Virus record (IMG/VR): IMGVR_UViG_3300021961_000444
Span: 1-29,304 of that record
Length of the DNA stretch: 29,304 nt
Reading direction: 5' to 3' (one strand)
Source of the DNA: a virus
Shown here: one piece after another, positions 1 to 29,304 of the stretch
Layout of the letters: the number at the start of each line of letters is the position of its first letter
How positions within the stretch are numbered: the first letter of the stretch is position 1
Notes under the pieces: model-generated
Told to the model about the DNA's origin: nothing
What the model saw: only the letters and a program-made list of their open reading frames with translations
Database searches by the model: none
Program-made: the position numbers and the translations under genes

Positions 1-1
1 A

Positions 2-958
2 ACTCCGATTCCCTCTGTGTCTCCTGAACCCACTCCCACTCCGTCCCCTGAACCTCAGCCAAGTCCAAGTCCTGAAGCGACACCCGAACCAACCCCTGAA
101 CCTGAAGTGACCCCCGAGCCTGAGCCAACTCCTCAGCCTTCTGAAGAATCTGAGGATGAACCTTCCGAGTCCCAAGAGGAATCCGACCCGACAAATCAAA
201 CACCTGAACCACAACCATCTGATGAACCTAGCCCTGAACCAACGCCAACAGAATCAGAATCCACACCAACGGAAGAAGAATCTTCAGACCCAACTCAATC
301 TGACGAGACCTCCGTTCCTTCTCAAGATGAAACGGATTCTGACACAACCGATACATCTCCCGATGAAAATACTTCCGACGATGAGCAATCCGAAGAAGAA
401 GCAGAGCCACAACAGATAGAAGAAGAACAGCCAACAAGTCCGTCCATTGAATCATTACCGACCTCCGAGATTGTCGAGAACATTTTAGAAGATGGAATTG
501 TAACTGCTTCCGAAGTTAGCGCCATCATTGAGAATGTTAAGGCTGATGGTAAATTAACTGAGGAAGAAAAGGAAGTTCTTGCCACGGCGATTGTTGCTCA
601 ATTTATGGATGAGCCAGCCGTGCCAGCATCAGCCCTCGAAGAAGCGGGTCTTGATTTCGCAGACCTTCCAGCCGAGACCCCAGTAGATGTCAGAACCGAC
701 GAAGATGGCAACCCTGTAATTATCACCGCTGAGATTGCCGACGCTTTAGAACTGCTCGCATCTCCAGCCGAAATCTTCCAAGCAATCTTTGAATCACCTG
801 CTCAACTTATTTTTGCTATCGGAAACCTCGGTGCCGATATGTCTGAGGAAGAAAGAGAAGAAGCAACTAAAACAATTATTGCCGCGACAATCGTAGGCAA
901 TATCGCAACGACTACAATGGCTACCGCAATCGGCGGTATCGGATATAGGAGACCATGA
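2..958 (+). CDS. Pro/Glu/Ser-rich protein with C-terminal hydrophobic segment (5' end outside window)
   Basis: The reading frame is open to the left edge, so only the C-terminal part is visible. The first 130 or so residues are low-complexity runs of Pro-Glu-Pro-Thr followed by Ser/Glu/Asp-rich sequence, typical of an extended acidic linker. A more normal domain follows, with an EF-hand-like stretch (DGIVTASEV, then ADGKLTEEEKE). The protein ends in a hydrophobic segment rich in Ala/Ile/Thr and the basic tail GYRRP. An upstream structural or surface-exposed domain is likely but not visible. The stop overlaps the next start as ATGA, so the two are probably translated together. I do not recognise the family with certainty; a virion-surface or membrane-anchored protein is a guess. 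Confidence 0.7.
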   Translation, partial: TPIPSVSPEPTPTPSPEPQPSPSPEATPEPTPEPEVTPEPEPTPQPSEESEDEPSESQEESDPTNQTPEPQPSDEPSPEPTPTESESTPTEEESSDPTQSDETSVPSQDETDSDTTDTSPDENTSDDEQSEEEAEPQQIEEEQPTSPSIESLPTSEIVENILEDGIVTASEVSAIIENVKADGKLTEEEKEVLATAIVAQFMDEPAVPASALEEAGLDFADLPAETPVDVRTDEDGNPVIITAEIADALELLASPAEIFQAIFESPAQLIFAIGNLGADMSEEEREEATKTIIAATIVGNIATTTMATAIGGIGYRRP

Positions 959-1125
959 TGAAAAACTTCATCAATGACATGATTGGGCAACTTTGGACAT
1001 TACTTGGAATGTTTGTTGCTTGGATTGTTCTTGACGGAACCGCTAAGGGAATTGTCGGTTACGCAATTCTCGCTACTCTTGGCGTTTGGGCTTTGACTTA
1101 CCCTCTTCGTCGCTCGAAGGACTAG
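955..1125 (+). CDS. Small two-helix membrane protein
   Basis: This 56-residue protein begins MMKNFINDMIGQLW and has two hydrophobic segments (about residues 11-27 and 31-48), with a basic C-terminus (PLRRSKD). The start codon overlaps the stop of the upstream gene (ATGA), and AGGAG lies just before it. A second in-frame ATG at 958 is an alternative start. It is probably an inner-membrane protein, perhaps lysis-related, but no family was recognised. Its last 53 bases overlap the 3' end of the convergent gene on the minus strand. Confidence 0.65.
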   Translation: MMKNFINDMIGQLWTLLGMFVAWIVLDGTAKGIVGYAILATLGVWALTYPLRRSKD

Positions 1126-1369
1126 AAAGATAATCTTGATTTTTACTCAACGGATTAAAAGCATCGTTGATTTCTTCGATAGTTAATTTTCCGTCATCAA
1201 GATATTCGCGGGCTAATCTCTCTGCGACTGAGGCAACTGCCAGCAATCCCGCCATTGATAAAGCAATAATCTCATCGACACCAAAGACAGCACCAGCACC
1301 TAGAGTTCCGAGAGCGCCGACAGTAAAGACCGCAACCATACGGCTCAAGATGTCTCGGACTTTTTTCAT
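1073..1369 (-). CDS. Small membrane protein, holin-like, with acidic C-terminal tail
   Basis: The 98-residue product starts MKKVRDILSRMVAVF. It carries a glycine/alanine-rich hydrophobic region at about residues 12-45. After it comes an EF-hand-like motif (YLDDGKLTIEEINDAF) and a charged, Ser/Lys-rich tail. This layout recurs in small phage membrane proteins often called holins, so that role is possible. Its ATG overlaps the TGA of the metalloprotease gene by four bases (ATGA), making it the last gene of a three-gene minus-strand operon. The 3' end runs 53 bases into the convergent plus-strand gene. Confidence 0.6.
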   Translation of the reverse strand: MKKVRDILSRMVAVFTVGALGTLGAGAVFGVDEIIALSMAGLLAVASVAERLAREYLDDGKLTIEEINDAFNPLSKNQDYLSSPSSDEEGKSKPKRQE

Positions 1370-1887
1370 GCCACAAGTTTAGCGGATGTAATTTCTCGCT
1401 TTCTTGGCACTCGAGGCTTTCCTGATTTAGTCATGACCTTGACCCTCTTGTTATGAAAGGCATTGGCTAATTTATCGGCTTCTTCTTTACCGAGATACCT
1501 TGTCACAAATTGAAGGAGGACATCGGCGAACTCGGCACCATGGGATTCATGACCCCATGTGATGTGATGAGCGATTTCATGAAGAACGGTGAACTTTGTT
1601 CGACCAGCCTTGGTCAATCGAATCAATCGCACCAACTCCCAGTCTCGGTATCTCATCGTGGCATGGCTACCACTTCCAGCCTCCACGATTATCTTGGATG
1701 GATATTTACTAAACTGGAATCGGTACTTCTCAAATAGTGTTCTCGTTCTCTTATGAGATAAAACTTGGTTTACAAATTTCTGAGCCTCTTTGATTGTCAT
1801 GTCGCCCTCAACTTTGTAGAAGCCTCCCTCTCTTTGGGCGTCGTAAAGGCGTTGCCTTTGATTATCCCTCGGCTTGCTTCCAGCCAT
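1366..1887 (-). CDS. SprT-like / HExxH zinc metallopeptidase
   Basis: The 173-residue protein has a clear zinc-peptidase motif, HEIAHH (H103, E104, H107), followed by WGHESHGAEF. H113 or H116 there is the likely third zinc ligand. This is the pattern of SprT-like metallopeptidases in phages and bacteria. The substrate is unknown; the basic C-terminus (KPRVPRKR) would suit nucleic-acid binding. I place the start at 1887 because that ATG overlaps the TAA of the upstream zinc-finger gene (TAATG). A longer in-frame start at 1968 would bury the whole zinc-finger gene. No membrane segment or signal peptide is seen. Confidence 0.75.
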   Translation of the reverse strand: MAGSKPRDNQRQRLYDAQREGGFYKVEGDMTIKEAQKFVNQVLSHKRTRTLFEKYRFQFSKYPSKIIVEAGSGSHATMRYRDWELVRLIRLTKAGRTKFTVLHEIAHHITWGHESHGAEFADVLLQFVTRYLGKEEADKLANAFHNKRVKVMTKSGKPRVPRKREITSAKLVA

Positions 1888-2003
1888 TAGGCGACCTTCC
1901 TCTCTTGATGTTCTTCTCTCAGGTGGCGTCCTAGGCTTTGAAATGCCATGCCACCTCTTAGTTGCCATTCCTTTTTACAAACTGGACAGATGATGATTCT
2001 CAT
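1887..2003 (-). CDS. 38-residue C2H2 zinc-finger microprotein
   Basis: This short gene reads MRIIICPVCKKEWQL and continues to HLREEHQERKVA. C6 and C9 (CPVC) with H27 and H32 give a Cx2C-x17-Hx4H layout, consistent with one zinc finger. GAGGAGG lies five bases upstream of the ATG. A good extended -10 promoter lies just before that. The stop is coupled to the metalloprotease start by a one-base overlap (TAATG). Function is unknown; nucleic-acid binding or partner binding for the following protease are both possible. Confidence 0.7.
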   Translation of the reverse strand: MRIIICPVCKKEWQLRGGMAFQSLGRHLREEHQERKVA

Positions 2004-2023
2004 AAGTCCTCCTCTCATTACCC

Positions 2024-2043
2024 ATTATATCAAAGGGGGGTTT
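2024..2043 (-). promoter_or_regulatory. Extended -10 promoter for the zinc finger/metalloprotease operon
   Basis: On the minus strand the sequence TGATATAAT (2032 down to 2024) is a near-ideal extended -10. It is preceded by AAACCCCCC, resembling the AACCCC box of the plus-strand promoters in this window. The start site should fall about seven bases downstream, shortly before GAGAGGAGG and the ATG at 2003. It lacks the GTCC/GGAC hairpin found in the plus-strand leaders. No convincing -35 is seen. Confidence 0.65.
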
Positions 2044-2128
2044 GGAAATACCTCTAAAATGAACTCAGCCCCGCTCGGCTCTGACCCGACACGCCACGAT
2101 TTGACACGGGTTTGAGCCTAATCACGGA

Positions 2129-2179
2129 TTGCGTTATTAACCCCAGTTTGGTATACTGGCAATGTTCCGAGAGGGGGAC
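2129..2179 (+). promoter_or_regulatory. Promoter plus 5' hairpin leader (copy 1)
   Basis: TTGCGT (2129-2134), a 17-base spacer and TATACT (2152-2157) preceded by TGG form a promoter with an extended -10. The spacer holds TAACCCCAGT (2138-2147), and CCAGT pairs with ACTGG as an inverted repeat across the -10. Six bases after the -10, GTTCC (2164-2168) pairs with GGGAC (2175-2179) around the loop GAGAGG, which is the Shine-Dalgarno of the gene at 2183. The stem includes one G-U pair. Confidence 0.75.
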
Positions 2180-2182
2180 AAG

Positions 2183-2317
2183 ATGGAAAAGTGCGTGAAG
2201 TGCGGGGTCGCCGTGGAAAAGATGACAGTCTTTCCAAGGGGGCTTTGCTTGAGTTGCTACGCGGTGGAATTCGAACAGGAATTCCAAAGTGCGTTGAAGA
2301 TAGCGAGGTTGAAGTAA
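2183..2317 (+). CDS. 44-residue zinc-ribbon-like microprotein
   Basis: The product begins MEKCVKCGVAVEKM and has a second cysteine pair in GLCLSCYAVEF. The resulting CxxC-x16-CxxC layout is typical of a small zinc ribbon. It is the first gene behind hairpin-leader promoter 1, with the ATG three bases after the hairpin. Its TAA overlaps the ATG of the next gene by one base (TAATG). The role is unknown; such phage microproteins often bind host transcription or translation factors, but that is speculation here. Confidence 0.7.
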   Translation: MEKCVKCGVAVEKMTVFPRGLCLSCYAVEFEQEFQSALKIARLK

Positions 2318-2640
2318 TGGCTAAGAATCAGTTTAAGGGTAAGAACTTAAAACAGTTAGAAATTATTACAACTGCGATGAGCGGTGATAGAGGTGCCTTT
2401 GGCGCCGCTGGTGGTAATGCTTGGGCAAAGCCACAGAAAGCCGACTCGAGCGATTTATGTCAGGCTATTGACTGGTTGTTGAGTTATGAATGGGAAGATG
2501 ACTTAGAAGTTGGTCAGGCTTATATCAACGCCGCTGAGTTCTTGGCTGGAGAAGCCTTGAAGAAATTCAAGAAAGAGTATGCCAAGGCAAACGGTGTCAA
2601 AGTTTCCCAAGTCAAATTCAAGAAACAAGAGAATAACTAA
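2317..2640 (+). CDS. Hypothetical protein, 107 residues
   Basis: This soluble, charged protein starts MAKNQFKGKNLKQLEII and ends in a Lys-rich tail (VKFKKQENN). A Gly/Ala-rich stretch (GAFGAAGGNAWAKP) precedes a probable helical region. The start at 2317 is set by the TAATG overlap with the zinc-ribbon gene. A longer frame reaching back to 2191 merely shadows that gene. Its stop codon TAA is the first three bases of the conserved TAACTCCAGT box of the next promoter. I do not recognise the family. Confidence 0.65.
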   Translation: MAKNQFKGKNLKQLEIITTAMSGDRGAFGAAGGNAWAKPQKADSSDLCQAIDWLLSYEWEDDLEVGQAYINAAEFLAGEALKKFKKEYAKANGVKVSQVKFKKQENN

Positions 2641-2679
2641 CTCCAGTTGTGATATACTGGACTTGTCCGAGAGGAGGAC
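2638..2679 (+). promoter_or_regulatory. Promoter plus 5' hairpin leader (copy 2)
   Basis: TAACTCCAGT (2638-2647) is followed by the extended -10 TGATATACT, with TATACT at 2653-2658. CCAGT (2643-2647) and ACTGG (2656-2660) form an inverted repeat with an 8-base spacer. Six bases after the -10, GTCC (2665-2668) and GGAC (2676-2679) pair around GAGAGGA. The start codon of the next gene follows three bases later. No good -35 is visible. Confidence 0.75.
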
Positions 2680-2682
2680 AGA

Positions 2683-3009
2683 ATGTACGGAAACGCAATA
2701 GTAATAAATAAACATTACACATCTGACCTAAAGCGTGTGTTGCCATACGGTCAAACTAGATTGCTCAAGGAGATAGCAAAAGAAATTCAAACTGAAATCT
2801 CTGAAAAGTCTTACTACATCTACGCCCAAGATTATATCGAGGCGCTGTTACAACTGGAACAGATTGATGACCAGTATTACGCAGATAGCGCAGTTTCAAT
2901 CGTGAACTATCTGCTGGCTAATCTTCAATCTTGGAAAGGTGATAAGGCTCGAGCAATCAAGGCAGAACTTAAAACCATTCTCGATAACTTCCAAAAGGGG
3001 AAAAAATGA
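2683..3009 (+). CDS. Hypothetical helical protein, 108 residues
   Basis: The protein begins MYGNAIVINKHYTSDLK and looks mostly alpha-helical, with many Leu, Ala, Lys and Tyr residues and no membrane segment or cysteines. It follows hairpin-leader promoter 2 directly. The stop overlaps the next start as ATGA, so the short Cys-rich gene after it is probably coupled. No family was recognised. Confidence 0.65.
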   Translation: MYGNAIVINKHYTSDLKRVLPYGQTRLLKEIAKEIQTEISEKSYYIYAQDYIEALLQLEQIDDQYYADSAVSIVNYLLANLQSWKGDKARAIKAELKTILDNFQKGKK

Positions 3010-3128
3010 CCTGCGCTAATAACTGCGAGGCGATTGGCAGGAATCAGATAGATTCTGAGACCGCGCTTTGCGATGATTGTCTGAATGAATACATCGTCCT
3101 TAATCGTAAGAATAAGGTGAATTCTTAA
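3006..3128 (+). CDS. 40-residue Cys-rich microprotein
   Basis: The product begins MTCANNCEAIGRNQ and continues through ALCDDCLNEYIVLNRK. Four cysteines (C3, C7, C22, C25) give a CxxxC-x14-CxxC arrangement, suggesting a small zinc-binding knuckle. The start overlaps the upstream stop (ATGA). The stop TAA forms the first bases of the TAACCCTAGT box of the next promoter. Function is unknown. Confidence 0.65.
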   Translation: MTCANNCEAIGRNQIDSETALCDDCLNEYIVLNRKNKVNS

Positions 3129-3168
3129 CCCTAGTTATGATATACTCAGATTGTCTTAGAGAGGAGAC
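3126..3168 (+). promoter_or_regulatory. Promoter plus 5' hairpin leader (copy 3)
   Basis: TAACCCTAGT (3126-3135) precedes TGATATACT, with TATACT at 3141-3146. Six bases on, GTCT (3153-3156) pairs with AGAC (3165-3168) around TAGAGAGG. Relative to GTCC/GGAC in copy 2, the pair C-G has become T-A, a compensatory change. The ATG at 3172 follows three bases after the hairpin. Confidence 0.75.
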
Positions 3169-3171
3169 AAA

Positions 3172-3504
3172 ATGACAAAGCAAGAAGGTCGTCCGTTTGA
3201 CGAGGATGTTCTTATTGACCAAATTGGTCGCATGAATATCTTTGCTATCTCAGGTGGTCGTGTTGGTGTTACAAAAAATAACCAAGGCGAAACTGTTGAG
3301 ATTGAATTACCAGTTGGTTATGGTTATCGAGTTTCAATCAAATTAGGTTGGGACGATACATACACAGTTAGCCGTCAGTTTGTCCGTAAGGGCGTTGTTA
3401 CTGACAAGGGCACAATCGAAGGGGTCTACTGCGACCAAGTTGGCGAGATTGCTTACAAAGCATCTTGCTTTAGAAATGTTGAATTTGGAAAGGTGAGCGC
3501 ATGA
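3172..3504 (+). CDS. Conserved actinophage-type hypothetical protein, 110 residues
   Basis: The protein contains [13 protein letters not shown], a beta-rich middle ([18 protein letters not shown], then [11 protein letters not shown]) and a C-terminal [16 protein letters not shown]. This pattern resembles a short beta-rich protein I associate with mycobacteriophages, whose function is unknown. It is the first gene after promoter copy 3 and is coupled to the next gene by an ATGA overlap. There are no membrane segments. Confidence 0.7.
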
Positions 3505-3656
3505 CAATCGAAGAAGCAAAAAAAATTGTTGGCAATCAACCAACATGGGCATTGAAAAATATGGTCAAGGCTCTTAATATGTTGCCGTGGCTAAATACAG
3601 CGGAGGACGAACTGCGTCTCAAAGCGGCGAAGGTAGTTCTCAAATCAAGAAAGTAA
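3501..3656 (+). CDS. Conserved small hypothetical protein, 51 residues
   Basis: The sequence [20 protein letters not shown], with a following helical basic region ending VVLKSRK, resembles a short helical protein found in mycobacteriophages. The start overlaps the previous stop (ATGA), and GAAAGGTGAG lies upstream. Function is unknown. Confidence 0.65.
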
Positions 3657-3844
3657 GCAAAGCAAGAAAACAAATAGATTCTGTTTTGGCTCGCTACAAA
3701 GATATGCTGGACTTTGTTACAAATTCAACTGATGAAGAATTTGGCATTGTCTATGAGATTGCTCAGAAATCAAATAATGGAACACACATCAAGTTGATGA
3801 TGTCCCGAATCCAGTACCGAGGTTATTGCCAACTTTACCCTTAA
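3587..3844 (+). CDS. Possible small gene, start uncertain
   Basis: An open frame extends to the TAA at 3844. Its second half ([18 protein letters not shown], then [15 protein letters not shown]) looks like a genuine helical protein. The only start that includes all of this is GTG at 3587, which overlaps the previous gene in another frame and has no clear ribosome-binding site. The first ATG is at 3703 and would give 46 residues. The C-terminal half probably belongs to a real gene, but the start is unresolved. Confidence 0.4.
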
Positions 3845-3849
3845 TAATG

Positions 3850-3879
3850 TAAACTGGGGTTTAATATGAGAGAGGAAAC
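3850..3879 (+). promoter_or_regulatory. Divergent promoter/leader of the deacetylase-like gene
   Basis: TAAACT (3850-3855) is a plausible -10. The overlapping ACTGGGGTT is the reverse complement of the AACCCCAGT box seen upstream of other genes. GTTT (3859-3862) can pair with AAAC (3876-3879) around a 13-base loop containing GAGAGAGG. Spacing differs from the other copies (three bases instead of six after the -10), so this is a diverged or inverted member at best. Confidence 0.45.
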
Positions 3880-3880
3880 T

Positions 3881-4804
3881 ATGGAACAAGCAATTTTGGT
3901 TCATTCGCCTGAGTATGCGAATTGGGTCTTTGACGCAACGCATCCAACTCAAGGGCGAAGGTTTCTTCATGCCCGTAATCAACTTATGTTGGAAGCGCAA
4001 AGGCGTCGGCTCAATGTCTATGAGATAGAGCCTGATACCTGCTCAACCGATGACCTACACCTCGTTCACAGCATGGACTATGTTTTTGATGTAACTATCC
4101 GCGGTGAGAGCGATGAATGGGTAGGGCAACGCCACGACCTAGGCGACTTAGCCAAGATGTTTGTTAGCGGTACTTTGACTGCCCTTGATGTCTTACTGGA
4201 TAAGAAAACTCTACTCGCTGTAAATTTTGCTGGAGCAAAGCATCACGCGATGCGTGACTATGCCAGCGGATTTTGCGTGTTCAATGATTTCGCTGTCGCC
4301 GCGACTAAAGCCACGAATGAGTATGACCAGCGCGTTGCTATCTTTGATTGCGATGCCCACCATGGTGACGGAACTGAAATGCTTCTCAAATCCAATAAAA
4401 AAGTTCTGACTTATTCAGTTCATGAGTACGGGATTTTTCCAGGCACGGGTTTACTCAGCGATTGGAGAAATCGCGCCTACAACTTCCCGCTTGCTCCAAA
4501 GTCAGGCGATGATGCTTTACTCAGCGCTACCGAGGGTTTCCTAAAAGCGTGTGAAGAGTTTCAACCTACAATGATTTTTGTTGCCTGTGGCGCGGACGGT
4601 TTGACCGATGACCCACTATCCAATCTCATGTACACGCCCGAGGGTTATTTCAACTCAATGCGCCTTATCCGTGAACAGTTCTATAACCTGCCCATCCTCC
4701 TAGGTGGAGCGGGTGGATACCTACCCGATACGGGAACTCCCGAGGTTTGGAAAACCGCCACGCTTGGATTGATGGCTGTTCAAACCGAGGTTGTAAAACC
4801 TTAG
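3881..4804 (+). CDS. Histone deacetylase-fold hydrolase (AcuC/acetylpolyamine amidohydrolase type)
   Basis: This 307-residue protein has the signature residues of zinc-dependent class I/II deacetylases. KHHAM carries the two active-site histidines (H121, H122). GFCVFND follows them. DCDAHHGDGTE supplies metal ligands D158 and H160. CGADGLTDDPLSNL supplies D239. GGAGGY ends in Y280, the catalytic tyrosine position. Length fits single-domain bacterial members. Known substrates include acetyl-lysine, acetylpolyamines and other acyl amides; the substrate here is unknown. I start at 3881 because GAGAGG lies five bases upstream, whereas the ATG at 3866 sits inside that ribosome-binding region. No signal peptide is present, so it acts in the cytoplasm. 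Confidence 0.88.
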   Translation: MEQAILVHSPEYANWVFDATHPTQGRRFLHARNQLMLEAQRRRLNVYEIEPDTCSTDDLHLVHSMDYVFDVTIRGESDEWVGQRHDLGDLAKMFVSGTLTALDVLLDKKTLLAVNFAGAKHHAMRDYASGFCVFNDFAVAATKATNEYDQRVAIFDCDAHHGDGTEMLLKSNKKVLTYSVHEYGIFPGTGLLSDWRNRAYNFPLAPKSGDDALLSATEGFLKACEEFQPTMIFVACGADGLTDDPLSNLMYTPEGYFNSMRLIREQFYNLPILLGGAGGYLPDTGTPEVWKTATLGLMAVQTEVVKP

Positions 4805-4820
4805 AGGTTACGATTAGCAG

Positions 4821-5543
4821 GTGAATCCACCTAAAAAACTGCTGACCCAAAACAGCGAATTAAAGCCTGACGGAATCTTTAATTGGACTCTTCCTGCTTT
4901 CGCTATCAAATTAACTGACGGCTCTAACTTTAATGTTTGTCCTCAAGCGGGTGCGTGTGCCAGTTTTTGTTACGCAAGAAATGGAACTTATTTATTTCGT
5001 AATGTGCGTGGGCGTCATATACAAAATCTTGAATATGTAATGAACTATCCCGAGCAATGGTTTGAGCAGATGTTGGCTGAAGTCCAAAAGCCAAAGATGA
5101 TTGGAAAACACATTCGGATTCATGATGCTGGAGATTTCTTCTCTGAAGATTATCTAAACCTATGGTTGAGGATTGCTCGTTTAACTCCCGAGGTAACTTT
5201 CTATTGCTATACAAAAGAGGTCGCGTTATTTAAGAAAGTGGTTGAACCTGATTGCCCTGCTAACTTTCGTTATCTGTACAGTATGGGCGGAAAGCAAGAC
5301 CATCTAATAAACAAAGAGACTGACCGCCATGCTGAGGTCTTTCCTGATGATGTCGCTATCTTGGATGCTGGATACTCAAGTCAAGATGCTTCAGACCTAT
5401 TGGCTATCACTTTGCCAAGTAACAAAATCGGCATACCTGCCAACAACATCCGCCACTTTAATAAAAAGTTGGCTGGTCGAACTTTCGGCGATGTTCAAGA
5501 TGAGATTGACCAAAAGCGTAGAGTGAAACTTAGCGGGGCATAA
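4821..5543 (+). CDS. GP88-like Cys-rich phage protein
   Basis: The 240-residue product contains NVCPQAGACASFCYARNGTY near residue 40, a CxxxxxCxxxCYA cluster, and then IRIHDAGDFFSEDY and YCYTKEVAL. These match my memory of the phage 'gene product 88' family (mycobacteriophage L5 gp88 type). The cysteine cluster suggests an iron-sulphur or zinc site, superficially like radical-SAM enzymes. The biochemical role is unknown. The start is GTG at 4821; an in-frame stop two codons upstream rules out an earlier start. The stop is coupled to the next gene by TAATG. Confidence 0.65.
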   Translation: MNPPKKLLTQNSELKPDGIFNWTLPAFAIKLTDGSNFNVCPQAGACASFCYARNGTYLFRNVRGRHIQNLEYVMNYPEQWFEQMLAEVQKPKMIGKHIRIHDAGDFFSEDYLNLWLRIARLTPEVTFYCYTKEVALFKKVVEPDCPANFRYLYSMGGKQDHLINKETDRHAEVFPDDVAILDAGYSSQDASDLLAITLPSNKIGIPANNIRHFNKKLAGRTFGDVQDEIDQKRRVKLSGA

Positions 5544-6100
5544 TGACAACAATCCTCGCGGTTCAATATCCTAATAAGGCTGTCATTGGAGCCGACTCTC
5601 AAACTACTGGAGCAACTGGTCGCCTTGCTTCGCATAGTCAGATGACCAAGATTAGTCTGCGAGGAGAGTACATAATCGCAGGGTCGGGTGAATGTGCGCC
5701 TTGCGATATTGCTCAACACATTTGGGTTCCTCCAACTCCGACGGCTAAAGAATCAAAAGACCTTTATCACTTTATGATTTCAAAGGTTGTTCCGTCTTTG
5801 AAAGCCTGTTTCAAGGAGAACGAATATAAGTGGGATGTCGAGGATGAGGAAACGAAGTTTGCTTTCCTGATAATCATTGGCGGTCAAATTTTTGAAGTGG
5901 CAGATGATTTCTCTGTGACCTTAGATGGAAAAGGTTACTACGGAGTAGGGTCAGGGTCGGATTTTGGTATTGGCGCTCTCAATGCTGGAGCGACTTTGAA
6001 AGAGGCTCTCAAGATTGCCTCCGATAATGATGCCTTTACCTCCCCGCCCTTTATCTTTCACACTCAACATCAAAAGGTTGCCAACTCACCTAAGAAGTAG
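5543..6100 (+). CDS. HslV/proteasome-like Ntn hydrolase
   Basis: The protein begins MTTILAVQYPNKAVIGADSQ. After removal of Met, Thr1 is in place as the nucleophile and Asp17 falls exactly where HslV and proteasome beta subunits have it (GADSQ). K35 in MTKI matches the catalytic lysine region. IIAGSGECAPCD matches the buried glycine turn of the fold. Length (185) is close to HslV. The likely activity is threonine peptidase or a related amidohydrolase, possibly as an oligomer. No ATPase partner is visible here. The start overlaps the previous stop (TAATG). Confidence 0.72.
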   Translation: MTTILAVQYPNKAVIGADSQTTGATGRLASHSQMTKISLRGEYIIAGSGECAPCDIAQHIWVPPTPTAKESKDLYHFMISKVVPSLKACFKENEYKWDVEDEETKFAFLIIIGGQIFEVADDFSVTLDGKGYYGVGSGSDFGIGALNAGATLKEALKIASDNDAFTSPPFIFHTQHQKVANSPKK

Positions 6101-6105
6101 TATCC

Positions 6106-6156
6106 TAACCCTAGTTGTATAAAAAGGCAGAGAGACTGCTGGACGGATACAACTAG
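6106..6156 (+). promoter_or_regulatory. Promoter/leader with long inverted repeat
   Basis: TAACCCTAGT (6106-6115) and TATAAA (6118-6123) place this in the same promoter family, but the leader is different. CTAGTTGTAT (6111-6120) is repeated perfectly inverted as ATACAACTAG (6147-6156), just before the Shine-Dalgarno GGGAGG. Between the arms, GCAG (6127-6130) pairs with CTGC (6136-6139). The left arm lies in the promoter and may not be transcribed, so the large repeat may act as a DNA operator and the inner one as the RNA hairpin. Confidence 0.6.
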
Positions 6157-6168
6157 AGGGAGGTAACT

Positions 6169-6435
6169 ATGGATGATAATTTCGTAGTGCTTAGTTCAGG
6201 TGGTAATTATGGTGATTACGCAAAATTGCGTGGTTACTTAAAAGATGGACAGTTTGCTGTTATTAGATATAGGTCTTGGCTTTCTTGGTATAACCAAGCC
6301 CGATTCAGCAATAGCAGATTGAAAATTGAGGACTTATTGCCGAAACCAAAATCGGTTCATAATTCAGAACAAGAAGCGAAGCAAGTTTGTAAGGAACTTA
6401 ATTCTGCTTTGAAATCTTCTATCAGTCTAAGTTAA
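6169..6435 (+). CDS. Hypothetical protein, 88 residues
   Basis: This protein begins MDDNFVVLSSGGNYGDYAKL and has aromatic residues in its middle (RYRSWLSWYNQARF), followed by a charged helical C-terminus. It has a strong ribosome-binding site, GGGAGG, about five bases before the ATG. It follows the long inverted-repeat leader, so its expression may be controlled separately from the neighbours. No family was recognised. Confidence 0.6.
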   Translation: MDDNFVVLSSGGNYGDYAKLRGYLKDGQFAVIRYRSWLSWYNQARFSNSRLKIEDLLPKPKSVHNSEQEAKQVCKELNSALKSSISLS

Positions 6436-6446
6436 GAGAGGAATCT

Positions 6447-6635
6447 ATGAACGAAAACCAACAAGAACTGATTGACCAAAAATTCAGTCAGATTGTAAAC
6501 AAGCCAACAATCAAGATGAAGCGTCCACCATCAAAGTTCCCTGAACTTCGTTACCTATGGGGCGTTACCCTCTTGGGTAGTTTCATTCTTATTGTCATTA
6601 GTTCGGTAGTTACTACGATTATCGAAGCCCTGTAA
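6447..6635 (+). CDS. Single-pass small membrane protein, 62 residues
   Basis: A charged N-terminal region of about 38 residues (MNENQQELIDQKFSQIV) is followed by one hydrophobic helix (LLGSFILIVISSVVTTII) at the C-terminus. This suggests a tail-anchored protein facing the cytoplasm. GAGAGG precedes the ATG by five bases. It is the last plus-strand gene before the terminator at 6687. Function is unknown. Confidence 0.65.
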   Translation: MNENQQELIDQKFSQIVNKPTIKMKRPPSKFPELRYLWGVTLLGSFILIVISSVVTTIIEAL

Positions 6636-6686
6636 TCCACATACACAGATTACGCGGGACTCAAAGTAAGTTGGGTTGGGTAGGGG

Positions 6687-6719
6687 AATCACTCGGTAAC
6701 ATTCAGCCGAGTGATTTTT
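6687..6719 (+). terminator. Rho-independent terminator between convergent genes
   Basis: AATCACTCGG (6687-6696) pairs perfectly with CCGAGTGATT (6707-6716) across a ten-base loop and runs into TTTTT. It ends just before the stop of the minus-strand gene at 6721. The T run is on the plus-strand side, so it mainly ends plus-strand transcription from the block that starts at 6106. Confidence 0.85.
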
Positions 6720-6720
6720 C

Positions 6721-6918
6721 CTACTCAAATCTAAATTTTTCTCCAGCATCAAATAACTCTATTCCCAAGGCTTTATCAACAACATCAAATTGTTTTGCGT
6801 GATGTCCGCAAAAGTATAAATCTCCATTGATAAAACTCGCCCTAACTCGGGCTTGAACTCCACATCTATCACATCTGTCAAGCGCTGTTAGATTGGCTCT
6901 TGAAATTGTGGCTATCAT
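6721..6918 (-). CDS. DUF7455-like zinc-binding protein
   Basis: The 65-residue product has LTALDRCDRCGVQARVRAS and then LYFCGHHAKQF. C16, C19, C37 and H39/H40 give a CxxC...CxHH zinc site. This is the pattern of small DUF7455 proteins common in Actinobacteria and their phages, which is part of the case for an actinobacterial host. The function is unknown. The start overlaps the stop of the gene before it (ATGA), so it is the last gene of the 7650-6721 operon. Confidence 0.75.
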   Translation of the reverse strand: MIATISRANLTALDRCDRCGVQARVRASFINGDLYFCGHHAKQFDVVDKALGIELFDAGEKFRFE

Positions 6919-7049
6919 TTTTTCCTCTCAGGCGGATATTTTTCAATCCGTTGGACAATTCTTCCATCCTTGCGAACTCTAACTATCCATCCATCTTTAA
7001 TTTGAATAGGGTTGAATGGGTCGCATCGTTTGTATGAACCGCTACTCAT
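6915..7049 (-). CDS. Small basic hypothetical protein, 44 residues
   Basis: The product begins MSSGSYKRCDPFNPIQIKDG, includes a likely beta-hairpin (WIVRVRKDGRIVQRI) and ends in a basic tail (PPERKK). The start at 7049 overlaps the TGA of the upstream gene (ATGA). A longer in-frame start at 7127 exists but would lie inside that gene. No family was recognised. Confidence 0.6.
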   Translation of the reverse strand: MSSGSYKRCDPFNPIQIKDGWIVRVRKDGRIVQRIEKYPPERKK

Positions 7050-7222
7050 ATTGACCACCATCCTTGATATTGCCTGTTTGGGTTTGCTTCTTTCCATTCT
7101 GTCATTAACTGATTTTGTTTTACCCAATCAATTTCATGAGTTGGTTTGGAGCAACTGGAACAAATCTCTTCATCTTGATTTTTATAGATGTGTCCACAAA
7201 TAACCGTTGTGGATTCGGACAT
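7046..7222 (-). CDS. 58-residue Cys-rich microprotein
   Basis: The protein begins MSESTTVICGHIYKNQDEE and continues CSSCSKPTHEIDWVKQNQ. C9 with H11 and the CSSC pair (C21, C24) suggest one zinc site. The C-terminus is Trp-rich (YQGWWSI), a style I associate with small actinophage proteins. The gene is tied to its neighbours on both sides: its ATG overlaps the preceding TAA by one base, and its TGA overlaps the next ATG. Confidence 0.65.
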   Translation of the reverse strand: MSESTTVICGHIYKNQDEEICSSCSKPTHEIDWVKQNQLMTEWKEANPNRQYQGWWSI

Positions 7223-7650
7223 TACTTTAGCCGTCCTGCGTTTTTATCGGTAACTGGACCTCCGACAATCCAAGCCCGACAAGTACGAGCGCTCGCGCAT
7301 TTGAAATCGAAAGCCTCGCAATATCCCAACTCTCCAGCCTCGGTGACATCCCACGCGGTTTGGCGGGTATCGCCTTGGGCTAGACCCCCCTCGATACATT
7401 GGAGCATCGCTGAGGTTTGGATAAAGGCGGCGCAATTTCCACACCGCTGTTTCTTGGCTTCCTCGGCGCTAACGCCCCATTCAGCCCCCATCTTCGCCCA
7501 GTAGTCATCATTAGGCTCGGAAGGGTTGAGAGGACCGTAGGAAGCCGTTTCTATGGCTTTGGCACGGTTCTCAAGGTTAGCCCTTACATCCTGCGTCGCT
7601 GTTGGGCAAGTAGCCTTTAATAGTTTGGAGACTGCTGGCGTAAGGGTCAT
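7222..7650 (-). CDS. Cys-rich phage protein, 142 residues
   Basis: The N-terminal half is ordinary and hydrophilic (SYGPLNPSEPNDDYWAKMGA). The second half has spaced cysteines: RCGNCAAF, LQCIEGG, LGYCEAFDF, KCASARTCRAW. Six or more cysteines in this arrangement suggest a metal or iron-sulphur site. I recall similar CGNC...C...C..RTCRAW proteins in tailed phages without a settled function. It heads a four-gene minus-strand operon and seems to be expressed from a leaderless start. Confidence 0.65.
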   Translation of the reverse strand: MTLTPAVSKLLKATCPTATQDVRANLENRAKAIETASYGPLNPSEPNDDYWAKMGAEWGVSAEEAKKQRCGNCAAFIQTSAMLQCIEGGLAQGDTRQTAWDVTEAGELGYCEAFDFKCASARTCRAWIVGGPVTDKNAGRLK

Positions 7651-7656
7651 GGCGAA

Positions 7657-7662
7657 ATTGTA
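7657..7662 (-). promoter_or_regulatory. Probable leaderless -10 box for the 7650-6721 operon
   Basis: TACAAT on the minus strand ends six bases before the ATG at 7650, and there is no Shine-Dalgarno between them. This spacing would put the transcript start on the A of the start codon, the leaderless arrangement common in Actinobacteria. No convincing -35 was found. Confidence 0.5.
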
Positions 7663-7682
7663 CCCTGTGTCGGGATGATTAT

Positions 7683-7725
7683 TAACCCCCGTTGTGTTAT
7701 ACTAGGGGTGTCCTGAGAGGAGGAC
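7683..7725 (+). promoter_or_regulatory. Promoter plus 5' hairpin leader (copy 4)
   Basis: TAACCCCCGT (7683-7692) precedes TGTTATACT, with TATACT at 7698-7703 as an extended -10. Six bases on, GTCCT (7710-7714) pairs with AGGAC (7721-7725) around exactly GAGAGG. The start codon is at 7731. Here the outer repeat is CCCC...GGGG rather than CCAGT...ACTGG. Confidence 0.75.
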
Positions 7726-7730
7726 GGAAA

Positions 7731-7949
7731 ATGAAAAAGAAAGACATTAAAGTTGGCGGTGTTTACAACTTAAAGTTCTACAAAACATCGACTGTTCCAG
7801 TCAGAGTTGTGAAACTTGCTAATTACAAAGCAATTATTGAATATGTAGAAAAAGAAACTTTGAAAGTATTGCCTGTGCCAAATCCAAGAACTTACGGAGC
7901 GGTCACAGAGGCAGTTCCTTACAATCTCATTCTTAGTGAATGTGTTTGA
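7731..7949 (+). CDS. Hypothetical basic protein, 72 residues
   Basis: The protein begins MKKKDIKVGGVYNLKFYKTS and looks like a small beta-barrel (VPVRVVKLANYKAIIEYV). A KOW/SH3-like or Tudor-like fold is possible but unproven. The start at 7731 was chosen because it lies directly downstream of the hairpin carrying the ribosome-binding site. An upstream in-frame start at 7692 would lie within the promoter. Confidence 0.6.
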   Translation: MKKKDIKVGGVYNLKFYKTSTVPVRVVKLANYKAIIEYVEKETLKVLPVPNPRTYGAVTEAVPYNLILSECV

Positions 7950-7995
7950 TTTCCTAACCCCAGTAAGATATACTGGAACTGTCCGAGAGGAGGAC
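7946..7995 (+). promoter_or_regulatory. Promoter plus 5' hairpin leader (copy 5)
   Basis: TTGATT (7946-7951), a 17-base spacer and TATACT (7969-7974) make a standard promoter. TAACCCCAGT (7955-7964) lies in the spacer. CCAGT and ACTGG form the inverted repeat over the -10. Six bases further, GTCC (7981-7984) pairs with GGAC (7992-7995) around GAGAGGA. The ATG at 7999 follows. Confidence 0.78.
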
Positions 7996-7998
7996 GAG

Positions 7999-8238
7999 AT
8001 GGCGATTCAGATAGAAAACAACGAGGTATTAGATTTCGTTGAATATGTTCACACTTTCTACAATCCTGAAACTGGTGTTTTCCCAATCAAGGGCGCAACT
8101 GTTGAGGCGATTACGAAAGCGGTTAAAACTTATGTCGGAGCAATTCACCAGCAAACTACATGGGGCGGTGGCGATAGCGTCGATAGAGAGCGCGTTAGAG
8201 ACATCATTCTTCAAAACGGAGGGGAGATAATCGCGTGA
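7999..8238 (+). CDS. Hypothetical protein, 79 residues
   Basis: The product begins MAIQIENNEVLDFVEYVHTF and is acidic and soluble, with a GGGDSVDRERVRDIILQNG segment near the end. The start at 7999 sits behind hairpin-leader copy 5; an in-frame ATG at 7936 lies before the promoter and is rejected. The stop overlaps a GTG start of the next gene (GTGA). No family was recognised. Confidence 0.62.
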   Translation: MAIQIENNEVLDFVEYVHTFYNPETGVFPIKGATVEAITKAVKTYVGAIHQQTTWGGGDSVDRERVRDIILQNGGEIIA

Positions 8239-8630
8239 GTACAACAATCGAGAAAGTCAAGGTTCAGCCAAAGGTGGGCGACATCCTTTACTCATCATGG
8301 GGCTACGACCAAACCAACATTGATTTCTACAAAGTTGTCAGGGTCAGCGAGTCCTCTGTATGGATTCAACAAATCGGCAAGAAGGTTGTCGAGATAACTG
8401 GATGGGCGCATCAAAATGTGGTGCCAGTTGATTCCGCTGAATATCAGGTAAGAAACTGGGACAACGAAAAAGATGAATGGGACAATGTAAATACCTTCAT
8501 CACAAAGACTCATCCAATACAGCGCAAGAAGATTCAGCCTTACGGAGATGCTTACGGCGTCAGCCTTAATTCATTCTCCTCGGCTTGGTTGTGGGACGGC
8601 AAGCCAAAGGGTCAAAGTCAAACTTGCTAG
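8235..8630 (+). CDS. Conserved actinophage-type hypothetical protein, 131 residues
   Basis: The protein contains KVGDILYSSWGYDQTNIDFY near the N-terminus and VWIQQIGKKVVE, a pattern I have seen in hypothetical proteins of mycobacteriophages and plasmids. The GTG start overlaps the upstream TGA and has GGGGAG upstream. A YGVSLNSFSSAWLWDG segment near the C-terminus is rich in aromatic residues. Function is unknown. Confidence 0.65.
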   Translation: MSTTIEKVKVQPKVGDILYSSWGYDQTNIDFYKVVRVSESSVWIQQIGKKVVEITGWAHQNVVPVDSAEYQVRNWDNEKDEWDNVNTFITKTHPIQRKKIQPYGDAYGVSLNSFSSAWLWDGKPKGQSQTC

Positions 8631-8635
8631 ATTAC

Positions 8636-8680
8636 TAACCCCAGTTGTGATATACTGGACTTGTTCTTAGAGAGGAGAAC
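8636..8680 (+). promoter_or_regulatory. Promoter plus 5' hairpin leader (copy 6)
   Basis: TAACCCCAGT (8636-8645) precedes TGATATACT, with TATACT at 8651-8656. CCAGT and ACTGG form the inverted repeat. Six bases later GTTCT (8663-8667) pairs with AGAAC (8676-8680) around TAGAGAGG. Compared with copy 2, the stem has changed on both sides while pairing is kept. The ATG is at 8683. Confidence 0.78.
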
Positions 8681-8682
8681 AA

Positions 8683-9078
8683 ATGAAAGTCAAAGTGACA
8701 TGGAAAGCGTTCGGTAACAAAATCGAACAAGGTCGTTTTGTATCAAGCGTCGAGTTCGACATTTTTGATTACAAAATCCCTGCTGACAAATATCCTGCGT
8801 TGCTCAATGCGATTTACAGAGCAACCAATCTTCAAAGCGATTTAGAAGAGTTCAACGGTTCAGCGTTTGAGATTTATCTATGGAAAGTCATCGAAGCAAG
8901 ATTGGCTCCCGATAGAACTCACACATCGCTCTCGGTCGGAGACGAAATCGAAATTGAGGGTCAGACTTATGTTTGCGCTGACATCGGTTGGCTCAAGGCT
9001 GAAAAAGCCGACATCAAATTTCTTCCAAGCGAATACGGTTTAGGTGCCGTGTTCTCAGTCAGAGAGAAGGTGAAATAA
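8683..9078 (+). CDS. Hypothetical protein, 131 residues
   Basis: The product begins MKVKVTWKAFGNKIEQGRFV and contains a probable beta-barrel segment near the end (LSVGDEIEIEGQTYVCADIG). It is soluble and slightly acidic. It is the first gene downstream of hairpin-leader copy 6 and abuts the next gene with no gap. No family was recognised. Confidence 0.62.
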   Translation: MKVKVTWKAFGNKIEQGRFVSSVEFDIFDYKIPADKYPALLNAIYRATNLQSDLEEFNGSAFEIYLWKVIEARLAPDRTHTSLSVGDEIEIEGQTYVCADIGWLKAEKADIKFLPSEYGLGAVFSVREKVK

Positions 9079-9435
9079 ATGGGGTGGGATGTTACTCAGG
9101 TTGGTAGCAATATCACCACTAGGAAATTTATTAACTGGTATCTCAAAACTACCTACGATGGTGTTTATGAGCCAGTAAAAGTCTTTGAGGGTAAGAATGA
9201 ATTCGGTCAAAAGGCTTTCTATGTAGCCCTCAAGAAACTAGATGACAACTCAATTTTTGCGTGTGTTTTTCTTACTCGACGCAAGAATGGCTCCGTGGCT
9301 GTAAAGGTCTTAGGAGAATCTGAGGGACCTTGTTACTACGAGGCTCCTGAATCGTTTATCAATGTTCTAACTCCAGCAAAAACTCTCGAGGGTGCTTGGT
9401 GGAGAAATCGATGCCTAGAGAAAGAGGTAGCATAA
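9079..9435 (+). CDS. Hypothetical protein, 118 residues
   Basis: The protein begins MGWDVTQVGSNITTRKFINW and contains FYVALKKLDDNSIFACVFLT. That layout is reminiscent of small phage proteins with a mixed alpha/beta fold. The start follows directly after the previous stop (TAAATG) and the stop directly precedes the next ATG, so all three genes 8683-9840 look like one unit. Function is unknown. Confidence 0.6.
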   Translation: MGWDVTQVGSNITTRKFINWYLKTTYDGVYEPVKVFEGKNEFGQKAFYVALKKLDDNSIFACVFLTRRKNGSVAVKVLGESEGPCYYEAPESFINVLTPAKTLEGAWWRNRCLEKEVA

Positions 9436-9840
9436 ATGGGTTACACGCATTACTGGAAGTTCAAGCAAGAACCAACGCCTGAAAAGTTTGTTGAGTTCGT
9501 TGAGGGTGTCAAGCAGATAACTGCCACAGCCGACGAAGCAGGAATTCCAATAGGCGAGGGACAATACGAATCTGATTATCTCGAATTCAATGGAGTAGAC
9601 GGTGGAGCGCATGAACCTTTCTATATCGAACTCCCTGTTGGAGATGAGCAAAGTTGGTGTAAGACCGCCGAGAAGCCATACGACACAGCGGTAACTGCCT
9701 CACTCATCCTAGCCAAGAAAATCTTTGGTGAGGATATTGAAATCAAGAGCGATGGCAACTGGTCGGATTGGCAAGGCGGACAATTACTTTACGAATCGGT
9801 GTTTAATGTCCAACCTGAAAATGTCTTGGTCAAAGCGTAA
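9436..9840 (+). CDS. MGYTHYW-family phage protein, 134 residues
   Basis: The product starts with MGYTHYWKFKQEPTPEKFVE, the hallmark N-terminus of a family widespread in phages and some bacteria. Further family features are LEFNGVDGGAHEPFYIEL and WCKTAEKPYDTAVTASLILA. The function is not established. The assignment to the family is firm because the MGYTHYW motif and the 'KTARKPYD' type motif occur together. Confidence 0.75.
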   Translation: MGYTHYWKFKQEPTPEKFVEFVEGVKQITATADEAGIPIGEGQYESDYLEFNGVDGGAHEPFYIELPVGDEQSWCKTAEKPYDTAVTASLILAKKIFGEDIEIKSDGNWSDWQGGQLLYESVFNVQPENVLVKA

Positions 9841-9896
9841 CTGGTTTATTTACCTCAAGCGTGGGAGGATTCGACTCTCAAGAGTTAGGACTTCTC

Positions 9897-10013
9897 ATGC
9901 TTGATTGGTTGGCAATCGCCTTCAGTTTAATTGCCCTAGGTTTTTCCTTTAAGGCTTATCTTGATAATCGTTGGATTGAGATTGATTGGAACTTTGAAGA
10001 TGACGATGAATGA
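9897..10013 (+). CDS. 38-residue single-pass membrane microprotein
   Basis: The gene reads MLDWLAIAFSLIALGFSFKA followed by YLDNRWIEIDWNFEDDDE. One hydrophobic helix at the N-terminus is followed by a strongly acidic tail. The ribosome-binding site is poor (AGTTAGGA, about 8-10 bases upstream). The small size and clear membrane profile support a real gene, but this is tentative. Confidence 0.5.
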   Translation: MLDWLAIAFSLIALGFSFKAYLDNRWIEIDWNFEDDDE

Positions 10014-10167
10014 GCAACGCGCTTTAGTAGTTCGAGAGATTCAAGCCTTCGCTGGAGATTACGCCCACCCAATGACTCAAGATGGCGTAACTCGAGATGT
10101 GGTTATTGTGGAACAACTGCTCGAATTTCTTCGTGAGCCGTCATCTGAAGAATCTGCTCAGGGGTAA
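10000..10167 (+). CDS. Hypothetical acidic protein, 55 residues
   Basis: The product begins MTMNEQRALVVREIQAFAGD and ends in a helical VEQLLEFLREPSSEESAQG. The start could be 10000 or 10006, both within the end of the membrane microprotein gene. GAAG just upstream is a weak ribosome-binding site. The 3' end overlaps the convergent nuclease gene by 65 bases. No family was recognised. Confidence 0.5.
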   Translation: MTMNEQRALVVREIQAFAGDYAHPMTQDGVTRDVVIVEQLLEFLREPSSEESAQG

Positions 10168-10504
10168 TCAAGAAGCCTCGAGAATAGTTTGGCGGTATCG
10201 AACACTCAACCCTAGCCCCATGTAATCGAACTGTTTCCTTAATTCTTGCTGTCGGAAATATGAGAACTGAATCATGGATAAGAAAGGCTTGATGCGTGGC
10301 TTTCGTAGTATTGATACCACTTAGGTACCAAGACTTTGTGTTATCGCTCCAGCACTCAACCTCGATATAAAAGTTTCCTGTCCGCGACCATTTCCTATCT
10401 CGCTTGACCTCAACTGTTTCAATCGGAGAGGTGAGAAGGCGATTGACATAAACCTCACCCTGTTGCCCATACCTTAAATCTAAATCCCAATCAGATAGAC
10501 TCAT
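10103..10504 (-). CDS. PD-(D/E)XK nuclease-like protein
   Basis: The 133-residue protein starts MSLSDWDLDLRYGQQGEVYV. Near residue 32 it has VEVKRD (ExK), with G16-E17 upstream, followed by TGNFYIEVECW. The order E, then ExK, then a strand ending in acidic residues matches small PD-(D/E)XK endonucleases common near phage terminases. The ATG at 10504 overlaps the terminase stop (ATGA), which sets the start; 10516 is an alternative. A role in DNA processing or packaging is likely but unproven. Confidence 0.6.
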   Translation of the reverse strand: MSLSDWDLDLRYGQQGEVYVNRLLTSPIETVEVKRDRKWSRTGNFYIEVECWSDNTKSWYLSGINTTKATHQAFLIHDSVLIFPTARIKETVRLHGARVECSIPPNYSRGFLITPEQILQMTAHEEIRAVVPQ

Positions 10505-12102
10505 AGTTGTCCCCACTCGTTTGATTGACCAATGGATATTGGCGCGATGCTTTGAATGATTGATTTGTTTTCATAGAGCGCTAAGAGTATTGCTTCAGCG
10601 CGGTCAGGCGAAGCGACACCCCGTTTCTTCATATCAACTTTAGACTCAATGACAACTCGACCCGATGCGTCGGATGTATAGGTTGGACCTGCTAATTGCG
10701 AGAGAACAAATCTATCTACATTCAATCTCACATCTTGCTTGCCATCTTTAGGTTGAATCATCTGCCTAGCGTTCCACCACATCTCAGCCCTTTGATTCTT
10801 GAACTTGGCTTGGTCTTTAGGTTTCTCGGCTACATTGACTGCGATGATGTCAGCGGGTAACTGACGCTCTTTGACCCATCTATCAAGCATGGAGACAACA
10901 CCCCAACCTAATCCGATGGTATCGACCTTGACTCGAACTCTGTCTCTCAATCCTCTTTCTTGATGAATCTTGATACAGTTTTCAATCTCTCGCATGACCA
11001 CACCTGCGACATCAACTGCGTTGGCATTTTGTTTACCCGATGAGCGGTGAACGATGCTAACTGCGTATCCATCTAGGCGAGCGATAACAAATTCATCTCC
11101 ACCATCTGAAGCAATATCAACTCCAAGTTTAATTATCTTTGATTCAAGCGGTGTCTCGTTCTCTGTTGCCATCTCAGCCCATGCGAACGGAATGACCTTA
11201 CCCGTACTCGACTTAGGGAATTGCGCCATAACACGGGCTTCAACAAATGGAGAATCCTCACCGAACTCAGAGATAACATCATTAACCCAAGTTTGGTCTA
11301 CGAGGTGCGTCTTTACATCATGGGCTTCAATGTAATCAGGGCAAGCGCGACATCTGCCAGTTGTCTCACCCGTAAAGTTTGGCGTGTCATAGGCGCTGAT
11401 TGGAATGACATTGTAAAGCGGACTCGAGCAGATTCTCTCGAACCAAGTTTGTTCTGTATCTGTTGGCGGGTTACCTAGGACAAGAAGTTTAGTGTTGCCA
11501 CCTGTCATGAGAGATTCAAGAGCGCTACCGATTGTGTCAGATAAACCTCCAGCCTCATCAACTACCACCAACAAGTTAGGTGCGTGGATACCTTGAACCG
11601 CTGTTTCATCATGAGCGCTTGGACTAAATCCGTATCCAACTACCGTGCCATTGATTTTCCATTGAACCGTATCGGCTTCCCCAGGCAAGTTATTCTTGGC
11701 ATGAACTCTACGAATGTGCGGCCACATAATGTTTCGAACTTGGCGATGTGTGGTCGCTGTTGTAATTGCTACCGCTGTACCCGCTGGATGCGTAGATAAC
11801 CACCACGCTACTGCTCGCGCCGCTAGGTGAGATTTCCCAGGCGCGTGACAAGCGGGAACTACCGTTCTCTTATTGGTCATCAGGGAATTCAAAATCTCTT
11901 TTTGTTTGCTCCAAAGAGTTTCGCCTAAGCCTTGCTCGACAAATCCAACAGGGTCGTTTTGCCATCTAGCCCATGGGTTATTCAACTCAGCATCAAGGAT
12001 GACTAAAAGGGCGTGACGCTCTTCAGGTGTGAGCATGGCAAGCAACTCGGCTTGTTTCACGGAATCACTTTCGAGGAACTTATCGAGAAGCCTCTCGGTC
12101 AT
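10501..12102 (-). CDS. terL: Terminase large subunit
   Basis: This 533-residue protein is the packaging motor ATPase and nuclease. The Walker A site is the deviant form ACHAPGKS (residues 84-91). Walker B is LLVVVDEAG, with D182 and E183. A coupling motif follows at KLLVLGNPPTDT. The C-terminal RNase H-like nuclease domain starts at LGVDIASDGGDEFV (D329). Between the domains CRACPDY (C251, C254) suggests a small metal-binding insertion. It is preceded by TerS with a three-base gap and followed by the small nuclease gene. Length and domain order are typical of siphophage TerL. Confidence 0.92.
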   Translation of the reverse strand: MTERLLDKFLESDSVKQAELLAMLTPEERHALLVILDAELNNPWARWQNDPVGFVEQGLGETLWSKQKEILNSLMTNKRTVVPACHAPGKSHLAARAVAWWLSTHPAGTAVAITTATTHRQVRNIMWPHIRRVHAKNNLPGEADTVQWKINGTVVGYGFSPSAHDETAVQGIHAPNLLVVVDEAGGLSDTIGSALESLMTGGNTKLLVLGNPPTDTEQTWFERICSSPLYNVIPISAYDTPNFTGETTGRCRACPDYIEAHDVKTHLVDQTWVNDVISEFGEDSPFVEARVMAQFPKSSTGKVIPFAWAEMATENETPLESKIIKLGVDIASDGGDEFVIARLDGYAVSIVHRSSGKQNANAVDVAGVVMREIENCIKIHQERGLRDRVRVKVDTIGLGWGVVSMLDRWVKERQLPADIIAVNVAEKPKDQAKFKNQRAEMWWNARQMIQPKDGKQDVRLNVDRFVLSQLAGPTYTSDASGRVVIESKVDMKKRGVASPDRAEAILLALYENKSIIQSIAPISIGQSNEWGQL

Positions 12103-12105
12103 AAG

Positions 12106-12627
12106 TTAAGCGCTTTTCGTTTTACGGGACTCTAAGACTTTGGCTATCTTTTCCTGTAACTCGCCCATGGTGACTGTAACTCTAACCTCTGATACGGAAT
12201 GAGATAGAACTTCTTGTTTATCTACCCTGCCGAAATCTTCAGGAACCTGACGCTCTAACCACCAAGCCGATGCTTTCCAATCTCCTTGACTCGCCGCACT
12301 TGATACGACTGCTACCTTTTTAGCGATTGCTTCCGCTCGCGCCCGTGTGAGAGACTCCAAAAACTCTAAATAGATTTTCTCCTCGGGTTTAGGTTTAGCA
12401 TCAGGAATCGTTGCCAATCTATCCCGTTCCACCATTCCACGGCTCATCCAGTTATAGAAAGTGGACTCAGCGATGTTTACCATGGCTACCGCTTTGTTTA
12501 CTGGTAAGCCAAGCACGATGAGATTGATTAACTCCTCCCGCTTTGTATCATCGAGAAGTATCAATCCTCTGCCACCCGTTTTCGGTTTAGGCTTAGATGG
12601 TTTCTTTTTTGCTACCGTCGTTGTCAT
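12106..12627 (-). CDS. terS: Terminase small subunit
   Basis: The 173-residue protein starts with a Lys/Pro-rich basic stretch (VAKKKPSKPKPKTGGRG). A helix-turn-helix follows around residues 40-70 (LPVNKAVAMVNIAESTFYNW). The rest contains ESLTRARAEAIAKKVAV and ASAWWLERQVPEDFGR, features common in TerS proteins. It binds the packaging start site. It lies between the ParB-like gene and terL. Confidence 0.85.
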   Translation of the reverse strand: MTTTVAKKKPSKPKPKTGGRGLILLDDTKREELINLIVLGLPVNKAVAMVNIAESTFYNWMSRGMVERDRLATIPDAKPKPEEKIYLEFLESLTRARAEAIAKKVAVVSSAASQGDWKASAWWLERQVPEDFGRVDKQEVLSHSVSEVRVTVTMGELQEKIAKVLESRKTKSA

Positions 12628-12631
12628 GTCT

Positions 12632-13819
12632 TTATTCTACCTCGGTTGTACACGCCTCAATAGGAATAAATAATAACTCAGCAATATCTTTCCAGCCATT
12701 TATTGTGTTAGCCCATTCATTTAAGTCCTCAGTATGAACTCTCATTTGATGCTCACCAACTCGCATCGTTGTACGACCCACAGGGATATGCCCAGGCTTG
12801 GTTTTCCCACCTCCCAAGATTTCGGCTACCTCTTCAGCGCTAAAGCCTGTTCCTTTCAAGCCCGTGCTGGTTAAGAGTTTACTTAACTCCTGTGGGTCAT
12901 AAGTTGCCAAGTCCGAGGTTCGATTGTCCACGATAAGGATTTTGATTTCCTCAATATCATCGACATCAATCCAATGGACGGCAATCTTCTCCCAACCTAA
13001 TTGAACTGCTCCCTGATAAGTATGATTACCCGAGAGAATGTGTTTAGTGTTTTTATTGACCACGATAGGTCGGTACTGACCCATTAACTCAAGGGATTGA
13101 ATGATTGACCCTATATCGCCCTCACGCGGGTTGAGAGGGTGAACCTTTATCTCATTGATGCCTACGCTCTCTACATCATCGGGTGAACTCGTACTCCGCT
13201 CAGGCTTTGAATCAGGCTCGACGGGCTTACGCTCAGGAAAACCTAGACGCTCCTTGATTGCTTTGATTGCTTTCTGCTTTGTCGGTGCCTCGGCATATAG
13301 TTGCTCTTTCCAAGCCTTGTAAGCCTCGAGTTCGACTGTAAATCTCCAAGCGCTTATCTTTACTTCAGGGTCGCTAGGTAAAGGCTTAGAATCGCTTATG
13401 TTGTCTTTCTCTTTCCCATTCATCAACTTATCCAAAGTATCAACCTCAGATTTAGTGAAGCCTGTACCGTCGAGTTCAGGTAGAGCGTTAAGGAGAGATT
13501 TGAGAAGTGGCTCGTTGTATCCAGCCAAGTCGGTCAAGCGATTATCAGCCAAGACAATCTTGCGAGCGCTCTCCTCATCTACATCCACATAGGTAACCTT
13601 GATTTTCTTCCAGCCAAGTTTCTTCGCCGCTTTGTAAGTATGGTTACCAGCCAAGATAAAGTTTGAACCGTACTGAACCACAATCGGTCTGTACTGACCA
13701 TGGGCTTTAAGTGATTGAGCAATCGCTTCAATATCACCACGGCGAGGGTTTGTTGGATATGCCTCGAGCGATGAGATAGCAACTGAGGCAACTTGTCCAA
13801 CCTTTATCTTCGCTTTCAT
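12632..13819 (-). CDS. Tandem ParB/Srx-fold protein
   Basis: The 395-residue protein holds two copies of one domain. Copy 1 (about 10-130) has SSLEAYPTNPRRGDIEA, GQYRPIVV, and LAGNHTYKAAKKLGW. Copy 2 (about 218-335) has IKVHPLNPREGDIGSI, GQYRPIVV and LSGNHTYQGAVQLGW, each followed by an ADNR/VDNR motif. The GNHT motif replaces the GERR-type motif of chromosomal ParB. Related phage proteins are annotated as ParB-like nucleases, and some members of the fold act as kinases. The ATG overlaps the stop of the CmoA-like gene (ATGA). Its placement between DNA-modification genes and terminase suggests work on the modified DNA, which is inference. Confidence 0.78.
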   Translation of the reverse strand: MKAKIKVGQVASVAISSLEAYPTNPRRGDIEAIAQSLKAHGQYRPIVVQYGSNFILAGNHTYKAAKKLGWKKIKVTYVDVDEESARKIVLADNRLTDLAGYNEPLLKSLLNALPELDGTGFTKSEVDTLDKLMNGKEKDNISDSKPLPSDPEVKISAWRFTVELEAYKAWKEQLYAEAPTKQKAIKAIKERLGFPERKPVEPDSKPERSTSSPDDVESVGINEIKVHPLNPREGDIGSIIQSLELMGQYRPIVVNKNTKHILSGNHTYQGAVQLGWEKIAVHWIDVDDIEEIKILIVDNRTSDLATYDPQELSKLLTSTGLKGTGFSAEEVAEILGGGKTKPGHIPVGRTTMRVGEHQMRVHTEDLNEWANTINGWKDIAELLFIPIEACTTEVE

Positions 13820-14463
13820 TTAATGTATATCCAAGCCTCGAAATTGAAGAATTTCCAAAACATTGTACCTGCTGTAAACCCTGCGTTCTCTGCCAATATC
13901 TGATTTCGCATTGATGAGTTCACCTTCATCATGCTTCGAAGGTCGCGCTCTTTGTCTAATATCTGTTCCGCGCTAAAGGCTTTGCGTTTGAAGTCATAGT
14001 GAGCGCCGTTGATTACCTGCTCAAGTTCGCCCGATTCTTCTCGTACCTTCTCTGCCCATATAAAAGCCCCACCCTCAACTAGAGAGTCATAGATAATGCT
14101 TAGGATTTTTGGTCTGTCCTCGTAAGGAATGAACTGAAGCGTGAAGATGGAAAGAATCAAACTGGACTTACCAAAGCCGTTGAAAGCGCGTAGGTCTTTT
14201 CGGACATAGAGAGTTTCGTCATGGGACTCAGGCAATAGATTGTCGGCTATATCAATTCCAACTTTCTTACCACGGTGAGGAAGTCTCTCCAGTAGTTTTC
14301 CAGTCGAGCATCCAAGGTCAATCACCTGCGTATCTTCAGTCATGAAGTATGTACTCAAGTCACAAATTGCTTCAGTCAGCGTGTGATAGTTTGGAATTGA
14401 TTGCGCTATATGCTCATCAAAGTTAGTTATCGTGTCGAATGAGAATGGCTCAGTAGAACTCAT
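13816..14463 (-). CDS. cmoA: CmoA-like carboxy-S-adenosylmethionine synthase
   Basis: The predicted 215-residue protein aligns along its length with E. coli CmoA as I remember it: PFSFD for the WTFDE region, SIPNY (Y26), DLGCSTG for DLGCSLG (D49-G55), FTLQF identical (107-111), YDSLVEGGA for YQGLNPGGA, DFKR identical (157-160), and FFNF for CFNF near the end. CmoA converts SAM and prephenate to carboxy-SAM. The Arg that holds the carboxylate (R199 in E. coli) lies in QKR; here the sequence is DKER, with Arg one position later (R173), and N132 appears replaced, so activity needs proof. I chose the ATG at 14463, behind AGAAGG; starts at 14553 or 14577 would overlap the methyltransferase heavily. 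Confidence 0.78.
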   Translation of the reverse strand: MSSTEPFSFDTITNFDEHIAQSIPNYHTLTEAICDLSTYFMTEDTQVIDLGCSTGKLLERLPHRGKKVGIDIADNLLPESHDETLYVRKDLRAFNGFGKSSLILSIFTLQFIPYEDRPKILSIIYDSLVEGGAFIWAEKVREESGELEQVINGAHYDFKRKAFSAEQILDKERDLRSMMKVNSSMRNQILAENAGFTAGTMFWKFFNFEAWIYIK

Positions 14464-15520
14464 GAAGCCTTCTACCAATCGCTTCCACGACTGGGATAGT
14501 GATTGTCCGTCCGCACCGCTCGTATCTTTCGGAATCTGAAACTCGTCGTCCATCGTGATAAAACTCCGTCCATCCATCGGGTAATCCTTGAAGGCGCTCG
14601 CACTCCAAGGGAGTTAGTTTTCTAATCGCAAAGCCGTCCTCATTCCCGATTTGAACTCCGTGACGGTCTTGCGCTGTTATCGTGTACATCGGGTCGCCAT
14701 CATCTTTAATGAGTCGCCCGTTTGGTGATTTGTTTACTCTTGCCACATCAAGAACTGGTCTGACAAATGGAACATTATTGCCACCTGTTCCCATGTGAGC
14801 CAATAGTGTTGGAGCAACATTCTCAAAAGTTCTAAAAGAATTATCTCTGCGAATAAACTGCTCAACTACATATTGTCGGGAGTTTCCTCCTTTGTAGTAG
14901 TGAGCGTCGAGGGTCGGAGAAATGTTGGAGAAAAGCCCCTGCCTTCCTTCTCGTTCTTGCGAGTTCGCGCCATCATTGCTTCGACCTGTTGCTCCGATAG
15001 GAAATACTTTGGGTCGGGGTTTTCCTCTAAGATGTCCGATAAGGAATATCCTTTCTCGGTGTTGCGGGACTCCGAAATTTTGGCTGTCAAGCAATTCCCA
15101 TTGACAGTCATACCCCAAGCCATCCAAGACTTCGAGGATGATTTCGAAGGTTCTTCCTCCGTCATGGTTGAGGAGTCCTTTGACATTCTCAAAGAGGAGA
15201 TATGGTATTGATTTTTCGTGAGCGAGTCTAAACATTTCAAAAGCGAGTGTCCCTCGGGTGTCATCCAAAGAGAATCCAGTTCGCTTACCTGCGACTGAAA
15301 AAGTCGCACAAGGGAATCCTCCAACGAGGAGGTCGGCATCAGGAAGGTCTCCAGCGGAAACATTTCTAATATCTCGTCCGTCAGGTTGTTCTCCGAAGTT
15401 TCGGGCATAAATACTCCTAGGTCTCTCTAACCATTCGTTAGCCCACACGCACTCATGACCTGTTCTTTCAAGTCCAAGTCGGAAGGCTCCGATGCCAGCA
15501 AAAAGTTCTATGAACTTCAT
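14450..15520 (-). CDS. C5-cytosine DNA methyltransferase with altered motif X (possible carboxymethyltransferase)
   Basis: All core motifs of C5-cytosine methyltransferases are present: I, ELFAGIGAFRLGLE (5-18); IV, GGFPCATFSVAG with nucleophile C71; VI, ENV (111-113); VIII, QHRER (153-157); IX, RKLTPLECERLQGLP. The target-recognition region (about 170-298) has SPTLDAHYYKGG and APTLLAHMGTGG segments. Motif X reads RYERCGRTITIPVVEAIGRR: the usual Gly-Asn is Gly-Arg (R338, codon at 14507-14509). Motif IV has PCA instead of PCQ. The gene overlaps the CmoA-like gene by 14 bases. I infer transfer of a carboxymethyl group from Cx-SAM; plain methylation is the alternative. The target sequence cannot be read from here. 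Confidence 0.9.
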   Translation of the reverse strand: MKFIELFAGIGAFRLGLERTGHECVWANEWLERPRSIYARNFGEQPDGRDIRNVSAGDLPDADLLVGGFPCATFSVAGKRTGFSLDDTRGTLAFEMFRLAHEKSIPYLLFENVKGLLNHDGGRTFEIILEVLDGLGYDCQWELLDSQNFGVPQHRERIFLIGHLRGKPRPKVFPIGATGRSNDGANSQEREGRQGLFSNISPTLDAHYYKGGNSRQYVVEQFIRRDNSFRTFENVAPTLLAHMGTGGNNVPFVRPVLDVARVNKSPNGRLIKDDGDPMYTITAQDRHGVQIGNEDGFAIRKLTPLECERLQGLPDGWTEFYHDGRRVSDSERYERCGRTITIPVVEAIGRRLHEFY

Positions 15521-15819
15521 TAGACAAGGGGTTTCGCTGGTCGTCCTCGTCTACGAATTAGTTTGCCTTCGCCGTCGTACTCAGGTACTCGAGAAATATC
15601 GTTGCGAATAATTTTGTAAATTAACTGCTCTGATACTCCCATGGCTTCAGCAATTTCACGATAGGTAATGCGTTGCTTTCGCAATCTAAGAATCAACTGC
15701 TTGCGACGCTTTCCTAAATCTTGAATCTGTGTTTGGTGTGTTCGGATAGCATCGGTCAATAGTTTGACCTCATCTAATCCTTTGCCATCTAACTCTGTTG
15801 CTTCCATAACCGTACTCAT
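15520..15819 (-). CDS. Helix-turn-helix protein with AT-hook-like tail
   Basis: The 99-residue protein has a helical N-terminal half (DAIRTHQTQIQDLGKRRKQ) and then ITYREIAEAMGVSEQLIYKI, a clear helix-turn-helix of the sigma-region-4/resolvase type. The end, RRRGRPAK, resembles an AT-hook. It probably binds DNA and may regulate this operon. Its TAA overlaps the ATG of the methyltransferase by one base (TAATG), and its own ATG overlaps the stop of the membrane protein gene. Confidence 0.72.
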   Translation of the reverse strand: MSTVMEATELDGKGLDEVKLLTDAIRTHQTQIQDLGKRRKQLILRLRKQRITYREIAEAMGVSEQLIYKIIRNDISRVPEYDGEGKLIRRRGRPAKPLV

Positions 15820-16022
15820 ATCGCTTCTCCTTCTTCGAACAGGCGTTCGACAGCATCATCAAACTTCACCTTCTTTTCAATCTGATTGGCGGTAGCCACA
15901 AACTCAAGTTCTATTTTTATGATAGATTTTTTGTAAGCAATTAGCATAGCAATATAAAACGGTAGTATAAATAAACTAGCGATTGCTAAACCAACTGTTG
16001 TCCAAATAATTTCCCAGTTCAA
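15816..16022 (-). CDS. Small membrane protein, 68 residues
   Basis: The product begins MNWEIIWTTVGLAIASLFIL and continues in a hydrophobic stretch to about residue 29, followed by a charged helical tail (KIELEFVATANQIEKKVKF). This suggests a single-pass protein with a cytoplasmic C-terminus. Overlaps of four bases on both sides show tight coupling with the RusA-like and HTH genes. Function is unknown. Confidence 0.6.
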   Translation of the reverse strand: MNWEIIWTTVGLAIASLFILPFYIAMLIAYKKSIIKIELEFVATANQIEKKVKFDDAVERLFEEGEAI

Positions 16023-16426
16023 TATGTCCTCTCTTTCTTGACTCCTCGTAGATAAAGCACTAAAGAATTTTTGTCATTCTTTGGCGGTAAATAAATTAAC
16101 GACCTGACATACTGCGAAGAATCATCGGGAAGAACTCCCGCATCAACGAGTCCGTCAATAGCCGCTTTGACTGATGGATTACACGCTCCTACATCTTGAG
16201 GACGACCACCTTTCTGATGAGGTTCAACCGTGACGCTAATCCACGCCATAGGCGGTATCTTCTCATATTTAGCCAAGAGTTGAAAACCCACTCGCCAAGC
16301 CTTTGTGAGTTTCGCCCTGTCCCAGTTATTGCCTGTTCGCCTATCATTGGTAAGCCAAGGGCGCTGTTCGAACTCAAGACGATAAATCGTCTGTTCGCTT
16401 TCATCAAGCCTACAAAAACATTCCAT
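16019..16426 (-). CDS. RusA-like Holliday-junction resolvase
   Basis: The 135-residue protein has RRTGNNWDRAKLTKAWR early and RPQDVGACNPSVKAAIDGLV followed by DAGVLPDDSSQYV. The spacing of acidic residues and lysine (D78, N83, K87, D91, D101, D102) matches the RusA family catalytic region (D-x-D/N...K...D...DD). RusA enzymes cut four-way junctions during phage recombination and before packaging. The context of recombination and terminase genes agrees. Confidence 0.75.
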   Translation of the reverse strand: MECFCRLDESEQTIYRLEFEQRPWLTNDRRTGNNWDRAKLTKAWRVGFQLLAKYEKIPPMAWISVTVEPHQKGGRPQDVGACNPSVKAAIDGLVDAGVLPDDSSQYVRSLIYLPPKNDKNSLVLYLRGVKKERTY

Positions 16427-16429
16427 GGC

Positions 16430-16819
16430 TCAAGCATGAGGGTTTGTCCACTTCATGTCCAGTTGGGTTTTATGTCCATTGTTATGAATCTTCCACCACA
16501 GACCAGTTTCATCTTGAAATGGAATCTCTTCAGCCGACTCAATCTTTTGAATCAAGTATCCGAGTTCACGGGCTTTGGCTCTATTTGATTCTACCCATCC
16601 ATGACAACCGCTTGTCCCTGTCCCACAAAGTACAATCAGGTTTGCCATTTCATGAAGCATTTCATTTTTAGAGCCACCCATCATTCTTGGACGACGGTGA
16701 TGAACTGATACGGGATAGCCTAGGAAATCTCTGTTACATCTTTCGCATTTGTAGAAAGCACGGGCTAGGACTGCGAATCGGGTTTCGTCAGAAACTCTAT
16801 TAGGTTTAGGCTTTGCCAT
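16430..16819 (-). CDS. HNH endonuclease
   Basis: The protein has KCERCNRDF (C25, C28), VSVHHRRPRMMGGS (H40, H41), ANLIVLCG (N60, C65) and GCHGWVE (C72, H73). Together these give the HNH active site and a four-cysteine zinc site. Such free-standing HNH nucleases often assist terminase cleavage in phages, though usually next to terS. Here it lies several genes upstream of it. Length (129) is typical. The start at 16819 overlaps the previous small gene by 55 bases. Confidence 0.85.
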   Translation of the reverse strand: MAKPKPNRVSDETRFAVLARAFYKCERCNRDFLGYPVSVHHRRPRMMGGSKNEMLHEMANLIVLCGTGTSGCHGWVESNRAKARELGYLIQKIESAEEIPFQDETGLWWKIHNNGHKTQLDMKWTNPHA

Positions 16820-16944
16820 TGGAGTCTTTCATCCGCGATGGCGTCCAAGCAAGCAGGGCATACCGTTGAGTTCGTTTGAATTGCCATCTGCTGTACCAAC
16901 CTACAAATCGAAATATCCTCATGAGTTAGGTGCCACCTGTTCAT
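16765..16944 (-). CDS. Small Cys-containing protein, 59 residues
   Basis: The product reads MNRWHLTHEDISICRLVQQM and then NSTVCPACLDAIADERLQW. The H/C and CPAC residues suggest a zinc knuckle. GGAAG lies upstream of the ATG at 16944; in-frame ATGs at 16950 and 16965 are alternatives. It overlaps genes on both sides, 26 bases upstream and 55 bases downstream, which lowers confidence, but the Cys pattern is like that of the other microproteins here. Confidence 0.5.
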   Translation of the reverse strand: MNRWHLTHEDISICRLVQQMAIQTNSTVCPACLDAIADERLQWQSLNLIEFLTKPDSQS

Positions 16945-17311
16945 TATCATCTTCCAGCGGAGCATCCTTACCCCTGTTCAATTTTTCTAGTAACTCTTTT
17001 TTAATTTGTGCTACAAATTCAGGTGACGCTTTTTTCTTTTCCATTTCTTCAAACTGAAGAGACATCAAGCGCGAGCGCTCTCGCTCCCGAGAGTCGGCTA
17101 GTCTACGACGCCATTCACGATTTATGTGGGAAGGGTTTACCGCCGAGTCAAAGTTTGCGTAGTGCCATGAAACAATTTTCTTTGCTTCATCCAAAGAAAT
17201 ATCAGAATCTAAAGACTCACCCCATGCCCTGACCTTCAACTCATCAACCTGAACTCGAAGGTCATAGATACCAACGAAACCAATCAGGATTGAAATATCA
17301 GATAGATTCAT
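16919..17311 (-). CDS. Hypothetical replication-region protein, 130 residues
   Basis: The protein begins MNLSDISILIGFVGIYDLRV. Its middle has ISLDEAKKIVSWHYANFD and VNPSHINREWRRR, a short helical pattern I associate with actinophage proteins encoded next to replication initiators. A long charged helix rich in Arg/Glu/Lys follows. The role could be helicase loading or DNA binding, but this is a guess from position. I prefer the ATG at 17311 over 17359, which would overlap the upstream gene by 62 bases. Confidence 0.58.
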   Translation of the reverse strand: MNLSDISILIGFVGIYDLRVQVDELKVRAWGESLDSDISLDEAKKIVSWHYANFDSAVNPSHINREWRRRLADSRERERSRLMSLQFEEMEKKKASPEFVAQIKKELLEKLNRGKDAPLEDDNEQVAPNS

Positions 17312-18038
17312 TGCGGAACTTTTCTGCCAAGTCGATTGCTCTAATTGCTGATTGTTCATGTTTAGTTTTTACCCCCACTCCACGAAGAACTAAATCCATC
17401 TGACGCATTGAGGGAACTGTCCCGATGTAATCCAAAGCCTGTTCAATCTGCTCGGCTGTATAGCCTCGCTTCTCTGCCGCTTGACAGATTGCTAACAAAG
17501 AGTGCCACGCGCTTTTACCTAAAGGTTTAACTCTTTGCTTCTCCCACCATTTTCTAGCAACTGCTTCCGAGAGCGCGACAACTGCGACAGCAGTTTCGTC
17601 GCTCTTTGTTGTAGATAGGACGGATGTATAGGACGGATGGTACGGAGTGGAGTTGGGGAGTTGAACCTCCAAAGTTGGGGAGTTGGGGGTATCTGAGTTG
17701 GGGAGTTCTACCCCTCCTAAACTTTGTTCCTCCCCAAGAGAGTTGGGTAGTTTCTTCCATATCAACTGATAGACAGTTGCGTTCCCTCGGGAGTTTCCTT
17801 TGGTGATAATCTTCAAGTGACCGTCGGCAATCATCTCGTTGATGACCTTTCGGACATACTCAACAGAGCATCTACCCTTGGAAGCAAGATTCGATTGAGA
17901 CGCAAAGAATCGACCATCATCATGAGAAATATCTGCGAGCGCAAGGTGAATTAAAAGTTTGGTTCCATCGTAAGGGGAGTCAGCCCAAACTTTTGTAATC
18001 CACCTGATGCTCACAAATCTCCTCCGCAATGAGGGCAA
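17298..18038 (-). CDS. Replication initiator-like winged-helix protein
   Basis: The N-terminal part (about 1-95) looks like a winged helix: VWADSPYDGTKLLIHLALAD, FASQSNLASKGRCSVEYVRK and a wing at HLKIITKGNSRGNATVYQL. A linker with repeated LPNS/TPNS units follows (about 95-135), encoded by direct DNA repeats. The C-terminal part has KWWEKQRVKPLGKSAWHSLL and a helical end. This domain order resembles phage replisome organisers (lambda O type), which bind repeats inside their own gene. The gene lies next to recombination genes. Confidence 0.65.
   Translation of the reverse strand: MPSLRRRFVSIRWITKVWADSPYDGTKLLIHLALADISHDDGRFFASQSNLASKGRCSVEYVRKVINEMIADGHLKIITKGNSRGNATVYQLIWKKLPNSLGEEQSLGGVELPNSDTPNSPTLEVQLPNSTPYHPSYTSVLSTTKSDETAVAVVALSEAVARKWWEKQRVKPLGKSAWHSLLAICQAAEKRGYTAEQIEQALDYIGTVPSMRQMDLVLRGVGVKTKHEQSAIRAIDLAEKFRNESI
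17651..17752 (+). repeat. Iteron array inside the replication gene (candidate origin)
   Basis: AGTTGGGGAGTT occurs exactly at 17651-17662, 17673-17684 and 17696-17707, with AGTTGGGTAGTT at 17741-17752. Start-to-start distances are 22, 23 and 45 bases, so all copies lie on one helical face, with the fourth two periods away. On the minus strand the repeats encode LPNS. Position within a probable initiator gene suggests an origin like that in lambda O. No strong AT-rich block is seen directly beside it. Confidence 0.65.
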
Positions 18039-18391
18039 TTTTTCTTTCGCCCTTGTCTCTCAACTACTCGACCTTGAATACAAGCCACATCTACATAAAC
18101 TTTACAACCCTTTCGGGTTTCTTTTAATCGCGCAATGCGACCTGCTTTATGAAGCACGGACAATACACCCGAAGCCGTTCCGTGGTGAAGTCCTGTTATC
18201 TCAGATAATTCTTTCCATGTTATGCCTAGTAATTTTCTTTGAGCAAGAAGGTTGAGGGCTTGCGCTTGACGCAAAGCGGTCTTACCTGACCTATCTGCGT
18301 TAAGCGCTCGCTCTCTTGAAGTATCTGTTCCGCTATGTCCTGAAGTTCCGTTATACGGTAACTCGGGCTGGTTCAGTAAGGCTGACTTCAT
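18011..18391 (-). CDS. Winged-helix DNA-binding protein with C-terminal zinc ribbon
   Basis: The 126-residue protein has a disordered start, then ALNLLAQRKLLGITWKELSE, LHHGTASGVLSVLHKAGRI and a wing (ARLKETRKGCKVYV), giving a MarR-like winged helix. The end KKNCPHCGGDL is half of a zinc ribbon; C95 or C104 may add ligands. It probably binds DNA in replication or regulation. It overlaps the Erf gene by 41 bases and the initiator gene by 28 bases. Confidence 0.68.
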   Translation of the reverse strand: MKSALLNQPELPYNGTSGHSGTDTSRERALNADRSGKTALRQAQALNLLAQRKLLGITWKELSEITGLHHGTASGVLSVLHKAGRIARLKETRKGCKVYVDVACIQGRVVERQGRKKNCPHCGGDL

Positions 18392-19022
18392 CGGATTCCT
18401 CTTCCAATTTCGGTGGCTTCAATTTCGTTTGTTGCTCTTTGAACTTGGCACGGAATTGGTCTACAAGCCCAACGGGGTAGGCGTCCTTGTTCGCGGTAAT
18501 GTACTGACCGATTTCTGATAGTGATTCAATCGTGGTTGCCTGTTGAATCTTGATGAGAATTGCTGAAGGCGCTAAAACATCTCCAGCACTCGAGCGCTCA
18601 TAGGAAGTTGCGTCAGGGTCTACCTCATCAGTTGGTAGGGCTAAGGATTGAAGCAAGGCGGTACGGAAAGCAACTGACATGGCTTTGGCTGTTGCCTTAT
18701 CTCCTGAGTCCATCGCCTCTCCAACTACTGTCGCTTTAATGGCATCACCGTTTGCTCCGATGAATGTATAAGTTACTTTGACTCTGACATGACCCATAGC
18801 AGTTCGGTTCCGTCCTATCTCAACTGTTTGATATTCGCACTCTTCAACTGAAGGCACGACTACTACGCCGAACTTTTGAAGTGCTGGTGATACAGCGTTT
18901 ACAACTGAATCAATTCCTCGGAAGTTAAAACCCTGTGAAGTGTTTTTATCTTTCTTGGCGATTGCTCCAACTGCTTTCATAACCTCACTCAATGCTTGAG
19001 CGATTGGTAATTTATTTTCCAT
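18351..19022 (-). CDS. erf: ERF-family single-strand annealing protein
   Basis: The 223-residue protein begins MENKLPIAQALSEVMKAVGA. It carries the ERF signature region: GFNFRGIDSVVNAVSPALQK, then FGVVVVPSV and a beta-rich YTFIGANGDAIKATVVGEAM. DSGDKATAKAMSVAFRTAL is the conserved helix that follows. ERF proteins anneal single strands in phage recombination. The Gam-like gene comes immediately before it. AGAGAGA provides the ribosome-binding site. Confidence 0.85.
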   Translation of the reverse strand: MENKLPIAQALSEVMKAVGAIAKKDKNTSQGFNFRGIDSVVNAVSPALQKFGVVVVPSVEECEYQTVEIGRNRTAMGHVRVKVTYTFIGANGDAIKATVVGEAMDSGDKATAKAMSVAFRTALLQSLALPTDEVDPDATSYERSSAGDVLAPSAILIKIQQATTIESLSEIGQYITANKDAYPVGLVDQFRAKFKEQQTKLKPPKLEEESDEVSLTEPARVTV

Positions 19023-19033
19023 GTTTTCTCTCT

Positions 19034-19567
19034 CTACTCGGATATTACAAATGAAACTGAAACTTCAGCAGGTATGACTTTGATTGCTGGAACAATTTCA
19101 CCTTGGGTTGATATTACTTTATCATCGGACTGATTCAAAGCACCTAGGGCTTTTTTATCAATTTCTTTTTTGATTCGCACTAATTCAGGGGCGTTGGTCT
19201 CAGCCCACTCAAGGAACTTGGATTCATCCTCAATATCGAACTTGACTCGACCTGAAACAGTCTTGATGGTGCCGTGGGGCAGAACTATGCTTTTACGGTC
19301 TTTAGAGCGCTCCTGAAGGGCGTATGGGCGTAGGTTAGCCTCAAACCATTCAGCATCTCTTTCGAGGGCTGTATTGACCTTCTGAAGCCATTCTGTGACC
19401 CTTTGTACTTCTCGGTCAAAGATGGCTTGGTTATCTGATTGCTTGCGTCGGATAGAGGCAAGTTTTCTCATCGCCCAATCTGCTTTTGAATCGTCATCTA
19501 CGACGAATGGCTCACGGGCTGGTTCTTCAATGATTTCAAAATCATCGACTGGTAATGCGTTGTCCAT
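19034..19567 (-). CDS. Gam-like host-nuclease inhibitor
   Basis: The 177-residue protein has a long coiled-coil-like helix (ADWAMRKLASIRRKQSDNQA and onward to VNTALERDAEWFEANLRPY). This is followed by SIVLPHGTIKTVSGRVKFD, the beta-hairpin typical of Mu Gam-like proteins. Such proteins bind DNA ends and protect them from exonucleases such as RecBCD/AddAB. Position just before the Erf gene fits a recombination module. A promoter lies directly upstream. Confidence 0.75.
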   Translation of the reverse strand: MDNALPVDDFEIIEEPAREPFVVDDDSKADWAMRKLASIRRKQSDNQAIFDREVQRVTEWLQKVNTALERDAEWFEANLRPYALQERSKDRKSIVLPHGTIKTVSGRVKFDIEDESKFLEWAETNAPELVRIKKEIDKKALGALNQSDDKVISTQGEIVPAIKVIPAEVSVSFVISE

Positions 19568-19590
19568 GTGGACTCCTCTCGTTAAGGGAG

Positions 19591-19619
19591 AGGGTACTAA
19601 ACGGGGGTTAGGTTGTCAA
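19591..19619 (-). promoter_or_regulatory. Promoter for the recombination/replication operon
   Basis: On the minus strand TTGACA (19619-19614) and TACCCT (19596-19591) are 17 bases apart. The spacer contains TAACCCCCGT (19610-19601), the same box as in the plus-strand promoters. The -35 is perfect but the -10 is weak, which suggests dependence on an activator or on the box. An inverted repeat CCTCTC/GAGAGG (19593-19575) lies downstream and overlaps the Shine-Dalgarno. Confidence 0.65.
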
Positions 19620-19623
19620 GCCC

Positions 19624-19905
19624 TCAAAACCCTATGATTTGTCCAACATACACCGAGGCACCGACAATCGTGGCAATCATCAAAGCGCCGACTGTTCGAA
19701 CTACCCACTCGGAGCGGGACTCCATTTTTTCAAGGCGGTCTGTGATGTGTTCCATGGCTTGAGCAAAGCGCTCGCTATCAGAATCATAAACATCTTTGCG
19801 AAGATAAGTTTGGCTGACATTGAGATTCATCTGCTTGACTTCCATGGTTAAGTCGTCAAGCCGACGCATAATCTCTCCTAAACTTGGTTTCACATCGTCG
19901 CTCAT
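19624..19905 (-). CDS. XhlA-like membrane protein (holin accessory)
   Basis: The 93-residue protein is mostly one coiled coil (IMRRLDDLTMEVKQMNLNVS, then ITDRLEKMESRSEW) followed by a C-terminal transmembrane helix (TVGALMIATIVGASVYVGQI). This is the layout of XhlA-type haemolysin/holin-associated proteins. It overlaps the endolysin stop by four bases, so it belongs to the lysis module. Confidence 0.7.
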   Translation of the reverse strand: MSDDVKPSLGEIMRRLDDLTMEVKQMNLNVSQTYLRKDVYDSDSERFAQAMEHITDRLEKMESRSEWVVRTVGALMIATIVGASVYVGQIIGF

Positions 19906-20453
19906 TTTTGGGAAGCCTTTGCCTCATCAGCGTTTTTATGAAGCGCCTCGAATTTTGGTCTACCAAAACCAACGATGGCAACTGGCAGATTGGGTTTTAA
20001 CTTATTGCGATTCTTTTTTTTGTAAGCGCGAATCTTGAGGCAAACTTCGCCACCGTTTCTTTGGTCGCCTTTTTTATCTGAACTGGTGTTGCCTTCGATA
20101 CAGGTTACTGTGCCGTCGCCATTGTCTTTGACAACAATCCCGACATGGCTAATTCTATCAACTCCATCTGCGGGAAAATCAAAATAAACAATATCTCCCG
20201 CTTGTGGTTGAGCATCTTCTCCTTCAAACCAACGCTTCATTTTTTTGAAAGCATCGGCTCCAGCAGGGGTGTAAACCGTATTAGGTATTTCAACTCCAGC
20301 CTTTTTCCCACACCAATTTACAAAGGCACCGCACCAAGGTTGGTTTGCTGTTTGGTACTTTGTTTTATTCTCGGGAACTGCCTCCTCGATATAGCCAATC
20401 TCAGCGGTGGCTATTTCGATTAAGAGTTCAGCGGTGCCTTTTGGTGATGACAT
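19902..20453 (-). CDS. CHAP-domain endolysin
   Basis: The 183-residue enzyme has the CHAP catalytic signature: NQPWCGAFVNWC with C41, GDIVYFDFP, ISHVGIVV with H103, and IEGNTS with N122. These domains cut peptide or amide bonds in peptidoglycan. The C-terminus is basic (YKKKNRNKLKP, then ADEAKASQK), perhaps for wall binding, but no separate binding domain is seen. There is no signal peptide, so holin release is needed. It sits directly downstream of the holin-like gene. Confidence 0.88.
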   Translation of the reverse strand: MSSPKGTAELLIEIATAEIGYIEEAVPENKTKYQTANQPWCGAFVNWCGKKAGVEIPNTVYTPAGADAFKKMKRWFEGEDAQPQAGDIVYFDFPADGVDRISHVGIVVKDNGDGTVTCIEGNTSSDKKGDQRNGGEVCLKIRAYKKKNRNKLKPNLPVAIVGFGRPKFEALHKNADEAKASQK

Positions 20454-20722
20454 TATTTTTTCTTCGGCGCTTTCTTGGCTGTAAGTTTGCCGACAACTGC
20501 CTCTGTAACTCCGTCAGCAATTTTGCCGAAAGCAGGGTCTTTAGGATTAGCCGCTCTAATTGCGACTGGAAGAACGGCAGAAATACCCGCCGCTAAAATT
20601 GCTTTGAGTGAATCGCCATCAAGGGCAAGGATGTCTCCGCCTGTAATCATGAAGGCTGTTGTAACCGCCGCTAAAAAAGACCGTCCGTATGAAGCGAGCA
20701 TTGCTTTTTGTTTCTTGTTCAT
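20453..20722 (-). CDS. Putative holin
   Basis: The 89-residue protein has two hydrophobic segments (about 12-28 and 40-60), separated by GGDILALDGDSL, and a Lys-rich tail (KLTAKKAPKKK). Size, two membrane spans, charged tail and position just before the endolysin match common holins. AGGAGATGAA precedes the ATG at good spacing. Confidence 0.75.
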   Translation of the reverse strand: MNKKQKAMLASYGRSFLAAVTTAFMITGGDILALDGDSLKAILAAGISAVLPVAIRAANPKDPAFGKIADGVTEAVVGKLTAKKAPKKK

Positions 20723-20771
20723 TTCATCTCCTAATTGTAGGTAGGTAAATAATAACCTATGGTTTCTGAAC

Positions 20772-21017
20772 CTAGGTTGCTAAGTCTCCAAGACATAAAA
20801 TATCAGAACCATTTGTGAGGACAAAAACCGTATCTCCCACTTGTGGCGCATAACTATGTAGGTATTTTACCGAGGGTAAAGTATTCGTATCTCCCGCTAT
20901 TTGAATATCAACAGTCTTTGGACTGTTATTGGTCGCAACCACATAAGCCTGACGAAGCCTGAGAGTAGGGAAAGTGTCGGTGCCTTTGATTTGATTTACT
21001 AGATAACTCAAGTCCAT
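20772..21017 (-). CDS. Small beta-rich tail/baseplate protein
   Basis: The 81-residue protein begins MDLSYLVNQIKGTDTFPTLR, continues VVATNNSPKTVDIQIAGDT and ends APQVGDTVFVLTNGSDILCL. The pattern resembles the OB-fold part of phage baseplate spike or hub proteins and follows a minor tail gene. Its ATG overlaps the stop of the preceding tail gene. It is probably part of the tail tip. Confidence 0.6.
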   Translation of the reverse strand: MDLSYLVNQIKGTDTFPTLRLRQAYVVATNNSPKTVDIQIAGDTNTLPSVKYLHSYAPQVGDTVFVLTNGSDILCLGDLAT

Positions 21018-22135
21018 CAGAATCTCCTACTTCGTCCGATTGCGTTCATAGAACTGTTAGCGCCCAATGGGATTGAGATGGCATCCAACATCAAAATCTT
21101 ATCAACTCCAACTGGAGAACGGGTGACTTTAACAAGGTCATAGACATCGTGGGCAGGGTTCACAATTTGGTCCCATGTAATTTTTTCCGAGGCTCCGATA
21201 ACTTTCTTCAACTCTGCGGCCGCCGCTTCTTGAGCCTCCGCAACTGTTAAGACGGTTGGTGAGGATTTGAATAAGGGAACTTCTCCATAAGTTTTACGGT
21301 AGGTAGGCGAACTCGGATTATCGTCCCACGCCTCGCCGATAACTCCAATACTTAAATTGGTTCCTTCTCCCGTAAAGATAACTCCGTTGTAAGACTCATC
21401 GATAGAAAGAGAACGCGCAATCTGAATCAAGACTGAATCTTCTCCGTCTGAGTACTCAGCAACGGCTACGCCCTTATCAGGGTCAGGTATTGGTCTCATG
21501 CGAGCAATACCGTTTTCATCAAAATATAAATCCATAGAAGCAGACTCAGCAATTTTTAACGCCTCACGCCAAGGGTCAGAGCCTTGGTCAAGAGTTGGAT
21601 ATAACAAAGTTGTTACTTGGTTTGTGGCTGGAAAGATAGTTTTGACTTGAGGGTATCTGTATTTGAGAATCTGTTCTATCGCTGTTTCTTTTGGGGTGGC
21701 ATCTTCAATATAGAACTCATGGTTAGTGAACTTAGCCCTAGCCAAGATAAGGCTACGGTCTGAACCCTTGATGGAAACTTTAACGCCTTGAGCCGACTCG
21801 CTTATATCGACGCTGGTAATAACAAATACTCCAAGAGGAACTAACTCTTCAGTCCCATCCCCAAAAACAACTCCACGGTAAATTTTTACCTCACGGTTGT
21901 AAGGCAGTAAAACTGAAGAGATGTTATTGGTTGGTACGAGGGTTCCGTCGGTATCAACAAACTCTAAGGTACATTCACGACGGATAGACCTACGATTATC
22001 AATAGTTACCTCGCCACTTATCGGCGAGGCTTCGCTAAGGATGGTTCCGTTAGCCATATCGTAAATCTCAATTTTTACTACCGTGGAATGAGATTTCCGA
22101 ACTGCTGTTTTGAAGTCATCGGAAACTGGATACAT
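21017..22135 (-). CDS. Minor tail protein (tail tip/hub, DUF5047-like)
   Basis: The 372-residue protein begins MYPVSDDFKTAVRKSHSTVV, contains a beta-rich N-terminal half (GEVTIDNRRSIRRECTLEFV) and REALKIAESASMDLYFDENG in the middle. These match tail proteins of actinophages annotated as minor tail or DUF5047. The C-terminal part (DLVKVTRSPVGVDKILMLDA) is also typical of tail hub proteins. It lies between the baseplate-like genes. Confidence 0.7.
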   Translation of the reverse strand: MYPVSDDFKTAVRKSHSTVVKIEIYDMANGTILSEASPISGEVTIDNRRSIRRECTLEFVDTDGTLVPTNNISSVLLPYNREVKIYRGVVFGDGTEELVPLGVFVITSVDISESAQGVKVSIKGSDRSLILARAKFTNHEFYIEDATPKETAIEQILKYRYPQVKTIFPATNQVTTLLYPTLDQGSDPWREALKIAESASMDLYFDENGIARMRPIPDPDKGVAVAEYSDGEDSVLIQIARSLSIDESYNGVIFTGEGTNLSIGVIGEAWDDNPSSPTYRKTYGEVPLFKSSPTVLTVAEAQEAAAAELKKVIGASEKITWDQIVNPAHDVYDLVKVTRSPVGVDKILMLDAISIPLGANSSMNAIGRSRRF

Positions 22136-22560
22136 TACGGTGCCGAAACCTCAAAGTAGGTGACTTTAACTCGACGCACCAAAGAATCAATGTTGCCTGA
22201 TTCTGTCCAACTTCTATCTACAAAGCGAACATATTTTTGGCGTCCTAGTGGGTCATGAACATGAAGTGTTCCTTGGTAAGTTAGAACTGGATAAAGGTCG
22301 TCCCATTCATCTTCGCCCGTTGTAACAAACTCGTAAGTGCCATCTACTCCATAAATAGATTGCGAGACAACAACAGTCTTAGATGCCCCAAGTGGTTTGA
22401 ATACTCCGTAAGATTCTACGATGGTTGAATTCAAGGGTTGAAGCACATCAATGTTGTTAATCTTGATAGTTGGATTTTCAGGGGCAGTAAACGACCAAGT
22501 TTCAGGATTGGTAATTTGAATTGGTACGGTAGTTGTATACCCCGAGGAAATAGTTGCCAT
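22135..22560 (-). CDS. Minor tail protein, 141 residues
   Basis: The protein is beta-rich: MATISSGYTTTVPIQITNPE, then TVVVSQSIYGVDGTYEFVTT and WDDLYPVLTYQGTLHVHDPL, ending VRRVKVTYFEVSAP. It is clearly part of the tail module by position, overlapping genes on both sides by one base. Probably a tail-tip or fibre-attachment component. The precise family is not recognised. Confidence 0.6.
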   Translation of the reverse strand: MATISSGYTTTVPIQITNPETWSFTAPENPTIKINNIDVLQPLNSTIVESYGVFKPLGASKTVVVSQSIYGVDGTYEFVTTGEDEWDDLYPVLTYQGTLHVHDPLGRQKYVRFVDRSWTESGNIDSLVRRVKVTYFEVSAP

Positions 22561-24131
22561 TAAATATCAGCCCTCGCTTTCGCACGATAAGTAACTGTTC
22601 TATCTAGCGGAACTTCATAATCATTTATCTCAGCAATCTGTGTGCTGTCAGCGGTAACTGGACTGTTTCTAATCGCTGAATAAGTGACTCCACTATCGTC
22701 TGAGCGCTCAACATCAAATTGAAAATTGCTAAATCCGCCACGGCTAAAGACGGGGATGTCGCCTGAATGAAAAGCAATTTTGTCTACATAGAAAACTTCA
22801 CTTGAACCAGCGCTTGTTATCTTGACAAATACTTGAGCGTGGGTCGCCGTAGGGGGAGCAAGAACGGTTGCGCTGGCAGTAACAAAAGCAGAACTTGTTG
22901 CGCTAACGGCTGTACCAAAAGTTGTACTGATAGTAGAACCAGCCGAAGTCAGGTAACGAATACCAACGGAGACTGAGCGAGTTGTACTTCCTGCCCTTAT
23001 GTCGGCAATGGCTGAAAACTCTTGGTTAGCGGTAACTGCGAACTTAGTTGCTAATGTTGTAGAGACTGTGGCATCTCCGCTCGAACTCGCTGTTACGGAA
23101 AGAGAGGCACTACCAACTGAAGCAAAAGAAGTTGAGCGAGCAATCGCACAATTTGTAACCGCTTCCCATCCAGCCGTATTTGTTTCAAGAGATGATTGGT
23201 TTGAAGATAAAGCATTTGTTCTACCAAAAATTGTGAGAGTGACGGCGCCTTCATTTGTATCAAAGAAAGCCGTTATCAAGGGAGTTGCTGGAGCATCAAC
23301 ATCAATAGTGAATTGGCTATATGCCCAATCGCTAAAGTAATTAGAACCATTTAATAATTGAGCAACTCTGACATAGGCTCGATAAGTCGTACCATCGGCA
23401 AGGTCGGCTTCAAGTGTCTGACCGTCGTTGGTTGAGGCGACAATCCCAGTCTCAACTGTTGGGGTGGATGTATCAGGACTAAAGGTTCCTGCGCCGTAAG
23501 TCGTTGAATCAAAGACTTTAATTTCATACGCGCTCTGTGGGTCACCGTCTGTATCAGAATAAGTCCAAGTAACGGATGGGAATGTTGTATCTGTGACCGT
23601 TCCGCTTGGTGCTGTAACGGTAACTGATGGTTGAGTCGTGGTGATTACATCCACATACAACTCATAAAGATTAGCGCGGTCACCCGAACTTGTTGCGTTA
23701 TCGGTGAACTTAACAACTAGATTATCTATGAGGGTTTGACTCCACGCCTGACCGTTAGGAGCGCTGGTCAATTTCAAAGCGGTATCGACGGTAGTTATGG
23801 CAAGAGTGTTGGCTTTAGAGAAAGGAACTGAATAACTAACTGTTCGACCATTTCTATCGGTGATAACACCAAGGCTTAACTCAATGGCTCCAGTTGTGCC
23901 GATTGTTGCTCTTGCTCGTAAATTCACATAAGCAACTTTTTCAGTAGCCGCAAGAGTCTGTGTGCCAAACTCTGCTTCATAAGAAGCGGGAACTGTTGTA
24001 CTCGTCCTAGTTATGTAAGTTGAATCGCTACTGTCAGCAAGCGCCGCATGAACTGAACCTGAGCCTCCTGAGATAGTAAAGGCAGAGGCATTGTTCCAGT
24101 TTGCGTTAGGTCTAAGGATGTAGGTAGCCAT
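22560..24131 (-). CDS. Minor tail/fibre protein with fibronectin type III-like and jelly-roll domains
   Basis: The 523-residue protein begins MATYILRPNANWNNASAFTI. The first domain (about 1-165) is beta-rich. The region about 170-290 looks like fibronectin type III (VTAPSGTVTDTTFPSVTWTY, then YEIKVFDSTTYG). The region about 305-455 resembles a carbohydrate-binding jelly roll (TNTAGWEAVTNCAIARSTSF, ending VFYVDKIAFHSG). The end holds another beta unit (FDVERSDDSGVTYSAI). It probably contacts the cell surface and may bind glycans. Confidence 0.72.
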   Translation of the reverse strand: MATYILRPNANWNNASAFTISGGSGSVHAALADSSDSTYITRTSTTVPASYEAEFGTQTLAATEKVAYVNLRARATIGTTGAIELSLGVITDRNGRTVSYSVPFSKANTLAITTVDTALKLTSAPNGQAWSQTLIDNLVVKFTDNATSSGDRANLYELYVDVITTTQPSVTVTAPSGTVTDTTFPSVTWTYSDTDGDPQSAYEIKVFDSTTYGAGTFSPDTSTPTVETGIVASTNDGQTLEADLADGTTYRAYVRVAQLLNGSNYFSDWAYSQFTIDVDAPATPLITAFFDTNEGAVTLTIFGRTNALSSNQSSLETNTAGWEAVTNCAIARSTSFASVGSASLSVTASSSGDATVSTTLATKFAVTANQEFSAIADIRAGSTTRSVSVGIRYLTSAGSTISTTFGTAVSATSSAFVTASATVLAPPTATHAQVFVKITSAGSSEVFYVDKIAFHSGDIPVFSRGGFSNFQFDVERSDDSGVTYSAIRNSPVTADSTQIAEINDYEVPLDRTVTYRAKARADI

Positions 24132-27100
24132 TATTTGTTAGCCAACTCCTTTGCCAAGATTGAGAATGTCTCTTGAATTCTTTGGGTAATTAAATCAGCC
24201 TTTTCATCGACTGTTTGTAGTCCGCTTGTATCAACATTTACTACGAAGGCGCCTTGTTCAATAACGATATTGTTTCCACCAAGCCCCCTAATGTTTGGCT
24301 CAAAGTCGGTGACTCGGGCAAGCGAGGCTTGAGCATTTCTTATTTGTTCTCCAAACGCCGCTTCGGAACCGAAACCACCAATCGCCGCACCTGCGAAACT
24401 AATTTGTTTCTGTAAATCATTGATTTGAGAAATAGCCTCTGCGCCACCGCCAAGAATAGACGCCGCTAACTGTGCGCCCTTGATTGGACCTGACTCTACT
24501 AAATCTTGAATTGCTTGAGCATCTAGTCCTAAGCCTTGAAGTGTAAGAATTTGATTAGCAAACTGTTGGCTCTTATCCAAGCGCATCCGCATATTCTCAA
24601 TAAGAGATTTAGCCTTGGGAATAAATCCATCAGGAAGTTCAACACCCTTTAGACCAGCAAAACTCATGATGGTGTCTTTTAGAGAATCAGCAAACTGTTT
24701 CGCCGCATCTTGTAAATCTGTGAGGACATCACGCATTGACTCAATACCCGCTGTCATGGCGTCACGAATCTTCTTCATTAAGTCCGCTGACTTTTGAAGT
24801 TCATCTAAAGTGTCGTCATCTTCTCCGTTGATACCTTCTAAAGCCTCAGCGCGTTTTCTTTCCTCTTCAAGAATATCTCCAAAGCCAAGACCTGTTTTTA
24901 ATTTTTCTGCTAAGTCTCCAAAGGCATCTGTAATTTTGCCTAGTACATCCCCAGTAGTAAAAGATTTAACTGCGGCCGCGAAGCCAAGAATTTGTTCTCC
25001 AGCCTTTAGGCTCAAGGAACTCAAGTTCTCAACTAAGAACTTACCTACCTCAACATCCTTGAGACCTTCCATAACATTGACTAACTTCTCAAGTTGTGGA
25101 ATTGCGAAATCAACTACATCGCCGATAAAGTCGCCAAGGATGTCGCCTACTTCAAATTTCTTTAATTCATAAACAAAGTCGCCAACTTTGCTGACTGCCC
25201 CACCAATTATTTTTGAGGCATCGGAGAGCAACTGAACTAATTCTGTACCTAGTTTGATGTCTCCAGCCTCAATTACCGTTTCCCCCGCTTTTTTGGCAAA
25301 GCCACCAATGTTTGTGAGAGCATCACTTATTGACTGGACTAAACCTTCCGCGATAGGAACCTTAGTAACTTCAAGGATTGTATTTCCAATCTTTTGAGAT
25401 ACGGACCCAATCTTGGATAAACCACTAGAAATAAAATTAACTAGGTCAGTTCCAAATTGTTTTTCGCTGAGACCGCTTGCTGTCTTACTTACAGCAATAA
25501 GATTATCGCGGACTTTAGCAACCTTGTTTAGTATTGAATCAAAGGCTCCATCCGAAATGACTTGTTTTGTAGCACTTGTAATACTTGTGGCAAAATTACG
25601 AAGTGGTTTAGCCGCTGAATCAAAAGCAGTTTCAATTTTAGTGCCAAGCCCTAGAATTTTAGCGGCCGCCGCATCAACAGGTTTTGCTAACTCTGCGCCC
25701 AATTTAGGAACCAAACGCAAGCCGTTAGCAACTTCGGTAAGGAAATCAGCAACTCCTTTTGCCGCGGCTTTGAAGAAATCTCCAAATTTTTCTAAGAGCA
25801 TTGCTAAGAAATTTGGTACAGCCGCCAATGCTTTACCAATACCTTCGGCAAAACCATTAAATAAATCAATAATCCCTTGTGCGACTTTTTGGTTAGCATC
25901 CAAAAAGTTATACAAAACACCTACTACTTTGGCTAAGAAACCGCTTACCTTTTCAATTAAGTCAAAATAAACGCTGGCAATAAAGTTAATAACCTTGGCT
26001 ATGCCTTTTCCAATGAATGAGTTAGCATCAAGTAGGTCACCGAGGAAACTAATAAATATGCCGATGTATTTGAATATACCGCCAAAGACTGTGGCAAAAG
26101 CATCAATCAAGAAATCAAGAATTCCTGCTATCAACTTACCGACTAAAGCATTTGTATCAAGAAGGTTGCCAAGGAACTCAATGAACATACCAATGTATTT
26201 AATAATTCCGCCAATAACGGTAGCAAAGGATTTCCATAGGAAGTCAAGAATCATTCCGATAATCTTGCCGACTAAGCCATGGGTATCAAGCAACATACCT
26301 AGACCCTCAAGGAAGAAACCAATGAACTTCAGGATGCCACCGACAACTACTGCGAAGGCTTTGAATACAAAGTTGAGAACTGCTCGAACTACTTTGCCAA
26401 AGGCTGTCTGTCCGCTAGTCACATATTTGAGGGCATTGAGGAACATCATCAATGCCTTGACCACGCCGATAACAACTGTCAGGGTTGTTGTATAAATAAA
26501 TTGGAATACCTGAATCATTAAGTTACCGAAATTAGTTGTAGGAGACATGGCGGTTCCAAAAGCAATTAGAAGATTACCAAGCCCAGTCAAAATAAAAGAT
26601 AGAGCGGTGCCTACGGCTGTGGCGACCTTATTGAAAGCATCGGTAACAACATTTCGGAAGGTTTCGCTATTTTGCCAAGCATACACAAATGCTCCTACCA
26701 ACAAAGCAATTCCCGCTATGGTTAGGAATAGTTGCGATGTGACCATTTTTTGAGCCGCCGCTAATAATTTACTTGCTTCAGTCCAAAGTTTAGTTGCGTC
26801 TTTTGCTAATAAACTTTTCGCAACATAGATAGCAGTAGCAATTCCTAAAGCCACGACAATAATTTTTAGTGCGTTTGCTACCCCTTTATTTTCTTTTAAA
26901 AAGTTAGTAGTTTTTTCAACAATAGAGGCAAGGGTATTTATTGCCTTAGCAAATATCATTACCGCAACTGACATAATCTTTCCGAATATGTCACCGATAG
27001 TTTTACCAATTCCCAAAATAGGTTGTAAGGCTTTTAACAATCGACCCATGGCTGTTTGAACCTGAGTTGAGGTGGCGACCACAGCCAAAAAACCAACCGC

Positions 27101-28174
27101 AACTGGGTTTAACATTTTAATTAAATTTCCAAAAATAGGAATAGTGCCAAATACATTTTTACCTGCCATGGTTGCTAGTGCCGCACCAAGACCCGCAATA
27201 ACGGGCAAAAACATTTCAAATTTAGAAGCAAGGTCATTTACTTTAGTGCCAGTCATATCCATACCAGCAATGAAATCCGAGAACTTATCAATAGCCGTTG
27301 CGATAGGAGCGGTCAGTTTTACTATGACTTTTTGAATGGATTCAATAATTACCGCAAGTTTTCCGCCTGATGTAATAGAATCAACAATAGTTTTTTCAAA
27401 TCTAAAAAGTGATTTGATGATTGGTCCAAAGCCTTTTACTAAGGCTCCACCCATGGCAACTTGAAGTTCGTTGTGTAGGTCACCAAAGAGAGTAATAAGT
27501 TTTGCTGGAGATTCAAGAGCCAAGGCGTAGGCGCCCGCCGCTTTAGTTCCTTCTTTTAGAACAAGATTGACAACTGCTTGACGGCGTTCTGCCATAGTCA
27601 AATCTTTTGCCGCTTTACCAATAGAACGGGCGTATCTCTCATAAGCGTCAGAGGCTCCAGTAGTAATACCTATCTGACGAAGAACTCGGGTGTTACCTGT
27701 TGTAACTGCGAATGTTACTGATTGAAGTGCTTGTTCCGCGCTAACGCTTGAGGCTACCGATAAATCTTGCGCTGTTTTCGCAAGAGCGGTTGCCTTAGAT
27801 AAATCTATATTTGATTGGGCAAACTTAAGAGTTGTTTGTTGAGCAACCGCCGCTTGGATTCCAAGGCGTCGCATCTCATCAGATGTTTCTTTTAAGGCTT
27901 CGTAACCTTTACCAGTTGATACACCAACTGCTTCAAGTGCTAAATCTAAACGCTCAACCTCTGCGGCCGCTTTGAAAGATTTCATTCCAAAAGCAATTAA
28001 TCCAGCGATTGCCGCACCCGAAGCAACGCCAATCGCTGTTAATGAACTTTGTAATTTAGAGGAAGCCTGTTGGAACTCATTAGCCGATTTAACGGCTCTA
28101 TCCATTCCTTGAGTGAACTGGGCTGAGTCCGCCGATAACCGAGCGCGGACTTCCATGGTTGGTGATTCAGCCAT
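24131..28174 (-). CDS. Tape measure protein
   Basis: At 1347 residues this is the longest gene. The N-terminus (MAESPTMEVRARLSADSAQF) and the early helical ASSKLQSSLTAIGVASGAA are typical of tape measure proteins. Hydrophobic segments fill residues 320-800, including six 43-residue repeats. Five 34-residue repeats follow at 908-1077. The C-terminal part has coiled coils (EEERKRAEALEGI). It sets tail length and is ejected with DNA. GAGGAGA precedes the ATG, which follows the chaperone stop directly (TAAATG). Confidence 0.92.
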   Translation of the reverse strand: MAESPTMEVRARLSADSAQFTQGMDRAVKSANEFQQASSKLQSSLTAIGVASGAAIAGLIAFGMKSFKAAAEVERLDLALEAVGVSTGKGYEALKETSDEMRRLGIQAAVAQQTTLKFAQSNIDLSKATALAKTAQDLSVASSVSAEQALQSVTFAVTTGNTRVLRQIGITTGASDAYERYARSIGKAAKDLTMAERRQAVVNLVLKEGTKAAGAYALALESPAKLITLFGDLHNELQVAMGGALVKGFGPIIKSLFRFEKTIVDSITSGGKLAVIIESIQKVIVKLTAPIATAIDKFSDFIAGMDMTGTKVNDLASKFEMFLPVIAGLGAALATMAGKNVFGTIPIFGNLIKMLNPVAVGFLAVVATSTQVQTAMGRLLKALQPILGIGKTIGDIFGKIMSVAVMIFAKAINTLASIVEKTTNFLKENKGVANALKIIVVALGIATAIYVAKSLLAKDATKLWTEASKLLAAAQKMVTSQLFLTIAGIALLVGAFVYAWQNSETFRNVVTDAFNKVATAVGTALSFILTGLGNLLIAFGTAMSPTTNFGNLMIQVFQFIYTTTLTVVIGVVKALMMFLNALKYVTSGQTAFGKVVRAVLNFVFKAFAVVVGGILKFIGFFLEGLGMLLDTHGLVGKIIGMILDFLWKSFATVIGGIIKYIGMFIEFLGNLLDTNALVGKLIAGILDFLIDAFATVFGGIFKYIGIFISFLGDLLDANSFIGKGIAKVINFIASVYFDLIEKVSGFLAKVVGVLYNFLDANQKVAQGIIDLFNGFAEGIGKALAAVPNFLAMLLEKFGDFFKAAAKGVADFLTEVANGLRLVPKLGAELAKPVDAAAAKILGLGTKIETAFDSAAKPLRNFATSITSATKQVISDGAFDSILNKVAKVRDNLIAVSKTASGLSEKQFGTDLVNFISSGLSKIGSVSQKIGNTILEVTKVPIAEGLVQSISDALTNIGGFAKKAGETVIEAGDIKLGTELVQLLSDASKIIGGAVSKVGDFVYELKKFEVGDILGDFIGDVVDFAIPQLEKLVNVMEGLKDVEVGKFLVENLSSLSLKAGEQILGFAAAVKSFTTGDVLGKITDAFGDLAEKLKTGLGFGDILEEERKRAEALEGINGEDDDTLDELQKSADLMKKIRDAMTAGIESMRDVLTDLQDAAKQFADSLKDTIMSFAGLKGVELPDGFIPKAKSLIENMRMRLDKSQQFANQILTLQGLGLDAQAIQDLVESGPIKGAQLAASILGGGAEAISQINDLQKQISFAGAAIGGFGSEAAFGEQIRNAQASLARVTDFEPNIRGLGGNNIVIEQGAFVVNVDTSGLQTVDEKADLITQRIQETFSILAKELANK
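24944..25453 (-). repeat. Five 34-residue repeats in the tape measure protein
   Basis: Residues 908-941, 942-975, 976-1009, 1010-1043 and 1044-1077 each span exactly 34 residues without gaps. Shared positions include an opening G/A-x-x-LV-x-x-(I/L)S, Gly in the middle and a final hydrophobic residue (examples: AEGLVQSISDALTNIGG and GTELVQLLSDASKIIGG). The protein units are similar, while DNA identity is low, so they are old. Confidence 0.75.
25886..26659 (-). repeat. Six 43-residue hydrophobic repeats in the tape measure protein
   Basis: Residues 506-548, 549-591, 592-634, 635-677, 678-720 and 721-763 are contiguous units of exactly 43 residues. The clearest three contain VGGILKFIGFFLEGLGMLLD, IGGIIKYIGMFIEFLGNLLD and FGGIFKYIGIFISFLGDLLD. 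The outer units are more diverged. Each would form two hydrophobic helices. Confidence 0.8.
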
Positions 28175-28354
28175 TTATCTCCTCGCCTTTGCTCTTCTCT
28201 CGGCTTTCTCGCGTTCTTTTTCTTTGAGAAGATAGAGCGCGTTCCACTCAGTTAATTCCATACTGCTAAGTGGGCGGTGGGCTTTGCTTCCATAAAGAAG
28301 TTCACCCACCGTCCGACCTAACTTTTCTGCTAGTTCGAAAAGAAACCGTCTCTC
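28175..28354 (-). CDS. Tail assembly chaperone, frameshift-encoded C-terminal part
   Basis: This frame has no suitable start of its own. It encodes 59 residues: ERRFLFELAEKLGRTVGELL, then MELTEWNALYLLKEKE and a basic end (ERRAKARR). The LxxxLGRTVGELL...MELTEW pattern is that of the second (T-type) domain of siphophage tail chaperones, normally made only by ribosomal frameshifting from the gene before. It is in the +1 frame relative to that gene, so the product is a fusion of both. It ends right before the tape measure start. Confidence 0.75.
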   Translation of the reverse strand, partial: ERRFLFELAEKLGRTVGELLYGSKAHRPLSSMELTEWNALYLLKEKEREKAERRAKARR

Positions 28355-28387
28355 AGGATTCTTTAGGAAATCGCGCCTGTGACTCGT
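28353..28387 (-). other. Probable +1 (or -2) programmed frameshift site
   Basis: The upstream chaperone stops at TGA (28355-28353). The downstream domain is open in the +1 frame only back to a TAG at 28390-28388, so the shift must occur within this stretch. The best candidate is TCC-TGA at the end, where a +1 slip from TCC to CCT would skip the T of the stop codon. CCT-AAA slightly earlier is another possibility. Confidence 0.6.
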
Positions 28388-28715
28388 CTACCGCCTTTTC
28401 TCCAAGACCTGAACTGCCAAGAGCCTTTGTTGCCAAACGCTCGATGACTGCGCCATTCTTTGAAAGGATGGCTTCACGGTCTTTTTCTGTAAAGACTGGT
28501 AGACCCGTTTCAGGGTCAAACACGGTTGCGATAACAGTCTTTGCGTACATATTGGAGACATCCACTTTATCTGCCGAGGTTGCCCCTTCAGTAAGTGTTG
28601 CTCGTTGCGCCGCTGTCATTGAACGAATCTCGACAGTTACTTTCCATTCAGGAACTTCAAGTAACTCTTTCGTAATATCATCGGCTTCAAATATCTTTCC
28701 GCGTAAATCTGTCAT
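28353..28715 (-). CDS. Tail assembly chaperone (first frame, G-type)
   Basis: The 120-residue protein begins MTDLRGKIFEADDITKELLE and includes VPEWKVTVEIRSMTAAQRAT and YAKTVIATVFDPETGLPVFT. This is a common form of the first tail assembly chaperone in siphophages. It lies between the major tail protein and tape measure genes, as expected. AAGGAGA precedes the ATG. Its end (ARFPKES) is where the frameshift occurs. Confidence 0.82.
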   Translation of the reverse strand: MTDLRGKIFEADDITKELLEVPEWKVTVEIRSMTAAQRATLTEGATSADKVDVSNMYAKTVIATVFDPETGLPVFTEKDREAILSKNGAVIERLATKALGSSGLGEKAVDESQARFPKES

Positions 28716-28782
28716 TTCATTCTCCTTGGGACACTAGATTGATTGGTCACGATAATTTATTAAGTTTTTTTGAATCTATTTG

Positions 28783-29199
28783 TTATGAGTAGGTACCGCG
28801 TGTAATGGCACCTGTTACTTGGAATTCTGCTGAGTAAGAAACGACATCTCCAATGGCGCCACTCTTCTCATAAGAAGTCAAAATACATTCACCTGTGTAC
28901 TTGACATAGGTTGCTGTTGAACCTTCAGGACCGTACTCGAATGAGAGAGAAGCCGCTTGACCTAGAACTGCCGCCAAGTGAGCATCAACTGTCGCATCAA
29001 AGTTTCCTGAGATAGAAAGTGTTGAATCTGTCAGACCAACTACATAAGATTTTGCGGAACTTCCGAAAGTGGAAGTTTCTGCTGTGTCTACTGATTGTGG
29101 GAATGACACATCGGTAAGGGTGTTGCTAATATCGGTAAGAGTGCCACCTGAATTATCTACTTTGAATACGGTGGATTTACCATGACGAAATGTAGGCAT
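28783..29199 (-). CDS. Major tail protein
   Basis: The 138-residue, beta-rich protein begins MPTFRHGKSTVFKVDNSGGT and contains SFPQSVDTAETSTFGSSAKS, which matches the signature of tail tube proteins (VDTAEVTTFG-type). Later it has LTDSTLSISGNFDATVD and YSAEFQVTGAITRGTYS. Position just before the chaperone pair fits. TAGGAGGTAAAA precedes the ATG. Confidence 0.85.
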   Translation of the reverse strand: MPTFRHGKSTVFKVDNSGGTLTDISNTLTDVSFPQSVDTAETSTFGSSAKSYVVGLTDSTLSISGNFDATVDAHLAAVLGQAASLSFEYGPEGSTATYVKYTGECILTSYEKSGAIGDVVSYSAEFQVTGAITRGTYS

Positions 29200-29207
29200 T
29201 GTTTGTT

Positions 29208-29304
29208 TTACCTCCTAGTAAAAGCCACCACAGGGGTAGCCGAGCCTGTTGAACCTGCGACTGTGTAATTAACTCGTAGGTATCTATTAACTGTTGTGCC
29301 ACTT
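29208..29304 (-). CDS. C-terminal end of a tail-region protein (partial)
   Basis: Only the last 31 residues are in the window: SGTTVNRYLRVNYTVAGSTG followed by SATPVVAFTRR and a stop. The (Y/F)LRVNYTVAGS...F.R ending is familiar from phage proteins encoded just before or within the tail module. The stop TAA is only eight bases from the major tail start, and its AGGAGG doubles as the ribosome-binding site. The 5' part lies beyond the right edge. Confidence 0.6.
   Translation of the reverse strand, partial: SGTTVNRYLRVNYTVAGSTGSATPVVAFTRR

Follow-up and report, generated by a model that had tools for sequence, protein, structure and literature searches.

Hairpins around the Shine-Dalgarno sequence at predicted mRNA 5' ends in a family of phage leaders

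Background

Six short genes of unknown function in a viral genome are each preceded by a leader of the same appearance, in which a small potential hairpin surrounds the Shine-Dalgarno (SD) sequence. Is this pairing a property of mRNA that is preserved in related phages, and what could a hairpin in this place do? The whole stretch of DNA analysed here, referred to as the window, is a virus record of 29.3 kb and 44% GC, with genes for terminase, tape measure, ParB-like, Erf-like and Mu-Gam-like proteins. Terminase is about 53% identical to that of Arthrobacter phage Kovu and other Laroyevirus-type phages, a likeness that makes the window phage very probably an actinophage. No cultured close relative with a DNA match to the window was found among phage records. 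A genome scan for host or prophage gave a single match, to a Bacteroidota genome, such as would arise by chance, and this match was rejected. Several related contigs are 58-60 kb long, Kovu and Salgado being about 60 kb; in one contig of 58,661 bases the same match is found near both ends, resembling a terminal repeat.

Six leaders of one design

All six leaders lie on the + strand and follow one plan: a TATACT -10 element (at 2152, 2653, 3141, 7698, 7969 and 8651), exactly six bases to the first G of the stem, a stem of 4-6 bp around GAGAGG or AGAGAG, and the start codon 2-5 bases later. The first promoter block (AACCCCAGTTTGGTATACT, 2139..2157), composed of upstream half-site, TG-N extended -10 and TATACT, is followed by hairpin GTTCC-GAGAGG-GGGAC (2164..2179, -7.2 kcal/mol) and start codon at 2183. 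The second block (AACTCCAGTTGTGATATACT, 2639..2658) precedes GTCC-GAGAGGA-GGAC (2665..2679, -6.3 kcal/mol; start codon 2683) and the third (AACCCTAGTTATGATATACT, 3127..3146) precedes GTCTT-AGAGAG-GAGAC (3153..3168, -4.9 kcal/mol; start codon 3172). Further downstream, block AACCCCCGTTGTGTTATACT (7684..7703) is associated with GTCCT-GAGAGG-AGGAC (7710..7725, -7.8 kcal/mol, z -3.7; start codon 7731), block AACCCCAGTAAGATATACT (7956..7974) with GTCC-GAGAGGA-GGAC (7981..7995, -5.9 kcal/mol; start codon 7999) and block AACCCCAGTTGTGATATACT (8637..8656) with GTTCTT-AGAGAG-GAGAAC (8663..8680, -5.8 kcal/mol; start codon 8683).

The first-pass annotation of this DNA had described the six leaders and their spacing, and all were read at these places. 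Four of its stems stand as given; the third and sixth are longer by one U-G pair. It had also located SD in the loop, which holds for the core, while the last 1-3 bases of AGGAGG/AGGAGA belong to the right arm. Pattern search of the window, specifying only TATACT, six bases, and GT and AC of the stem, retrieved five of six leaders on the forward strand, the sixth being missed because its stem is longer; the same pattern had zero matches on the reverse strand and zero with the reversed-pattern control. Rfam search of the window gave no match at curated threshold.

Judged by conservation, the strongest element is the upstream promoter block, as in AACCCCAGTTGTGATATACT, which the earlier description had lacked. 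Each of the six hairpin leaders is preceded by a block AACCC(C/T)AGTTGTGATATACT, often directly after the stop codon of the preceding gene, and TG-N extended -10 was present within the block in 121/135 leaders. The half-site comprises at most 10 bp, and no TTGACA was seen in the block.

Two further candidates were rejected. The deacetylase gene is preceded by TAAACTGGGGTT (3850..3883, + strand; SD GAGAGG at 3870-3875, likely start codon at 3881), formerly proposed as a seventh, looser copy with arms GTTT/AAAC. Here, the upstream half-site is present as its reverse complement, AACTGGGGTT, in place of the promoter block, predicted folding amounts only to -0.2 kcal/mol with an open centroid, and the GTTT arm is positioned at, or upstream of, the predicted start of transcription; the membership was thus withdrawn. 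The hairpin TTTTAC-TAGGAG-GTAAAA of the major tail protein gene, left out of the count, apparently has its left arm where the preceding ORF ends, and is unchanged in close relatives and broken in more distant ones.

Related leaders in uncultured phages

Viral contigs were scanned with two patterns. The pattern specifying stem and SD matched 34 contigs; the promoter-only pattern, blind to the stem, yielded at least 119 loci and showed that in related, uncultured actinophages many genes are preceded by this leader. SD is absent in 18 of 136 distinct sites, which we take to be mostly chance matches, as a pattern so short would give. SD-bearing leaders fall into two classes, having either a 4-6 bp stem that begins at the seventh base after -10 or no stem (for example TAGTGTACAAGGTCGAGAGAGGAAATGACATG). 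Among loci from the promoter-only scan, stem of at least 4 bp was found at the predicted transcript start in 44/85 leaders. Loops range in length from 5 to 8, and the distance from stem end to start codon is 2-5 bases in nearly all leaders.

Altogether 18 arm pairs were catalogued in the full leader set. Within a gene family, too, there are examples of pairing kept in spite of changes in both arms or in wobble partners, such as GTTCTT/GAGAAC vs GTTCTC/GGGAAT and GTTC/GAAC vs GTTC/GGAC, and an orthologue of the 8683 gene (60% identity) has GTCC/GGAC in place of GTTCTT/GAGAAC. In some gene families, whole leaders have apparently been swapped. The earlier annotation had named loss of stems in related phages as an observation that would speak against RNA structure. 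Such loss does occur in part: about one third of distinct class I leaders (45/132) are without hairpin, orthologues in many gene families included, among them the MAQKAVKK, KKVYEVE and RPFNEDE families. Since some of these same-promoter leaders precede orthologues of hairpin-bearing genes, the hairpin is optional rather than essential.

Covariation of the stems

Because MAFFT alignment of leaders aligns SD and lets the arms slide, permutation of arms was chosen over column-based counting of pairs. The sequence to the right of SD core was re-dealt among distinct leaders in 3000 shuffles. The main, stem-blind set comprised 74 distinct combinations from promoter-only loci outside the window, without loci fetched by the stem-specified pattern; an earlier, larger set took these loci in. 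In the stem-blind set, 17/74 combinations had strict Watson-Crick stems of at least 4 bp vs 6.9±2.1 after re-dealing, and 33/74 had such stems with G·U allowed vs 24.4±2.1, neither count being reached in any of 3000 shuffles; since phylogeny is not accounted for in the shuffles and recombination may exchange leaders between genes, there would be fewer independent compensatory events than these counts suggest. The larger set gave a concordant result (27 vs 11.8±2.6 and 45 vs 33.2±2.4, respectively). The proposal that stem bases change together with pairing kept is thus borne out in relatives collected without regard to stems.

Chance pairing is high, as left arms are pyrimidine-rich and SD is purine-rich, and part of the apparent pairing comes from this opposition. 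Even in the hairpin class taken alone, re-dealt arms pair in 17.4±1.2 of 23 cases (maximum 22) vs 23 observed. Stem length depends on which mismatches are tolerated. Total length in the stem-blind set is 267 with G-U, 217 with A-C and 187 without either. The gain from G·U is far larger than that from A·C, which points to RNA of the coding strand and not to a DNA dyad.

Transcript start and restriction to promoters

In hairpin and non-hairpin leaders alike, position 6 after -10 is T in 89% and position 7 is purine in 92-100%. T followed by purine is the usual transcript-start signature. Pairs just outside the stem occur at shuffle level (-1/+1, 69 vs 68.2±1.6; -2/+2, 54 vs 52.3±2.9); the -3/+3 pair is in excess (24 vs 13.2±2.5), mostly owing to one CTTG/CAAG family. 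The usual spacing from -10, the T-purine step and the lack of covariation just outside the stem suggest that transcripts probably begin at the first G of the stem, in support of the start predicted previously.

Stems with SD in the loop were found at 76/114 promoter-linked starts vs 46.5±3.4 after swapping, and at starts without promoter in 53/426 vs 52.2±6.9. The idea that all gene starts tend to place SD in a loop was therefore rejected, the latter value being at chance level, and the excess at promoter-linked starts marks a feature of 5' ends and not of ribosome sites in general. No clear family emerged from SD-in-loop sites of Arthrobacter phage Kovu.

These results bear on the view that the hairpin has no function in RNA, in which case the left arm (GTCC, GTTCT) would either be a sequence preferred for initial transcription or belong to a protein-binding site, and pairing would be a by-product. 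Re-dealt arms still often pair, the same promoter is combined with another start sequence, TGTACAAGG, in non-hairpin leaders, and part of the neighbouring sequence resembles an inverted operator site, all of which would fit. A by-product would hardly give pairing above that of re-dealt arms in every set, a wobble asymmetry in favour of the mRNA strand, no covariation immediately outside +1 and an effect limited to promoter-linked starts, and we regard this explanation as quite unlikely.

Predicted folding and possible function

Predicted energies of the six window leaders range from -4.9 to -7.8 kcal/mol, and z-scores per sequence are modest (-0.8 to -3.7), so that the evidence lies in statistics of the family and not in folding of single sequences. 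In 91 hairpin leaders, SD core is predicted to be unpaired with a probability of 0.92 and the first three nucleotides with 0.04-0.05; for non-hairpin leaders the respective values are 0.76-0.80 and 0.74-0.78.

It is established that 5'-terminal stem-loops stabilise bacterial mRNA, as pairing slows RppH and, subsequently, the RNase E or J route (PMC3997798). The elements described here would be similar in that the predicted first nucleotides would form the stem and leave almost no single-stranded 5' end; they differ in that the stem encloses SD and recurs as a family of gene leaders in one phage group. Given this effect of terminal pairing, and the open SD and closed 5' end that are predicted, we infer with a probability of roughly 0.6 that the hairpin shields the mRNA end and displays SD. 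The leaders would then serve a group of uncultured actinophages as compact cassettes for expression. The extended -10 promoter, AACCCC-AGTTGTGA-TATACT, would set the transcript start at the seventh base after -10, and the first 15-18 nucleotides of mRNA would fold at once, so that the 5' arm of the hairpin forms the extreme 5' end, with the start codon 2-5 bases past the hairpin. The paired end would block RppH and, after it, RNase E or J, host enzymes that attack mRNA whose 5' end is single-stranded, and SD, fixed in the open loop, may be bound by 30S subunits before the short stem melts.

A hairpin around SD might also serve as a translational switch, on which an RNA-binding protein of phage or host, or temperature, would act to turn the genes down or up together. 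The near-invariant GAGAGG/AGAGAG loop on a variable stem is what a loop-reading protein would lead one to expect, 1-3 SD bases lie inside the right arm, and mean MFE of hairpin leaders changes from about -7 at 37 C to -11 at 20 C. Yet SD alone explains the invariant loop, GAGAGG being found in non-hairpin leaders too, loop length is not fixed (5 to 8), and SD core is predicted to be 92% open at both temperatures, leaving little to switch. We consider a switch unlikely; this model and that of pairing without function are both weaker than end protection combined with SD display.

Comparison with cluster K elements

The start-associated sequence (SAS) of cluster K mycobacteriophages had been put forward as the nearest known parallel, and the comparison is apt. 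SAS is present in many dispersed copies, each a few bases upstream of a start codon that is mostly ATG, and has symmetric ends and SD core; copies are intergenic, precede non-structural genes and in about half of cases have a promoter-like inverted-repeat block just upstream (PMC3203893). This block, ESAS, consists of 17-bp imperfect inverted repeats with -35 (TTGACA) and -10 (PMC3203893, PMC11373665). Searches of the literature for precedents of SD in a hairpin loop or, in other actinophages, for repeated start motifs found no system closer than SAS/ESAS. Both systems have, in this order, a promoter block that contains inverted half-sites, a small symmetric element around SD, and ATG, and in both the element lies a few bases before the start codon.

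Sequence, spacing and promoter type are different. In five cluster K genomes, SAS is represented by 75 exact copies of one 13-mer, GGGATAGGAGCCC, which is not found in the six leaders with up to two deviations allowed; only the AGGAG-like core is in common. Stems vary and covary in the window family, whereas SAS is nearly invariant, and its deviations in the five genomes mostly break outer pairs, two being compensated. Where recognisable, -10 lies 17-23 nt upstream of SAS in 19/22 cases, in contrast to 6 nt here, and SAS is therefore not 5'-terminal. In place of the TTGACA -35 and 17-bp repeats of ESAS, the present leaders have extended -10 and AACCCCAGTT half-sites. By sequence, spacing and promoter type the window elements are not SAS, closest parallel though it is.

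True homology with SAS/ESAS in another sequence dress would account for the same order of elements, the intergenic location before non-structural genes and the optional upstream block (PMC3203893, PMC11373665). This is very improbable in view of the differences above: GGGATAGGAGCCC is not matched, SAS deviations are mostly uncompensated and its -10 is distant, no TTGACA is evident in the window leaders, and the phage collection gave no DNA match. We may tentatively consider, as a rather doubtful idea, that phages of Actinobacteria generally employ a 5'-terminal hairpin with SD in its loop to mark phage mRNAs for preferential translation and survival, and that the device arose independently here and in cluster K SAS, under selection for shape in the present leaders and for sequence in SAS.

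Conclusions

The shared design of the six leaders is confirmed and its structural interpretation is supported, protection of the 5' end and display of SD being the function proposed. The compact promoter-plus-leader parts may work in low-GC actinobacteria. The function of SAS has been unexplained since 2011, partly because its near-invariant sequence could not separate hairpin from protein site. Stems of the window family are naturally varied with pairing kept, so that the hairpin hypothesis is directly testable on ready-made variants, for which natural orthologous leaders without hairpin are ready controls. The present elements are well suited as a natural test of possible SAS functions.

Other structured leaders

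Leaders with the same promoter come with or without the Shine-Dalgarno (SD) hairpin, and one phage employs both kinds. A promoter palindrome (e.g. CCAGTTGTATAACCTAACAACTGGAGAGG) takes the place of the hairpin in L007, L014, L023, L030, L031 and others of the compared leaders, and a large class, TGTACAAGG...GAGAGAGG, has the same promoter and lacks the hairpin.

A separate type, marked by a GGGGTT-like block 3' of the -10, was observed in L043, L084, L096, L106 and L112. These leaders, which precede genes of approximately 100 aa, carry CGAAAGG inside variable stems (AACTCT/GGGGTT, CTCC/GGAG) and may represent a second covarying SD-in-loop family.

The leader of the 6169 gene (window 6107-6171) contains the inverted repeat AACCCTAGTTGTAT...ATACAACTAG, which encloses a second small hairpin and is followed by AGAGGGAGG and then ATG; predicted folding energy is -21.4 kcal/mol (z -4.9). 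Relatives display a compact CCAGTTGT-N8-ACAACTGG form with AGAGG immediately 3'. On the minus strand, the gene for the major tail protein has its SD embedded in TTTTAC-TAGGAG-GTAAAA (~29223-29206), a sequence unchanged in close relatives and broken in more distant ones.

Protein-coding genes

Plus-strand genes include a histone-deacetylase-family gene (3881-4804; PF00850, E 4e-56), for which phage records contain only a few relatives, among them those in Microbacterium phage Magritte (37%) and Rhodococcus phage E3, and a gene for a peptidase HslV-family-like phage protein (5543-6097; phrog_1040, E 1e-26). The ORF at 17-955 (+) encodes a low-complexity protein that opens with long repeats rich in Pro, Glu, Ser and Thr; just after it comes a small ORF (955-1125) whose product looks hydrophobic.

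Promoter half-sites

Promoter half-sites occur in the window promoters (2139-8656), at 3852-3861 and, on the minus strand, at 2042-2020 and 19609. Half-site AACCCCAGTT is located upstream of the -10, and in some leaders only, AACTGGGGTT is found downstream; flanking the -10, they constitute a possible operator. A second class, AAACCCCC-N-TTTGATATAATGGGT, precedes leftward genes without hairpin. Taken together, this layout of half-sites around the -10 and at leftward genes suggests that many phage promoters are under a single DNA-binding regulator.

Follow-up and report, generated by a model that had tools for sequence, protein, structure and literature searches.

Why would a tailed phage carry an enzyme of the histone deacetylase (HDAC) fold, and on what would this enzyme act? 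A gene of this kind lies in a 29,304-base linear IMG/VR virus record, the whole of which was analysed and is hereafter called the window (Table 1). Its likely start was placed at 3881 rather than at an alternative upstream ATG at 3866, which would yield a 312-aa product, because a Shine-Dalgarno-like sequence is located between both ATGs and the matches of relatives begin at residue 1 of the 307-aa form. In the 307-aa protein, the sole Pfam domain is Hist_deacetyl (PF00850; E 4e-56; 190.9 bits, the cut-off being 27.9), and PHROGs, NCBIfam and PADLOC contain no model for this protein. All six metal-binding and catalytic residues are invariant in the 78 full-length window-lineage sequences, which were obtained by dropping 3 truncated sequences from 81. 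The initial annotation had read an HDAC-fold enzyme with every metal-binding and catalytic residue from this frame and had staked the reading on conservation of the metal site among relatives; the domain score and the residues bear it out on both counts. With a Pfam domain over the cut-off, the His-His dyad, the Asp/His/Asp ligands, the Tyr and the arginase-deacetylase fold, the protein is a Zn-dependent classical deacylase. Moreover, because the HDAC fold, the complete catalytic site and its conservation in relatives occur together, the gene product is very probably an active enzyme, as had been anticipated, and is predicted to perform metal-dependent amide hydrolysis.

Table 1. Features at the deacylase locus of the window
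Feature	Position	Strand	Remarks
Conserved promoter-like element TAAACTGGGGTTTAATA	3850..3866	+	putative -10 TAAACT
Shine-Dalgarno-like GAGAGGA	3870-3876	+	4 nt before the ATG at 3881; from sequence
Zn-dependent classical deacylase (HDAC fold), GAKHH clade	3881..4804	+	307 aa; foot-pocket lysine K120; catalytic H121/H122; metal ligands D158/H160/D239; Y280
GP88 family protein (PF17338)	4821..5543	+	separates the deacylase from the HslV-like gene, as at 18 of the 82 loci compared (a minority)
HslV/proteasome-like Ntn hydrolase (phrog_1040), begins MTT	5543..6100	+	downstream neighbour of the deacylase

The AlphaFold2 model of the window protein, built from an input of 49 sequences, has a mean pLDDT of 96.0 and a pTM of 0.94, and superposes on solved relatives with Z scores of 38-39 over 289-298 residues. 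The top structural match is the 'lysine deacylase' 5zmp (Z 39.2, rmsd 1.9 over 289 residues), but bacterial HDAH, HDAC2 (Z 38.8) and HDAC6 are tied with it within 1 Z unit, so that structure settles the fold but does not tell the class. Among the viral structures of the library searched, giant-virus HDACs alone match at E below 1e-14. The human class I enzymes HDAC1, HDAC2 and HDAC8 are the best Foldseek matches (HDAC8 with a TM of 0.85 by query length, E 2e-23), but their identity to the window protein is 26-28%, and HDAC1 has Leu at the position of K120. In the same alignment, T23 of the L1 loop aligns with a Met of HDAC1, and an Arg, R27, is conserved. We take the Leu and Met of HDAC1 at these two positions to line its internal cavity.

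A profile scan (11 rows, one genome per species) returned 198 relatives. The best 19 of them share 44-52% identity with the window protein; 18 of these bear the name Actinomycetota, actinobacterium or that of a member genus or family ('Candidatus Planktophila' included), one is an 'uncultured bacterium', and many are MAGs from lakes or ponds, as judged by their titles. The other sequences among the best 80 of the 198 show 28-39% identity. A second phage set, related to Microbacterium phage Magritte and found on contigs of up to 136 kb, gave 43 and 62 loci in two overlapping scans. Phylogenetic analysis of 80 rows recovered the window lineage (100/99), the Magritte-like lineage including Magritte (100/97) and a group of actinobacterial and window-type sequences (100/99), and everything combined formed one clade on a long branch (100/98), whose join to the AcuC-like rows is weak (47/23 at the midpoint). 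The window-type phages group with the host sequences, and the tree gives neither their exact place nor a direction of transfer; the search for a donor proposed in the initial annotation thereby led to the Actinomycetota MAGs as nearest cellular relatives. As far as the sequences tell, these proteins constitute a well-supported and hitherto undescribed clade, which unites two phage lineages with Actinomycetota, many of them from lakes.

Lys directly precedes the His-His pair at 207 of the 208 clade loci (81 window-type, 95 of 96 Magritte-like, 30 bacterial and Magritte itself), which are loci and not independent events, the 96 Magritte-like ones holding 55 distinct deacylases. None of the 66 readable outgroup sequences has Lys at this position, where Leu, Met, Tyr, Gly or Thr is found instead; 18 further outgroup sequences were unreadable by the motif pattern. 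The window protein carries the motifs FAGAKHH, AGGY and FPGTG, and, where it could be read, the residue before GGY is either A or V in the phage clades, with a single S in hosts. Such motifs, A/V before GGY together with FPGTG, appear AcuC-like and not polyamine-type. Like AcuC and cluster 2 as delimited in the passages of PMC11532494 on these motifs, the window protein has a class I-like core, the FPGTG loop, a small residue before GGY, matching (G/A)GGY, and a complete catalytic set. It differs in having Lys where those enzymes have Leu, Met or Tyr before His-His, and GA where they have GG in that loop (FAGAKHH against xGGLHH), in forming a separate clade, and in having HslV-like or dual-specificity phosphatase (DSP) genes as phage neighbours and no acu operon. 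The GGGxHH motif of the class IV or cluster 5 fatty deacylases is likewise replaced here by xGAKHH, and neither RPPxHH nor EGGY of the acetylpolyamine amidohydrolases (cluster 4) is present.

Among 50,697 named phage records, eight have a match to the deacylase: Magritte (gp204, 37% identity), Rhodococcus phage E3 (two records), three Staphylococcus records, one Pseudomonas record and one faecal record. The three Staphylococcus matches may be bacterial DNA, several of the eight are unannotated, and two inspected records carry an 'unverified' mark. Gp202 of Rhodococcus phage E3, a 'putative histone deacetylase', also represents an HDAC domain in an actinophage, but it reads SSGLHH, shares 27% identity over the alignment and falls outside the GAKHH clade on a long branch. 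IMG/VR contains 98 stretches that code for relatives of the window protein, and the best 80 of these show 60-96% identity. The window's terminase retrieved 80 loci, and coordinates were taken for 39 of them, the remainder being too short by their listed lengths; because the deacylase is present in all 24 window-type terminase contigs that extend at least 7.5 kb past the terminase on the right side, it is a core gene of the window lineage. Thus, the initial annotation's description of the gene as unusual cargo holds for named phages but fails for this lineage. A literature search, covering open-licence papers, found no paper on Zn-dependent HDACs or deacylases in tailed phages. Phages reportedly add modifications to host proteins, with Rac and AcrVA5 as acetyltransferases of this kind. 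WhiB, a mark of actinophages in passages of the freshwater phage literature (PMC10202952, PMC6802176), was found in 19 of the 28 longer window-lineage records. The window-type phages are actinophages of freshwater bacteria, a common virus group.

At 75 of 81 window-type loci, an HslV-like gene lies downstream of the deacylase and on its strand, with a median gap of 17 nt. In two of the six exceptions the contig ends 73 and 382 nt further on, and four (L077-L079, L081) have no HslV despite ample sequence. Since three HslV types less than 50% alike occupy this place (at 58, 15 and 2 loci, the last being the type of the Magritte-like lineage), HslV alleles seem to have been exchanged while the position was kept. 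HslV-like genes are also common in other phages: when the HslV of the sister, Magritte-like lineage was used as the query, 50 of 67 loci had no deacylase within about 4 kb, which counts against a tight link between the two genes, and the first cultivated Planktophila phages (OX376640/41) have HslV and no deacylase match. HslV-like genes without a nearby deacylase are widespread in contigs of up to about 100 kb (L429-L485), where a gene often located near them is presumably Hsp20-like. A role of the HslV-like gene as a prohead protease is possible but was not adopted, because the window copy lies on the strand opposite to the terminase and tail genes. In LanE43-AprE7, the HslV-like gene is located behind a frame that we read as portal-like.

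In the Magritte-like lineage, 48 of the 55 distinct deacylases have at least 1.5 kb of sequence upstream. Among these 48 loci, DSP occurs in 45 (directly upstream of the deacylase in 42, farther down in 3) and HslV in 41, usually upstream of the deacylase, and three loci have neither. The CX5R phosphatase signature is intact in all 87 DSP frames. No DSP was found in 19 window-lineage records, Magritte or E3. The initial annotation mentioned neither of these neighbours, the hydrolase of the window lineage and the phosphatase of the sister lineage and hosts, nor the subfamily lysine. DSP relatives are present in 22 named phage records (Mycobacterium, Gordonia, Rhodococcus), and in the three inspected, NiceHouse, Estes and PhinkBoden, there is no annotated deacylase nearby. 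In Mycobacterium phage Estes the DSP is one gene from an RtcB ligase, and in Rhodococcus phage NiceHouse it is near a tRNA nucleotidyltransferase (L407, L406); an RNA-end role is possible for this phosphatase family. A GNAT acetyltransferase (PF00583) was sought as a partner, and none looked paired beside the deacylase: PF00583 matches occur in 15 of 29 phage records, 7 over the cut-off and none in the window, and are mostly partial and inside long frames (372-2904 aa except two).

Other genes of the window were noted on their own account. The GP88 family protein contains a cysteine cluster, CPQAGACASFCYA, which in our view presumably recalls radical-SAM-like phage proteins. The protein of 1366-1968 (-) contains HEIAHH, a motif resembling those of metalloproteases, and has a SprT-like match below the threshold; it is encoded divergently upstream in many relatives. 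Genes for a SAM methyltransferase and a C5-cytosine DNA methylase at 13816-14577 and 14450-15520 (-) overlap by 128 bases and are followed by a ParB-like gene. A 65-aa protein with CDRC...FCGHH is encoded at 6721-6918 (-), and small CDSC...CGHH or CMHH proteins that resemble it are located near deacylase and HslV genes in other actinophages.

The TAWACTRGGGTTTAWWA element, exact at the position given in Table 1, occurs within 60 nt upstream of the deacylase at 44 of 77 window-type loci, which amounts to 37 of 61 distinct upstream sequences; shuffling gave a mean of 0.2 and at most 2. In many relatives without it, the deacylase is directly behind another frame. A generic sigma-70 scan upstream of the deacylase was not above chance (14 found versus 14.6 expected). 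The gene had been credited with its own promoter and, on that ground, with early expression; what stands of this is a putative, conserved element, with the sigma-70 scan lending nothing, and a promoter before the deacylase is plausible. The element speaks for the promoter but not for the early timing. A near copy of the element with 2 mismatches, at 2134-2150 (-), faces the divergent block 1073-1968. A further repeat, CYAGTTRTGATATACT, is located upstream of small plus-strand genes (2643-2658, 3131-3146, 8641-8656 and 7688-7703; 4 matches at up to 3 mismatches versus 0.48 expected), and is perhaps a phage promoter class other than that of the deacylase.

The host side comprises 30 bacterial loci (19 and 11 from two scans). 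DSP is present at 12 of them, vWA at 13 (one type at 11, another at 2), a TY-Chap3-like gene at 3 and a NERD helicase at 6; vWA and/or DSP stand beside the deacylase at 19 loci, neither at 11, and at one locus (L101) the deacylase and DSP are fused in one frame. None of the vWA, DSP, TY-Chap and NERD genes of hosts was found in the phage loci compared first. Phage-born contamination was rejected as the source of the host copies: the 30 loci contain no HslV-like gene, and one (L097) is in a 1.1-Mb contig. The copies are rare, being found in 12 of 296 genomes of the order of the Planktophila MAG at E below 1e-100, and in 17 of 166 and 6 of 394 genomes in two further, overlapping samples. Of the 166 genomes, 11 have both deacylase and DSP, versus 1.6 expected (P 1e-9, relatedness ignored). 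The host cassette resembles the conflict systems centred on ADP-ribosylglycohydrolase (ARG) in PMC9503650 (section 3.8) in its phosphatase of the rhodanese/DSP kind, vWA, TY-Chap3 and sometimes a helicase/nuclease, here in part of the loci only, but it has a deacylase where those have the glycohydrolase; HDAC enzymes are unmentioned in the passages of PMC9503650 found. ARG was rejected as the partner of the host DSP (6 genomes overlapping versus 3.1 expected, P 0.06), and no ADP-ribosylglycohydrolase was found among the host-locus neighbours scanned with Pfam. Because DSP and ARG share no contig in the 166 genomes, the host cassette was not filed as an ARG-centric conflict system.

According to the passages of PMC11532494 on the active site, the foot pocket, which accepts the acyl group, is lined by the loop preceding His-His and by the residue in front of GGY; in the V. 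cholerae enzyme, Tyr135, directly before the His-His pair, lines the fatty acid. GGLHH is given there as the motif of AcuC-type enzymes and RPPxHH as that of strict deacetylases. Sixteen columns separate the GAKHH clade from the AcuC-like rows, and four of them (119, 120, 275 and 277) are within the two foot-pocket loops. Because Lys and Arg beside the metal could hold a carboxylate, we guess that succinyl, malonyl or glutaryl groups are removed; the basic pocket made by K120 suggests, at the level of sequence, a preference for carboxylated acyl groups. Alternatively, Lys, with its long side chain, may do no more than occupy the foot pocket and restrict the enzyme to acetyl.

Taken as a whole, we give an even chance to the explanation that the window encodes an active metal-dependent classical (HDAC/AcuC) deacylase which, probably, strips acyl groups from protein lysines in infected freshwater actinobacteria, within a modification-erasing set. 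Enzymes with AcuC-like motifs deacylate protein lysines (PMC11532494), and we infer that acyl-lysine in proteins is the likeliest substrate. The enzyme would hydrolyse the acyl amide in a metal-dependent manner and would deacylate host or phage proteins during infection, working alongside the DSP in the sister lineage and on host chromosomes, and alongside the proteasome-like hydrolase in phages. Host or phage proteins would thereby be reset or protected, and a host modification that hinders infection might be undone; the basic foot pocket may favour succinyl, malonyl or glutaryl groups.

An enzyme that deacylates a small molecule, an acetylpolyamine or another acyl amide, and so feeds phage metabolism is unlikely. 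Amidohydrolases of polyamines and xenobiotics do share the fold (PMC11532494), and active acetylpolyamine amidohydrolases are known from giant viruses (PMC9992855), being virus-encoded HDAC-fold enzymes like the present one; the window phage, however, is a tailed phage outside Imitervirales and has neither RPPxHH nor EGGY. By the rule in the motif passages of PMC11532494, polyamine enzymes have both, whereas the clade has K before HH and A/V (one S) before GGY, and since both motifs are missing, the acetylpolyamines named among the possible targets in the initial annotation become less likely. No polyamine gene was found among the window proteins scanned, and the neighbours act on proteins or phosphoesters.

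We assign a similarly low probability to a dedicated anti-defence enzyme that strips acyl groups added by a host defence, for example by a GNAT toxin on aminoacyl-tRNA. The defence-like NERD/UvrD helicases near 6 of the 30 host copies, the vWA, DSP and TY-Chap3 genes, which belong to predicted conflict systems according to section 3.8 of PMC9503650, and the RtcB ligase or tRNA nucleotidyltransferase close to DSP relatives in isolated phages agree with such a role; against it, the deacylase, vWA and DSP are not covered by any PADLOC model, a host modifier was not found, and the window has no tRNA. A metabolic gene that reactivates a host acyl-CoA synthetase, as AcuC does AcsA (PMC11532494), is quite improbable, even though the nearest motifs are AcuC-like: the clade is separate from the AcuC-like sequences (100/98), 5 of 15 host genomes have a second, stronger-scoring HDAC elsewhere, and the rarity of the host copies (12 of 296 and 17 of 166 genomes) is unlike a housekeeping regulator.

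Beyond the protein-lysine deacylase that we prefer, a more specific proposal is rather unlikely: that actinophages and freshwater actinobacteria share an undescribed 'eraser' module of a GAKHH Zn deacylase and a DSP phosphatase, in phages often with the proteasome-like hydrolase and in hosts with vWA/TY-Chap chaperones, which would contest protein modification in infection, with removal of succinyl, malonyl and glutaryl groups owed to K120 together with a foot pocket that is polar in its other parts. If true, this would be Zn-dependent removal of negatively charged acyl groups, whereas the bacterial classical deacylases tested in PMC11532494 showed no succinyl or glutaryl removal in the passages that report it. 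A core deacylase in common freshwater actinophages, with a host counterpart in a phosphatase/vWA cassette, would offer a handle on acylation in the conflict between phage and host, the hosts concerned being very abundant lake bacteria, and the invariant foot-pocket lysine makes the choice of acyl chain testable through one mutation.
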